This document shows, piece after piece, positions 1 through 45,234 of a DNA stretch of 45,234 bases (the stretch's first letter is position 1; every line of letters begins with the position of its first letter). The DNA is taken from IMG/VR virus record IMGVR_UViG_3300050343_000131, positions 1-45,234 of that record, one strand, 5' to 3'. The position numbers and the translations under genes were made by a program. Under the pieces are notes generated by a model. That model saw only the letters and a program-made list of their open reading frames with translations, was not told the DNA's origin and did not search any database. This stretch comes from a virus.

Positions 1-1362
1 CTGGACTAGGCAAAACGTCTATAATGCTCCAGGTTTTTAATAAGCTTCTAATACGCGGTGAAGTAAAAGCCATGTTAGTTGTTGCCCCCCATAAACCCGA
101 TGTATATGACTTGGCCAGAAGAAGTAAGTGAATGGTCTAACTTCAAACGGTTTTCTTATAGTATTCTACACGGCTCAAAGAAAGATGAAGCCTTTACTAA
201 AACCGTAGACATATACCTTATTAATCCAGAAGGATTAAAATGGTTAGCGTCCAAATTAAAAGGTAAGCCTAGGAAGAACTGGCCATTCGACATGGTCGTT
301 GTCGACGAGTCAGGTAAGTTCAAAACACCAGGTGGTCCTAACAGCGGGTCTAATCGAACATATCAAATGCATCGCATGGTCGCAGGTTTTAAACGCCGAT
401 ACATTTTAAACGGCGGACCTGTCGCAAATGGGTTCTTAGGTCTAATGGCTCAGATGTATATAGTAGACCAAGGACAGTCGTTAGGAAAGAAGATAGGGTA
501 CTATCGTAATAAATATTTTGACCAAATTGGTAGACCTGAATGGAAGATGTACGAGCTTCAACCAGGCGGACGCAAAAAGATAATGAAAAAGATAGCGCCA
601 TTCGCTATATGTCTGCGCGCTGAAGATCATATTGATATGCCTAAAGAGGTTTTAAAGCCAATATACATAACTCTTCCTAGAAAAGCTCAGAAAGCTTATG
701 ACGAAATAGAGCAAGAACTATTTACTATAATAGACAATCATGAAATGATAGCTGAGTCTGCGACTTCAGTAGCTAATAAGCTTCATCAAATATGTAATGG
801 AATAGTATATGAAGACCAAGACCCGCTCGCTACTCCTGTTCCTTCGTCTAAACGCGGTTTAATATATTTACATAAAGAGAAACTATTTGCATTAGATGAT
901 CTAATAGAAGAATTCAATGGCAAGCAAATACTCATAGGATATAAGTTTGTACACGACAGAAAAGCTTTAGAAAAGCACTACGGTAAGCGCATACGTTTTG
1001 CCCAAGACGCTAAAACAGGTAAGGAGAAACGTAAGCTTCAAGCAGATTGGAATGCTGGTAAAGTAGAAATTCTAGCAGGCAATCCTAAGTCTATAGGACA
1101 CGGGCTTAATCTACAGAAAGGTAGTGCTTATGTAATAGCCATGTATAGCATTAATCATGACTTTGATGAGCATGATCAGTTCGTACGCAGACTACGCAGA
1201 AGCGGTAATATGAGCCCACAGGTGTTCGTCTGCCCAATCCTAGCTAAAGGCTTATATGACCATAAGGTCATTTTACCTAACCTCAGAGGTAAGCAGGATG
1301 GCCAGGATTGGTTCTTTAAGGCGTTAAAAAAGTATAAAAAAGGTCGTCAAAGATTGAAATAA
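1..1362 (+). CDS. SNF2-like DEAD-box helicase, main part, broken by a 1-nt indel
   Basis: This is the ATPase/helicase body of a superfamily 2, SNF2-like phage protein, probably acting on DNA in replication or repair. Bases 3-84 encode the Walker A (GLGKT) and an MLVVAP strand. The frame then fails at a run of six C (85-90) and continues correctly in another frame as NPMYMTWPEEVSEW. Removing one C restores a single protein. Further visible motifs are VVVDES (motif II), LNGGPVANG (motif III), a helicase C-terminal part with GHGLNLQ, and RRLRRSG (motif VI). A start inside the broken piece would lack the Walker A, so it is not the real start. The break is most simply a sequencing insertion. It follows the VRR-NUC gene across the circular junction. 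Confidence 0.85.
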
Positions 1363-1365
1363 AGT

Positions 1366-1393
1366 TTTACTTTATTTCAAATCGTGGTAGAAT
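1366..1393 (+). promoter_or_regulatory. Candidate sigma70 promoter with extended -10
   Basis: The elements are TTTACT at 1366-1371, a 16-nt spacer and TAGAAT at 1388-1393. TG sits one base before the -10 hexamer (TGG then TAGAAT), the extended -10 pattern. It lies in the gap between the helicase stop and the next gene, about 45 bases before its ATG. The ribosome site is CGGAG near 1426. Confidence 0.6.
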
Positions 1394-1436
1394 GTCTTTA
1401 CTGAATACATAAACATATATACATTCGGAGAACATC

Positions 1437-1826
1437 ATGACTAAAGGCCTATTCTATAATGGCATCCGTGTCACTGAAATTAAGAAAATTTCTAAATGGA
1501 CTAATGGCGCATTTGACGCCGACGGTAATAAGCTGATAACGGCTTCGTCTAAACGCAAATTGTTATCCAAACTGTCGAAACAGGATCCTCCTGTTTCTAA
1601 GCCAAAATCAAATATCAAAAGCGACGTAATGTCGTTAATTCTAGCGGACAAGGAAGACGCTGAGATAGTTAAGACTATCAAAGCTTTATATCCTAATTCC
1701 AAATTCAACTTTACGCATATCTCTTGGTACCGGTCTACGTTATTTCGCGACAATATAATTGAAGCCAAACACGCGCCGCGTCGTACTAGGCCATACAAAG
1801 ATTGGAAAGCATCTCAAGAAATATAA
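1437..1826 (+). CDS. Hypothetical protein with a PNSK/HxxxY helical module
   Basis: The protein has 129 residues and belongs to no family I can name. Its C-terminal half (about residues 60-105) has the spacing P-x-SK, then H-x3-Y-x3-L, and this recurs in the next gene (1892). The two look like paralogous small helical domains, perhaps nucleic-acid binding. The C-terminus is basic (APRRTRPYKDWK). The gene has its own upstream extended -10 promoter and a GGAG ribosome site before the ATG. A DNA-binding role is an inference from basic charge only. Confidence 0.65.
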   Translation: MTKGLFYNGIRVTEIKKISKWTNGAFDADGNKLITASSKRKLLSKLSKQDPPVSKPKSNIKSDVMSLILADKEDAEIVKTIKALYPNSKFNFTHISWYRSTLFRDNIIEAKHAPRRTRPYKDWKASQEI

Positions 1827-1845
1827 CCGCCAATAGTTTATTTCA

Positions 1846-1854
1846 TGATATAAT
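1846..1854 (+). promoter_or_regulatory. Candidate extended -10 promoter
   Basis: TGA is followed directly by TATAAT (1849-1854), a perfect extended -10. No good -35 is visible, as is usual for this class. It sits between the 1437 and 1892 genes. AGGAGA at about 1879-1884 is the ribosome site of the following gene. Confidence 0.55.
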
Positions 1855-1891
1855 TAAAATTCATCAATAACTCTCTATAGGAGAAATCAAA

Positions 1892-2266
1892 ATGGCTAAT
1901 GTAACCGCCAAAAGTGTAATTGTAGCCGGCATAGAAGCCGGTAAATCTGTTAAATTTATTCTTGGACAAGTGGCAAAGAAATGCCCAGGATCTAAAGCGG
2001 ACGCTTCTCACGTTCGTTTTTATGCAAATGCTCTTGTTAAAGCTGAGAAGCTGAAAACTAGTGTAGCTGCTGAAAAATATGGATGCGGGGCCCGTGGTAG
2101 AAAAGCAGAAGGAGCATCTATTGTAAAAAAGCCCGCAAGCAAAAAGCCATCAGTAAAGAAGAAAGTAGTCCAAAAGAAAGGCGCATCGAAAAAATCAGGC
2201 GGGAACGCCGAGAAAAACGCGCCACGAAAGGCCTCAAAGAAGCGAAAAGCTACGTCAAAGAATTAG
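1892..2266 (+). CDS. Histone-H1-like basic protein, short form
   Basis: This 124-residue protein has a folded N-terminal part (about 1-55), with the same PGSK/HVRFY module as the preceding gene. A KYGCGARGRK linker follows, then a low-complexity Lys/Ala/Ser/Pro tail (about 79-124) resembling bacterial H1-like tails. The tail suggests non-specific DNA binding or condensation, which is inferred from composition. At 2125-2131 the frame carries A AAA AAG, a canonical -1 slippery heptamer. The -1 frame stays open to 2496 and encodes a folded-looking C-terminal part, so this product may be the short form of a longer protein, or the gene may carry a 1-nt sequencing deletion. Confidence 0.75.
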   Translation: MANVTAKSVIVAGIEAGKSVKFILGQVAKKCPGSKADASHVRFYANALVKAEKLKTSVAAEKYGCGARGRKAEGASIVKKPASKKPSVKKKVVQKKGASKKSGGNAEKNAPRKASKKRKATSKN

Positions 2267-2496
2267 TAAACAAGAATAATGTTTATTATCAACGCGAAGC
2301 TAGAGAAGGCGATGCACATTTAGTGTGCATCGTTTACTCGCCGGACAAAGCGGAAGATGCTTCTATAGTTCTGAAAACGGTTGAGATAGTGGATATGCTA
2401 GCATTTCCTAAGAACAGGTTAACAACGACTACTACAGGTACTAAGTTTAGAAGGCTATTGAAGAAATTAGTTAAAAATCATTTTATGAGAGGTTAA
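2125..2496 (+). CDS. -1 frame extension of the H1-like protein
   Basis: This open frame has no ATG, GTG or TTG start before its middle, yet it reads as real protein. It has a very basic helix (RRIEKIRRERREKRATKG) and then about 70 ordinary residues with AKSYVKELVNKNNVYYQ and EDASIVLKTVEIVDML. It ends 1 bp before the next gene, as expected for packed phage genes. Without it, 2267-2493 would be an unexplained gap. It is reached from the 1892 gene by a -1 shift at A AAA AAG (2125-2131), giving a fusion of about 200 residues. A GTG near 2322 is a poor alternative start. Confidence 0.6.
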   Translation, partial: KKARKQKAISKEESSPKERRIEKIRRERREKRATKGLKEAKSYVKELVNKNNVYYQREAREGDAHLVCIVYSPDKAEDASIVLKTVEIVDMLAFPKNRLTTTTTGTKFRRLLKKLVKNHFMRG

Positions 2497-2497
2497 T

Positions 2498-3310
2498 GTG
2501 TCTGAAGATAATCGGGAATACGATCAAACGCAACTAAAACTAGCACAATTCAAGTATCAACCACACAAAGACTATCTTGGGCATATCTTCAGATGGGGTT
2601 TTGCGTCTAAGTTTGTTAACCAGAAGACGTCAGTACTAGATGTTGGCTGCGGTCAAGAGATGCCATTCGCTAGATCTTTAGGAGGGGCAAATCCGAATTC
2701 AGTACCGAGTCGGTATTTAGGCGTAGATCTTAATGGTATTAAAACTCTGGTTAATAGAAAGAACTTTGAAGTATGGGACGAATTTAATTTCGTAGAAGAC
2801 TGGGAATGTATATTAGCTGAAGGACATAAACCATTTGACGTCATTGTTAACTTCGAAGTGTTCGAACATATGAAGATGGGTCATGGTCGTAAACTACTAA
2901 GCGCGATGCGTGAACTATTAGCCCGCGATGGTGTTCTTATATTCAGTACTCCTATATATTGCTCTACATACAAGCAGGCTAGAAACCATATTAACGAGCT
3001 TACGAAGGCTGAGATTGAAGAAGAAATTCAAAAGGCCGGATTGAAGATCATTAAACAGTACGGCACATTCGCTAATATCAATGACATTAAGAAAGTCGCA
3101 TCAAAAGAAGATCTTGATTCACATAAAGCTATGTCCGAGTTTTATGGTAATGAAATACTTGGATGTTACCTCAGCCCTAAGTATCCTGAAGCATCCCGCA
3201 ATATAACGCATATCTGCGTACGTAAAAAAGATAAACGCAAAGCTATGAAATTAAAGCCATCTATTGTAAAATTCGAAGGTGAAAAAGTCGGTAAGGCAAG
3301 GAATAAATAA
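2498..3310 (+). CDS. Class I SAM-dependent methyltransferase
   Basis: This 270-residue protein has a Rossmann methyltransferase core: motif I VLDVGCG at residues 46-52, an acidic strand end GVDLN at about 75-79, and a post-I strand with FEVFEHM at 119-125. The substrate cannot be read from the sequence. It has no DPPY or PC catalytic motif of classical DNA base methylases. Its place directly upstream of a MazG-like/kinase fusion, a ThyA-family enzyme and dCMP deaminase makes nucleotide or DNA hypermodification one possibility; capsule or small-molecule methylation is another. The start is GTG after AGAGG. Its stop overlaps the next ATG (TAATG), so the genes are translationally coupled. Confidence 0.85.
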   Translation: MSEDNREYDQTQLKLAQFKYQPHKDYLGHIFRWGFASKFVNQKTSVLDVGCGQEMPFARSLGGANPNSVPSRYLGVDLNGIKTLVNRKNFEVWDEFNFVEDWECILAEGHKPFDVIVNFEVFEHMKMGHGRKLLSAMRELLARDGVLIFSTPIYCSTYKQARNHINELTKAEIEEEIQKAGLKIIKQYGTFANINDIKKVASKEDLDSHKAMSEFYGNEILGCYLSPKYPEASRNITHICVRKKDKRKAMKLKPSIVKFEGEKVGKARNK

Positions 3311-4308
3311 TGTTTGATTTAATAAGATTAATGCATCAAAGATTTGGGTTTGCGTATGAAGGAGAACCTAGAGTTCTACCTGACGATGAATTCGAATTCA
3401 GAATGAAAGCATTTCAAGAAGAGATAGACGAATATAAAGAAGCTAGATCTAATGGCGATTTAGAAGGACAGCTAGATGCACTATTAGACCTAACTGTCTT
3501 TGTTATGGGCGCAGCTGAGCAACATGGGTTTGAATACAACCAAGGAATGATTAGAGTCATGTCCGCCAATATGCAAAAGCAAGTAGTTGCATCAGCTGAA
3601 GAGTCTAAACGCGGACATAAGTTTGACCTTAAAAAGCCTCCTGAATGGAGAGAACCATACTTAACCGATCTAATTAATCCGCCTAATTTTTATAGAGGCG
3701 TAATTCTATTAGAAGGTCCTGACGCTACAGGTAAAACGACTTTAGCTAACTACTTAGTAGACAATCATAATGCTCTTTATATTCATTCCACGTGGTCAGA
3801 AGATCTAGAAACAAGAATGACTCAGTACCTAGAACATAGTTTACAAATCGCAGGATCTGTTTCTCGCAGACAGCTAGTAGTCTTAGATAGAAATTGGCTA
3901 TCAGAGTTAGTATATACTGACGTATTTAGAAAAGATGTAGGACGAGCAGAATGGCATATGCGTATGCATACACTGTTTATAAGCGCTCTTCAGGGATTAT
4001 GTATATATTGTTTACCTTCTAACCCGAAGCAGTATATGGACCATTTTGCAGATATGGTAGAAGACCCTGACCGCAAAGAAATGTATTCGAATATGGCCGA
4101 TGTATACAATGCGTATTTAGCGCTATGGGAAGGGTTAGAATTTGATTATACCTTTAAAGGGTCGCGTGAATACATAGGCAAGATATTCGAAAATGGAGGA
4201 TTAAACCAGAGTCCGCATTTTATTAGATATGATTTTAATAACGAAGGACAAGACTTAAAATCATTTTTTGAAAGTCTGCCTATGAATCAAGAAAAGGATA
4301 TACATTAA
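3310..4308 (+). CDS. MazG-like pyrophosphohydrolase fused to a dNMP kinase-like domain
   Basis: This is a two-domain enzyme of 332 residues. Residues about 1-75 resemble all-alpha NTP pyrophosphatases (MazG/dCTPase/dUTPase superfamily), with the metal-binding acidic patterns QEEIDEY (36-42) and DALLDL (56-61). Residues about 130-300 are a P-loop nucleoside monophosphate kinase: GPDATGKT at 136-143 and a DR-x-x-LSELVY lid or substrate helix near 193-202, as in thymidylate and deoxynucleoside kinases. It would hydrolyse an unwanted dNTP to dNMP and phosphorylate a dNMP. In T4 these jobs belong to dCTPase and gp1, in the same hydroxymethyl-dC pathway. Specificity is inferred from context only. 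Confidence 0.85.
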   Translation: MFDLIRLMHQRFGFAYEGEPRVLPDDEFEFRMKAFQEEIDEYKEARSNGDLEGQLDALLDLTVFVMGAAEQHGFEYNQGMIRVMSANMQKQVVASAEESKRGHKFDLKKPPEWREPYLTDLINPPNFYRGVILLEGPDATGKTTLANYLVDNHNALYIHSTWSEDLETRMTQYLEHSLQIAGSVSRRQLVVLDRNWLSELVYTDVFRKDVGRAEWHMRMHTLFISALQGLCIYCLPSNPKQYMDHFADMVEDPDRKEMYSNMADVYNAYLALWEGLEFDYTFKGSREYIGKIFENGGLNQSPHFIRYDFNNEGQDLKSFFESLPMNQEKDIH

Positions 4309-4310
4309 TC

Positions 4311-5120
4311 ATGCTTATAAATCAAGAATGGAATACGCTATTAGGCGATATAATATTAATGGGAAGCGACGTAACGTGTCGCGGCTTTGAAACAAAAGAA
4401 TTAATCGCAAATAGCACACGTATAGATATGTCTTGTCCAATATTAACTGTTCCGCAAAGGAAAATCAGTCCAAGATTTTTAGCCGGAGAAGCGTATTGGA
4501 TACTTAGTGGCAGTAATCGCGTGTCCGATATTTCTAAATACTTGCCTGGTATAGCTAAGTATAGCGATAATGGCTTAACTTTTAGAGGGGCGTATGGTCC
4601 AAAAGTCATGGAACAATTGGATTATATGGTGCATGCGCTGCGTCATGACGCGGAATCACGTCAAGCGGTATTAACTATATGGCGTGAAAATCCTATGCCA
4701 TCAAAAGATATACCCTGTACAGTATCGCTTCAGTGGGTAATTAGAGATAACAAACTTTGCTGTATAGCCAATATGCGTTCATCTGATGCCTGGATGGGTT
4801 GGGTTTATGATGTATTTAATTTTTCTATGATATCGGCTTGGATTGCTATATACTTGCGCCAGCATGAATTAAAAAATCTAGAATTAGGAACGCTATATTT
4901 AAATGCTGGATCGCAGCATATCTATAAACATAATTCTTCAGACGCAATAAAATTAGTAAATAATTTTAAACCTAACTCTATATGTAGACCTATAGAGTTA
5001 GAGCGTTATTGTCTGGGTCCAGATGAATTGCTTCTCGATCTAAAAGCTGCAGCAGATAACGAGTGGAAAGCTTGTACGCCGTTTATGGAACAACTGAGGA
5101 CGCTGAATAATGAGACTTAA
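4311..5120 (+). CDS. Thymidylate-synthase-family enzyme, probable dCMP hydroxymethylase
   Basis: This 269-residue ThyA-fold protein has the catalytic Cys136 in DIPCTVSLQW, phosphate-binding Arg in SRQAV (116-120), a Glu60 region and RSSDAWMGWVYD at 156-167. In thymidylate synthase the last motif reads GxPFN, where Asn recognises dUMP. Here Asp167 takes that place. In T4 gp42 the matching Asp selects dCMP, so this is more likely a dCMP hydroxymethylase or methylase than thymidylate synthase. Many phage genes of this type are annotated simply as thymidylate synthase. It overlaps the dCMP deaminase gene by 11 bp and follows the MazG/kinase gene by 2 bp. Confidence 0.85.
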   Translation: MLINQEWNTLLGDIILMGSDVTCRGFETKELIANSTRIDMSCPILTVPQRKISPRFLAGEAYWILSGSNRVSDISKYLPGIAKYSDNGLTFRGAYGPKVMEQLDYMVHALRHDAESRQAVLTIWRENPMPSKDIPCTVSLQWVIRDNKLCCIANMRSSDAWMGWVYDVFNFSMISAWIAIYLRQHELKNLELGTLYLNAGSQHIYKHNSSDAIKLVNNFKPNSICRPIELERYCLGPDELLLDLKAAADNEWKACTPFMEQLRTLNNET

Positions 5121-5601
5121 TAACGACGAATATTACTTGTCTATGGCAAGGTTAGTATCTACACGAGGTACGTGCATCCGACGTAAAGTCGGATGCGTTC
5201 TAGTGGATAGCAGTTTTCACGTTTTATCTACCGGATATAACGGCCCGCCTTCTGGAGTTCCGCATTGCAACGAATTAGGATCAAACTCTAAAAGAGACAC
5301 ATATCCTAATGCGTGTGAAGGAGCAAATTCACCGTCGGGAACAAGTTTAGATAAATGCGCGGCGGTACATGCCGAGCAGAACGCCCTACTTCAATGTCCT
5401 AATATACGTCATATTTCCACGGCGTATTGCACGACATCGTCGTGCGTGCATTGTATAAAATTATTAATGAATACATCGTGCCAAAGATTGGTATTTAGTG
5501 AAGAGTACTCTCATGGAGGAGAACCAATGAAACTTTGGTTGAGCACGGGACGTCAGTGGATACATTTGCCCCGCTATACTTCTAACCCTAATTACGCCTA
5601 G
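5110..5601 (+). CDS. Deoxycytidylate (dCMP) deaminase
   Basis: This 163-residue zinc enzyme of the ComE/dCMP deaminase family converts dCMP to dUMP. Visible are the HAE motif at 87-89 (zinc ligand and catalytic Glu) and SSCVHC at 110-115 with the two zinc cysteines. Further upstream is a GYNGPPSGVPHC substrate loop (42-53), where extra zinc ligands often occur. It is the last gene of the rightward unit and is followed by a terminator. With the ThyA-like enzyme upstream it sets the balance between dCMP and dUMP. Confidence 0.93.
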   Translation: MRLNNDEYYLSMARLVSTRGTCIRRKVGCVLVDSSFHVLSTGYNGPPSGVPHCNELGSNSKRDTYPNACEGANSPSGTSLDKCAAVHAEQNALLQCPNIRHISTAYCTTSSCVHCIKLLMNTSCQRLVFSEEYSHGGEPMKLWLSTGRQWIHLPRYTSNPNYA

Positions 5602-5614
5602 CGCGTTCTCTGAG

Positions 5615-5653
5615 CTAAGCCCTTAATAGACTATGTCTATAGGCCTAGTTTTT
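5615..5653 (+). terminator. Rho-independent terminator of the rightward unit
   Basis: The stem has an inner ATAGAC/GTCTAT pair (5626-5631 with 5635-5640, loop TAT) and outer pairs CTAAGCC with GGCCTAG containing one mismatch. TTTTT at 5649-5653 follows. It lies between the convergent rightward and leftward transcription units. Confidence 0.7.
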
Positions 5654-5671
5654 AAATAGGGTTAACCTTAT

Positions 5672-6082
5672 TTAGCTAGATTCTGGTATAGGATACGCCT
5701 CTCGGCTTAAATGCCAATGAGGTTTATCCGGTTTCTTCCAGAAGCCGCCCCACCTAATATCAATCCCCAGTTCACTCGCTGCCCTAAATCCAGCCTTAGC
5801 CAATCTTTGGTATGCATAATCTGAATGATCTATTTTGCCATTTACGTAGGGATATAGGTCTACCGCGAAGGCTAAATTATCGATAGGATCTGGAAGATGT
5901 CTTGAGTCCATTGTCCATGACGTTCCATCTTGTACGTTCTGCCGCTGCTCTTCTACAGTTCTTCTACCATCTACGCACGCTATATCAACCGCGCTGAGCG
6001 CGAGCGTAAGCTCAGCCCATTCTCTTAATAGAAGCTTAACTCCAGATAAATTTTCCTTGGAACTAGATCCATATTCATACAT
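5672..6082 (-). CDS. M15 (VanY/L-Ala-D-Glu type) peptidoglycan endopeptidase, endolysin
   Basis: This is the cell wall peptidase for lysis. With the ATG at 6082 it has 136 residues and begins MYEYGSSSKENLSGVK, the usual start of phage M15 endolysins. A longer open frame to 6232 runs deep into the lipase gene and adds unrelated sequence, so I chose the short start. Zinc ligands fit SRHLPD (His62), AFAVDLYP (Asp75) and KPHWHLS (His122/His124), the M15 pattern. No signal peptide or membrane segment is seen, so export would need a holin. It overlaps the lipase stop by 8 bp. Confidence 0.88.
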   Translation of the reverse strand: MYEYGSSSKENLSGVKLLLREWAELTLALSAVDIACVDGRRTVEEQRQNVQDGTSWTMDSRHLPDPIDNLAFAVDLYPYVNGKIDHSDYAYQRLAKAGFRAASELGIDIRWGGFWKKPDKPHWHLSREAYPIPESS

Positions 6083-6695
6083 CAAAAACTTTCCCATAGT
6101 GCTCGAGCAGGTGATTGTTTGCGATAGAATATCCGTTAACTTTGTGAGAAGTGTATTGTTCATTAACATGTCTGTACCCCCACCATCTGGACGGAAAATC
6201 GGGTATTGGGTCTCCTTTATTTGAATACTCAATGGTATGTACTCCTGTTTTAATATAGCGTTTTAAAGAACCTGCGGTTAATGTTCGCGGTGCCCCAAAA
6301 GTAATAACCTGTCTAACGTTAAACCCTTCAGCACGTAAAATAGCAGCGGCATTAATAGCCAATACTCCGCCAAGGCTATGGCCAGTTAGGTCAATAGGAA
6401 CATCGCGATCTAACATCCCATATAATCCTTTATCTACTACACCTCTTGCACCTTTTAAGAAGCCTGCATGAGACCATCCTACGCGTTTATCGTACCACGG
6501 AATAAACCGTATATCGCGCAACACGTCCCATACACCTCCTCCTGAGATAAGATCACCTCCTTCTGTTCCTCTAAAAGCCACTACTTGAATATCATCTAAC
6601 GTTGATACTAGGCATTCAACTTCGTTAACTTTACAGCTTACTTCGTGATAACTTTTAGAGGCTAATTTAAACAATTCAGAATGATTATCAATCAT
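6075..6695 (-). CDS. Lipase class 3-like alpha/beta hydrolase
   Basis: This 206-residue protein has the nucleophile elbow GHSLGG (Ser107), an FRGT segment (41-44) forming the oxyanion region, GDPIP with Asp162, and His195 or His199 near the C-terminus. This is a full catalytic triad in the order of fungal-type class 3 lipases. No signal peptide is seen. It lies between a lipoprotein and the endolysin, so a part in lysis (attack on membrane lipid or outer membrane) is likely but inferred. Mycobacteriophage LysB is a functional parallel from another fold family. It overlaps the endolysin start. Confidence 0.85.
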   Translation of the reverse strand: MIDNHSELFKLASKSYHEVSCKVNEVECLVSTLDDIQVVAFRGTEGGDLISGGGVWDVLRDIRFIPWYDKRVGWSHAGFLKGARGVVDKGLYGMLDRDVPIDLTGHSLGGVLAINAAAILRAEGFNVRQVITFGAPRTLTAGSLKRYIKTGVHTIEYSNKGDPIPDFPSRWWGYRHVNEQYTSHKVNGYSIANNHLLEHYGKVFDV

Positions 6696-6696
6696 A

Positions 6697-6918
6697 TTAA
6701 ATGTCCGGACACCTATCTAGTATTTCTAGGAGCTCTTCACGGCTATATTTTCTGCGAAGAGCTCCTATAGTAGCGCCTTCACAGACGCCCCATATAGCCG
6801 TTTCTAATGATTGATCGGCGGCATCAGCAGATCGATCGGCAACTTCGCCACGTACCATTCTAACAGTACCGCAGCCGGTTAATACCAATAGAATTAATGC
6901 TAACATAATATTTTTCAT
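6697..6918 (-). CDS. Small lipoprotein, lysis-associated
   Basis: This protein of about 73 residues begins MKNIMLALILLVLTGCG: a short basic n-region, a hydrophobic core and the lipobox LTGC. It would be lipidated at Cys and placed in the inner or outer membrane. The mature part has AIWGVCEGATIGALRRKYS, a pattern I associate with small lipoproteins in phage lysis regions. I prefer the ATG at 6918 over 6927, because AAGGA lies at the right distance for the second. It could serve as an outer-membrane spanin-like factor, but no inner-membrane partner is seen beside it. Confidence 0.78.
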   Translation of the reverse strand: MKNIMLALILLVLTGCGTVRMVRGEVADRSADAADQSLETAIWGVCEGATIGALRRKYSREELLEILDRCPDI

Positions 6919-7499
6919 TGTTCCCATCCTTCATTTATTTCTTCAAGTTCTATGCGATTGAGTTCATCCAAGTCCTCAGCAGCATCCAGCATATCCCAGA
7001 TAGCTTGGTAGCGTCCTAGGATAATACCTATTGCATTGGCATATAGTGCTTCTTTGATCTCAATAGCTTCCACTACCTCAATCCTAGATTTACCTCTACC
7101 AATACTCATAGCGTCTAACATTGGAGTGGCATTGTTTGGATCGCCTCTAAACGACACTGCCTCAAACTTCTGCTGTCCCCAAGTTTTAACTATCTCGTCT
7201 GGGTAGTTAGCTGTAATGTCTTTAGATAGTTTAGTATGCTTAGAGTTTAACTTCTCAATTAAATCCTTCAGCTTATTATCTCTAGCTAATGATTCTTCGC
7301 GTGGTACTATGGTGTATGTGTATAGTGCCATCCCACCTTCAACAGAGAAGGTAGGGCCTTCCCTACTATATAGTACTTCATCATAGTTAGCGTTGATAAA
7401 CCTATCTTCCATCCAAACCCCTTTCGGGGGCTTGTTGGGGACTTCAATACCTTCACTTCTGCCCACTACAACCTCATTTGAAACATCTGAATAACTCAT
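6915..7499 (-). CDS. Tail fibre assembly/chaperone-like protein
   Basis: This 194-residue protein directly follows the large fibre gene, the usual place for a fibre chaperone. The middle is helical (SLARDNKLKDLIEKLNSKHT). The C-terminal half (KTWGQQKFEA, NNATPMLDAMS, YANAIGIILGRYQAIWDML) matches the W-QQ/TPLLD/ANA-G-Q pattern of phage tail-fibre-associated helical proteins. Its exact function is inferred from this likeness and its position. Confidence 0.65.
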   Translation of the reverse strand: MSYSDVSNEVVVGRSEGIEVPNKPPKGVWMEDRFINANYDEVLYSREGPTFSVEGGMALYTYTIVPREESLARDNKLKDLIEKLNSKHTKLSKDITANYPDEIVKTWGQQKFEAVSFRGDPNNATPMLDAMSIGRGKSRIEVVEAIEIKEALYANAIGIILGRYQAIWDMLDAAEDLDELNRIELEEINEGWEQ

Positions 7500-7511
7500 A
7501 CTTCCTCCTAA

Positions 7512-9926
7512 TTATGATCCGTCTAATATTCTAACTTGAGTATTGTTGGATGCCGTTTGGTATACGTGCGCAATCCTCTCCTCGTCCAATGCTGCTATTC
7601 CAGTGTTAGCCCCTCTTGTCACAGGCGTAACGGCAAACGGACTCTTGAACGTTGGGATCACAGGATCGTGTGGAGTGAGATTCTGCGAAATGGGGTTTAC
7701 GCCGTTTCCAGTTAGTAACATCGCTTGATCATCAATAGGGCTAATAGCTGTGAACTTATGTGCCGCTGCTGTTCCACCTGATGATGTTGTCTTAGTTCCT
7801 ACTGTTGGTGTGGTTCCTGTAAAAGTACATTTTCCACTCTCCATATTGCCATTGTAGTGTATGAAGTAGGTGAACTCTCCTGGCGCGGTTTTAGTTATAG
7901 CAAACGCGGCTGATGAAGTTAATATTGTCGAAGTGACCACAGGCGCGGCAAAAGTAGGGGTGCTGCCAACAAACGTCACAATTTGTAGATAAATCTGATC
8001 AGTGATTGAATCCCTACATACCAAAACTATTTTATCAGTGTCTAAAGCACAGACCGATAAACCATAAAGGTTATTAGTGTAGTTATATTTGGTGGCTGTA
8101 CCTGTACTTGGAATAGACCCAGATGTATCTACAACAACGCATGCTACGTTATAAGAGGTATCAATATAGCATAAAGCGGTTCTGCTGGAGTCGAGCTTAA
8201 CCACGCCATGCTTTTGAAAAGCATGGCGTGCAGCGTCAATTGTTAGATTTACATCGACGTTAGCTGTTGGGGTGTCCCCTACGACTGTTACAATAGAACC
8301 TCTTATTGTTGACAGGTTATCGTATTGCCCTGTTATAAGTGCTTTATCAGTATCAACTTCATTTACTAAGAGTCTTTGCATGTCGCTTGAATTTTGTTGG
8401 CTTTCTGAGGAAGCTGGCTTAGTACACGTCAAACCACTAACTGTAACAACCTGTGCAACCAAGTCGAAACTACTAGTCTCTTGAAAGGCTATCAGTAGTT
8501 TATCTGCACCTATCTTACATACGTCCATTAGGGTATGAGACGATGAAGTGTTTACACTTCGGGAACTTGCCAGTAAATCAACACCTTTTGCCCCAACCCA
8601 GTTTAACCAATCTGCAAACTGCGCTTTAGTCACAAAGGTAAATGGTGTAGACCACTCACTAAACCCTGTAACATCTCCCTCATACCTAACTCTCCAGTAG
8701 TGGGTTAGTGTACCCTCAACCAGTCCTGTTGCAGTTATGCTTTCCAGATTAATAGCGTCTGTACCACTATCAAAGTATATAGTTGAGAAGTCACTATTAC
8801 CAACTTGCCACTGACTAGCTGTATGCGTTTGTGATCCTCCAGGAATAGAGGTAAATGAATCACCAGTTAATTGAACAGACGCGCCTACGCCTGTTAGCCC
8901 GTTAGTAGGCGTTAAATTAGTAGGTTTTTGAACGGTTTCATTAACCGTAGTAAAGCTAAACGTTGTTGAAAACGCAGACCAACCCAGTGTGTCTGACTTA
9001 TATCTGACTCTCCAGTAATACGTGGTCTCGTTTAATGTTAGTCCTGTTTGAGTAAACGATGTTAAATTCACCGCATCCTCTCCACTGTCAAAGTCTATTA
9101 CAGCGAATGTAGCATCAGTAGATATATGCCATTGGGACGCTTCATGCACGCTTGCGGGTGTTGACAAAAACGCATTAGCGATTAACGTGACCTCATCAGT
9201 AACAGTAATATCTAAATCGGTAGGGATTAAATTAGTGGGCGTTTGTACTGCCGCATCTGGAATATTAAATCCAGTAGGAATAGACCTTTGCGACCAAGTT
9301 CCGTCAGTGTTTTGGTAACGCACATCCCAAAAATAATCGTCGCCGGTGTCTAACGCAGGACTAACTATCCAATTCTCAACGGCTCCAAGCACGCCAGATA
9401 ATGCTATTAAATCCGTCATGGCTTCATCACGCGCTACACGAAATTCAGACGCTCCATGAGCTACGCTATATAAACCTCTGTATGCCGATGATATAAGATC
9501 GGGCGTAGTATCCACAACCTCAACACCATCTGCTGGTGATGTATTAACGGGAGTAATTACTTCTTCTAGATCTGTTTCTATCTGCTTAGACCATTTGTCT
9601 AAATTTAAAGACGGTTGAAAATTTAGATTAGGCGTAACTTCAGTTCCAAACGTAGATGTATATATTTTACGATCTGTAGGATCTTTAGTAATTGAATCCC
9701 GTATAAAAGGTGTATCAGGATCCCATACAGGTATACCTTCTAAATTTATATGTTTATTAAATTGCGATTGGCGATTTTGTTCAAAATTAAAAGTTTCATG
9801 CGGAGGAAGTTCTCCGCCGTTCCAACCTTCTTCTAGCTTTGCATCGCCTGGATTAACTATGTCAACTGAATCGGCGTCTTCAGCCCACGCTATGTTCACA
9901 TTTGGTTTGTTATTACTTGCAGTCAT
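7512..9926 (-). CDS. Large tail fibre / receptor-binding protein with FN3-like repeats and a propeller-like C-terminus
   Basis: This 804-residue protein has an N-terminal part (1-125) rich in Asn/Pro/Asp that probably attaches to the virion. Three repeats of about 100 residues follow (near 126-226, 227-331, 333-434), each ending in YYWRVRY/HYWRVRY-like strands followed by WS-x-F/P-F-F; these are fibronectin-III-like. The last about 370 residues hold seven repeats of the form LDxDKhLhhhxD (for example EVDTDKALITGQ, ALDTDKIVLVCR, ALDEERIAHVYQ). This suggests a seven-bladed beta-propeller, a plausible receptor- or glycan-binding head. It is the probable host-range determinant. Confidence 0.8.
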   Translation of the reverse strand: MTASNNKPNVNIAWAEDADSVDIVNPGDAKLEEGWNGGELPPHETFNFEQNRQSQFNKHINLEGIPVWDPDTPFIRDSITKDPTDRKIYTSTFGTEVTPNLNFQPSLNLDKWSKQIETDLEEVITPVNTSPADGVEVVDTTPDLISSAYRGLYSVAHGASEFRVARDEAMTDLIALSGVLGAVENWIVSPALDTGDDYFWDVRYQNTDGTWSQRSIPTGFNIPDAAVQTPTNLIPTDLDITVTDEVTLIANAFLSTPASVHEASQWHISTDATFAVIDFDSGEDAVNLTSFTQTGLTLNETTYYWRVRYKSDTLGWSAFSTTFSFTTVNETVQKPTNLTPTNGLTGVGASVQLTGDSFTSIPGGSQTHTASQWQVGNSDFSTIYFDSGTDAINLESITATGLVEGTLTHYWRVRYEGDVTGFSEWSTPFTFVTKAQFADWLNWVGAKGVDLLASSRSVNTSSSHTLMDVCKIGADKLLIAFQETSSFDLVAQVVTVSGLTCTKPASSESQQNSSDMQRLLVNEVDTDKALITGQYDNLSTIRGSIVTVVGDTPTANVDVNLTIDAARHAFQKHGVVKLDSSRTALCYIDTSYNVACVVVDTSGSIPSTGTATKYNYTNNLYGLSVCALDTDKIVLVCRDSITDQIYLQIVTFVGSTPTFAAPVVTSTILTSSAAFAITKTAPGEFTYFIHYNGNMESGKCTFTGTTPTVGTKTTSSGGTAAAHKFTAISPIDDQAMLLTGNGVNPISQNLTPHDPVIPTFKSPFAVTPVTRGANTGIAALDEERIAHVYQTASNNTQVRILDGS

Positions 9927-9927
9927 A

Positions 9928-11790
9928 TTATACTCCTATAGGTGAAAAGAATCCGCCGAACCCAAAACCTGCGGCTAATGGATTGTCGGCAAAAGCAAAA
10001 AAACCAGAACCTGGGGCTTTAAAATATGTTATTTTAACGCCCGCAGCTCTAGGTAAAATTTTATTTTTATCTGAAGATAATATTAATAGCTCATCTTCAG
10101 GCGTAAAGTCATGCGATACATATATAGACGCGTGCGCGTTATTTGTGTCTATAGCTATGATGCCGGTATTTGTGCCAAATAAAGCTTTAAATACGTCTAT
10201 AAAATCTTCAAGTGTTCCTGACGCCGCGTTATACGCCGCTTTAGCTTTTATATAATTTCTATATTGACTATCGTTTAAAAAACCGTCTGTGATAGTCTCT
10301 TGAGGGCCAAGCGGTATTATAGTCTCTTCTGTACGTGGACTAACTATAGAAGCATCGCCATTCAGTGTCCATCCCTCGAAAGTTTCAGGAGAAATGAATT
10401 CTGCTCCCACTGCCGCCGCATTAACTCTTTGGTAAGCAGTCCTAGAGGAATTAAGCTCTAGTTGCGGCGTGTAAACAGACAACCCTTCTCCCGCCACGCC
10501 TAGATAAGACTCACCACGCGCAGAGGTTGGAGTTGTAACGAGGCCCATGCGAACCGCTGTGGAGGCAGCTAAAGTGGAGGTCATGGTGCATAAATACCTT
10601 CCAGCCGATACCTCAGAAATACTCGCCGTCACTCCCGACTCTACGCTAACTACACCATTGCTTAGATCAAAGTTCGCATAGTTGGCTGTACCATTATCCC
10701 ATAATTGCAACACGCTGCGTTCGTCTGCCTCCGCCTCACAGCTAACCGTGTAAACCCCAGCTAGACCAGAAACCCATTCATACTGCAGAATATGTGTGGC
10801 GCTAGTAGCGGCCTCCTGTATCTTGTTTCCGTCAACGGTGATATTACCGGAAGGCTTTTTCCAGTCGGTATTACTGAAATCTTCCGTATAAGTAAAAACA
10901 TTCCTTCTAGCGTCCGAGGTATAATCAGCGGCGTTAAAGTCTACTGCTAGAGTGCTGGCATTGTACAACTTCACCTGACTGACTGAACCGTTTAGTCTAT
11001 TGGACGCACCGGACGCGCTCGCCCCTATCTCTATTTCATTTGAGCTGTTGAAAATAGTCCCAAGAGTTATAGCAACAGTATCACCTAACTTAGTCCAGTT
11101 TTCGCCGCGGTCTGTGGAAGTATAAAAAATTGCCGTCGTTGCGGTTAAATCTAACCTCAAAGATATTAAATCCCCGTCTGAAGCAGGTACGACTTCAGTA
11201 GAATCGGCGGTCAGCACACTCGACCCGTCATTAGTCCATCTGAATCTAAGCTCGCCAGCCACGCCGCCGTTTTTCACGGCTAAATAGAAAGCTATATCGG
11301 TGGAGTCGTCTGACTGAGAAACTATATCGGTAAACCCCGCGGGGCTCCAATCGTCAAGTGCCACGTCATAACAGATGATCTGATTGAGTGTTGACATATC
11401 TTGCGCGGGCGTACTAGCATAATCCCCGCTGGCACCTGGTAAAACCATATACCCGTCGAAAAACTCAAATTCGCTTTCTGTTTGATTTACAGTGTAGAAC
11501 GGCCCTACCCCAAACGGTAAAGCGGAAGACGTACTTGCAAAGCCAAAGTATGGGATAAATGCACCATCTATAACATTCCTACTTTGTCCAACTAATTCTC
11601 CTAATATATCTAACTGTACTCCTGACGCTTCGCTTAAATTTCTATATGTTAGAACATTTTGAAACACGTCTTCTAAATTTTGACCTTCTTCTAATAAAGC
11701 AGAAATATAGTTTTTTAAATTTTCAGCTTCACTAAATTGAACTCCTAATCTAGATAAAGCTAAAGGTACAACGTCTATATGGGCTATCAT
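9928..11790 (-). CDS. DUF2612-type tail protein with a large lectin-like insertion
   Basis: The N-terminus (about 1-85) and C-terminus (about 490-620) match a Mu-gp48-like/DUF2612 baseplate protein: LDILGELVGQSRNVIDGAF early, then DSQYRNYIKAKAAYNAASGT and a glycine-rich end. Between them are about 400 residues of beta-rich sequence with concanavalin/LamG-like character (STLNQIICYDVALDDW, LTATTAIFYTSTDRGENW, VSQVKLYN) and a second beta-sandwich-like stretch. The inserted DNA (about 10400-11460) looks richer in G and C than its flanks. It is probably a baseplate protein turned adhesin. It lies between baseplate J and the fibre. Confidence 0.78.
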   Translation of the reverse strand: MIAHIDVVPLALSRLGVQFSEAENLKNYISALLEEGQNLEDVFQNVLTYRNLSEASGVQLDILGELVGQSRNVIDGAFIPYFGFASTSSALPFGVGPFYTVNQTESEFEFFDGYMVLPGASGDYASTPAQDMSTLNQIICYDVALDDWSPAGFTDIVSQSDDSTDIAFYLAVKNGGVAGELRFRWTNDGSSVLTADSTEVVPASDGDLISLRLDLTATTAIFYTSTDRGENWTKLGDTVAITLGTIFNSSNEIEIGASASGASNRLNGSVSQVKLYNASTLAVDFNAADYTSDARRNVFTYTEDFSNTDWKKPSGNITVDGNKIQEAATSATHILQYEWVSGLAGVYTVSCEAEADERSVLQLWDNGTANYANFDLSNGVVSVESGVTASISEVSAGRYLCTMTSTLAASTAVRMGLVTTPTSARGESYLGVAGEGLSVYTPQLELNSSRTAYQRVNAAAVGAEFISPETFEGWTLNGDASIVSPRTEETIIPLGPQETITDGFLNDSQYRNYIKAKAAYNAASGTLEDFIDVFKALFGTNTGIIAIDTNNAHASIYVSHDFTPEDELLILSSDKNKILPRAAGVKITYFKAPGSGFFAFADNPLAAGFGFGGFFSPIGV

Positions 11791-12968
11791 ATTATTGTTA
11801 CCTCTATATTGTCTAGCGTAAATTGCGATTTTTCATTAAAAGCTATGGATATGTCGTCTGTATCGTCGACGGAAGGCGCGCCGCCTGCAGCTATTGTAAG
11901 AAGACTAATGGATATACCTGCTGTAAAATTAATAGGAGTATAAAGTTCAGTACGTATAACATCGTCTGAAACTCCAAATTCTTTTCCCACTACTAAATTG
12001 CCATTTGCATAATCTACTATCGCCTGTTTAATATCGTCTATCCCTGTTTCTGGAAAACCTTCGAACGTATCAATGTTTACTTGTATATAAATATCAATAG
12101 GAGTAGGTCTTGAAAAGAATACCGTATACTCTACCCCTTGGCTGTCTGTTCCAATATCAGTCGTATTGCCCGAAGTAGATATACCCGTTGGTTTCTTTAA
12201 TAAAATAGCAGATGCGATGTCTGTACCTTCTCCGCCTTCTACTATAGATCGTATAGAGTGAGGCGGTAATCCATTTGCGTCTACTGCGTCTTCCTGATTT
12301 TCAAATGTTACGGCATATGTTACAAGTGGGAGTGCTAAAATTTCTGAAGTAATCGATTCTAAAACTGTAACAGCCGGTTTAGTTACAGACTTAAGCCTGC
12401 GAATACGCAATTCAGCGTCTGTTTCTTCGTTCTGTCCTGGCAAAGCGTCTTCAGCATTAGTGACATTATCCCATCCCGTAATTGGCGAATCTATTACTGT
12501 TATGCTTCCGGCTAACGCCTCTATAGGACCTGTAACTATATTTGTAGCGGCGATGTTAATACTTCCGCCTATAGGTATAGTAACTTCTATATCAGTTGAA
12601 AATGTCGCATTTCCAGAAAGCGTAGAAACTAAACTTCCTAAAGGTATAACAGTAGATGGTGTGCCTGATACTGTAACCTCGGCGGTTGTGGCTATAGCAG
12701 GTTCTCGTTCTATTGCATTTAACTGCACCAGGTTAGATAATGCCGCGCCGGTAGCTTTAGTAGGAGCGAAAGCATTATAGCATGCTTCAGCTATTTCCCA
12801 TAGATTAGCATCTGATTCAGAGTACACCCCGTTGATTTGACCATCGGGTGACTCTGGTGTTAGGTTAAGATTACTACCTAAGACAGAAGTAACCGCAGCG
12901 TTTTTATCGGCTAAAATCTCAGGGAGTCTTTTACGCTTAAAACCTTCGTCTGTTACGCCATTATCCAT
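11787..12968 (-). CDS. Baseplate J-like protein (Mu gp47 family)
   Basis: This 393-residue protein has the order typical of baseplate J: an N-terminal helix with the SPDGQINGVYSE and GAALSNLVQLNAI segments, then a beta-rich domain. The middle LPGQNEETDAELRIRRLKS is the most conserved signature of the family. It forms the baseplate wedge around the hub. It overlaps the downstream gene by 4 bp and the upstream gene by 8 bp. Confidence 0.92.
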   Translation of the reverse strand: MDNGVTDEGFKRKRLPEILADKNAAVTSVLGSNLNLTPESPDGQINGVYSESDANLWEIAEACYNAFAPTKATGAALSNLVQLNAIEREPAIATTAEVTVSGTPSTVIPLGSLVSTLSGNATFSTDIEVTIPIGGSINIAATNIVTGPIEALAGSITVIDSPITGWDNVTNAEDALPGQNEETDAELRIRRLKSVTKPAVTVLESITSEILALPLVTYAVTFENQEDAVDANGLPPHSIRSIVEGGEGTDIASAILLKKPTGISTSGNTTDIGTDSQGVEYTVFFSRPTPIDIYIQVNIDTFEGFPETGIDDIKQAIVDYANGNLVVGKEFGVSDDVIRTELYTPINFTAGISISLLTIAAGGAPSVDDTDDISIAFNEKSQFTLDNIEVTII

Positions 12969-13329
12969 TTATAAAGACCTCTTCATTAATGATTTCACCA
13001 TATGTAGTTTCTGCTGAAAAAGATATGTTTAGCTTTCTGCTTTGCTGGCTATCTAATTCAAGAGAGAATTCTAGCAGAGTCCGCACACCAGGTGTTAATG
13101 CTATACGGGCTTTTATAAGGCTTTCAATATTATTTAGATTAATTGGCTTAATAAATATTTCTTGAAGCCATGGTGTTCCTGCCGCTTGGTCTAAGAACCA
13201 TTCCTCTAAATAGAATTGTAATCTAGTGCGTACGCGCTGTACTACTTCGCCGCCGTTAGAAGCTATTTCGATGCGGCCATTCTGTACAAATATATCGTTG
13301 TTACTATCTAGTGCGCGACTTATGCCCAT
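12961..13329 (-). CDS. Baseplate wedge protein, gp25/gpW-like
   Basis: This 122-residue protein has the gp25-like lysozyme-fold pattern: RVRTRLQFYLEEWFLDQAAG near 32-51, then PWLQEIF and a C-terminal strand region with SLELDSQQSRKLNISFSAE. Such proteins bridge sheath and baseplate. It lies in the usual order between spike and baseplate J. Confidence 0.8.
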   Translation of the reverse strand: MGISRALDSNNDIFVQNGRIEIASNGGEVVQRVRTRLQFYLEEWFLDQAAGTPWLQEIFIKPINLNNIESLIKARIALTPGVRTLLEFSLELDSQQSRKLNISFSAETTYGEIINEEVFING

Positions 13330-14066
13330 TAGTTAGGTACTCCTGTCGGGGTTACTGGTCCTGTTGCGGCTGAAGGCGATCCTATGTGGGTATGCGTTTT
13401 ACCTGACACAGTGTCACTTATGTGGTCTGATGCGGTACTCTCACCCGATATATCAGCATCTCCGCCTACAGTAAGATCATTACCCACAGTTAGATTGTCT
13501 GTTGTTTCTACTTCAGGCGTAGACAGTAGAACTTTTATAGGTGATGTTAGTTCTATCTGTTTATCGTTTTTCAAAGCAATCTTGACGTCGCCCTCGTCAT
13601 TACGTATTTCCATATCGTCGACATTAAAAGAGTCGATGACATTAACAGCCGAAGATAAACCTAGCTGGCATATGGCGTCAGAGTAATCGTGCATTCTCCA
13701 GTCAGTAGGAGTTTGTTCGCCGCCGTTTTTATGCCATGCGTCTATCGATCTTTCAGAAAAATGCACTAAGCATTCATCTCCAGCCTTAACGGGAAATGTG
13801 ATACTCCAGCCGCCACTTCTAGGGAACATGACAGGAACATTAATCAGTTTTGGAATAGATACCACTCGCTCAGTTTCACCGCCACCCTTTTCTTTATTAA
13901 CGAATACACGTTTTATCAACGGTTGAATTTCTGCTGTCTGCTTTGCCGCGTTGAAAGAGACTACTTTACCAGGTATAACAGTGTGTAGATCCTTCTGCAT
14001 ATTGATAAACGCTCTACGTATAGCGGCACTTAAGGAAGGAGCCTTATTGTCTATGTTATCAGACAT
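13329..14066 (-). CDS. Baseplate spike protein (Gp138 N-terminal type)
   Basis: This 245-residue protein is the membrane-piercing tip. The N-terminal OB-like domain (about 30-130) has the KVVSFNAAKQTAEIQPLIKR start and the KAGDECLVHFSERSIDAW segment of the Gp138/gpV family. The C-terminal part is a repetitive beta-helix-like stretch (NLTVGNDLTVGGDADISGES) ending in KTHTHIG. That HxH motif can bind iron at a spike apex. Confidence 0.88.
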   Translation of the reverse strand: MSDNIDNKAPSLSAAIRRAFINMQKDLHTVIPGKVVSFNAAKQTAEIQPLIKRVFVNKEKGGGETERVVSIPKLINVPVMFPRSGGWSITFPVKAGDECLVHFSERSIDAWHKNGGEQTPTDWRMHDYSDAICQLGLSSAVNVIDSFNVDDMEIRNDEGDVKIALKNDKQIELTSPIKVLLSTPEVETTDNLTVGNDLTVGGDADISGESTASDHISDTVSGKTHTHIGSPSAATGPVTPTGVPN

Positions 14067-14922
14067 TTAATATGCGTCCTTCTACAACAGAAAACCAATT
14101 GTCGCCATGAGTGTCGCCGTCGAATGTAACTTGAAAGGCCTTATACAAACCTTCGCCTGAAGTTCTTGGCAATTCTCGGAACTGAATACCACCTATAGCT
14201 ACATCTGCAAAAGCTGATTCCACTTGAAAAGCTCTGTTAGGAGATAATTCAGGGTTTAGTAACGTAGTTACGTTTACACCTAACTCTGTAATCGTTGGCG
14301 AGCCAATCATACCTGTCACTTGATTTATCAACACTGCGTTTTCATTTTCTAGTACTTGCTCATTAGGAACAGTAATAAGGTTTCCATCTTGTATACTCCA
14401 CTGGAAGCCATAATCTTCTGCAAGTTTATCCAGTATATCCTTTGACGACCCGCTCAAGGTTTGCCCACGCAGTTTATCGGCGGGAGTATCTAGACCTTGC
14501 AGCACGCCTAACGTAGTATCGACAAACGATTGAGCTATTTCTGTTACGATCTGCTTTAACGCTATATTCTCAGAAAGAGTCTTGTTGAATATAGAGTTCT
14601 GCCAATCGGCTTCTCCGTCCCCAGCGAATACTGTTACGATCCTATCGGGTCCCATCTTACGCTGAAACACGTTTCTGATTTGGCCTTTAAATATTAAGCG
14701 TACGTTACCTTCATAACCCGCGTTTAATGCTATGTCGGTATATCGCGTTTGTAGCTTTGACAAAGTATCCTTATTTGGATTGTATATCTCTATCTCAGCT
14801 AAGTTAGGAAAACTCATTAAACTTTTTGTAATCTTAAAGCTTACTCTCAACCCAGTAATATTTCTATTAACGCCATCAGTTGAGATAGATAAAGAATACG
14901 CTCTTTTATACTGACGTGACAC
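14059..14922 (-). CDS. Baseplate hub protein (gp27/gpD-like)
   Basis: This 287-residue protein fits the tail hub fold. It has an N-terminal beta barrel region with the LAEIEIYNPNKDTLSKLQ and KGQIRNVFQRKMGPDRIVTVFAGDG segments, then LSGSSKDILDKLAEDYGFQW, a LysM/hub-like helix pattern seen in hub proteins of Mu/P2-type tails. It overlaps the spike gene by 8 bp, as expected for partners in the hub-spike complex. Confidence 0.8.
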   Translation of the reverse strand: MSRQYKRAYSLSISTDGVNRNITGLRVSFKITKSLMSFPNLAEIEIYNPNKDTLSKLQTRYTDIALNAGYEGNVRLIFKGQIRNVFQRKMGPDRIVTVFAGDGEADWQNSIFNKTLSENIALKQIVTEIAQSFVDTTLGVLQGLDTPADKLRGQTLSGSSKDILDKLAEDYGFQWSIQDGNLITVPNEQVLENENAVLINQVTGMIGSPTITELGVNVTTLLNPELSPNRAFQVESAFADVAIGGIQFRELPRTSGEGLYKAFQVTFDGDTHGDNWFSVVEGRILNV

Positions 14923-15229
14923 TTGCTACTTCGCCTGCAGTAAGTTGAAATAGTTTAACGTCTGTTCCTAGATTAGTCGCGTCGGCGTCTAAACTAGAAT
15001 CTGTGATGTTAATCATATACAGTCTTTCAGGGCCTGATACGTATGGAGACATTATATCATCACCTATGGTTAACGCTATACCATTTATCAATGCTACAGT
15101 GCCTAACGATATATCTAACGCCCATAAGTTAGCCCTTGAATTATAATATACTCTGAAAGTATAAAGAACTGAGTTAAGAGCTATGGTAAACTTTTGCTCA
15201 GGGTCAGAACTTAATGGCACTTCTATCAT
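14906..15229 (-). CDS. Conserved baseplate/tail protein of unknown exact role
   Basis: This 107-residue, mainly beta protein begins MIEVPLSSDPEQKFTIALN and has FRVYYNSRANLWALDI. It resembles the small plug-like proteins (DUF6983 type, as I recall) found between Dit-like and hub genes in myoviruses. It overlaps the hub gene by 17 bp. A role in hub assembly is an inference from position. Confidence 0.68.
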   Translation of the reverse strand: MIEVPLSSDPEQKFTIALNSVLYTFRVYYNSRANLWALDISLGTVALINGIALTIGDDIMSPYVSGPERLYMINITDSSLDADATNLGTDVKLFQLTAGEVASVTSV

Positions 15230-15240
15230 GGCTAATACCG

Positions 15241-15849
15241 TTAAAATAAATTTATAATTTGCTGTAAGACAGACGTTTGAGTAGAATCTCCAACCGGTAT
15301 AGTTTCCTGACGGCCGTTATCTATTGGAGGGCTTGCTTGTTCTCGGGTTGTACCTTCTTCTAAATCACTGGGTGGGATATCTACGATCTGCGACTCAGTA
15401 ATAATAATCTGTTCTAACTCTATATTCAAGAAAACCGCTTGAGACGTGTCTTTATCTTGCACAACAGCTAATCGCGTTATTACCATGTTATCATACACAA
15501 CCAAACGTGTAGTAACAACAATAGGCTCTCTTCGTTCTTTTAAAGCTAAAAGAAGGGCATAAGCTTGCTGGCTGCGTGTAGCATTTTCATTAGTAGAAGT
15601 CCCGAATAGATTAGTTACGCTATCCACCAGCAAAGCAAAAGCCGCAAGACCTAATGGCGAATCAGTAACTACCGCCCGCATGCTTAGTTTCTTAGGAACA
15701 ACTATCGCATGGTCTGTTACATCTACGCCGCTTTCAATAGGATTTTGCGTTAATCGAATAGTATTGTCATGCGCTTCTTCAAGAACACTATCTAACTGTA
15801 TTCCGCCTAACGAACGTTTAGTGCGTATGAATAGGTTTTCGAATGCCAT
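15241..15849 (-). CDS. Dit-like tail/baseplate protein
   Basis: This 202-residue protein carries the Dit-like N-terminal pattern, LGGIQLDSVLEEAH, then NPIESGVDVTDHAIVVPKKL near 37-56, followed by a strand-rich region. The last 50 residues are Ser/Thr/Pro-rich and probably flexible. It is located right after the tape measure gene, where the distal tail hub component normally sits. Confidence 0.8.
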   Translation of the reverse strand: MAFENLFIRTKRSLGGIQLDSVLEEAHDNTIRLTQNPIESGVDVTDHAIVVPKKLSMRAVVTDSPLGLAAFALLVDSVTNLFGTSTNENATRSQQAYALLLALKERREPIVVTTRLVVYDNMVITRLAVVQDKDTSQAVFLNIELEQIIITESQIVDIPPSDLEEGTTREQASPPIDNGRQETIPVGDSTQTSVLQQIINLF

Positions 15850-17366
15850 TATAGCCTCACAGGAGAATTTAGGTCGATGGCTGTTTGTTCTGTCATATTA
15901 GATAACTCGCGGCGTATTGCGGCGGCGGTAAGTTCAGGAGATTCATTTCCAGAGACTTGTATATTTACACCTCCTTGTATAGTCGTACCGACGGCGTTGT
16001 TATTCGTAGTACTTACGTCTCGTGAAAGGCGCTGCCCAACGTCTGGAGATGTTGAAACGTCATCGCCGCCGAATATTCCAAACACGGTATCTTTAAGATT
16101 ATCAAGTGAAAATGCGTTTTTGATGTTCTCTTTAAGGTCATCAAAACCTGTAGTAAATCTATTGAATATATTATCTACAAAAATATCTATATCTTTTTTT
16201 AACTGATTAAGAACTTGACGGAAAGAACCGGCGCCTAAATCTCTAGTAAACAATTGAAATATCTTAGACCATCCGTCAAATATAACTTCTGTTATAGCGG
16301 AGATACCTTTGAATAGTAATGCTACAGTTTTTATCTCATCAGCCCACTGCGGATATTTCTGCAGCATATTTCCGATGAAGCTTTCGCCTCCTTCAAAAAA
16401 CACTTTAGCGTCTTGCGCAAGTAAAGCTATAGCAGTAAGTACCACGGCTATCAAAGCTGGAAGTAGAAGCATAGCGGCATTCATAAGAAGTGTAGCGCCA
16501 GTCAAAGCGCGCATTAGTGTCAGAAGTATAGTCAATGTGGTTATGAACTTAACCGCTATAAAACCGACAGTTGCTGCTGTTAATATCTTTATAGCAAAAG
16601 CCGCTTTTTCTATAAACTCAGGAATACGCTGTTCAATAATGTCCCTGTTGATTTTCCACCATTCTGTAAAGTCGTCGGCCAGGTCTTCTAAGTTAGGAAC
16701 CAACGACCTGGCTATAACCCTTGATACTTGCTTTATCACACGCCATATGTCAACAAGTGAATCTTGAAACTCCTCGGCTAAGCGCGCGTCTTCACGGGTA
16801 GTAGTACCTAGAAGTTCTGCTTCCGCAACTAGTTCTTGTATTCCATCAGATCCTATTTGAAGCAATCTTATAGAATCACGCAAACCTAGTTTGTCTGCTA
16901 TCTCTAATTGCTGAGACTTACTAAACTGGTCAAACCTATTCGAAACTTCAAGAAGAATTTCATCAGTATCTTTTAATTCGCCATTGGCTTTGGCAATCTG
17001 AATGCCAAGTAAACCAAATGCTTCTAATCCAGAACCTGTGCCGCGGGCAGCTTCGCCGATGCGTACAGATAGCTGTTGTAGGCTACTAGACAAACCATCA
17101 GACGTGCCGCCTGCGCGTTCTTGTGCAAATTGTAAAGCATCTAATTGACCAACTGATATTCCTATTTCGTTAGCAAGTTTTCCCTGTTCGTCACTAGCGC
17201 GAGTAGTTGCTATAGTAAAACCGACAACAGCGGTTGTACCAGCGACTAAAACTGTTGCAAGTTTTTTAACTAGATTAAGAGTGCTATCGAGTTCCTTTTG
17301 AAACTCTTTAAGGCCTTCTTCATCGTAGTCAAAACCTAAAGCAACTAATAATTCGTCTAATGGCAT
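15849..17366 (-). CDS. Tail tape measure protein
   Basis: The 505 residues include an early hydrophobic segment (about 35-53), a helical region with an ISVGQLDALQFAQERAG motif typical of tape measure proteins, two strongly hydrophobic helices at about 270-320, and a C-terminal region rich in Asn and Gly. Tape measure proteins set tail length at about 1.5 angstrom per residue, so this would make a short tail of roughly 75 nm (inference). It starts inside the stop of the frameshifted chaperone (TAATG). Confidence 0.88.
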   Translation of the reverse strand: MPLDELLVALGFDYDEEGLKEFQKELDSTLNLVKKLATVLVAGTTAVVGFTIATTRASDEQGKLANEIGISVGQLDALQFAQERAGGTSDGLSSSLQQLSVRIGEAARGTGSGLEAFGLLGIQIAKANGELKDTDEILLEVSNRFDQFSKSQQLEIADKLGLRDSIRLLQIGSDGIQELVAEAELLGTTTREDARLAEEFQDSLVDIWRVIKQVSRVIARSLVPNLEDLADDFTEWWKINRDIIEQRIPEFIEKAAFAIKILTAATVGFIAVKFITTLTILLTLMRALTGATLLMNAAMLLLPALIAVVLTAIALLAQDAKVFFEGGESFIGNMLQKYPQWADEIKTVALLFKGISAITEVIFDGWSKIFQLFTRDLGAGSFRQVLNQLKKDIDIFVDNIFNRFTTGFDDLKENIKNAFSLDNLKDTVFGIFGGDDVSTSPDVGQRLSRDVSTTNNNAVGTTIQGGVNIQVSGNESPELTAAAIRRELSNMTEQTAIDLNSPVRL

Positions 17367-17964
17367 TATTTTAAACTCGCTCTTAAATCTAACATTTCAT
17401 GCATATCAGCTACGTCGCAGATATTATAAGTTCCATTTTGTAATTCTGCCAAGGTGCACAAAGGCGGATCGGCAAATACTGGCCTATACAACCATAAATC
17501 CAGATTCGGGAACCTCTTTGCGTCTATGATTTTTCCTGTAGAGTGGCCAGGAGGACTTCTGCCTTCTGGCCTTTGAAAAAATCCGCGTAGTTAGCCTTAA
17601 TAACAAACAGACACGCTTTATACATCTCACCTAAACCGGCGTCGTTATAGATTTTATCGAAATTCTTATCTGTTATACGTTCGCCATCACGTTTGGTGGC
17701 TTGATCAGTTAGTATTTCTTTTATTAAATTAGTAAGATCTTCAGGGGAAACTTTATCGAATACAGAAGATATTACGCCTTCAAAAGCTTCTACATTAACT
17801 TCGGGGGTTTTACTGGTCGTGTCTACCCCCTGGAATAGCTTAATCAGAGAGTCTCCAAACGTTTTGACTAGTTTAAATTTCATAGTAATCTGCTTTGTCG
17901 CAGGCCACTGAGTGGTTACATATAGGGCACTATTTATGGTTTCTTCTATTGTTTCACAGCTCAT
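17366..17964 (-). CDS. Tail assembly chaperone, -1 frameshift long form
   Basis: This is the predicted fusion of about 199 residues. After ANYADFF the -1 frame reads QRPEGRSPPGHSTGKIIDAK and ends in AELQNGTYNICDVADMHEML then DLRASLK. This resembles the T-domain of chaperone fusions, with the closing DVxDMHEMLD helix. It has no start codon of its own. The stop TAA shares a base with the ATG of the tape measure gene. Long forms in such phages load tape measure and tube protein during tail assembly. Confidence 0.82.
17524..17964 (-). CDS. Tail assembly chaperone, short form
   Basis: This 146-residue protein lies between tube and tape measure, the standard site of the G/GT-type chaperones. It reads TMKFKLVKTFGDSLIKLFQG then helices to CLFVIKANYADFFKGQ. 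Codons GAT TTT TTC at 17583-17575 contain the heptamer T TTT TTC, and the -1 frame continues to 17366. The short form stops at 17524. Confidence 0.85.
   Translation of the reverse strand: MSCETIEETINSALYVTTQWPATKQITMKFKLVKTFGDSLIKLFQGVDTTSKTPEVNVEAFEGVISSVFDKVSPEDLTNLIKEILTDQATKRDGERITDKNFDKIYNDAGLGEMYKACLFVIKANYADFFKGQKAEVLLATLQEKS
17575..17581 (-). promoter_or_regulatory. Slippery heptamer T TTT TTC for -1 frameshifting
   Basis: In the zero frame the codons read GAT TTT TTC, so the heptamer is in the X XXY YYZ register. The -1 frame has a stop (TAA) just upstream, in the ANY codon region, so the shift must happen within a window of about 70 nt, and this is the best site. An A AAA site near 17529-17533 is a weaker alternative. 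Confidence 0.75.
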
Positions 17965-17986
17965 TAGTTTTACCTCGGCTAAAAGA

Positions 17987-18034
17987 TTTACCCGTTTTTA
18001 AAAGAGAGTACGAAGACGTATATAGCCGGGTAAA
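17987..18034. repeat. 8-bp inverted repeat between tube and chaperone genes
   Basis: TTTACCCG at 17987-17994 pairs perfectly with CGGGTAAA at 18027-18034 across a 32-nt loop. On the minus strand it follows the tube gene and precedes the chaperone gene, so it may act as a partial terminator or mRNA stabiliser that lowers chaperone expression relative to tube. No run of T is present. Confidence 0.5.
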
Positions 18035-18066
18035 AATATACGCTTGACCTTCGCACTCCCTAGTTC

Positions 18067-18492
18067 TTAAACTGCTCCGCCTAAGTGAAGCATATCCAAT
18101 CGTTCTACGACTATAACCCATTCTTGCGACTGGACACTTTTGCCTCTGGTCATTGACGCCGGTCGCTGAATATATCCTTGCGTACCAGAACCTAGGTCAG
18201 TATTGCGATTATCTTTCATCTGAACAAACACAGGAACAAACGCGCCGTTTTCTTGTGCTGAAATAAGGCCAGATAAAAAAGCATTACTATTCGACGTAGA
18301 TAAAAGTCTAAACCCAACAGTACCTGATCGGTCGGTACTAAGCGAAACTGTCATTTCGCCTTCAGCCCCAATAGTATGTATAGCTGAATCGTTTAAACGC
18401 TCTAGATTAATTACGTCATCGCCTTCGTCGAAGCCCGTAATTTCGATTCCCTGAACGAGCAGGGTGATGTCTGCAAATGAATAAACTTGCAT
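18067..18492 (-). CDS. Tail tube protein (DUF3277 type)
   Basis: This 141-residue protein has MQVYSFADITLLVQGIEITG at the start, a loop with GDDVINLERL, GTVGFRLLSTS, and EWVIVVERLDML near the end. This is the pattern of the DUF3277 (structural protein KTN) tail tube family. It lies directly after the sheath gene. Confidence 0.87.
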   Translation of the reverse strand: MQVYSFADITLLVQGIEITGFDEGDDVINLERLNDSAIHTIGAEGEMTVSLSTDRSGTVGFRLLSTSNSNAFLSGLISAQENGAFVPVFVQMKDNRNTDLGSGTQGYIQRPASMTRGKSVQSQEWVIVVERLDMLHLGGAV

Positions 18493-18503
18493 TATTTAGC
18501 TCC

Positions 18504-19985
18504 TTATTGCTCGAAAACGCCTTGGATTTGCGCGCCGTGAATAGCGCCTGCACCAAGAGCAATGAATGATAAACCGTTATAATCGCGCGCGGCAACGTCT
18601 CCAGCAGGTGCGTCGGCTACAGGAGTTGCAGACGTGCTATAGCCATTAGGTAAAAATACACCGTCTATGGTTTCGCCAGGAGCAACTAAACCATTTCGAA
18701 CAGCTTCATCAAGAACTCTAATAGTCTGCTGCTCTAAAACGGCCGTGCCGGCGTCAGTATAAGGGACTTTAGTACCCGACTTTAATCTGCCAAATACTTG
18801 TTGCTGAATAGCGTCGGTAAGCCAATCTGTTCCATGGATCTCGTCAAAGAAGAAATTACCGCCCATATACGACTCGCCATATACGGCTCCTGACGGTCCA
18901 ACGTTAAAAAATGCGTTACCACGTTTGCCATCCAATACTGTTTTCTGATTTGACGACATAGTCTCGGCAGAAATGCCCGGTAGATGTTTGAACTTTAGGG
19001 TTATAGTAGAGTCTGGTTGCGCAAAGTCAACTGTAAAAGCCCGACCGGCAATAGACGCGCTAGGGTATTCATCGACATAAGAACTAAAAGTGCTTAGGGT
19101 CCTTGCGCTTATAGAAGCGTTTAACATACTAATAATGTCATTAGTAACCACTGGATCAAGTACATCTAGATCGTTAGAAGTATTAAAGAATACTTTAACT
19201 CTCGCCTGTATCCAAGCCGCCGCAGCTACAACCGCATTTTCAGTATTAACTACGGCCGCGTCTCTAACTTCTTTAGTAAAGATTAAACCATACCAGTCGG
19301 AAGAAACCTGCTCAATAGCGTCTAACGCCTCGGTAATAGTTTCACCGGCAATGCCATTGGTTTTAATGGCTTCACCTTGTCGCATTTGCAGTAGTGAACT
19401 AATGTCCGTACCAGCTCCTGTCGCGGTTAAGAATGATATAGCCGAAGATACGCCTGTTGTACCTGAAGTTATAAAAAACCTAGTACCGTCATGTGTAACA
19501 GTAGCGTTTGTATAACCACCTGACGCTATAGCTCGTACAACAGTCTGTATTCCAGCTGCCACGTCGTCTAAATCAGTATCACCGGAAAAATCTAATCCTG
19601 TAATATCTTCTTCAGCACCGTCTATAGAGATAGTAAAACTACCATCGGCGATCAGCGTAAACAAAGCTAAATTTTCGGGCGTGTTAGCAACAGCACCGCC
19701 TCGTAACTCCGCGGCTATATCGTTTTCAGCGCGTACTGATACCCTAAATTCCGTAGGTTTAGGTTGTTGACTAAAATAGGCATTGGCTAATGCCATTACT
19801 TCTGAGTTTGAAGGCCAGTCGGCGGCAACACTAGCCGCGTCTTGATACGCACGAATACGCTCTGCAAACCCGATTACTCCTGTTTCTGCTGTTACACAAT
19901 TGAGAATACCAAACCCTTTACGTGAAGGGAATGAGGCTCCAATTGTGATACTAACATCAACAATACTTTTAACTGGAATTGTCAT
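18504..19985 (-). CDS. Tail sheath protein (DUF3383 type)
   Basis: This 493-residue protein starts with an N-terminal beta segment (IVDVSITIGASFPSRKGFGI), contains a YFSQQPKPTEFRVSVRA motif near residues 69-85 and has a long central alpha/beta body. This is the plan of DUF3383 contractile sheaths. Its presence with the tube gene identifies the virion as a myovirus. The start ATG overlaps the upstream gene by 4 bp. Confidence 0.9.
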   Translation of the reverse strand: MTIPVKSIVDVSITIGASFPSRKGFGILNCVTAETGVIGFAERIRAYQDAASVAADWPSNSEVMALANAYFSQQPKPTEFRVSVRAENDIAAELRGGAVANTPENLALFTLIADGSFTISIDGAEEDITGLDFSGDTDLDDVAAGIQTVVRAIASGGYTNATVTHDGTRFFITSGTTGVSSAISFLTATGAGTDISSLLQMRQGEAIKTNGIAGETITEALDAIEQVSSDWYGLIFTKEVRDAAVVNTENAVVAAAAWIQARVKVFFNTSNDLDVLDPVVTNDIISMLNASISARTLSTFSSYVDEYPSASIAGRAFTVDFAQPDSTITLKFKHLPGISAETMSSNQKTVLDGKRGNAFFNVGPSGAVYGESYMGGNFFFDEIHGTDWLTDAIQQQVFGRLKSGTKVPYTDAGTAVLEQQTIRVLDEAVRNGLVAPGETIDGVFLPNGYSTSATPVADAPAGDVAARDYNGLSFIALGAGAIHGAQIQGVFEQ

Positions 19986-20530
19986 GTGTCCACCTCAACA
20001 CTAATAGGGATTGAATTCCCTGGTGTTTGAAATTCGCCAGAGATACTGCCCGATTCGATAGATCTTAATATCTCGGCGTCTGTACCTATAGCACTTAATG
20101 TTAGATCAAACTGAGCGCGTTTTTCCCACTCAGCTTCCAACACTTCTGATATGTCCCGCACCTCAGATCGAGATGTAAGGCCCATATTTACTGCTCGCAA
20201 TGCTGCTAGTGATGTTTCACGCATAAAACCTGTACGCGTTCTTCTAGCATTATCCATTGCAGTATCGTCTTCATCATCTCTATAAAACCCTATAGAGACC
20301 ATTATTTCTCTTGCGCCTTCTATTGTTTGATCAATATCAGGATCTACTTGTCTATTATCTAGAATTTTACTTTCCCAACCTATCGCCGTGTCAATCATAA
20401 TGTCAACGTCAGCGTAAGCTTCTATTGGCCTAAGTCCATTGTCTTTGGCCAGTATAGCAAAATCCTCTTTATTAAGAATTGTGTTTATTAAATCTCTAAC
20501 TAATTCGTTTATAGCGTTTTCTAAAATCAT
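19982..20530 (-). CDS. Neck/tail terminator-like protein
   Basis: With the ATG at 20530, which overlaps the stop of the upstream gene (ATGA), the protein has 182 residues. It contains DVDIMIDTAIGWESKI, then DQTIEGAREIMVSIGFYRD and a charged region. It is located just before the sheath gene, where the tail terminator or neck completion protein sits in this gene order. I do not recognise a firm motif, so the role is positional. Confidence 0.65.
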   Translation of the reverse strand: MILENAINELVRDLINTILNKEDFAILAKDNGLRPIEAYADVDIMIDTAIGWESKILDNRQVDPDIDQTIEGAREIMVSIGFYRDDEDDTAMDNARRTRTGFMRETSLAALRAVNMGLTSRSEVRDISEVLEAEWEKRAQFDLTLSAIGTDAEILRSIESGSISGEFQTPGNSIPISVEVDT

Positions 20531-20880
20531 TCTTTGGCCGCTAACACAGTAGTGTGCCCATAAGAATCCCAATCAGCACCAGATATAACGCGCCATCTGA
20601 TTCCTTTAAAAATTATTATATCGGCTTCTCCTTGCTGTCTATCGCGCGCTGTATATATTGGTTTATTACTAATAAATTTAAAAATAGATTTATCGCGTTG
20701 GCCTTCAGGTAAATTTTGCAATTCGTCAGGAGTAGCCGGTTGCGCACTTGCCATAGCCATAAAAGTAGATGCCGCACCAGGAACCCAAACGCCATTTATG
20801 CGTTCCCCTCCTGCTTTACGCTCTACCTTAATTATTTGAGCGGTATCTGAATCTAGCGCTTCTGCCACGTTAATAGGCAT
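20527..20880 (-). CDS. Probable head-tail stopper/connector protein
   Basis: This 117-residue protein, mainly beta, includes VERKAGGERINGVWVPG early and FKGIRWRVISGADWDSYG near the end. This is the beta-barrel pattern of stopper-like connector proteins in Mu/myovirus clusters. It sits between the gp10-like and terminator-like genes, with 1- to 4-bp overlaps on both sides. Confidence 0.62.
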   Translation of the reverse strand: MPINVAEALDSDTAQIIKVERKAGGERINGVWVPGAASTFMAMASAQPATPDELQNLPEGQRDKSIFKFISNKPIYTARDRQQGEADIIIFKGIRWRVISGADWDSYGHTTVLAAKE

Positions 20881-21335
20881 TAATCTTCAACCTGATAAGT
20901 AATAGACTGTCTTAAATGGCCAGTATCTACTAATGGATTTCCCTCGCGGTTTTTCAACGCTGGAGAACTAATAGAAGTAATTTTATCTTGAACATCTGAT
21001 TGTACCTGAAGCCCTAATATATTTAATGCTTTATTTAATGTCATTTTACCTTCAGATATTTGCTTAGCGAGTTTACGCATTAATGCTTTGTACTTTCTTT
21101 TATTACCAGCAACTGTAGATCTTAAATAACTTCGTTCTGGTATATTTCTGACTGGACTTCCAAATTCTTGAACTAGTCCAACCATTATAACTGATGTTCC
21201 GTCTGGGTAATTATTACTTCCTTTTGGAAGTCCTACTTTAACGTTACCAGGACCGTTTAAGGCTTTATCTATTTTGTCAAGGCGCTTTTTAGCTTTAATT
21301 GGTTTCTTTTTTATACGCACTTTAAAACGTGACAT
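20880..21335 (-). CDS. HK97 gp10-like neck/tail component
   Basis: The start MSRFKVRIKKKPIKAKKRLD at 21335 coincides with the stop of the upstream gene. An upstream extension (MFCGCCHSHK) lies within that gene and is rejected. The product of 151 residues has a basic N-terminus, VKVGLPKGSN, EFGSPVRNIPERSYLRST and a C-terminal PLVDTGHLRQSI. The FGxxxxxIPxRxFL and DTGxLxxSI signatures are characteristic of gp10-like minor tail/neck proteins. Confidence 0.82.
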   Translation of the reverse strand: MSRFKVRIKKKPIKAKKRLDKIDKALNGPGNVKVGLPKGSNNYPDGTSVIMVGLVQEFGSPVRNIPERSYLRSTVAGNKRKYKALMRKLAKQISEGKMTLNKALNILGLQVQSDVQDKITSISSPALKNREGNPLVDTGHLRQSITYQVED

Positions 21336-21724
21336 TATTTTGTGGCTATGGCAACACCCGCAAAACATGTATTACGCAAATGCAAGTATTGCTGTCCATA
21401 AGATGTAGTAGTTAAAAAATCGTCACCGTCTGATCTGTCTTTTGCTACTACAGATCTATTAACCGTAACGCCTCCTGCTGTTTTCCCAGATACAGGTCCA
21501 GCCTTTCCAGAAGTATCGCCCGCTTCGGTAAAAGTTCCTGCCTGTAATAAATGCGCCGCTAAATACTCTTGAGCCTTATTATACCGATTGCACCATCTAG
21601 CTTCATTAGTACCTATGTAATCGACCGCGTCGTTTAAAAATAAGTCTATACGCGCATCAGGATATATCGCGCTGTCAGAAAATTCTGGAAAACGCGTTCT
21701 AAAAGATGATATGGTTGCAGCCAT
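21335..21724 (-). CDS. Head-tail adaptor (DUF4054 type)
   Basis: This 129-residue protein begins ISSFRTRFPEFSDSAIYPDA, has DLFLNDAVDYIG and AQEYLAAHLL helices, and ends with TSYGQQYLHLRNT. These are the marks of DUF4054 connector proteins. It overlaps genes on both sides by one base or shares boundaries, consistent with one operon. Confidence 0.87.
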   Translation of the reverse strand: MAATISSFRTRFPEFSDSAIYPDARIDLFLNDAVDYIGTNEARWCNRYNKAQEYLAAHLLQAGTFTEAGDTSGKAGPVSGKTAGGVTVNRSVVAKDRSDGDDFLTTTSYGQQYLHLRNTCFAGVAIATK

Positions 21725-22164
21725 TATGGACCTTCTCCCCCACTAATAATTAACAGTATAAAAGCTGCTAATATACCAGCAAGCCATTTAAACACACCTA
21801 ACGCCACATCTTTTTGACCTTTATCAATACTTTTTTCTTTAACTATGGATTCAAGTCTAGAATGCATGTCTACTTTAAACTGATCGCTATCTTCTTGCAG
21901 ATTAGCGACAAGCCTTTCCAATGAAGCTTTATCACCGTGATTTGCTTGCCATAATTCGGTTTCTCTAATACGTTTATCATGACTATCTAGTTTGGTGCCA
22001 TATCGGTCTAACGTATGTCCATGGGTTTTAACTTGTTCTTGTACCCTTACTACTTCAACAAGCTGTTGTTCCATAGAGATTAAGCGGCTAGATATATCGT
22101 CTAATGCCTTCCAAAGACGTTTATTAGACACTTCATCTATTTGTAAATTATTTTCAGCATTCAT
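21724..22164 (-). CDS. Coiled-coil protein with C-terminal membrane anchor
   Basis: This 146-residue protein has a long helical, heptad-like body (ISSRLISMEQQLVEVVRVQE, LDRYGTKLDSHDKRIRETE) and one C-terminal transmembrane helix (GVFKWLAGILAAFILLII) followed by GGEGP. The layout resembles XhlA-like (haemolysin) proteins that help holins, or a tail-anchored DUF2730-like protein. It is odd to find it among head-tail genes. It is a candidate for the missing holin or holin partner. Confidence 0.65.
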   Translation of the reverse strand: MNAENNLQIDEVSNKRLWKALDDISSRLISMEQQLVEVVRVQEQVKTHGHTLDRYGTKLDSHDKRIRETELWQANHGDKASLERLVANLQEDSDQFKVDMHSRLESIVKEKSIDKGQKDVALGVFKWLAGILAAFILLIISGGEGP

Positions 22165-22181
22165 AAGGTGTAGGCCGTATT

Positions 22182-22227
22182 GAACTTTCTAAGCTATTTA
22201 GTATTATATAAATAGCTTAGAAAGTTC
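22182..22227. repeat. Perfect 19-bp inverted repeat
   Basis: GAACTTTCTAAGCTATTTA (22182-22200) pairs exactly with 22209-22227 over an 8-nt loop. It lies between the 22256 gene and the membrane-anchored gene. In minus-strand RNA it competes with the second hairpin at 22220-22247, because both use the GGAACTTTC/GAAAGTTC segments. Confidence 0.85.
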
Positions 22228-22254
22228 CCTCGTTAGAAGGAACTTTCGTTTTTT
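22220..22254 (+). terminator. Terminator on the plus strand, antisense to the late genes
   Basis: GAAAGTTCC (22220-22228) and GGAACTTTC (22239-22247) form a 9-bp stem, followed by TTTTTT at 22249-22254 on the plus strand. All genes here are on the minus strand, so it would stop antisense transcription. On the minus strand the hairpin has no T run. Confidence 0.65.
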
Positions 22255-22255
22255 A

Positions 22256-22519
22256 CTACTTTTTTCCACTAGGCGATGGAGGTTCTGGTACAGCTTTAGA
22301 AGGGGATTTACGACCTTCTTTTTTATCTAGCGATGTACCAAAATCGATTTTATCGTCATCATGTAATACTTTAACAAACTTTAAACCTTTTACTGCGGCC
22401 CAATGCTCATCATTAACGACGTTAAAACCTGGTAACAAACGAACAGTAACTCTACGTCCCTGTTTGTCTGTGCCTTTTATGTTATACGGTCTTGCCGTAT
22501 TATTCATTACCCCGGACAT
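22256..22519 (-). CDS. Hypothetical small protein of the head module
   Basis: This 87-residue protein begins MSGVMNNTARPYNIKGTDKQ and has VTVRLLPGFNVVNDEHW and KFVKVLHDDD. The tail is Lys/Pro/Ser-rich (SPSKAVPEPPSPSGKK) and probably disordered. It sits 3 bp after the capsid stop with AAGGAA upstream of its ATG. I do not recognise the family; small proteins here often act in connector assembly or decoration. Confidence 0.68.
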   Translation of the reverse strand: MSGVMNNTARPYNIKGTDKQGRRVTVRLLPGFNVVNDEHWAAVKGLKFVKVLHDDDKIDFGTSLDKKEGRKSPSKAVPEPPSPSGKK

Positions 22520-22522
22520 GAT

Positions 22523-23512
22523 TTATATTCCTTCTAAAATTGAAGCGGAAAGAGGATAGTATACGTTCACACCGCCGATTCTAGCTCTACCAGGAACAAC
22601 AAATTCTAGATTCTTTTGTTGAATAGGAAGATATTCTAGTTCAACAGGAATCTCTAGTTCCAGTTTATCAGGGCTTCGGTTATATACTACCATTGCGTCA
22701 GCCGCCAAATTCGGATTTAATGATGACAAGCATTCATTAATAGGAATTACGTCGTTAACGCTATTAAGATACGGGCTATTTTGAACAACATACATCAAAA
22801 TAGTAGTATCGCCGTTTGCACTTCGAGGCGTTGACGAGATATATGACCATTGCGCGGGAGGGAGAAGCAAAGTATTAGCTTGCTCAACCATTTGCGTAAG
22901 CTCAAAAACATCTGAAAACGCATCATTAATATCAAACAGAATTTGATCTGGAGTCTTATTAACCCACTCAGTACCACCGCCTGGATCAACAACATTACCA
23001 GATGGGATATTTGGATTACTAAAGAAACCAGGTAAGCCGCTTGTAGCGTCGCCAAAGAACGCAACGTCGTTAAGCGTCTGTTCTACAGAACGCCGTGAAG
23101 CATTGGCACGCCGCTGATCAAGACCCATACCTGTAAGCTGTGATGCTTGTATTTCATCTAAACTATATCCATATGAAATACCTACGGAACGAACAGGAAT
23201 AGAAGTTTCCTTGCCGGCAACGTCTGCGCGTGGAAGATCATCAGCATAAGCCTGAATAATTTTCGCAGCACCCGCTTGGTCGTAAGTCCTGTACGTAATA
23301 GTATTAATACCAGGACCTGCTTCGTTAGATACAGGAAAAAGCATACGGGCTTTTAACTCGGCATATTGCACATCATAGCTACGCGCTTTAATATGCTCTA
23401 GCTGGCGTTGAAAGAAAACCGCGCCATCTGCGTCAAACAACGCATCTTCTACGGCTAAAGAGATAGCGTGATCAATGCTCACGGTTTCTCCGTCATTAGC
23501 TGTTATTCTCAT
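22523..23512 (-). CDS. Major capsid protein (DUF2184 type)
   Basis: I take the ATG at 23512 (MRITANDGETVSI), which has AAGGAG 7 bases upstream. The longer frame to 23599 adds a tract that does not resemble protein. The product of 329 residues has VFFQRQLEHIKARSYDVQYA, ISYGYSLDEIQAS, VEQTLNDVAFFGDAT and GLPGFFSNPN, the signature blocks of DUF2184 (HK97-fold) capsids. The two small genes next to it are decoration/cement and head proteins. Confidence 0.92.
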   Translation of the reverse strand: MRITANDGETVSIDHAISLAVEDALFDADGAVFFQRQLEHIKARSYDVQYAELKARMLFPVSNEAGPGINTITYRTYDQAGAAKIIQAYADDLPRADVAGKETSIPVRSVGISYGYSLDEIQASQLTGMGLDQRRANASRRSVEQTLNDVAFFGDATSGLPGFFSNPNIPSGNVVDPGGGTEWVNKTPDQILFDINDAFSDVFELTQMVEQANTLLLPPAQWSYISSTPRSANGDTTILMYVVQNSPYLNSVNDVIPINECLSSLNPNLAADAMVVYNRSPDKLELEIPVELEYLPIQQKNLEFVVPGRARIGGVNVYYPLSASILEGI

Positions 23513-23523
23513 ATTTGGTCTCC

Positions 23524-24003
23524 TTATGAGCCAGATGTAGTTAGAGTTGAATTTAGTCGTATAACGGCAAGTCCACCAGCCGCCGCAGTTGAATCCCACA
23601 CTGCGTCGTTTAGTTGTTCTTCACCGGCAACGGCTGCTCCTGAATCTAGTACACCTGTTGCGGCGACATAGTTAACAAGATCGCCAGGCGTGCAACCTGT
23701 CGGACATACGGCCCAAATGTAACCGCTGCGTATAATAGCCGCAGTATCATCTTCGTCGTATTGAATTGCGCCGGTATTTGCAGCGCCTTCTTTATCTAGA
23801 ATACGTGCTGTAATTCCAATAAAGTCTGTGCCGCCGATAACCGCTTGATTATCCGCGTCTGTACCACGACTTACGGCCAAAGCGAAAGCCGCACCAGCGG
23901 GAGTTTCGATTGATCTAGAAATAATGTCGTGAGGAGCTTGCGCATAAATCAAACCTGCGTAAGCTACTGGGTGTAAACGATCATATGCAATTTGTGCAGG
24001 CAT
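23524..24003 (-). CDS. Capsid decoration/cement-like protein
   Basis: This 159-residue protein, rich in Ala/Gly and beta strands, includes PVAYAGLIYAQAPHDIISRS, ETPAGAAFALAVSRG, YIWAVCPTGCTPGD and AVIRLNSTLTTSGS. This fits the structural cement/head fibre (DUF2190-like) proteins placed just upstream of the major capsid. Its start overlaps the protease stop by one base. Confidence 0.78.
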   Translation of the reverse strand: MPAQIAYDRLHPVAYAGLIYAQAPHDIISRSIETPAGAAFALAVSRGTDADNQAVIGGTDFIGITARILDKEGAANTGAIQYDEDDTAAIIRSGYIWAVCPTGCTPGDLVNYVAATGVLDSGAAVAGEEQLNDAVWDSTAAAGGLAVIRLNSTLTTSGS

Positions 24004-24584
24004 TATGATTTATCTCCTTTCCATGCGTCACGTGACTTTTTAGCAAAATCAGCGCGGGCGTCAGTAACCGTATTTTTGTTTTCGTTACTAGGGCCTTTAC
24101 CGTTTTGCAGCTGCAATGCGCTGTCGATATGACGCGCACTCATGGTAACTTTAGGATCTGACGCAAGACTGTCAAAACGCGCACGGATATAATCCGCCGA
24201 TACGCTTTCAATGTCGACGTCAGAGCAAGCATCAGCTACAATTTCTTTGCGGATTGTTTCGCAATCTTTGCCTTCCCATTTAAAATCGTTATTGATCTTA
24301 ACTGCGGCGTCACGAGTTGCGATACGATTTTCGACGAGAGCATCTAGTTGCGCTGGAGTAGGCTGTTTTGCAACGGCATCATCCAGTTTAGCCTGAAGAG
24401 TATCCATTTTAGTTTTATTGTCTTTCTCTTTGGCTTCTTCGTCGTCTTCTTTCTTTTTGGCTTTTTCTTCGTCTTCTTTGGTTTTCTCTTCAGCATCAGA
24501 TAAGCGTCCCTGCAGCTTTCGCACTGCTTGTGCCGCTTGATCATCAACTTCAAAGTCCACCCCATCGATGGTAATTTTAGCCAT
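24003..24584 (-). CDS. Nested in-frame scaffold protein
   Basis: The internal ATG at 24584 begins MAKITIDGVDFEVDDQAA. It is preceded on the minus strand by AAGGAG with 7 bases between it and the ATG, a better ribosome site than that of the full gene. It is in frame and would make a 193-residue protein of only the coiled-coil scaffold part, like lambda Nu3 within C. Coordinates share the stop of the full gene. Confidence 0.72.
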   Translation of the reverse strand: MAKITIDGVDFEVDDQAAQAVRKLQGRLSDAEEKTKEDEEKAKKKEDDEEAKEKDNKTKMDTLQAKLDDAVAKQPTPAQLDALVENRIATRDAAVKINNDFKWEGKDCETIRKEIVADACSDVDIESVSADYIRARFDSLASDPKVTMSARHIDSALQLQNGKGPSNENKNTVTDARADFAKKSRDAWKGDKS

Positions 24585-25145
24585 GTTTGGCTCCTTAGGT
24601 TTGGGTGAATTATCGGACACTTTACAAGCAGGGCCGCAGCGTCCTTTATCGACAAGAGCAATATGATTACCCTTGATGTTTCGCTGGATGGCGTCGTAAC
24701 TATCACCATCTGGCGTAACTCCTGGTACCATATCCATGTCCGAAGTATAACCATTAGACAATTCGACTTTACCGTCCTCTACATTTTTAATAGCTTTAGC
24801 ATCAGTAAAATGTAAAACAGCAGAAACGAATATTCCGTCTTTGGTTATCTCTGGACCGGAATGGCCTACAGACAATTCTTTAGCATTGGTAGCATCTACC
24901 AAAACAGAAGGATGATCGTCTGTGAGAATTTTATTTGCAAAAGAAGATAACGAATCTTCGCTAAAAACTTCTTCTGGTGGGCGATATACCCTGATTATAT
25001 CGGCTGGATCTTTATCTTGCAAGCCTAATTCAAAGGCTCTATATTCTTGAATACCTGTTCTTGCTATAGTAGCTTGAACTATTAGAAAACCTTCATCAGT
25101 ATATTTTCTATTTGTTGATACGTTTACGCGATCGCGGATTAACAT
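24003..25145 (-). CDS. DUF2213 prohead protease fused to a scaffold
   Basis: This 380-residue protein has a DUF2213-like N-terminal domain (about 1-175), with the LSSFANKILTDDHPSVLVD and SVGHSGPEITKDGIFVSAVL blocks and a GNHIALVDKGRCGP block that probably carries the catalytic Ser/His region. The C-terminal part (about 188-380) is very acidic/lysine-rich coiled coil (DAEEKTKEDEEKAKKKEDDE) as in scaffolds. An internal ATG with a strong ribosome site lies at 24584. The order portal, MuF, protease/scaffold, decoration, capsid is standard. Confidence 0.85.
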   Translation of the reverse strand: MLIRDRVNVSTNRKYTDEGFLIVQATIARTGIQEYRAFELGLQDKDPADIIRVYRPPEEVFSEDSLSSFANKILTDDHPSVLVDATNAKELSVGHSGPEITKDGIFVSAVLHFTDAKAIKNVEDGKVELSNGYTSDMDMVPGVTPDGDSYDAIQRNIKGNHIALVDKGRCGPACKVSDNSPKPKEPNMAKITIDGVDFEVDDQAAQAVRKLQGRLSDAEEKTKEDEEKAKKKEDDEEAKEKDNKTKMDTLQAKLDDAVAKQPTPAQLDALVENRIATRDAAVKINNDFKWEGKDCETIRKEIVADACSDVDIESVSADYIRARFDSLASDPKVTMSARHIDSALQLQNGKGPSNENKNTVTDARADFAKKSRDAWKGDKS

Positions 25146-25210
25146 AATAATTGATTTATCCCATTACGTCGATTTGAAAAATATTAACTTGTTGGTACCA
25201 AAAAGTACAT

Positions 25211-26029
25211 CTATATTTTTATCAATGGTTGAGCTACGCACCTACATTGAATATCTTCACCTGGATGTCCTGTATCTTTTGGTGGATTATCCCAACGGAA
25301 GGTTTTTCCGTTCTTTGCTTTGTGCGATGGTCTTGTTCTCTCGTCGCCGGCGGTGCGCCATATATACTCTTCTACTCCGAGATTCTGCTGCCTTTGCTGA
25401 TTAAGCGCGGAATTCATTTTCGAAGTTTGATCACGCGCTATAAGTTTCGCTCTATTTTCAGTAACTTTTCCTACTTCGCGAAGTTCTTTGATCATAGAGC
25501 TAGGGCGTGAGCCTTGCGTAGTACCTTCAAAAACGAGTGTTTCTACTTTCTTAAGATATTCATCGGGTATTGACTGTATTAGCGCTACATTCTCTCGTGT
25601 TTTAGCGATTAGTATATCTTCTAAATTCTCATTCTGCACTATAGATTGTAAGTTAACGCCGACGGCTGATTCCAATGCAGAGTAGAATTTACGCTTATTT
25701 ACTTGATTCGATGCAGAAACAAAACTATTAGCTACCGTATTAGCCTCAGTAGTAATGTTAGCATATTTAGATCTAAGCGCGTTAAACGCTTGGGTTAAAA
25801 CCGACGCGTAAGCATCATTAACATACTCCGCTTCAAACTGAACCAAAATCGGATTAATATTAGTAGCTATATCTTTTTCTAGCGATTTAGCTAAGTTTAA
25901 TAAAGCTCTTCGATATTTAACCTCAATCTGTTTAGGAGTCTTTACCGGACGGGGTTTCCGCGTTTTGTTCTTCCTCTTCGATACTCTCAACATTACTTGG
26001 GTCGGTAAAGGCGTTATTGAAGTCGTCAT
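25211..26029 (-). CDS. MuF-like head morphogenesis protein
   Basis: With the ATG at 26029, which has AAGGAAG upstream, the protein has 272 residues and overlaps the portal gene by 98 bp. The body is helical, and the C-terminus carries the MuF signature: ARDQTSKMNSALNQQRQQNL, YIWRTAGDERTRPSHKAKNG, and PGEDIQCRCVAQP with two cysteines. Such proteins are minor head components ejected with or tied to the portal. A TTG start at 26047 and an ATG at 25993 are alternatives. Confidence 0.87.
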   Translation of the reverse strand: MTTSITPLPTQVMLRVSKRKNKTRKPRPVKTPKQIEVKYRRALLNLAKSLEKDIATNINPILVQFEAEYVNDAYASVLTQAFNALRSKYANITTEANTVANSFVSASNQVNKRKFYSALESAVGVNLQSIVQNENLEDILIAKTRENVALIQSIPDEYLKKVETLVFEGTTQGSRPSSMIKELREVGKVTENRAKLIARDQTSKMNSALNQQRQQNLGVEEYIWRTAGDERTRPSHKAKNGKTFRWDNPPKDTGHPGEDIQCRCVAQPLIKI

Positions 26030-27360
26030 CTTTTTCTTCCTTTTCAAGATCTTTTATATGATCATCCGATATGTTGTCATACGTATCATTCTGCTTTAAG
26101 TCTTTAGCAACAGTACTAGGCAATATAACGCCGCTGTCCATATAGATCTGATCGCGTTGAGCGTTTCTATATTCGATTTCGGACTCTTGACTTGGAGTCA
26201 TCTGGAATAGCGAATTAAATTCATATCTAAGAAGCTTAGGATCTTCTATTCCTATATTGTGCGCCATGATCTTATCGAATATATTTAACTTTGGTCTATA
26301 CTCGAAATTTTGATCTGCTCGCACTTTATCATAGTAGTTCTTTAAATCACCTTCGCCTGTAGCGTTTAAACCATTAGCAGATGATCCTAATAGTCTAGTT
26401 GCTGGTATATCTGTCGCCGCAGAAAGTATCTGCATAAACGTATCTATCAAATCTGGTAAACTAGCAAACGTATTATTTTTAGACTCATGATCCTCATCTG
26501 AATCTAATAGCATCATATTGTTATTACTCTTTAATACACCCGCTAAGGCAAAGCGCTTTCTAAGTAATTTTTCTTGCTCATCATTAGCTAAATAGGACAT
26601 TAAACCTTTAATTTTGATAATGTCTACATTTGTTTCGTATACCATTCCAGCTGAAGAGTCTGTCGTAGTATTAAAGTTAATAATGGCTTCATACAAGCGA
26701 TCTAATATAGAATCAGACCAATAATTAGATTGTCTAAATTCATCGAATGGAAGCTCAACCGCGTCAAACCGTATCATACGCGAATGATGTATTCTAACAG
26801 ATGTTTGATTTAATCGATAAGTAAGAGGCAGACCAAAATTAGCTTCAAGTGGATTTTGTTCTACTATACCATCATGCGATACTCTATGCCTGTCGATAAC
26901 CTTAATATGCCTTAACCCGCCTTCTTTAATATTGCCAATATCGAGAGGCTCATCAGGTTTTTTACCGTCATCCACGTCCATTATTATAAAAGCTGTACCA
27001 TATAATCTAGCCCATTTATGAGCTAGATTCCAATTGCGAACTAACACTAACCGTTCTTCTTCAGCTTCAAGAGCTTCGCGTTGTTCATCTTTTAAATCAT
27101 CTGAGTTAAAAGTTCTCCATTCGCGTGTCATATCGTTAGGAATAATATCGACTACTTTACCAGATAGCCAGTCTGTCCTATACATAGCGTCTAGTTCAAT
27201 ATGATTACCCGGCGCGTGAAAGTCCTTTGCTATTTACAAAAGTACTTGCATTCCTTTTATCTTGTTCGGTACCTAAATTAGCAACTAGATTTTCTAATCC
27301 ATCTTTATAAAACGGATCAGATTTATCATTGACGCTAATTATTTTAGCTTTTTCAGTCAT
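25932..27360 (-). CDS. Portal protein (DUF1073 type), broken by a 1-nt indel
   Basis: The intact gene should start at the ATG at 27360 and run as MTEKAKIISVN, then KDGLENLVANLGTEQD, then STFVNSKGLSRAG. There the frame meets TAA because of one extra base in GGG (plus strand CCC at 27208-27210). Removing it gives GNHIELDAMYRTDWLSGKVV and continues for 417 more residues. Motifs such as WARLYGTAFIIMDVDDGKKP, IIKIKGLMSYL and DIPATRLLGSSANGLNATGE match the DUF1073 portal family. A virion could not be made without it, so this is probably a sequencing error. Confidence 0.88.
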
Positions 27361-27364
27361 AACA

Positions 27365-27919
27365 TTATCCTATGGCCAGAGGGCCTTTATTATCAGCATG
27401 CAAATAAAACGTATGCGCCTCTAATGTGGTAAAATCATCGTTAGCGCGTAATATAAATTTCATATTTCTATTACCGTCTAAAGTAATAGTGTCGGTATCT
27501 AGTAGAGCGGGTAAATAAAACTGGTCTAATTTACTATTACCGCCGTAGTCGAGCATATATCCTCTATTACCGTTAGACAATAAATCAGCGTTGTTCTTAT
27601 GATTTGAAGATGCGGTAATATTGATTTCTTGCCCATCTATTTCTAAAAAGAATTTTAAACCGTTTGTTAGCCCGTCTACAATTGCGCCATAATCATCCAG
27701 TGACGCATTATTAATACCGTTAACAGTTCCACCTACTTCTCGAATAATCCATAGTTGATCGCCTGGAGGTTGAACCCAAAAGTCTTTAGGTGTCGCAGAA
27801 TAATCGCCTGTTACATCTTTTGAACCCGTAATGCCTGTTCCATCGTCTGTTAAGTTTCTAACAACTGTAACACCTACTGGCTTAACAACGCTTCTATATT
27901 TATTCTTTAACGAGCTCAT
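27365..27919 (-). CDS. Hypothetical structural protein, beta-rich
   Basis: This 184-residue protein, rich in Asp/Asn/Gly, has strands such as DQLWIIREVGGTVNG, LKFFLEIDGQEINITASS and MKFILRANDDF. A jelly-roll or fibre-like fold is plausible. It sits between terminase and portal in the late operon, with TAGGAG before its ATG. I do not recognise the family; it may be a head fibre or capsid-associated protein. Confidence 0.68.
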   Translation of the reverse strand: MSSLKNKYRSVVKPVGVTVVRNLTDDGTGITGSKDVTGDYSATPKDFWVQPPGDQLWIIREVGGTVNGINNASLDDYGAIVDGLTNGLKFFLEIDGQEINITASSNHKNNADLLSNGNRGYMLDYGGNSKLDQFYLPALLDTDTITLDGNRNMKFILRANDDFTTLEAHTFYLHADNKGPLAIG

Positions 27920-27928
27920 ATTATTCTC

Positions 27929-29434
27929 CTAAGATAATGAATCTCTTGTTATTCCTAGTTGATCAAATATTAGTAAGTCTTCAATAGCATCCATTGTCGG
28001 ATCTATTTGGTCGTCGTTAGCGTGTGTCATTAATGGGGTAAATTTGGAAAATTCGTCTTTATAGTTGCTTAACCACGCTGCTTCCATAGGAAGATGAACA
28101 TGTCCCGCGGCGATATGCGGAATAGTACTAAATGCCCTTTCAACTTTATCTCTGTTTCGGCTTATACCTTCAATAGGAATATTAGTAGCTTTTTGAATGT
28201 CTTGAATAAGACCTATGCCACTTGATTTATCTTCGACTTTCATAACTTGCACTGGGATAAAGTTAGGGTTCTTACCAGGAGTAAACCTATGCTTATTCCA
28301 GAAGTCGATTGCCGCTTTACGTAATTCAGGTGCTTCCCATTTATCCCTTATTTGGTCAATAAGAAAAATACCTTTAGTTGGACTCCACCCCCAGCACTGA
28401 AATACAGAGTAATCATGTATCTCGCTCGTCTTTGATGCCGTATCAGCATATATACGTTTAACAGCTATATCTAAAGGAAGAATATCCCAATGCTTCCACC
28501 ACTTATTTTTGAACATACCGCCACCGAGTGGAGCGGGTACATTACCATATTGGCCTGATGCTGTATATGGATCGACCTTATACATTCGCTCTAATTCTTC
28601 TTCATTATGCTTATATTCCCACAATGGACCAGCTTTCAACTTGTATTCAATAGGAATGCCGTGAGTGTACTCTTTAGGGTACCAATCTTTAACAGGTCCT
28701 TCAGGCACTGGAGTAGGTAATAAGAGATGATGCCACTTCTCACCAGTTCCGCCTTTAAGCAAAAACCCTGATGGATCGTCTTCGTGCACGCGCTGCATGA
28801 TAAGTATTATCGGTGTTTCCGATTCTTTCGCAAGCCTCGATTTGAATGTACTATTAAATCGTCTGTTAATTCTGTTACGGGTTGCTTCGGACAAGGCGTC
28901 CTCTGGTTTGATAGGGTCATCGACGATAAATGCGCCTGTAAACCCAGACTCCATACGCCCGGCACGAAAACCAGTAACAGGGCCACCTGATGACGTCGCA
29001 TAAACCCCGCCGCCTTGCTTAGTAAACCACCTTTTCTTCGCTGATGTATCAACCCGTATCTCCCTTGGCCATAGTTCTTGAAATTCTGATGATTCAACTA
29101 TGTCTCTAGCCATTTGAGAGTTGAGCAAAGCCAGATCATCAGAATATGAAAGATGCATAAATTTAGCTTTAGGATTAACTGCTAACCCTCGCGCCATAAA
29201 GAATATAACAGCAAGTTCCGTCTTGGTATACCCAGGAGGAATGTTGATGATGAGTCGTTTGATGTTTCCTACGATGACTTGATCGAGCGCATCAGCAATC
29301 AACTGATGGTGATCATTACAGATAAGACGAATGCCTTCTCTCTGTTTAAAGTAATAGCGTGTGAAGTGCAGATGACTCTGTTCGAATACATATTTTAATA
29401 CTTGGTTATCATTTAACTGTATATGCGCAGTCAA
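27929..29434 (-). CDS. terL: Large terminase subunit (ATPase and nuclease)
   Basis: This 501-residue packaging motor has a deviant Walker A PPGYTKTE at 66-73, Walker B FIVDDP with Asp172/Asp173, and a coupling region SETPIILIMQRVHEDD. The nuclease domain has IYADTASKT (Asp331), the typical first metal ligand. The start is TTG at 29434 with AGGA upstream. It lies directly after the small subunit gene. Confidence 0.93.
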   Translation of the reverse strand: MTAHIQLNDNQVLKYVFEQSHLHFTRYYFKQREGIRLICNDHHQLIADALDQVIVGNIKRLIINIPPGYTKTELAVIFFMARGLAVNPKAKFMHLSYSDDLALLNSQMARDIVESSEFQELWPREIRVDTSAKKRWFTKQGGGVYATSSGGPVTGFRAGRMESGFTGAFIVDDPIKPEDALSEATRNRINRRFNSTFKSRLAKESETPIILIMQRVHEDDPSGFLLKGGTGEKWHHLLLPTPVPEGPVKDWYPKEYTHGIPIEYKLKAGPLWEYKHNEEELERMYKVDPYTASGQYGNVPAPLGGGMFKNKWWKHWDILPLDIAVKRIYADTASKTSEIHDYSVFQCWGWSPTKGIFLIDQIRDKWEAPELRKAAIDFWNKHRFTPGKNPNFIPVQVMKVEDKSSGIGLIQDIQKATNIPIEGISRNRDKVERAFSTIPHIAAGHVHLPMEAAWLSNYKDEFSKFTPLMTHANDDQIDPTMDAIEDLLIFDQLGITRDSLS

Positions 29435-29443
29435 TGTTTAATC

Positions 29444-29833
29444 CTAATAATCAATATCGAACCGTTTGCGAATAAGGCGTATATGCTGTCTAGTCAGTGG
29501 TTTATCAGAAACGGGAGCTTTAGTTTCTATCTTCTCTACTGCTTTACGTTTAGGATGCATATACTCTAACAGCTGTTTTGCTGCATCTTGGCTTTTAGCC
29601 ATTTCTACTATAGAACCACGGTAATCATCTTTAATAAGTTCTACTAGATCTAACCAGTCAAACTCATCTGGCGGTTCATTTCCATACTCTTCTTCAAGGG
29701 CTTTAATTTTTAAGTAGACTAATGAGACTCTTCGCGGATCTGTACCGCCCATGATTTTTGTCAGAAATTCGACAGGGTCAGGTATTTTCAGTTCTTCGCA
29801 GAGTGCCCGTACTTTTGACTCGGCTGATTCCAT
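29444..29833 (-). CDS. terS: Small terminase subunit (probable)
   Basis: With the ATG at 29833 the protein has 129 residues: MESAESKVRALCEEL, a helical middle, KRKAVEKIETK and a basic C-terminus (RQHIRLIRKRFDIDY). An upstream extension lies inside the promoter and terminator region and is rejected. The position just before terL, the helical nature and the basic tail support TerS, but no sharp motif is visible. A strong promoter places the transcription start at or just before the ATG, so the leader would be almost absent. Confidence 0.72.
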   Translation of the reverse strand: MESAESKVRALCEELKIPDPVEFLTKIMGGTDPRRVSLVYLKIKALEEEYGNEPPDEFDWLDLVELIKDDYRGSIVEMAKSQDAAKQLLEYMHPKRKAVEKIETKAPVSDKPLTRQHIRLIRKRFDIDY

Positions 29834-29840
29834 GGAAAGG

Positions 29841-29870
29841 ATTATAGTCACAGTTTGGAAGGAATGTAAA
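29841..29870 (-). promoter_or_regulatory. Strong late-operon promoter
   Basis: On the minus strand TTTACA (29870-29865), an 18-nt spacer and TATAAT (29846-29841, perfect -10). It drives the whole late unit beginning with the small terminase gene. The predicted start point is about 29834-29835, one or two bases before the ATG. Confidence 0.75.
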
Positions 29871-29877
29871 CAGGCAT

Positions 29878-29917
29878 AAAAAAGACCCCCTATACGGGAT
29901 CGGGCGTATAGGGGGTC
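29878..29917 (-). terminator. Strong rho-independent terminator before the late operon
   Basis: A perfect 13-bp stem GACCCCCTATACG/CGTATAGGGGGTC (29884-29896 with 29905-29917) has an 8-nt loop. On the minus strand it is followed by TTTTTT (29883-29878). It ends leftward early transcription and insulates the late promoter just downstream. Confidence 0.93.
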
Positions 29918-29967
29918 AATAGGTTTTACCAAGGGGAGAGATAAATAGACTATTATCCATCATCTCT

Positions 29968-30018
29968 ACCAACAAACCCGCAATTAAGCGGGTACTAGAT
30001 GCGTCTAGATTTGTTGGT
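29968..30018. other. Perfect three-way junction fold
   Basis: An outer stem ACCAACAAA (29968-29976) pairs with TTTGTTGGT (30010-30018), 9 bp. Inside are two hairpins: CCCGC/GCGGG (29977-29981 with 29988-29992, loop AATTAA) and CTAGA/TCTAG (29995-29999 with 30004-30008, loop TGCG). Only three bases are unpaired at the junction. No gene covers it. It may be RNA structure after the early genes or a DNA packaging signal near the terminase genes. Confidence 0.8.
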
Positions 30019-30064
30019 TACTTAAAGCATAACTAAATTCCTCATTTGGTTGATTGCATAGTCT

Positions 30065-30080
30065 GTATCATTCTTGATAC
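30065..30080. repeat. Small perfect hairpin
   Basis: GTATCA pairs with TGATAC over a TTCT loop. It is one of four hairpin structures in the gene-free stretch 29878-30157. Confidence 0.7.
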
Positions 30081-30093
30081 TCTTTATGCCTTT

Positions 30094-30130
30094 CGCGTAA
30101 GAGGAAATTTTAATCTATTCCTCTTACGCG
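30094..30130. repeat. Perfect 13-bp inverted repeat
   Basis: CGCGTAAGAGGAA (30094-30106) and TTCCTCTTACGCG (30118-30130) pair perfectly across an 11-nt loop. It follows the stop of the small minus-strand gene at 30158 and has no T run, so it is not a plain terminator. Protection of the 3' end of early mRNA is possible. Confidence 0.85.
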
Positions 30131-30157
30131 TTGATGTACACTAGTTTGTACCAATGT

Positions 30158-30343
30158 TTAATCTAACGTTAAAGCGATCAATTCTAAATCAGGAAATCCA
30201 GCTTTAATAATAGGTAGGCAATCACCTGGAATTGCCAAATATCTATCATCTGAATCCGCTTCAGAAACATCAATAGCTGGAACTTCACCGAGTATAAGTT
30301 CTTCTTCGTTTTTAGTTGGGTTTTTAATAATACCTATACGCAT
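30158..30343 (-). CDS. Small leftward early protein, unknown
   Basis: This 61-residue, acidic protein starts MRIGIIKNPTKNEEEL and has YLAIPGDCLPIIKAGFPD. I do not recognise it. It lies in the short leftward early unit between the divergent promoter region and the strong terminator at 29878-29917. A CGGAGAAG ribosome site precedes its ATG. Confidence 0.65.
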   Translation of the reverse strand: MRIGIIKNPTKNEEELILGEVPAIDVSEADSDDRYLAIPGDCLPIIKAGFPDLELIALTLD

Positions 30344-30382
30344 TATTCTTCTCCGTTAGTTATTTTCAGTTTATGCCAATGT

Positions 30383-30517
30383 TTAAATTTTAGCTTTACG
30401 TATTGGCTTTACATATGGTACCTGTTGTATCTTACCTCCTCGCGCTAAATGTGCTTTAATATCGTTATTAAGTTCTGTTCTAATTTGGGATTTAGATTTC
30501 TCTTTAATAGCAGTCAT
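30383..30517 (-). CDS. 44-residue basic protein with LARGGKI motif
   Basis: The protein reads MTAIKEKSKSQIRTEL, then NNDIKAHLARGGKIQQVP and a basic tail VKPIRKAKI. The pattern DIxxxLxxGGxIxxxP recurs in many tiny phage and bacterial proteins sometimes called transcriptional regulators. It is the first gene of the leftward early unit. The stop is at 30383; the ribosome site is weak (AAAGAAA). Confidence 0.65.
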   Translation of the reverse strand: MTAIKEKSKSQIRTELNNDIKAHLARGGKIQQVPYVKPIRKAKI

Positions 30518-30551
30518 TTTCTTTAATCTCGCGTTTGTTTAAAGTAAGATC

Positions 30552-30581
30552 ATTCTAAACTTTACCAATGAAGAAGTACAC
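30552..30581 (-). promoter_or_regulatory. Leftward early promoter
   Basis: On the minus strand TGTACT, a 17-nt spacer and TAGAAT (30557-30552). It is the mirror image of the rightward promoter at 30937-30965. It drives the two small leftward genes. Confidence 0.65.
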
Positions 30582-30603
30582 TACTTCAACCAATAAAGAA
30601 AAG

Positions 30604-30646
30604 GACGACGCAAAGTTAAGAACGGGTTCAGGGCTGGCCGAACCCT
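30604..30646 (-). repeat. Conserved upstream element, copy A (inverted)
   Basis: Read on the minus strand it contains AGGGTTCGGCC, then CCTGAAC, then GTTCTTAACTTTGCGTCG, about 43 bp nearly identical to copy B. It ends 26 bp upstream of the TGTACT box of the leftward promoter. Confidence 0.85.
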
Positions 30647-30862
30647 ACAATCGCATATAAATCAATAGCTTAGAAATAAATGTTCGAGAGTTCTTAACTA
30701 CTATCTACCGTATAATAAAACTGATAACTCTCTTATTCTCTTCTTTATTGGTTACCAATGTTAAAGCATCAGTTTTATATGTATTCTCTTTTATTACCAG
30801 TATTAGTTAGTTAAGAACTCTAGTAAATAGTTAAATAAAGCATAGTAATATCAATAGCTTAG

Positions 30863-30904
30863 AGGGTTCGGCCGGCCTGAACAGGTTCTTAACTTTGCGT
30901 CGGC
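30863..30904 (+). repeat. Conserved upstream element, copy B
   Basis: This contains AGGGTTCGGCCGG, then CCTGAAC, then GTTCTTAACTTTGCGTCGGC. It shares about 31 bp (from GAACA to CTAA) with copy C with two mismatches, and about 43 bp with inverted copy A. It lies about 35 bp upstream of the rightward promoter. Confidence 0.88.
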
Positions 30905-30936
30905 CCTAATTAAACCAAAATTAAAGCCATATATAG

Positions 30937-30965
30937 TGTACTTATGCCCTAATTAAGTTTAGAAT
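30937..30965 (+). promoter_or_regulatory. Rightward early promoter
   Basis: TGTACT (30937-30942), a 17-nt spacer and TAGAAT (30960-30965). The start point would lie near 30972. It therefore excludes an ATG at 30964 as the start of the first gene and supports 31003, which has AAGGA in front. Confidence 0.65.
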
Positions 30966-31002
30966 GAACCATAATCAAGTACAACATAAGGATAATAGAA
31001 CA

Positions 31003-31251
31003 ATGACTATATCAGAACAGATCATCACTCTTCATGCACAAATATCTTTAAAGCTAGATCGACCTGATCATTTAACGATAGTTAATCCAATAATATGCGA
31101 TGCAGTAGACTATGACGGATATTTTCAATTAGTTCATAACGATGCCGAACAATGGTTATTAAATTTTAATATCAATGGAAACTATGAACCAGAAGCTGGT
31201 ACGTTAGACGATTTGCTTCAACTCTTTATAGACCATTGCAATAACTTCTGA
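31003..31251 (+). CDS. First rightward early protein, unknown
   Basis: The 82 residues start MTISEQIITLHAQ. The protein is acidic, with VDYDGYFQLVHNDAEQWLLN and a C-terminal helix LDDLLQLFIDHCNN. An upstream in-frame ATG overlaps the promoter -10 and is rejected. I do not recognise the family. The leader ACATAAGGATAATAG recurs before two later genes. Confidence 0.7.
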   Translation: MTISEQIITLHAQISLKLDRPDHLTIVNPIICDAVDYDGYFQLVHNDAEQWLLNFNINGNYEPEAGTLDDLLQLFIDHCNNF

Positions 31252-31262
31252 GGATAAAACTC

Positions 31263-31445
31263 ATGAGCAATAAAACAAATGTATTCAGTATGAAAACCGC
31301 TGGCGATGCTATAGAAAAATTAAAAGCAGAAATAGCTGAAAAAGCAAAATATATAAATGAATTAGAAACTAAATTAGCTGAAGCCGAAAGAGTAATAAAT
31401 ATAAGCTATGAAGCAGCGTTTAAATATAGACTACCAAGGAAATAG
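31263..31445 (+). CDS. Small coiled-coil protein
   Basis: This 60-residue protein has a clear heptad-like helix from about residue 14 to 50 (AIEKLKAEIAEKAKYINELE). It probably oligomerises. Its function is unknown. It is packed in the early operon 11 bp after the previous gene. Confidence 0.65.
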   Translation: MSNKTNVFSMKTAGDAIEKLKAEIAEKAKYINELETKLAEAERVINISYEAAFKYRLPRK

Positions 31446-31447
31446 CT

Positions 31448-31729
31448 ATGAAATATATAATAATAGAAATAGCACTATCTAATAACACGCGCGTTGAGAT
31501 GCCGCTTATATTCCCTAACAGGTTAGTGCATTCTGATGTTGCTAAAGCGAATGAGCGAAGTGTGCATAGAAGCTACAGAGGAAAAGCGGTTGCGGTAAGA
31601 ACAGTCTCCGCTGGATTCATAACTTTTAATAAGAAATGTTACGGTAAATCTGAAAGTCTTAATTTGACATCACGGCCAGACTTAGATACTGAATTAGTCA
31701 GTAGATATTTTGCAGGACTAGAATCATGA
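31448..31729 (+). CDS. Hypothetical early protein
   Basis: This basic protein of 93 residues includes FPNRLVHSDVAKANERSVHR and YRGKAVAVRTVSAGFITFNK. It has AAGGA before the ATG and overlaps the next gene by 4 bp (ATGA). No family is recognised. Confidence 0.68.
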   Translation: MKYIIIEIALSNNTRVEMPLIFPNRLVHSDVAKANERSVHRSYRGKAVAVRTVSAGFITFNKKCYGKSESLNLTSRPDLDTELVSRYFAGLES

Positions 31730-32439
31730 ACGATAAAATCCTAAAGCGCGCACGCGCATTATTAGCAATGAGCCAAGATGCTTCGTCAGAAAATGAAGCC
31801 ATGATTGCACTCAAGAGGCTACATGCATTATTAGCACAACACAACATGTCTGTGCTTGATCTTGAAGATAAGTCTGAAGCTGTAGGACAGGACTGCTTTG
31901 AATCAACGCGTTGGCCGTGGAAAGGATGGGTAACGATGGGAGTCGCTAAGTTGTACTTCTGTGAAACCTATATAGCATCAACACGGAAGAACTATTGCAA
32001 CTACTATATAGTCGGTACAGATTTCAACAGAGAATTCGCATTGTCTATTATACAGAATATCTTCCGCATTATCGAGGCTGAAGCGCGTGTTGAGTCTAAG
32101 AACTGGCATGGCAGAGTCGTATCATCGTTCGTCTCATCATTTCATAAGGGAGCAGGAGCGCGAATACAGGAACGTTGCAAAGAATTAATACAATCTGCTA
32201 AGAAAGGTGAATTAGTAGATGATGAGAATCGCAAACTGCCTGTGATGCTGAATCTGTATAAACAGCATGAGAATAATAATGAAGAGTTTATGTCGCTTAA
32301 CTTAGATTTAAAGACTCTTAATACTAGCACACGCGATTCAGATCCAAACGGATATAGTGCCGGTAAGAAAGCGGGTGACCGCGTACAGCTGTCTCGTGGC
32401 ATCCAATCCAAATCAGCAACGAAACTAATAGGGAATTAA
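31726..32439 (+). CDS. DUF2786-domain protein
   Basis: This 237-residue protein has an N-terminal DUF2786-like helical pair (ILKRARALLAMSQDASSENE, then ALKRLHALLAQHNMSVLDLE) at about 4-46. A second conserved domain carries WKGWVTMGVAKLYFCETY and VGTDFNREFALSI (DUF7168-like). The C-terminus has YSAGKKAGDRVQLSRGI. These proteins are common in phages and plasmids and their activity is unknown. Confidence 0.82.
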   Translation: MNDKILKRARALLAMSQDASSENEAMIALKRLHALLAQHNMSVLDLEDKSEAVGQDCFESTRWPWKGWVTMGVAKLYFCETYIASTRKNYCNYYIVGTDFNREFALSIIQNIFRIIEAEARVESKNWHGRVVSSFVSSFHKGAGARIQERCKELIQSAKKGELVDDENRKLPVMLNLYKQHENNNEEFMSLNLDLKTLNTSTRDSDPNGYSAGKKAGDRVQLSRGIQSKSATKLIGN

Positions 32440-32443
32440 GATT

Positions 32444-32665
32444 ATGAAATCAAATCAGGCGATAGTAATAAACGATAGCACAGGCGAATGGGTACTAACG
32501 CGAAATATTACGCGTGTATTAAAAGCTCAATTCAATACCAGTGTAAATCAATCGGCAATATACTCAATCAGCTCGGGAGACAATATAACCGAACATGTTC
32601 TTAACTTTGCGTCGGCTCTAAATAAGTTTAAAAATAAGTCAACAAAAAGTGTACATAGAATATAA
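32444..32665 (+). CDS. Hypothetical protein containing control element C
   Basis: This 73-residue protein has GEWVLTRNITRVLKAQFNTS near the start. The 3' third overlaps the repeated control element at 32591-32621 (there encoding VLNFASALNK), and its last codons overlap the next promoter. Overlap of coding and control sequence is unusual here. The function is unknown. Confidence 0.6.
   Translation: MKSNQAIVINDSTGEWVLTRNITRVLKAQFNTSVNQSAIYSISSGDNITEHVLNFASALNKFKNKSTKSVHRI
32591..32621 (+). repeat. Conserved upstream element, copy C
   Basis: This is a 31-bp match to copy B (from GAACA through GTTCTTAACTTTGCGTCGGC to CTAA) with two mismatches. It lies 36 bp upstream of the promoter at 32650, nearly the same distance as copy B from its promoter. 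Confidence 0.9.
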
Positions 32666-32677
32666 AGTATATATAAT
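32650..32677 (+). promoter_or_regulatory. Early promoter of the TGTACA family
   Basis: TGTACA (32650-32655), a 16-nt spacer and TATAAT (32672-32677). It lies downstream of control element C and upstream of the repeated leader at 32691. Confidence 0.65.
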
Positions 32678-32690
32678 AGAGCCATATTCG

Positions 32691-32724
32691 AGTAAAACAT
32701 AAGGAAACCATCACGAATAGATTA
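32691..32724 (+). repeat. Leader repeat, copy 1, with ACG in place of ATG
   Basis: AGTAAAACATAAGGAAACCAT is followed by CACGAATAGATTA. It matches the leader of the 33131 gene (33109-33142) over 34 bp with two differences, one of which turns ATG into ACG. The good AAGGA ribosome site is therefore left without a start codon. Confidence 0.85.
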
Positions 32725-32765
32725 ACGTTCAAAAAAGATAATAGTGTGTGTGTGGGCCATTGATC

Positions 32766-33113
32766 ATGCGTCGTGATTGGTTCGGCTACAACAAGCCTGG
32801 ATGTTTTAAATATTTTAGAACTCTTATAAAACAAGACCACATGGTTATAGGTCACATATTTGGCCGTAAGCATGTATCCAGCCCAGAAGAGTGGAGAATA
32901 ACGTTATCCGGCCCAGAAGAGTGGAGAATAACGTTATCCGGCCCAGAAGAGTGGAGAATAACGTTAGCGGTTAACTGTCCGGAATTTGAATTCTCTAAAA
33001 AATGGAGAATTATTAGAGTACGTAAACAATTTAGATCAGAAGAGCATGCGCGCCGTTGGATGAAAGAAAATTGGGATTATCTTCTACAGATATATACATT
33101 TTATCAAAAGTAA
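32766..33113 (+). CDS. Hypothetical protein with a 10-residue tandem repeat
   Basis: From the ATG at 32766 the protein has 115 residues (a GTG at 32748 is an alternative). The middle has three copies of GPEEWRITLS-like decapeptides, encoded by a 30-bp tandem repeat. Its ends are basic (RRDWFGYNKPGCFKYF; FRSEEHARRWMKENW). The repeat flank EFSKKWRIIRV resembles a degenerate fourth unit. No family is recognised. It is bounded by the direct leader repeats at 32691 and 33109. Confidence 0.6.
   Translation: MRRDWFGYNKPGCFKYFRTLIKQDHMVIGHIFGRKHVSSPEEWRITLSGPEEWRITLSGPEEWRITLAVNCPEFEFSKKWRIIRVRKQFRSEEHARRWMKENWDYLLQIYTFYQK
32881..32970 (+). repeat. 30-bp tandem repeat, three copies
   Basis: Two exact copies (32881-32910, 32911-32940) and a third with two changes at its end (32941-32970). 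The unit is a multiple of three, so copy-number change would keep the frame. Confidence 0.95.
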
Positions 33114-33130
33114 AACATAAGGAAACCATC

Positions 33131-33367
33131 ATGAATATATTAATAAACCTAAAACATGAAGATGGAACAAAGAACGTTGGTCCAGTAGAATTACACGGTC
33201 CTAACGGTTTTATAGCTGGATGGGACATGAGCGTTATACATGAAGCCATTGATACATCCGCAAAGAAGTGTATAAGCCTGGACGCCGTAGCGCGTATGTG
33301 TGATGCGGCATATGCCGAAGGAAAGAGTGATAGATCAAAAGAACTTAGAAAACTGTTAGGAGCATAA
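33131..33367 (+). CDS. Hypothetical early protein
   Basis: The 78 residues start MNILINLKHEDGTKNVGPVE with ATAAGGAAACC upstream. It contains LDAVARMCDAAYAEGKSDRS. A longer open frame from 33056 lies within the previous gene and is rejected. Its function is unknown. Confidence 0.7.
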   Translation: MNILINLKHEDGTKNVGPVELHGPNGFIAGWDMSVIHEAIDTSAKKCISLDAVARMCDAAYAEGKSDRSKELRKLLGA

Positions 33368-33368
33368 T

Positions 33369-33560
33369 ATGCCGATCCATGCAATGAATTATTTAGGAAA
33401 GATTGTTTTGTGTATTCTATTAATAGCCGTATTTCTGAAAGTCTCAAGTGATGATTATGAAATAGAAGTACAGGAGAATGATCACTGGTGCCAAATGATC
33501 GATGACGGTCTGTGGTTCTCTGGGCAGGATGAATATACACGAAGGTGCACTGATGAATGA
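33369..33560 (+). CDS. Small single-pass membrane protein
   Basis: This 63-residue protein has one hydrophobic helix near 8-25 (YLGKIVLCILLIAVFLKV) followed by an acidic soluble tail. It could be an early membrane protein (superinfection exclusion) or an unplaced lysis factor. It overlaps the next gene by 8 bp. Confidence 0.62.
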   Translation: MPIHAMNYLGKIVLCILLIAVFLKVSSDDYEIEVQENDHWCQMIDDGLWFSGQDEYTRRCTDE

Positions 33561-33723
33561 GTATGAAAAAGCCGCGGCAGAATTAGTAGACAGCGGACTT
33601 GTAATCGTATTAAACCCAACATTATGGGTCGTATCATACTTATTTGTGAGCGCGATTAGTATTTTTTGTACAGCCTACATTTGTAGAAGATACTATAGAA
33701 AACTTTATAGGAGAGACCCATGA
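33553..33723 (+). CDS. Small membrane protein with basic C-terminus
   Basis: The 56 residues start MNEYEKAAAELVDSG and have one transmembrane helix (TLWVVSYLFVSAISIFCTAY), followed by a basic end CRRYYRKLYRRDP. The frame from 33502 would extend into the previous gene and is rejected. An N-out/C-in topology follows from the positive-inside rule. The function is unknown. Confidence 0.62.
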   Translation: MNEYEKAAAELVDSGLVIVLNPTLWVVSYLFVSAISIFCTAYICRRYYRKLYRRDP

Positions 33724-34034
33724 GTGAATTTAAGAGAGAAGAAATCCGATTAACAAACACTTGGAGAGCAGCGATGAGCGACCATCATTGTTATAAACCT
33801 GATAATCATAGTGATAATTTTACAGAATTTGAAATAGCCCTAAAACAAAAGCTGAAGCGTATACGCAAGAAAAATAATTGCTCTCGTAAACTACTAGCAA
33901 AAATGTTAGGCGTAAATTTGTATAAAATAGATAGAATAGAAGCTACAAATAAAAGCGGAACACATGTTCTTGTCGAAGATATACATGGGTATAGCCAAGC
34001 ATTTGATTTAGATATGGGCATATTCAGTGAATAA
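33720..34034 (+). CDS. Helix-turn-helix (Xre-like) regulator
   Basis: This 104-residue protein has a C-terminal HTH: LKQKLKRIRKKNNCSRKLLA followed by KMLGVNLYKIDRIEATN, at about 41-80. It would bind DNA, and its location just before the promoter at 34053 suggests control of nearby genes. The start overlaps the previous stop (ATGA). Confidence 0.75.
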   Translation: MSEFKREEIRLTNTWRAAMSDHHCYKPDNHSDNFTEFEIALKQKLKRIRKKNNCSRKLLAKMLGVNLYKIDRIEATNKSGTHVLVEDIHGYSQAFDLDMGIFSE

Positions 34035-34052
34035 GTTCTTTGGAAATTAACA

Positions 34053-34081
34053 TGTACATAGTCCGCGCGACGCAGTATAGT
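34053..34081 (+). promoter_or_regulatory. Early promoter of the TGTACA family
   Basis: TGTACA (34053-34058), a 17-nt spacer and TATAGT (34076-34081). It lies in the gene-free stretch 34035-34256, after the HTH gene. No copy of the GTTCTTAACTTTGCGTCGGC element is found upstream. Confidence 0.6.
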
Positions 34082-34181
34082 TAGTACGTTTTACACATAT
34101 ACACATACAGGTTTAACGCAAAATGCATAACTATCTTCTTAAATACCTCCAACCACTAATACAATCATCCAAATATAAAAA

Positions 34182-34222
34182 GGTAACAGGGGCGCACCTC
34201 CGAAATGGGGCGCCCTGTTACC
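34182..34222 (+). other. Strong leader hairpin
   Basis: GGTAACAGGGGCGC (34182-34195) pairs with GCGCCCTGTTACC (34210-34222) with one bulged base. It stands within the 5' leader between the promoter at 34053 and the gene at 34257 and lacks a T run. It is followed by the repeated leader at 34220-34241. Confidence 0.75.
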
Positions 34223-34241
34223 CCTCCACCCACTACAGGAA
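34220..34241 (+). repeat. Repeated leader, copy 1
   Basis: ACCCCTCCACCCACTACAGGAA, followed by ACAGGAGAG that gives the ribosome site of the 34257 gene. The same 22 bp occur at 35241-35262 with one difference. Confidence 0.9.
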
Positions 34242-34256
34242 ACAGGAGAGTTAATA

Positions 34257-34505
34257 ATGGATGATTCACACAAGGAATTTATCAAACAGCTGCGAGAAGC
34301 AGTGACATTTGCTTTTAATAACGAAGAAGCTTTTATTCAGCGATTCTTCGAGGGTTTTGATAAAATCCAAAGTTTTTACATGTCCGGTTCGATCTGCCGA
34401 ATTGAGTTCGAATATTCGAAAACAGCCGCGACAATACCTACCCAAGAGTATTTAGAGTGGATGGAAGAAATACAAATAACCCCCGCACCTTGGAGTGAAG
34501 ATTAA
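34257..34505 (+). CDS. Hypothetical early protein
   Basis: This acidic protein of 82 residues has FIKQLREAVTFAFNNEEAFI and CRIEFEYSKTAATIPTQEYL. It has an AGGAGA ribosome site and the repeated leader upstream. No family is recognised. Confidence 0.68.
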   Translation: MDDSHKEFIKQLREAVTFAFNNEEAFIQRFFEGFDKIQSFYMSGSICRIEFEYSKTAATIPTQEYLEWMEEIQITPAPWSED

Positions 34506-34531
34506 TTAGCCTTAATAGTTAAGAGAGAACT

Positions 34532-34618
34532 ATGAAGAAAGTGTTTTGGAATGTGTGGAACTTCCTCTGGTGCATCTTACTTGTGTGGATGATACATACC
34601 CCCCCGTTAAGCGGCTAG
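34532..34618 (+). CDS. 28-residue hydrophobic membrane peptide
   Basis: The peptide MKKVFWNVWNFLWCILLVWM is followed by IHTPPLSG. It has a basic start, one Trp-rich hydrophobic helix and a short tail. AGAGAG lies 6 bases before the ATG, a good ribosome site. It overlaps the frame upstream of the 34639 gene and is the more likely product of this stretch. The function is unknown; it has the size of a small phage membrane toxin or exclusion peptide. Confidence 0.55.
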   Translation: MKKVFWNVWNFLWCILLVWMIHTPPLSG

Positions 34619-34638
34619 TAACACGAATGGAGAATGAG

Positions 34639-35241
34639 ATGGACGTACAAGAGTTTTTGAAGACTAACGCGAATGTAGTTCCGAGCGACTTAGAAACGGA
34701 CAAAGGGACGGATTCTCAGCACTACGTTTCAAAGATAGACGGTTCATATATTGGGTTAGTTGGATTCTCAGAAGAAGACAATGAAAGGCATTTTAAATTC
34801 ATGATAGATCACGGTATATCGCAACTACAGAATGGAACAGGACACACGGTGGCGAATATGGGGTTCAGCGAGAAAGAGCAGAAGTGGTACGGCTGGTCTC
34901 ATAGGGCAATATTCGGGTTTAAGATTGGCTCGGAGGTAAAGCGTGGAGATTGCGCCTACATGCCTGTAGACGAAGAAGATTTTGTTGCAACCATGGTGCG
35001 ATTTTGGGCCGACAAACATCACCTGGATATAGAGTATCGAATAGGGGCTAACGTTCTTGGAGAACGCGGTGTTTTCATTGATTGGGTTTATTCAGAGACA
35101 GTGCCTTATGAAAATCTGCGCGGAACTAACGGGGGATCTTTCCAAATATTTCCCGAGAATTTCGGTAAAGGCGAATGGAAAGCTGAATCCTTAGAAGATG
35201 CCAAGCAAATGGCCGCTGATTTTGCCGAAAGTGTTAGCTAA
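34639..35241 (+). CDS. Conserved phage protein of unknown function (YGWSHRAI motif)
   Basis: The start MDVQEFLKTNANVVPSDLE has GGAG 6-7 bases upstream; earlier in-frame ATGs (34546, 34627) lack this. The 200 residues include MGFSEKEQKWYGWSHRAIFG followed by FKIGSEVKRGDCAYMP, a motif I have seen in many unannotated phage proteins. The C-terminus has GEWKAESLEDAKQMAADFAE. Its function is unknown. Confidence 0.72.
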   Translation: MDVQEFLKTNANVVPSDLETDKGTDSQHYVSKIDGSYIGLVGFSEEDNERHFKFMIDHGISQLQNGTGHTVANMGFSEKEQKWYGWSHRAIFGFKIGSEVKRGDCAYMPVDEEDFVATMVRFWADKHHLDIEYRIGANVLGERGVFIDWVYSETVPYENLRGTNGGSFQIFPENFGKGEWKAESLEDAKQMAADFAESVS

Positions 35242-35262
35242 CCCCTCCACCCACCACAGGAA
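35241..35262 (+). repeat. Repeated leader, copy 2
   Basis: This has one difference from the copy at 34220. Its first base is the last base of the preceding stop codon. The following CAGGGAG is the ribosome site of the 35276 gene. Confidence 0.9.
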
Positions 35263-35275
35263 CAGGGAGTAAGAA

Positions 35276-35743
35276 ATGAGTGAAGAAAAAGGCGCGAACA
35301 GATTAGACAGATCAAGCACAGATGCTATGCACTGGGCCGAGTGCTTTTGCGAACAAGCAAGAATAAGTAGCGACAATTTAGAAGATGGGAAGTCTTGTTC
35401 ACAATGCTTCCATTTGGACTCCAGCGTTCTTGTGGGCTGGTTTGCTAACTACTGGGCTGCTGTGAATGACCCATTACAAAGCACCATAGAATCTCTATTA
35501 CTAGAACACTCGCTTGCTTTAGCCAGCAAGGATAACGCTATACGGGAGCTGGAAGCCAGATTAAGCAAATCAATTGAAGTTGGTTCAGTCTTACAAAATG
35601 CTGTACTAGCAGTCTATCAAGATTTGTCCAACAAAGAAGGAAGGTACAGTCAGCTATCTAACGCATCATATTTATATGAAAAGCATCATGACTTTATTCG
35701 AGGTGTCGGCAAACACATCACAGAGGCTAAAGAGCAGAGGTAG
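35276..35743 (+). CDS. Hypothetical early protein
   Basis: This 155-residue protein is cysteine-containing at the N-terminus (WAECFCEQARI, CSQCFH), which might bind metal. A helical middle (AIRELEARLSKS) and YEKHHDFIRGVGKHITEAKE follow. No family is recognised. Confidence 0.68.
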   Translation: MSEEKGANRLDRSSTDAMHWAECFCEQARISSDNLEDGKSCSQCFHLDSSVLVGWFANYWAAVNDPLQSTIESLLLEHSLALASKDNAIRELEARLSKSIEVGSVLQNAVLAVYQDLSNKEGRYSQLSNASYLYEKHHDFIRGVGKHITEAKEQR

Positions 35744-35745
35744 TT

Positions 35746-35910
35746 ATGAGTAATGATAAAAAACTAGCAGCAGCGATAGCTTATGTCGCCAGTATCCAGC
35801 AAGAAATATTAAATGAGTTGGCTGTTATAAACCAAGGGATAGAGGCGAGCTGCCAAGAGTCCATAACCGAACTGTCTGAAATGATAGAAACACTCAAAGA
35901 AATTGATTAA
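35746..35910 (+). CDS. Small helical protein
   Basis: The 54 residues run MSNDKKLAAAIAYVASIQQE to EMIETLKEID. The protein is helical and acidic. It is placed 2 bp after the previous gene. Its function is unknown. Confidence 0.62.
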   Translation: MSNDKKLAAAIAYVASIQQEILNELAVINQGIEASCQESITELSEMIETLKEID

Positions 35911-35969
35911 CCCCTAGCCATGTTCCTTACACATAAACACGACACGATACCGCTCTAAGGATGTTAACC

Positions 35970-36140
35970 ATGCCTGACTTATACCTTGATAGTATATTAC
36001 CATACGGTAAATATAAAGGCGAAGAAGTAGAAGATGTATTAGAAGATAACCCACAATACCTAGTAGCATGTGTAGAATACGACACATTTAATTTTGCTCA
36101 AGAGGTTATTACTATAATGGAAAACAGGAAGTTAATATGA
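35970..36140 (+). CDS. DUF3820-like small protein
   Basis: The 56 residues contain LPYGKYKGEEVEDVLEDNPQ followed by YLVACVEYD. This is the compact GKYKG...PxYL motif shared by DUF3820 proteins and by the C-terminal module of exodeoxyribonuclease X. It may contact nucleic acid. CTAAGGA precedes the ATG. It overlaps the next gene by 4 bp. Confidence 0.7.
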   Translation: MPDLYLDSILPYGKYKGEEVEDVLEDNPQYLVACVEYDTFNFAQEVITIMENRKLI

Positions 36141-36370
36141 GACTTAAAATTAAAGGCACGGACATTTATATTGAAAAAGGTATGCGCGTAAAGGTAGTGC
36201 AGGGAGTAAACAAAGGCAAGTTCGTAAAAATAGATGGAATAGCTGAACCATGCGAAGACTATCCCTTAGGTCGTGTCATATTTAACTTAGGAAAAAGCGG
36301 CTTGAAAGGATATATGTATTATGTCCCCCAAGTTATTAACGCGGAGTGGGTTAGCGAAAATGGCAATTAG
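36137..36370 (+). CDS. KOW-like small protein
   Basis: This 77-residue, basic, beta-rich protein contains KGMRVKVVQGVNKGKFVKID. This fits a KOW motif (G-x-x-V-x-V-x-x-G-x-x-x-G), known from ribosomal and transcription elongation proteins. An RNA-contacting role is inferred. It overlaps both neighbours. Confidence 0.6.
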   Translation: MRLKIKGTDIYIEKGMRVKVVQGVNKGKFVKIDGIAEPCEDYPLGRVIFNLGKSGLKGYMYYVPQVINAEWVSENGN

Positions 36371-36572
36371 CGTAATAACATCTTCTGATTGCACTATACA
36401 CGCCGACGTTAAAGGTCGATTTACGTTTAATGATCCTGATTCTAATTGGGTTTATACGAACGAAGGAGAATACGGCGCAGTGGTAAAATTGGCAAGACGT
36501 TCGTATAGTTTTTTCTTTGGCGCGCGTTTTGGCCAAATCATTTTAGTCGGTATAACCCTTATAAAAAATTAA
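36360..36572 (+). CDS. Hypothetical early protein
   Basis: The 70 residues start MAISVITSSDCTIHADVKGR and end ARFGQIILVGITLIKN. An in-frame ATG at 36321 lies within the previous gene and is less likely. The function is unknown. Confidence 0.58.
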   Translation: MAISVITSSDCTIHADVKGRFTFNDPDSNWVYTNEGEYGAVVKLARRSYSFFFGARFGQIILVGITLIKN

Positions 36573-36596
36573 CATACATATATTGGAAGTAATGTA

Positions 36597-36788
36597 ATGT
36601 CTGAATCAGCCATAGAATTAGCACAAATATCATCCGCGTCAAGTATAACCCAAATATTATTAGAGAATTCCGTTAATATAATAGATATAATGTTTGAAGC
36701 AGGATACGCTAAAAAGAATCCTAACCTCTTAGCGTCGGTATTAACCACGCAACAGCAAATATATAATTCCAGGATAAATAAAGATTAA
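36597..36788 (+). CDS. Hypothetical early protein
   Basis: This 63-residue helical protein has ELAQISSASSITQILLENSV and QQQIYNSRINKD. It is upstream of the primase-helicase gene in the same direction. No family is recognised. Confidence 0.62.
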   Translation: MSESAIELAQISSASSITQILLENSVNIIDIMFEAGYAKKNPNLLASVLTTQQQIYNSRINKD

Positions 36789-36824
36789 AAAAAATAATAG
36801 CTTTTAACTATCCTTGGAATTGTT

Positions 36825-39224
36825 ATGCCGTCATTAAATAAAAAAGTTACAATAACTTTAGGCACGTCGATATATAAGCCTGAAGATATAATACAAAAAA
36901 CTTTATCAACTACCCAACTATTCAAGCGGTTATCTGTACCTAATTTACAAGAGAAAAAAGAAGGTAAGTACTTTGTATTCGCGTCTTTCAATAAGAAGAG
37001 CCGTAACGCCGCTAACATAGATAAATATTTTGGCGCGACAATAGACTTAGACGATACTCCTTTAACAGTAAAAGAAATACGCCGTAAATTTAAACGTTAT
37101 AATTACTGCATATACAGTACCTTTCAGCATAAGCTTCCTAGCAAAGGCGATAGGTATAGATTAGTCCTTCCATACAAAGCTCCCGTAGATCCTGTGACGC
37201 ATGTTGAAACCATGCTATACTTAATGAGTCTATTAGGTAAAGACAATGTTGACCTGTCGTCTAAAGCGTTATCACGGGCTATGTACTTGCCTGCTATTAG
37301 TTCTAAACGTAAAAAGAAATTTGAGTACTACAAACACGTAGACGGATTATTCTTCAATCCCATGTCCGCTAATACTCGGGATAAAATCGCAGCGTTACGA
37401 TTTGAGCAAGGGGAAACTGAATCGGCCGTGAGCGAAGAGCCCATGGACATGAATAAGAAAGTTGACGAAGGTGAAAGAAATGATTCGCTAGCCAGAGCTA
37501 TAGGTAAGTTCATAAAAACAGGCGTGGCTAATGACGAGATAATGCCGCTTGCCCAAGCGTGGAACGACACACATCTATACCCTCCCCTATCAACTAAAGA
37601 CGTTAAGACTGTTGTTGAGTCTATTATTAAGTCCCACGCTAGAAATCATAATGATTTATCTTGGGGTTATGACGAAATAATAAACCGCATAAAGAAGGCC
37701 AAAGAAATAACACAAGATTACGATCATATATTAGACATGATTGTAATGGCCAAGACTAAGAATAAGTTTAAACCTTCTCAAGTGTCGTTACTAGTATTAG
37801 AGCTTAGTAAAAAATCTAAAGTCGGTCAGCGCATAATCAAAGAAGAGATAACTTCTAAAGAGTTAGAATTAGCCGGTAGATTAGAAAGCGCGGCTGACGG
37901 CTCATTCGAATCTACAACTAACGCTTTACGTGATGATTTTAAGAACTGGGTATATGTAGCAACAGATGACAGAGTATATAATTTCAGAACAGGTGAATAC
38001 TATAAAAGAGAAGCGTTCTCCGCGATGTTCGCTAATCCTAACGTAGAAGGTTCGTTGTTTACGTTAATTATGAAATTTAATTTAATGAAAAAAGTGTCCA
38101 GATTAGAATTTGATCCGGCTAAAGAAGAGGTGTATATGAATGGCGGGGTAAAATACGCTAATACATATATACACCCAGAAATATTTCCTATCCCTGGTGA
38201 TATTTCTATGGTGTTAGACCATTTTAAATACTTAATACCCAACAAGCGAGAATGCAGTATAATTTTAGACTTTATTGCGCATATGGTTCAACACCCGGGA
38301 ATAAAAATACGCTGGATGCCCGTAATTAAAGGGGGTAAAGGTATAGGTAAAACAATTATTGCTGAAAAAGTTATAATGCCTTTAATAGGATTTACTAACT
38401 TCGGTAAAGTAAATAACGAGCTAATCAAATCAGATTTTAATGCATGGCAATTAGATAAACAAGTAATAATATTTGAAGAATTAAACATAGGCGCAAATCA
38501 AAAAGAAAAAGAACAGTTAACAGATAAGCTTAAATCATTTATTACAGATAACCTAATGATGGCGCATAGAAAAGGACTAGATCCATATGACACTATCAAT
38601 AAATGTAATTCATTAGGATTTACTAACGCTGAAGATGCTATTATTATTACGCCGGATGAGCGTAGATTTTGCATGATTAGATCTGAAGCTAGACCGCGCA
38701 AACCTATGTATTACCAAACTTTGGCTGATTTTACAGATAAAAATTTAGCTGAAATATATCATTTCTTTATTGAGCGGGACTTATCTGGTTTTTCTCCACT
38801 AGTTGCTCCTGACACAGCTTATACTCGTGAGATTAAAAACCTATCTATGAGCTGGCCTGGTTCTATTATTCAAGGCTGGTGCTCAGATAATAAAAACCAA
38901 TTCAGTAAATATGGATGCATCACGTATACAAATATAGTTAACGGAATACGCGCTGAGTCGTCAGGGCGGTATCGATCTATAGCTGATGATCTTCAATCCC
39001 CTGGTTCTGCTCAATCTCGTAAACTACATCACTCGCTTCGCAATCTAGGATTTGTTAAGTGGGTTAATCCAGAAGCTAAAGATGGTAGGATGAGAGTCAA
39101 CGGTCGATTAGAACACATATGGGTAATGCCGGGGTGGGTGGATAGTCTACAAGACGCTTCTAAAAAGGTTATCATGAAGCGTATAAAGAAAATTAAGGTA
39201 ATTGATGAAAACTGGGCAGATTAA
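36825..39224 (+). CDS. Primase-helicase (AEP-like primase, PriCT, D5/DUF5906-type SF3 helicase)
   Basis: This 799-residue replication protein has a primase-like N-terminal part with the acidic ATIDLDDTPL and CIYSTFQHKLPSKGDRYRLV (about 67-120), as in archaeo-eukaryotic-type primases. A helical linker ERNDSLARAIGKFIKTGVAN (PriCT-like) lies near 210-260. The C-terminal helicase has Walker A GGKGIGKT at about 503-510, Walker B QVIIFEELN near 546-554, and KGLDPYDTINKC further on. It would prime and unwind phage DNA for the family A polymerase. Its stop lies within the next gene. Confidence 0.88.
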   Translation: MPSLNKKVTITLGTSIYKPEDIIQKTLSTTQLFKRLSVPNLQEKKEGKYFVFASFNKKSRNAANIDKYFGATIDLDDTPLTVKEIRRKFKRYNYCIYSTFQHKLPSKGDRYRLVLPYKAPVDPVTHVETMLYLMSLLGKDNVDLSSKALSRAMYLPAISSKRKKKFEYYKHVDGLFFNPMSANTRDKIAALRFEQGETESAVSEEPMDMNKKVDEGERNDSLARAIGKFIKTGVANDEIMPLAQAWNDTHLYPPLSTKDVKTVVESIIKSHARNHNDLSWGYDEIINRIKKAKEITQDYDHILDMIVMAKTKNKFKPSQVSLLVLELSKKSKVGQRIIKEEITSKELELAGRLESAADGSFESTTNALRDDFKNWVYVATDDRVYNFRTGEYYKREAFSAMFANPNVEGSLFTLIMKFNLMKKVSRLEFDPAKEEVYMNGGVKYANTYIHPEIFPIPGDISMVLDHFKYLIPNKRECSIILDFIAHMVQHPGIKIRWMPVIKGGKGIGKTIIAEKVIMPLIGFTNFGKVNNELIKSDFNAWQLDKQVIIFEELNIGANQKEKEQLTDKLKSFITDNLMMAHRKGLDPYDTINKCNSLGFTNAEDAIIITPDERRFCMIRSEARPRKPMYYQTLADFTDKNLAEIYHFFIERDLSGFSPLVAPDTAYTREIKNLSMSWPGSIIQGWCSDNKNQFSKYGCITYTNIVNGIRAESSGRYRSIADDLQSPGSAQSRKLHHSLRNLGFVKWVNPEAKDGRMRVNGRLEHIWVMPGWVDSLQDASKKVIMKRIKKIKVIDENWAD

Positions 39225-39432
39225 TTTACCTTGGATAAAACACGAAGAAACGTTTGACGATTATTACGCTTTAATAAAAGGCGAAAATAGCCAATACCGA
39301 TTATTAATTTTTAAAGGACGTCTAGTAGTCTATATAGCCGATGCTGATAGAAAAATAGGCTTACGACGTCTTAAAAACCAAATTGGTGAATTCAGATATG
39401 GATTCACGAATAACGAGTATGACCAACTCTGA
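39205..39432 (+). CDS. Hypothetical protein after the primase
   Basis: This 75-residue basic protein starts MKTGQINLPWIKHEETFDDY, with KGRLVVYIADADRKIGLRRL. Its start overlaps the primase stop by 20 bp; a TTG at 39202 is possible. AAGG precedes the ATG. Its function is unknown. Confidence 0.65.
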   Translation: MKTGQINLPWIKHEETFDDYYALIKGENSQYRLLIFKGRLVVYIADADRKIGLRRLKNQIGEFRYGFTNNEYDQL

Positions 39433-39534
39433 CTGGTTGTTGGAAAAAACAATGTAACTTTGATGAAAATTTATATACATACTATCATTTTAAAGCTATT
39501 ATTTACGCACTTTAAATTAACTAAGGAAAAGATC

Positions 39535-40056
39535 ATGGGTAAAATTGTAATTGAGTTTGATGACAACCTTTTGGCTACAGCCATTTTGTCAGCATTGAAT
39601 GCAGGTAGTGCTTCTACGGCGTCGGATAACGATGTAGAAGATATAACGGCGGAAACTGTTGTTGACTTGTGCAAAGAGTTAGGTGCGTCGGTATGCCGTC
39701 CAATTCTTAAAAAAGCTGGATATGCTAATCCAAAAGCTATTCTTAAAGATGACGATATAGAGCAAGAAGAGCTAGAAGAATTGTTTGAAAGCCTGCAAGC
39801 ATTAACAGATGATAGTGACGAAGAAGACGAAGAAGACGAAGAAGACGAAGACGAAGAAGACGAAGAAGACGAAGAAGACGAAGAAATTACAGTCGACAAC
39901 GCCAAAAAAGCCGTTCAAGCCTACGCCAAAGAAAATGGTAAAGAAGAAACTGATGAAATATTAGCTGAATTCGATATTAAATCTGTGCGTAGTCTGAAGA
40001 AGCTTGATGCAGAACAGCTTGAAGAACTTTATGAAGCTGTAACTGAAGAAGACTAA
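39535..40056 (+). CDS. Acidic protein with an Asp/Glu repeat tract
   Basis: The start MGKIVIEFDDNLLATAIL has AAGGAAAAG upstream; the longer frame from 39460 is non-coding-like. The 173 residues have two small helical parts joined by a run of about 25 Asp/Glu residues, encoded by GAAGAC-type repeats. The last part (ITVDNAKKAVQAYAKENGKE, SVRSLKKLDAEQLEELYEA) resembles a domain common in phage recombination or replication proteins. A DNA-mimic or SSB-partner role is inferred. The neighbours are primase and nuclease genes. Confidence 0.72.
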   Translation: MGKIVIEFDDNLLATAILSALNAGSASTASDNDVEDITAETVVDLCKELGASVCRPILKKAGYANPKAILKDDDIEQEELEELFESLQALTDDSDEEDEEDEEDEDEEDEEDEEDEEITVDNAKKAVQAYAKENGKEETDEILAEFDIKSVRSLKKLDAEQLEELYEAVTEED

Positions 40057-40139
40057 CCTAAAATGCGGCGACGTTAAAGCTCGTCATAACTGGGATTGCC
40101 TTAGAGAAGGTAGATCAGAATGCCACTGATAGCCTATTT

Positions 40140-40175
40140 CGACATAATCTCCATGCCAATATGGCAAGTATGTCG
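40140..40175 (+). other. Structured leader hairpin
   Basis: CGACATA (40140-40146) pairs with TATGTCG (40169-40175), and inside it TGCCA (40154-40158) pairs with TGGCA (40062-40066 offset in the next block, 40162-40166). It lies in the gene-free stretch 40057-40216. Nothing else clear is seen there; AAGGAA near 40208 is the ribosome site of the DUF2800 gene. Confidence 0.6.
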
Positions 40176-40216
40176 ATAATCACTCTCTCCCGGCCGCAAA
40201 CTTTTAAGGAAATAAT

Positions 40217-41485
40217 ATGCGACATTCGAGATTAGCAGCATCAGCCGCAGGCCGCTGGGTTAGATGCCCAGGGTCAATCGCGTATATAGAATATCTACGC
40301 AAAGAAAAGAAAATACCAGACGATAGATTCTCTGGTGACGCTGCTAAATTAGGAACAGCCGTTCACGCTATCCTTGAGTATTGTATAATAAATTCTGTTC
40401 ATCCAGAAACACTAACTAAAAAAGTAATTAAAAAAATAGTTAATTCAGATAAAGAAACGACCGGAATAAAAATTACAGAAAAAGAAATCGCTGGTGCGTC
40501 AGTAGGTTATAATCGTGTCGAGTTAATACGCCCAGAATTTGACGAAATTATAGCAGAACATAAATACAACCTTTCGTTTGTCTATAATATGGATGTTGGC
40601 GGTACGTGTGATATATCTGGATTTAAAGAAAATGGTCTACTAGGTATTGAAGACTATAAAAACGGTAGAGCAGTAGTAGAAGCCGTTGATAATTATCAAA
40701 CAAAAATATATGCCCTCGGCGCATATCATAACGAAAACGAATGGTATAATTTTCAAAACGTGCGCAGCGCGATAATTCAACCCAACGCATCACACCGCGA
40801 TGGTAGAATACGGGTTGACGAATACACTATTGACGATCTTAGACGCTGGGAAGAAAAGAAATTAATTCCAGCCATAGACTTAATAGCTAAAGATTCAGCC
40901 ACACTTATTCCCGGCCCTGAGCAATGCTTATGGTGCGACGGCCGACATCTATGTGAAGCTAATGCTAAACAATCACTCCAATTAGCTCAAATAGATTTTG
41001 AGCATTTAGCAGAACCTAAAGCTGAATTACCTACTCCAAACGTATTAACACGAAAGCAACTTGCTTTCGTGTTAGATAACTCAGATCGAATTACTAAATT
41101 TCTAAGCATGTGTAGAGAGTATGCGGCAACAGTACTAGAAGAAACAGACGAACGCATTGGTGATTATCACCTAGAAGATAAAATAGGCAACAGACGCTTA
41201 ATTGATACCGATGAACTAAATCGTATTATTAGAAAAAATAAATTAACTATAAAAGAATTGAAGCGCGTACCAGAACCCTCCATGATGAGTGTGACTCAGA
41301 TAGAAGCCCACTTAAAGCAAAAAAAATGGAAGCCAGAGCGTGTAAAAGAATTTATGGATAAGATTACTACTCGACCTAAAACGGGAAAGCAGTTAATCAA
41401 ATCTGTAGATACCGCTGAGAACGACTTCAGCAAAAAAACGAAGAAACCCAAAACTCGGAAAACCCGAAGAAACAGGAGGCCATAA
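40217..41485 (+). CDS. DUF2800 (Cas4/RecB-like) nuclease
   Basis: This 422-residue protein begins with RLAASAAGRWVRCPGS, with Cys17 likely the first iron-sulphur ligand, and GTAVHAILEYCI. The nuclease core has GTCDISGF and LLGIEDYKNGRAVVEA (Asp and Lys of a PD-(D/E)xK site). It closes with QCLWCDGRHLC, the three further cysteines for a 4Fe-4S cluster. A basic tail (KKTKKPKTRKTRRNRR) follows. It probably acts in recombination or end processing. It overlaps the DUF2815 gene by 1 bp, a pairing typical of phages. Confidence 0.88.
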   Translation: MRHSRLAASAAGRWVRCPGSIAYIEYLRKEKKIPDDRFSGDAAKLGTAVHAILEYCIINSVHPETLTKKVIKKIVNSDKETTGIKITEKEIAGASVGYNRVELIRPEFDEIIAEHKYNLSFVYNMDVGGTCDISGFKENGLLGIEDYKNGRAVVEAVDNYQTKIYALGAYHNENEWYNFQNVRSAIIQPNASHRDGRIRVDEYTIDDLRRWEEKKLIPAIDLIAKDSATLIPGPEQCLWCDGRHLCEANAKQSLQLAQIDFEHLAEPKAELPTPNVLTRKQLAFVLDNSDRITKFLSMCREYAATVLEETDERIGDYHLEDKIGNRRLIDTDELNRIIRKNKLTIKELKRVPEPSMMSVTQIEAHLKQKKWKPERVKEFMDKITTRPKTGKQLIKSVDTAENDFSKKTKKPKTRKTRRNRRP

Positions 41486-42141
41486 TGGCTGTTAGAAAGA
41501 GAAAGAGTAAAACATCTAAATCTGATAAAGCTCAACCAGCATCAGCGCGAGTAATTACAGGTAAAGCCCGTTCATCGTATATGAGAGTGTTAAAACTTGA
41601 AGAAGATGATAACGGAAATAAAATCTGTTCGACTAGCATTTTTATCCCTAAGAAAGATAAAAAAACTGTGCGCGCTATTAAAGATGCTATCAACGCCGCA
41701 GCTCGTAAAAAATTAGGCAGTGATGTTGACATCTTTAAGTCAAAAAAATTGCGTAATCCTTTGCATGATGGCGATGAGTTAATAGAAGACCCGGAAAGCT
41801 CGATAGGTAAAGAAGCAAAAGGCTGTTATGTAATGACTGCTAAAGCTTACAAAATTCCTCAAGTTGTTAATAGACAAAATGAGAGAATTACCGATTTTGA
41901 CGAACTTGAAGAAATATGTGTATCTGGGTTTTACTTTTATTTCTCGTTAACGCTGAAAGGGTTTGATGTAGAAACACCCCAAGGCCGTGCTCGAGGGGTT
42001 AGATGTTTGCTTAACAATCTTATGTTTATTGGCGAAGGTGAACGTCTAGATGGCGGTAAATCTGCAGAAGATGATTTTGCTGATTTTGCCATTGATGATG
42101 ATGACGATGACGATGACGACGATGGATATGATGATGATTGA
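41485..42141 (+). CDS. Single-stranded DNA-binding protein (DUF2815 type)
   Basis: This 218-residue protein has a basic N-terminus (RKRKSKTSKSDK), an OB-fold core with SSYMRVLKLEEDDNGNKICS, FIPKKDKKTVRAIKDAI, HDGDELIEDPES and GFYFYFSLTLKGFD, then an acidic tail of Asp repeats (FAIDDDDDDDDDDGYDDD). The tail is the usual protein-partner tail of SSBs. It is the Enc34-type SSB found next to DUF2800 nuclease and the family A polymerase. Confidence 0.9.
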   Translation: MAVRKRKSKTSKSDKAQPASARVITGKARSSYMRVLKLEEDDNGNKICSTSIFIPKKDKKTVRAIKDAINAAARKKLGSDVDIFKSKKLRNPLHDGDELIEDPESSIGKEAKGCYVMTAKAYKIPQVVNRQNERITDFDELEEICVSGFYFYFSLTLKGFDVETPQGRARGVRCLLNNLMFIGEGERLDGGKSAEDDFADFAIDDDDDDDDDDGYDDD

Positions 42142-42149
42142 TATTTATT

Positions 42150-42215
42150 CTAAGCGGTAATTCTGTCGCTTAGTCTTTAAATAAAGCCCGGTGCGTTTTG
42201 TGCCGGGTTCTTTTT
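42150..42215 (+). terminator. Double hairpin terminator between SSB and polymerase genes
   Basis: The first stem is CTAAGCG/CGCTTAG (42150-42156 with 42167-42173), followed by TCTTT. The second is CCCGGTGC/GTGCCGGG (42187-42194 with 42200-42207, two G-T pairs), followed by TTCTTTTT. It probably reduces polymerase expression relative to SSB. No promoter is obvious before the polymerase gene. Confidence 0.82.
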
Positions 42216-42229
42216 ACCGGGCCCTACCA

Positions 42230-44245
42230 ATGAAATTACCTACATCTTTTGTGGACATAGACTTTGAAACTCGATCTGAGCTAGATATTATGTCTGTTGG
42301 CGCTAGGGTATATGCCGGCCATCATTCAACAGAAGTAATGATGATTAGTTTTTCGGTTGATCAAGTCAAGGTATTCAATTGGAATCCGTTCTTTCCTATA
42401 AAGAAAAACCTTCGCCGTTTAAAAAAAGCTATAGATAAAGTCGTAAATAAGAAAGCTGTATTTAGAGCACATAATTCCGAATTTGAATACTGGATATGGA
42501 ATTTAGTTGCTACAAGACAATTTGGATGGCCTGCAATTCCTATTGAATCTTTTTACGATACCATGGTATTGTGTTGCGCCATGGGGTTTCCTGCGTCTCT
42601 TGAAAACGCTGGTGAGGCATTGCAATTAGAAACTCAAAAAGATAAAAAAGGTAAAGCTCTTATTAATTTCTTTTCTAAACCTTCTAGAAAAAAAGACGAA
42701 GACTGGAAAGATCCACTAATATATAAAAGTAAGTTCATGGAATTCGTATCCTATTGCGATGATGATGTGAGGACGCAAATAGGCGTATCTAATGCGTGTC
42801 AACCTATGACCTTGCGCCAGTATAAAGTATTTATTTTAACTGAAAAGATGAATGTGCGTGGATTACCTATAGATAAGAAGATGGCGGAAGGCGCGCTTAA
42901 ACTTGTAGACATCCACAAGACAATTGCTAATAGGCAAATATATAAAATAACTGACGGGTTTGTAGAGTCAGCGACGCAGAATAAAGTCAAAGATTGGTTA
43001 AATGATAACGGTTGTGATATACCAAATCTTCAAGCGGCTGTTATCGAAAAGTATTTAAAGAGTAAAAAGACCTCTAAGCTAGCAAAGAGAGTATTAGAAA
43101 TACGGTCAAGCGTTTCCAAATCATCTACGTCTAAATACAAAGCGGCATTAACACTTTTAACAGAAGATAATACGGTCCATGGGTTTATAAAAGCTTTCAT
43201 CGCTAGAACAGGTCGATGGGGCGGACGCGGATTACAGATTCAGAACTTCTCTAAGCCTGATAAAAACTTCCCACCTTGGTGCGACTTTGATATGTTGGCC
43301 AAAGCTATTGCCGACGTTGACATGGTATTCATCGAAGCCGTTTATGATGACGTCATGTCAAGTTTAAAAGCGGCAACACGATCGATGATACGCGCTCCTA
43401 AAGGTAAGAAATTTGTATGCGCTGACTATTCTCAAATTGAGGCTAGAATAGTAATGTGGTTAGCGGGTGATAAAACTGGATTAAAAGATTTTTCTGGCGA
43501 AGGTAAAATTTATGAAAGTATGGCTAGCGACATATTTGCTAAACCTTCTTCTAAAATAGAAAAGCCATCGTTCGAAAGAGATGTCGGTAAAGAAACAGTA
43601 TTAGGATGCGGGTTTGGTATGGGCGCGGCTAGATTTTATGCGCGCTGCACAGAAGATAGAGGATTAGACATAGAAAAAAACATATCCACAAAAGCGGTAA
43701 AAGGGTATAGAAAGAAATACTCCATGGTTCCATTAGCTTGGAAAGAGTGTGAGGAACAAGCGATAAAAGCTATTAATAATCCAGGCACATCGTACAGCGC
43801 GTGCGATGCGCGGCTAGTGTATAAGGTAATAGGACCGCATTTATTTGTTCAGCTACCTTCTAAAAGAAAGTTATGCTACCCGTTTGCTAAAACCGTAACC
43901 GAGCAAAATCAATGGGGTAAAATTCAGGAAATTATATATTTCAAACAGTGGAATATGAAAGCTAAAGCGGGTAACAAATGGCAATACGACAACACATGGG
44001 GCGGCACTTTGTTCCAACATTGCGTACAGGCAACAGCCGCAGATATTATGTCTAACGGTATGTTAACAGCTGAGAAACGCAAATACCCCACGCTATTTAC
44101 GGTACATGACGAATCGCTAGCTATGGTAGATAAAAACGTTGGATCATATAAAGAGTACGAGGAGATATTATGCGAATTAGAGCCGTGGGCAAAAGGTTTA
44201 CCGATCGTTGCAGAAGGTTGGGAAGGTACACGCTACAGAAAATAA
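42230..44245 (+). CDS. DNA polymerase, family A
   Basis: The start MKLPTSFVDIDFETRSELD at 42230 places the exonuclease motif DIDFE at the beginning; the earlier start would cover the terminator. The 671 residues have exo motifs DIDFE, HNSEFEYW and YCDDDV, and polymerase motifs TGRWGGRGLQIQNFS, ADYSQIEARI (motif A), KETVLGCGFG (motif B) and HDESLA (motif C). In motif B, the position of E. coli Phe762 is Leu and that of Tyr766 is Phe. It is the replicative polymerase with proofreading. There is no good ribosome site before the ATG. Confidence 0.93.
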   Translation: MKLPTSFVDIDFETRSELDIMSVGARVYAGHHSTEVMMISFSVDQVKVFNWNPFFPIKKNLRRLKKAIDKVVNKKAVFRAHNSEFEYWIWNLVATRQFGWPAIPIESFYDTMVLCCAMGFPASLENAGEALQLETQKDKKGKALINFFSKPSRKKDEDWKDPLIYKSKFMEFVSYCDDDVRTQIGVSNACQPMTLRQYKVFILTEKMNVRGLPIDKKMAEGALKLVDIHKTIANRQIYKITDGFVESATQNKVKDWLNDNGCDIPNLQAAVIEKYLKSKKTSKLAKRVLEIRSSVSKSSTSKYKAALTLLTEDNTVHGFIKAFIARTGRWGGRGLQIQNFSKPDKNFPPWCDFDMLAKAIADVDMVFIEAVYDDVMSSLKAATRSMIRAPKGKKFVCADYSQIEARIVMWLAGDKTGLKDFSGEGKIYESMASDIFAKPSSKIEKPSFERDVGKETVLGCGFGMGAARFYARCTEDRGLDIEKNISTKAVKGYRKKYSMVPLAWKECEEQAIKAINNPGTSYSACDARLVYKVIGPHLFVQLPSKRKLCYPFAKTVTEQNQWGKIQEIIYFKQWNMKAKAGNKWQYDNTWGGTLFQHCVQATAADIMSNGMLTAEKRKYPTLFTVHDESLAMVDKNVGSYKEYEEILCELEPWAKGLPIVAEGWEGTRYRK

Positions 44246-44250
44246 AATGT

Positions 44251-44388
44251 ATGTTGGGCTTTCACGAATGGGGATTCTGGTTTGAAACAGAAAACAGTAA
44301 ATACGAACAAAGCCCATTTGATCAATGGTTTACACGCGAATGTTTTAACTGCGATAAAATTCAAACTAAAGATAAAATGGAGTATTAA
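44251..44388 (+). CDS. Small zinc-ribbon-like protein
   Basis: The 45 residues start MLGFHEWGFWFETENSKYEQ and end RECFNCDKIQTKDKMEY. The CxxC pair with the preceding His suggests zinc binding. It directly follows the polymerase gene. The function is unknown. Confidence 0.6.
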   Translation: MLGFHEWGFWFETENSKYEQSPFDQWFTRECFNCDKIQTKDKMEY

Positions 44389-44389
44389 G

Positions 44390-44476
44390 ATGAATAGATA
44401 TATAGTTCAAATAGAATCAGCGCAAGTAAGAGATATATTAGTTGAAAATTTTGAAAAAGTAGGTAAAGGAGAGTAA
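44390..44476 (+). CDS. 28-residue small protein
   Basis: The peptide starts MNRYIVQIESAQVRDILVEN and ends VGKGE. It has GTATTAAG upstream, a weak ribosome site, and lies in the one-gene-width gap between the zinc-ribbon gene and the GTG-started gene. The 3' end supplies the AAAGGAG ribosome site for the next gene. Confidence 0.5.
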   Translation: MNRYIVQIESAQVRDILVENFEKVGKGE

Positions 44477-44478
44477 CT

Positions 44479-44892
44479 GTGAGCGAATTATCTGATAAAC
44501 ACGAAGATTCAACAGTAGAAGAATTGATGGAAGCCATCGGGGCATCTACCGACAAGAAGCAGAAAGCTGAGTTAATGACTATCACGCGCAATAAGATTAG
44601 TGCCGAAGAAAGAGCATTGCGTAAAGAGTTGAAAGATGCGGCGGAAGATTCTAAAGAAGAAAAACGCGCATTGAAGAAAACTCATACTGTTCTTCTCGAT
44701 ACACGTAAAGAGTATTTGCACGTCTACCGTGAAATGAATGCCATTATGAATAGCAAGTCAATGCTAAAACATCTTGGCGATTTTTCTACTAAAGTCGAGG
44801 CATTCAAAAAGATAACGGTTAAGTACAACGCCGCTCTTGACTCTCATTTAGAAAATCTGGCTGCTGTTAAAAGGCAAAATCAGATTGGCTAG
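44479..44892 (+). CDS. Helical coiled-coil protein
   Basis: This 137-residue protein, with a GTG start after AAAGGAG, is almost all helix: KISAEERALRKELKDAAEDS, EEKRALKKTHTVLLDTRKEY. It is charged and probably dimeric. It overlaps the VRR-NUC gene by 8 bp. No family is recognised. Confidence 0.65.
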   Translation: MSELSDKHEDSTVEELMEAIGASTDKKQKAELMTITRNKISAEERALRKELKDAAEDSKEEKRALKKTHTVLLDTRKEYLHVYREMNAIMNSKSMLKHLGDFSTKVEAFKKITVKYNAALDSHLENLAAVKRQNQIG

Positions 44893-45172
44893 TGAAGCTC
44901 CAATTGAAAAACATCTAGTGACCTCTGTGCGAAAGCGCGGAGGTCTTTGTTTGAAGCTTATAATGATGGGAAAACGGAACTTCCCAGATCGCACATGCCT
45001 TATGCCTGGCGGTAAAATCTTTTTTGTTGAATGCAAAGCCGCAAAGAAAGACGCTAGGAAATCTCAAGGATGGTTCCACAGACTTTTACTTAGACTAGAA
45101 TTTAGGATATATGTTGCTAAAACGAAAGAAGAAGTTGACGAAATCCTTAGCAAAGAGATGGCGTCCCCGTGA
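44885..45172 (+). CDS. VRR-NUC domain nuclease
   Basis: The 95 residues start (TTG) MASEAPIEKHLVTSVRKRGG and carry NFPDRTCLMPGGKIFFVECK, the PD-(E)xK-like core of the VRR-NUC family, then KSQGWFHRLL. Such stand-alone phage VRR-NUCs act on branched or flap DNA. It sits just before the SNF2-like helicase, the usual pairing. Confidence 0.88.
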   Translation: MASEAPIEKHLVTSVRKRGGLCLKLIMMGKRNFPDRTCLMPGGKIFFVECKAAKKDARKSQGWFHRLLLRLEFRIYVAKTKEEVDEILSKEMASP

Positions 45173-45176
45173 ATAC

Positions 45177-45234
45177 ATGAAGTTATGCGTCGATGCCTGT
45201 ATTAAGTATCGTTACATAGCTTTATTCTTAGATC
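45177..45234 (+). CDS. SNF2-like helicase, N-terminal part (continues at base 1)
   Basis: This is the start of the helicase whose remainder opens the window. From the ATG at 45177 it reads MKLCVDACIKYRYIALFLD and runs off the end with one base left over. Joining that base to the first two bases of the window gives Pro, and the reading continues as GLGKT, so the junction rebuilds LDPGLGKT, the typical Walker A of phage SNF2-like helicases. It lies 4 bp after the VRR-NUC gene. The frame stays open upstream without ATG, so a TTG start near 45132 is possible. Confidence 0.85.
   Translation, partial: MKLCVDACIKYRYIALFLD

Follow-up and report, generated by a model that had tools for sequence, protein, structure and literature searches.

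The gene at positions 1892-2266 of the window, by which we mean the whole virus record of 45,234 bases analysed here, is followed in the -1 frame by an open reading frame that has no start codon of its own, and the question is how, if at all, that second frame comes to be translated. On the sequence evidence set out below we consider it highly probable that the answer is a conserved programmed -1 ribosomal frameshift in a phage gene of the histone-H1-like, DNA-binding type. The features of the locus that we refer to are as follows.

1437-1826, plus strand: upstream gene, candidate paralogue of the H1-like N-domain (H1-domain profile match)
1846-1854, plus strand: probable extended -10 promoter element TGATATAAT (consensus match only)
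1892-2266, plus strand: H1-like gene, zero frame (ORF list; homologues in five phage contigs)
2101-2496, plus strand: -1 frame ORF (open frame, tblastn homologues, overlap conservation, AF2 model)
2108-2114, plus strand: internal Shine-Dalgarno-like GAAGGAG, a possible 5' stimulator, 10 nt before the heptamer
2125-2131, plus strand: slippery heptamer A AAA AAG in X XXY YYZ register, present in all six phages compared
2307-2335, plus strand: RNA hairpin in the -1 ORF, with a 13-bp stem (2307-2319 with 2323-2335) and a 3-nt loop
2498-3310, plus strand: methyltransferase-like gene with GTG start (Pfam Methyltransf_23, E 3e-15; conserved neighbour)

The H1-like gene has an ATG start with a ribosome-binding site, TAGGAG, at 1878-1883, and encodes 124 aa: a helical N-domain of about residues 3-60, then a lysine-rich tail, KKPASKKPSVKKKVVQKK... 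The -1 ORF, of 131 codons, shares 166 nt with the zero frame and includes no ATG, GTG or TTG upstream of a GTG at 2323. It carries a conserved helix from about 2225 and then a C-terminal domain of four strands and a helix, and ends 1 bp ahead of the GTG of the methyltransferase-like gene, to which it is probably translationally coupled. The only in-register X XXY YYZ heptamer of the 1892-2266 gene lies in the overlap, in the context GT[A AAA AAG]CCC, and a shift there would give a fusion of 201 aa with the junction ...SIVKK/ARKQKAISK... A preliminary description of this DNA had placed the heptamer, its register and the open -1 frame at these positions, had noted the missing start, and had put the fusion at about 200 residues, in all of which it was correct. 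Its impression that the -1 frame looks like protein is borne out by tblastn homologues and by the conserved overlap peptide described below.

With regard to the surroundings, the gene at 1437-1826 is a probable paralogue of the N-domain, as it matches the H1-domain profile with E 6e-4 in the window and as low as 6e-10 in relatives. Elements resembling a -10 box also lie 5' of the H1-like gene in L002 (TGATATAAT), L004 and L005; a promoter motif derived from two genes was near chance level in the window.

The AF2 model of the N-domain, computed on the L005 protein, is a 4-helix bundle of the helix-turn-helix-like type, predicted with confidence, and the tail is disordered. Its fold matches are not significant: the Mos1 helix-turn-helix has Z 4.9, and histone H1.0, of winged-helix fold and one among many helix-turn-helix folds, has Z 3.6. 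Eukaryotic linker histone H1 shares a globular helical domain, a lysine/alanine-rich tail and a weak fold resemblance, and no sequence relation was found in Pfam or PDB searches; against the Pfam linker histone H1 and HC2 families nothing exceeded threshold, the best being HC2 at 12.3 bits (L004) with a cut-off of 40. The histone-like proteins of Mesyanzhinovviridae/Bradleyvirinae and kin (phrog_17205-like, e.g. PaMx74_56) have a similar N-domain, the corresponding position after the helicase gene and a basic low-complexity tail. However, these proteins end after their EKA-rich tail, and the five annotated relatives examined have neither a -1 domain nor an in-register A AAA AAG. In the case of the C-domain the AF2 model, of moderate confidence (pLDDT 72), begins with a long helix, which is followed by four strands and a further helix. 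Sequence searches of Pfam, PHROGs and PDB gave nothing convincing, and the fold search gave no confident relative: PURA chains ranked first in Foldseek against PDB, at a non-significant E of 0.42; the PUR (Pur-alpha) repeat has a beta4-alpha fold, and the model has four strands plus a helix.

Protein searches, with the methyltransferase-like gene as a conserved neighbour, gave five relatives that have the gene pair.

L002, IMGVR 3300027852_000072: heptamer at 5267, hairpin at 5386
L004, IMGVR 3300009413_000016: heptamer at 4705, hairpin at 4817
L005, IMGVR 3300033388_003413: heptamer at 859, hairpin at 893
L021, IMGVR 3300033146_003239: heptamer at 1255, hairpin at 1305
L045, contig CAJYBF010000017.1, from a metagenome bin: heptamer at 4470, hairpin at 4504

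The L045 phage contig sits in a bin labelled Mollicutes, probably through mis-binning. A related methyltransferase is also present in L028, which lacks the gene pair, and in AXL_3 and ctUtU524, which have other lysine/alanine-rich genes at that place; these were rejected as relatives. No named close relative was found by DNA-level match of window positions 1-12000 in the phage collection, and tblastn found the -1 domain in no named phage.

The six contigs, which come from different assemblies, share a common layout of H1-like gene, -1 ORF, methyltransferase and downstream nucleotide-metabolism genes. Methyltransferase identity is 75-77% between the window and both L003 (on the same contig as L002) and L004, and 64% with L005. 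The -1 domains of L004 and L002 were picked up by tblastn without reliance on the H1-like part (E 6e-11 and 5e-9), and those of L045 and L005 have 36 of 63 aligned residues identical past the zero-frame stop, with 16 synonymous codon differences. L021 has the least similar C-domain, with no match in the profile search and a weak resemblance by hhalign (E 0.045, hardly alignable), and its -1 ORF is correctly placed. In all six phages it is the -1 frame that encodes the second domain, and in all six there is exactly one in-register A AAA AAG in the H1-like gene, within the overlap. The overlaps range from 31 to 166 nt; the heptamer is present in L005 though the overlap there is 46 nt, and in L045 it abuts the zero-frame stop (A AAA AAG UAG). 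L021 has a second possible shift site at 1279-1285, A AAA AAA with UAA directly after. The slip codons range from 80 to 124, yet while the site shifts by these 44 codons four of the six fusions are of 193-202 aa (201, 202, 197, 193, 173 and 181 aa for the window, L002, L004, L005, L021 and L045 respectively).

This comparison bears directly on the alternative, raised in the preliminary description, that a single base was lost from the A run by a base-calling or assembly error, which split one ordinary gene. The concern was a fair one. The helicase gene at the start of the window (61-150) loses its frame close to a C6 run at 85-90 (MLVVAPHKPDVYD / MYMTWPEEVSEW), and since its homologues in L002 and L004 are intact, at least one homopolymer indel is likely in the window contig. 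However, the same split is found in the five contigs from other assemblies, always to -1 and at differing positions, and all five have the second frame at -1, no start for it, and the heptamer; in none are the frames merged through an extra A, or present as separately started genes. Both frames are moreover conserved within the overlap. For the window, L002 and L004 this was examined by replacing codons of the zero-frame tail with synonyms, drawn according to the codon usage of the phage in question, and scoring how similar the -1 peptides (TKGLKEAKSYVKEL, AKDIVAAEKSFEDI and QKDYIEAENYFSEV respectively) are across the 14 codons that precede the zero-frame stop. The score was 61, against a null of -8.4 (sd 17.9; z 3.9; P 3/50,000), and in only 0.4% of the null were all three -1 peptides free of stops. 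The -1 peptide in the overlap is conserved beyond the constraint of the zero frame. As the homologues share the split and the -1 peptide is conserved, a base-calling error is so improbable that we treat it as excluded, and the missing base of the preliminary description is refuted.

Since the overlap peptide is conserved and there is no start there, the -1 frame must be translated already inside the overlap, which argues for frameshifting and against both an indel and reinitiation after the stop. The latter is part of another alternative, in which the -1 ORF is a separate protein made from a non-standard start (ATC, ATT, ATA, ACG or CTG) or by reinitiation. There are Shine-Dalgarno-like sequences in or just before the overlap in the window and L002, and ATC codons in the -1 frame of both; but the ATC codons have no shared position and are missing in L005, none of the six phages has an ATG, GTG or TTG ahead of the domain, and the -1 peptide is already conserved before the zero-frame stop is reached, which plain reinitiation fails to explain. 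We regard a separate start as very improbable.

The heptamer taken from one sequence is weak evidence, because a single copy is unremarkable where a gene is so rich in lysine (P = 0.65 by synonymous permutation of the window gene). Under synonymous codon shuffling the probability of having a heptamer inside the overlap and none outside is 0.11 to 0.60 per phage, and the joint P for the six is 4.4e-5, which is optimistic as the product treats the phages as independent. Among all predicted ORFs of the six sequences there are 11 in-register copies of A AAA AAG, of which these sites make up six, and for the L002, L005 and L045 loci the heptamer is the sole in-register copy across all predicted ORFs.

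The register is also what bears on whether ribosome or RNA polymerase slips. Polymerase slippage on the A6 run would give mRNAs one base longer or two shorter, which join the frames; there is an A run at the site in each phage, and such slippage is used elsewhere, in Thermus dnaX and at bacterial runs of 9 A (PMC5009743). However, the runs here are of only 6 A (L021 also has one of 7 A), as against the 9 A of the cited runs, and the X XXY YYZ register, which is kept in six of six, is needed by tandem slippage on the ribosome and not by transcriptional slippage. AAAAAAG also occurs out of register in these genes (L002 at 5331, L005 at 776). We infer that slipping takes place on the ribosome, and at A AAA AAG, and that most of the product is the short form; slippage by the polymerase is very improbable.

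The stimulators expected of a ribosomal site, a structure 5-9 nt 3' of it or a Shine-Dalgarno element 5' of it, are not conserved in the five loci scanned (the window, L002, L004, L005 and L021). In the window the GAAGGAG has an anti-Shine-Dalgarno duplex of about -8 kcal/mol, and L002 has AAGGAGG 15 nt before the heptamer, while L004, L005 and L021 have no convincing element of this type at plausible spacing. The stem-loop that the preliminary description suggested might lie after the site was found in L004 alone, as a 6-bp stem-loop 6 nt past the heptamer; the window, L002, L005 and L021 have no strong one at stimulator spacing, and a different hairpin is conserved farther 3'. It is at A AAA AAG that dnaX naturally shifts (PMC5009743), and the comparison of this heptamer with several others in E. 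coli (PMC5009743) makes it plausible that the phage sites shift at a moderate or low rate even where strong stimulators are lacking. In E. coli dnaX the same heptamer is used, and the window, like dnaX, has a Shine-Dalgarno-like element about 10 nt upstream. However, the dnaX shift gives a shorter product, at about 50%, whereas the phage shift would give a longer one, and no near stem-loop is conserved.

In each of the six phages the more distant hairpin folds more strongly than any other 36-nt segment of the gene pair, and it starts 13-37 nt past the zero-frame stop (in the window the 36-nt segment is at 2303-2338, and begins 37 nt past the stop). It coincides with the codons for the first beta-hairpin (GDAHLVCIV in the window), and its strength exceeds what the encoded protein demands: in comparison with sequences whose -1 frame was recoded synonymously, P is 1/20,000 for the window, 607/20,000 for L002, 322/20,000 for L004, 129/20,000 for L005, 0/20,000 for L021 and 6/20,000 for L045, with a combined P (Fisher) of 2.5e-12. 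The stem covaries, with compensatory changes: in a codon-level alignment of five, 9 of the 13 pairs are altered on both sides, with sliding controls far lower, and the register in L002 and L005 is offset by a few bases. As it is 28-172 nt from the slip site it is not an ordinary stimulator, but an RNA signal separate from the frameshift site. The Rfam search gave no match. A plain intrinsic terminator was considered and rejected: a U run follows the stem only in L004, and the hairpin was absent from the terminator scan of the window and L004. In T7 gene 10 shifting is reported to be influenced by a distal element that lies over 200 nt 3', in the transcription terminator (PMC5009743), and a long-range effect of the hairpin on shifting would by analogy have a precedent there. 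T7 10A/10B is likewise a -1 extension of an abundant protein; however, gene 10 is a capsid gene, and the hairpin of the six phages is instead within the coding sequence of the extension.

As regards programmed ribosomal frameshifting, sequence comparison shows that both overlapping frames are conserved, that the second has no start, that the heptamer is kept in register, and that the -1 frame is under selection within the overlap. Under this reading most ribosomes would stay in the zero frame and make the helical N-domain with its lysine-rich tail, while a fraction would slip back one base as tRNA-Lys decodes AAA AAG at 2125-2131. In the product of the latter the rest of the tail would be replaced by a short charged helix and a compact C-terminal domain would be added, to give the 201 aa form, and reading would end beside the methyltransferase start. 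The short form may bind and compact DNA, and the fusion may add a second contact. Our guess, modelled on the gpG/gpGT and T7 10A/10B assemblies, is that the short form would coat or compact DNA and the rarer fusion would bring a second activity, perhaps a DNA/RNA or protein contact, to the same polymer. Lambda gpG and gpGT likewise come from one gene, whose short product is abundant and whose -1 fusion, which carries an extra domain, is made less often, as predicted for the pair described here, and the ratio logic is probably the same. However, they are tail genes, whereas the H1-like pair adjoins helicase and nucleotide-metabolism genes, and lies between the helicase and methyltransferase genes and not between those for major tail protein and tape measure. 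The window has a separate, probable tail-assembly-chaperone frameshift of the ordinary type at 17366-17964 on the minus strand, with T TTT TTC in register near 17581, a -1 frame that runs to just before the tape-measure gene, and an extension that looks typical.

It is conceivable, though rather unlikely, that frameshift and hairpin form one switch that sets both the ratio of forms and downstream expression. Termination at the zero-frame stop would leave the hairpin free to fold, cutting short or stabilising the H1-like message; ribosomes that shift would open it, produce the fusion and extend translation to the methyltransferase and nucleotide genes. The frequency of slipping would then set the ratio of the two nucleoid-protein forms and also downstream expression.

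The conserved frameshifts so far documented in phages lie for the most part in genes for structure and assembly. A limited literature search found no prior report of frameshifting in an H1-like phage gene or of the distal hairpin, and as far as such searches show, this gene context and the conserved hairpin have not been described, the class of mechanism being known. The C-domain is overlooked entirely by gene callers because it has no start codon. The finding adds a conserved frameshift in a probable DNA-binding gene of the replication and nucleotide-metabolism region, and a nucleoid-type phage protein is thereby predicted to exist in a second form. The placing of the hairpin relative to the stop, and not to the slip site, opens the way to a test of long-range RNA effects or of ribosome-controlled attenuation in these phages.

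Follow-up and report, generated by a model that had tools for sequence, protein, structure and literature searches.

Extended stem-loop origins with a primase-SF3 replication protein are known for plasmid pRN1 and have been proposed for Bordetella phage BIP-1 (PMC4234260), so this kind of origin is already known. In these systems (PMC4234260), as at the locus described here, an extended imperfect inverted repeat in noncoding DNA keeps its structure as its sequence changes. Their genomes encode a primase-SF3 helicase replication protein, for which the window has a candidate.

The window, which is the whole stretch of DNA analysed, is a 45.2-kb phage record (45,234 nucleotides). Its late genes run leftward from ~29.9 kb, its early and replication genes start at 30.96 kb and run rightward across the joined ends to 5.6 kb, and the 414 bases at 30552-30965 lie between the two blocks. 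To our knowledge, few origins have been mapped in virulent phages other than the model ones. In phage lambda cosB, repeated protein boxes flank an IHF site near terS. We propose, with a probability of roughly 0.55, that the dyad at 30552-30965 is a bidirectional origin served by a PriCT_1/SF3 primase-helicase and fused with divergent early promoters.

Anatomy of the dyad and its genome setting

A sequence-only reading had described inverted pairs nested symmetrically around a centre at 30552-30965. Such pairs are present: the midpoint 30754±8 is common to six exact inverted arm pairs, a number reached in 0 of 1000 shuffles. The dinucleotide-corrected test that it had proposed gave a clear result. 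The self-reverse-complement local alignment of the dyad scored 287, compared with 107±12 (maximum 151) in 300 dinucleotide shuffles. The runner-up 440-bp place scored 154, which makes this dyad the strongest in the genome. As a single strand it folds end to end at -74.4 kcal/mol versus -31.3±3.8 kcal/mol (z = -11.4). It is thus an extended inverted repeat in noncoding DNA, as are the primase-SF3 stem-loop origins.

From outside to centre, each half starts with a predicted outward promoter, followed by an outer box with GAACnnGTTC, a GGCC-rich second arm and an IHF-consensus site; then come an inner box and, leading to the central palindrome, a short arm rich in AT. The features are as follows.

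30550-30583/30934-30967: outer inverted pair, 79% match
30552-30580, minus strand: predicted left outward sigma70-type promoter, TGTACT-17-TAGAAT, -35 at 30580-30575 and -10 at 30557-30552
30603-30632, minus strand: left outer arm, box GTTCTTAAC at 30615-30623 (minus strand) plus GAACnnGTTC, 90% inverted match to 30876-30905
30632-30646: left second arm GGCTGGCCGAACCCT, 93% inverted match to 30863-30877
30656-30855: candidate unwinding element spanning both IHF sites, with the lowest stability of any 200 bp in the genome
30660-30672, plus strand: left IHF-consensus site AATCAATAGCTTA, a perfect WATCAANNNNTTR
30680-30700/30808-30828: inner-box inverted pair, 86% match
30690-30698, plus strand: left inner box GTTCTTAAC, centre 75 bp from the outer-box centre
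30715-30725: ATAAAACTGAT, 11/11 (100%) inverted match to 30768-30778
30747-30759: central palindrome ATTGGTTACCAAT, near the common midpoint of the six exact arm pairs
30768-30778: ATCAGTTTTAT, inverted partner of 30715-30725
30810-30818, minus strand: right inner box GTTCTTAAC, exact copy
30849-30861, plus strand: right IHF-consensus site TATCAATAGCTTA, perfect consensus, matched in position and orientation by TATCAATAGGTTA in the nearest relative
30863-30877: right second arm AGGGTTCGGCCGGCC, inverted partner of 30632-30646
30876-30905, plus strand: right outer arm, outer box GTTCTTAAC at 30885-30893, then TTTGCGTCGG
30937-30965, plus strand: predicted right outward promoter before the early operon, TGTACT-17-TAGAAT
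32591-32677, plus strand: single third copy of outer box and promoter (predicted), box GTTCTTAACTTTGCGTCG from 32597 and GTGTAC...TATAAT at 32649-32677
36825-39224, plus strand: primase-helicase, the proposed initiator, with PriCT_1 and DUF5906/VapE-like domains, SF3-type

The 45 kb contain five exact copies of GTTCTTAAC, four in the dyad and one at 32597. The dyad copies (30615, 30690, 30810 and 30885) alternate in orientation (-,+,-,+) and are not directly repeated, and an iteron origin was therefore rejected. Outer and inner boxes are 75 bp apart in each half and the inner boxes are 120 bp apart. Two or more perfect IHF sites arose in only 0.1% of shuffled dyads (P = 0.001). The nearest-neighbour energy of 30656-30855 is -1.103 compared with a mean of -1.294.

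The mirror layout holds for the nested pairs but is not exact throughout. The two copies of the IHF-like ATCAATAGCTTAGA (30661, 30850) are in direct and not inverted orientation, the centre of the 30715/30768 pair is ~8 bp leftward of the common midpoint, and the DNA between box and promoter is unequal in length on the two sides.

Mirrored outward promoters with an equal 17-nt spacer had also been noticed from the sequence alone, and both indeed read TGTACT-17-TAGAAT. The pattern GTGTAC-N17..20-TAnAAT occurs exactly three times in the window (0.19 expected). The third occurrence belongs to the module at 32.6 kb, which is a 91% match over 32591-32625. The box centres lie at about -83, -83 and -74 from the three inferred starts, with about -83 for the right promoter, and the positions differ by about one helical turn. 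As sequence, the dyad has two outward promoters around common operators. Together with the lone third module, they place the same box at predicted early promoters too.

Across the two ends of the record (1-120 and 45172-45234), an SNF2-type helicase continues in frame through its P-loop. The genome is therefore probably complete, with circular permutation. The frame of this helicase shifts within the first 200 bases, near a C run, which is probably an assembly or sequencing error. Leftward of the dyad, the first gene of the leftward transcript is a 44-aa ORF (30383-30517, minus strand) that matches the SutA RNAP-binding domain (PF20661, E = 3.2e-9, 36.5 bits versus a cut-off of 29.3); its product may be a small phage factor that targets the host RNA polymerase. 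Farther on, a terminator-like hairpin with a 13-bp stem, present on both strands (29841-29917), is followed by a strong leftward promoter match, TTTACA-18-TATAAT. The leftward transcript from the dyad therefore probably ends ahead of terS. On the rightward side, the ORF at 32748-33113 carries tandem GPEEWRITLS repeats, and 34546-35241 (plus strand) is a strong match to Tad6, a type I Thoeris defence inhibitor (PF25188, E = 1.4e-40). Downstream of the third box and promoter copy, a 104-aa protein (33720-34034) has a weak HTH match (E about 0.01 in Pfam and 0.001 in PHROGs) and is a candidate regulator.

The primase-helicase matches the PDB primase entries 6k9c and 6k9e by sequence (E = 6e-8), and the 6k9c match lies in its SF3-type helicase part. 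We take 6k9c to be the entry of the NrS-1 phage primase-polymerase. PriCT_1, DUF5906 and VapE-like domains were found, whereas the catalytic AEP domain was not confirmed. Fold prediction was poor (mean pLDDT 38.8), and the strand/helix pattern at 701-767 gives only hints of a winged helix.

Relatives, distant phages and plasmids

No conserved DNA match was found in known phages. When the 15-base outer-arm pattern was searched in viral and bacterial collections, almost all matches were single and were taken as chance.

The nearest relative, L005 (TerL 82%), has its own dyad, which scored 325 compared with 120±13. Its box is GTTCATAAC instead of GTTCTTAAC, and the mirrored plan is kept. The box centres at 1203, 1279, 1357 and 1431 give outer-inner spacings of 76 and 74 bp, and IHF-like sites, one perfect and one with one mismatch, lie between the outer and inner boxes. 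The inner boxes are 78 bp apart versus 120 bp in the window, a difference of 42 bp or four helical turns. The outer arms of 59 nt are 90% complementary. Since spacing and IHF sites are kept with a changed box, the plan outlasts the sequence and both arms change together. We also considered a class-I-activator reading of the -83, -83 and -74 positions. It was rejected because these positions are not kept in L005, whose boxes are farther from the promoters than those of the window.

The plan persists more loosely in L006 (TerL 75%). Its nested dyad, with a 29-nt arm pair that is 97% complementary and a central palindrome, sits at the least stable 200 bp of L006. L008 (TerL 74%, primase 63%) has IHF-consensus sites and its least stable DNA at the same place, and the self-reverse-complement test detected no significant dyad in it. 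Just upstream of its terS, at ~5488-5545, L008 contains three tandem copies of a unit with ACCTAAGGTGCTTAGAA, possibly a packaging or operator site.

Pseudomonas phage KPP23 encodes a primase 36% identical to that of the window. Its nested dyad of ~560 bp (40287-40846) scored 270 compared with 118±16, covers the least stable 200 bp of KPP23 (40448) and lies in the gap between the co-directional ORF065 and ORF066. KPP23 (L343, L469) also has 17 copies of its own box, GTCCGGAC (1.6 expected), with many at early promoters and three in the large dyad. The early promoters with this box include a mirrored divergent pair at 36.5 kb that has the box TGTCCGGACA between -35 and -10.

Three phages with primases 25-27% identical to that of the window (G003, G007 and G008) have arrays of the related-looking motifs AAGTACAGA, AAGAACAGT and TAAGAAC. 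The arrays immediately follow the 3' end of the primase gene and coincide with the least stable 200 bp of each genome. In both G003 and G007, the next larger frames downstream of the array keep this direction. A second array of G003, upstream of terS, has nearly identical spacings (+23/24, +55, +8), and L005 also contains an 8-bp box doublet. No array was found in G020 (primase 35%).

We compared seven relatives (KPP23, G001, G002, G020, G003, G007 and G008) with six control phages. The primase-helicase and PolA were the only window proteins found in 7/7 relatives and 0/6 controls. The controls were drawn from capsid-based relatives, most of which carry a different TerL; most of the six share TerL, helicase, exonuclease and SSB homologues with the window. 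Eleven capsid-based relatives searched as whole records had no primase-helicase, and the six controls had no nested dyad of comparable size. The association of primase-helicase and array is a correlation within few lineages. Repeats also lie on the least stable DNA of some controls (e.g. c_G009). Their overlap with unstable DNA is thus not specific by itself, and noncoding AT-rich DNA is less stable in any case. One control, c_G017, was rejected as a nested-dyad case (z = 9.1), as its signal comes from a tandem array of 23 repeats. This array, at ~25801 of c_G017 (L467), repeats CTAACTTA/AAGTTAGC 23 times; c_G017 lacks the primase-helicase.

Five plasmid records carry a distant homologue of the primase-helicase, which from the gene lists may be their initiator. 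The three small ones, enterobacterial plasmids with a DUF5906 primase-helicase, were analysed. In all three, the least stable 200 bp are at or adjoin the 3' end of the primase-helicase gene.

L470: least stable 200 bp from 4411; primase-helicase gene 3075-4418, plus strand
L471: least stable 200 bp from 3084; primase-helicase gene 3647-6178, minus strand
L472: least stable 200 bp from 1864; primase-helicase gene 1994-3454, minus strand

Two of the three plasmids, L470 and L471, also follow this pattern in their repeat arrays. At the 3' end of the gene, the top array of L470 is ATAATCCCA (4469-4563, scoring 39 versus 7.6±3.3) and that of L471 is CCAAGTAC (3001-3331, 68 versus 11.6±4.5); a second repeat window of L471, near 1226, scored 65. 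The top window of L472 (551-900) is not at the gene 3' end and scored 25, with a shuffle maximum of 24. Its window at 1826 scored 24, among the next ranks, and a moderate dyad lies at 1701 (z = 6.1).

The proposed origin and its alternatives

From these features we infer how the proposed origin would work. A phage protein, most likely the primase-helicase, would bind the four GTTCTTAAC boxes. In each half, a bend made by host IHF between outer and inner box would bring these two boxes together, and two mirror-image half-complexes would open the AT-rich centre. Helicase and primase could then be loaded in both directions. From the two outward promoters, host RNA polymerase would begin early transcription leftward and rightward, coupled to initiation through occupancy of the outer boxes.

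That the strongest dyad of the genome stands on its least stable 200 bp counts for an origin. An origin served by the primase-helicase is also the simplest reading that accounts for the dyad core, the non-divergent dyad of KPP23, the 3' arrays and the plasmids. Against it count the position of the dyad, 6 kb upstream of the primase gene and not 3' of it; the regulator-like occurrence of the box at the lone 32.6-kb promoter and of GTCCGGAC at many KPP23 early promoters; and the relatives that do not conform, with L008 lacking a significant dyad, G020 lacking an array and L472 having its top repeats elsewhere.

GC skew, which had been proposed as a check, agrees with an origin but decides nothing. 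Its minimum is at ~30.5-31 kb, and gene direction switches at the same place. We therefore rejected it as origin evidence, as it is confounded with gene direction in the window and too weak in KPP23, where the third-position skew is similar on either side of the dyad (-0.147 versus -0.110).

The sequence-only reading had left three roles open. A replication origin and a two-way switch are both compatible with the data, and the comparative results favour an origin with outward early promoters. The data do not favour a new type of hairpin signal: arm identity falls to ~79% in places, relatives keep box spacing and not perfect pairing, and both predicted promoters point outward, so neither would transcribe the dyad.

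The main rival to an origin is purely transcriptional control, which we regard as possible but unlikely. Here the boxes would bind a phage regulator, and an IHF-looped complex at mirrored early promoters would set both operons together. The same hexamers at mirrored outward places, the third copy at 32.6 kb and the activator-like position of the boxes, upstream of -35 and in helical phase, are consistent with this, as are the mirrored TGTCCGGACA pair and the 17 GTCCGGAC boxes of KPP23. However, two promoters do not need the inner boxes, the palindrome and the AT-rich core, which lie 135-220 bp from the inferred starts. The large KPP23 dyad is between co-directional genes, and mirrored promoters alone are therefore not a sufficient explanation of such dyads. 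The arrays of G003, G007, G008 and two plasmids are 3' of the replication gene. In addition, no HTH or regulator gene was found adjoining the dyad, the weak HTH match at 33720-34034 being the only one.

We consider a packaging site (cos/pac) very improbable. The small terminase subunit would bind the boxes with an IHF bend, as in lambda cosB, and it fits that the dyad is ~0.7-0.9 kb upstream of terS (29444-29932), that IHF sites lie between repeated boxes and that dyads or arrays occur upstream of terS in L005, L006 and G003 as well. Packaging, however, is directional, whereas the dyad is a mirror image with exact arms. Moreover, the third box copy is at a promoter, a terminator-like hairpin and a promoter separate the dyad from terS, the KPP23 dyad is ~6 kb from terS, and the strongest arrays of G003, G007 and G008 adjoin the primase. 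The remaining alternative, that a single promoter-box module was duplicated in inverted orientation and left a remnant that is functionless as a dyad, is suggested by the third copy, which shows that the module can be copied, and by the long complementary outer arms of L005, but is highly improbable given that L005 kept the box-pair spacing while sequence turned over in both arms, that the central elements (inner boxes, palindrome and IHF sites) are paired too and that KPP23 has an independent dyad.

Comparison with known systems

If the dyad is an origin, mirrored boxes over the least stable DNA together with a DUF5906 primase-helicase would be a signature that locates the origins of a group of uncultured phages, as well as that of the isolated phage KPP23. 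Box and initiator would form two-part systems whose specificity has changed between close relatives, and replication and early transcription would be built on the same boxes. More tentatively, and with some doubt, these loci may represent a type of origin in which PriCT_1/SF3 primase-helicase boxes in a giant mirrored arrangement surround an unwinding core, IHF bends each half and the boxes also control early promoters. In such a type the boxes would turn over quickly and in both arms at once, and simpler 3' arrays would occur in some plasmids with a distant primase-helicase. Open-access literature searched for phage origins that combine nested inverted repeats with IHF yielded none under those words. 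As far as we found, a plan of mirrored boxes combined with IHF sites and promoters has not been described.

The pRN1 origin is ~100 nt long and directly 3' of the replication gene (PMC4234260), whereas the window dyad is 414 bp long and 6 kb upstream of the primase gene start (36825). No dyad is present 3' of the window's own primase gene (z = 1.6), and the window dyad is therefore not classed as a pRN1-type member. Unlike pRN1, it has IHF sites, discrete 9-bp boxes and two promoters.

The likeness to the NrS-1 primase-polymerase (PMC8718748, PMC7102993) is in the SF3-type helicase part, via 6k9c. NrS-1 recognises TTTGGTTA (PMC8718748, PMC7102993), and the dyad centre of the window has ATTGGTTA. 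We rejected this as an NrS-1 recognition sequence, since TTGGTTA is not enriched (6 versus 7.65 expected).

The 36.5-kb pair of KPP23 resembles the window, as sequence, in having two outward mirrored promoters with a phage box. It differs in that its box is between -35 and -10, no IHF site was found and the DNA is not AT-rich. The large KPP23 dyad (40.3-40.8 kb) is separate from this promoter pair, whereas the window has both together. As in lambda cosB, boxes flank an IHF site near terS in the window. cosB, however, is one-directional and has neither promoters nor a mirrored second half, and the window dyad has these.
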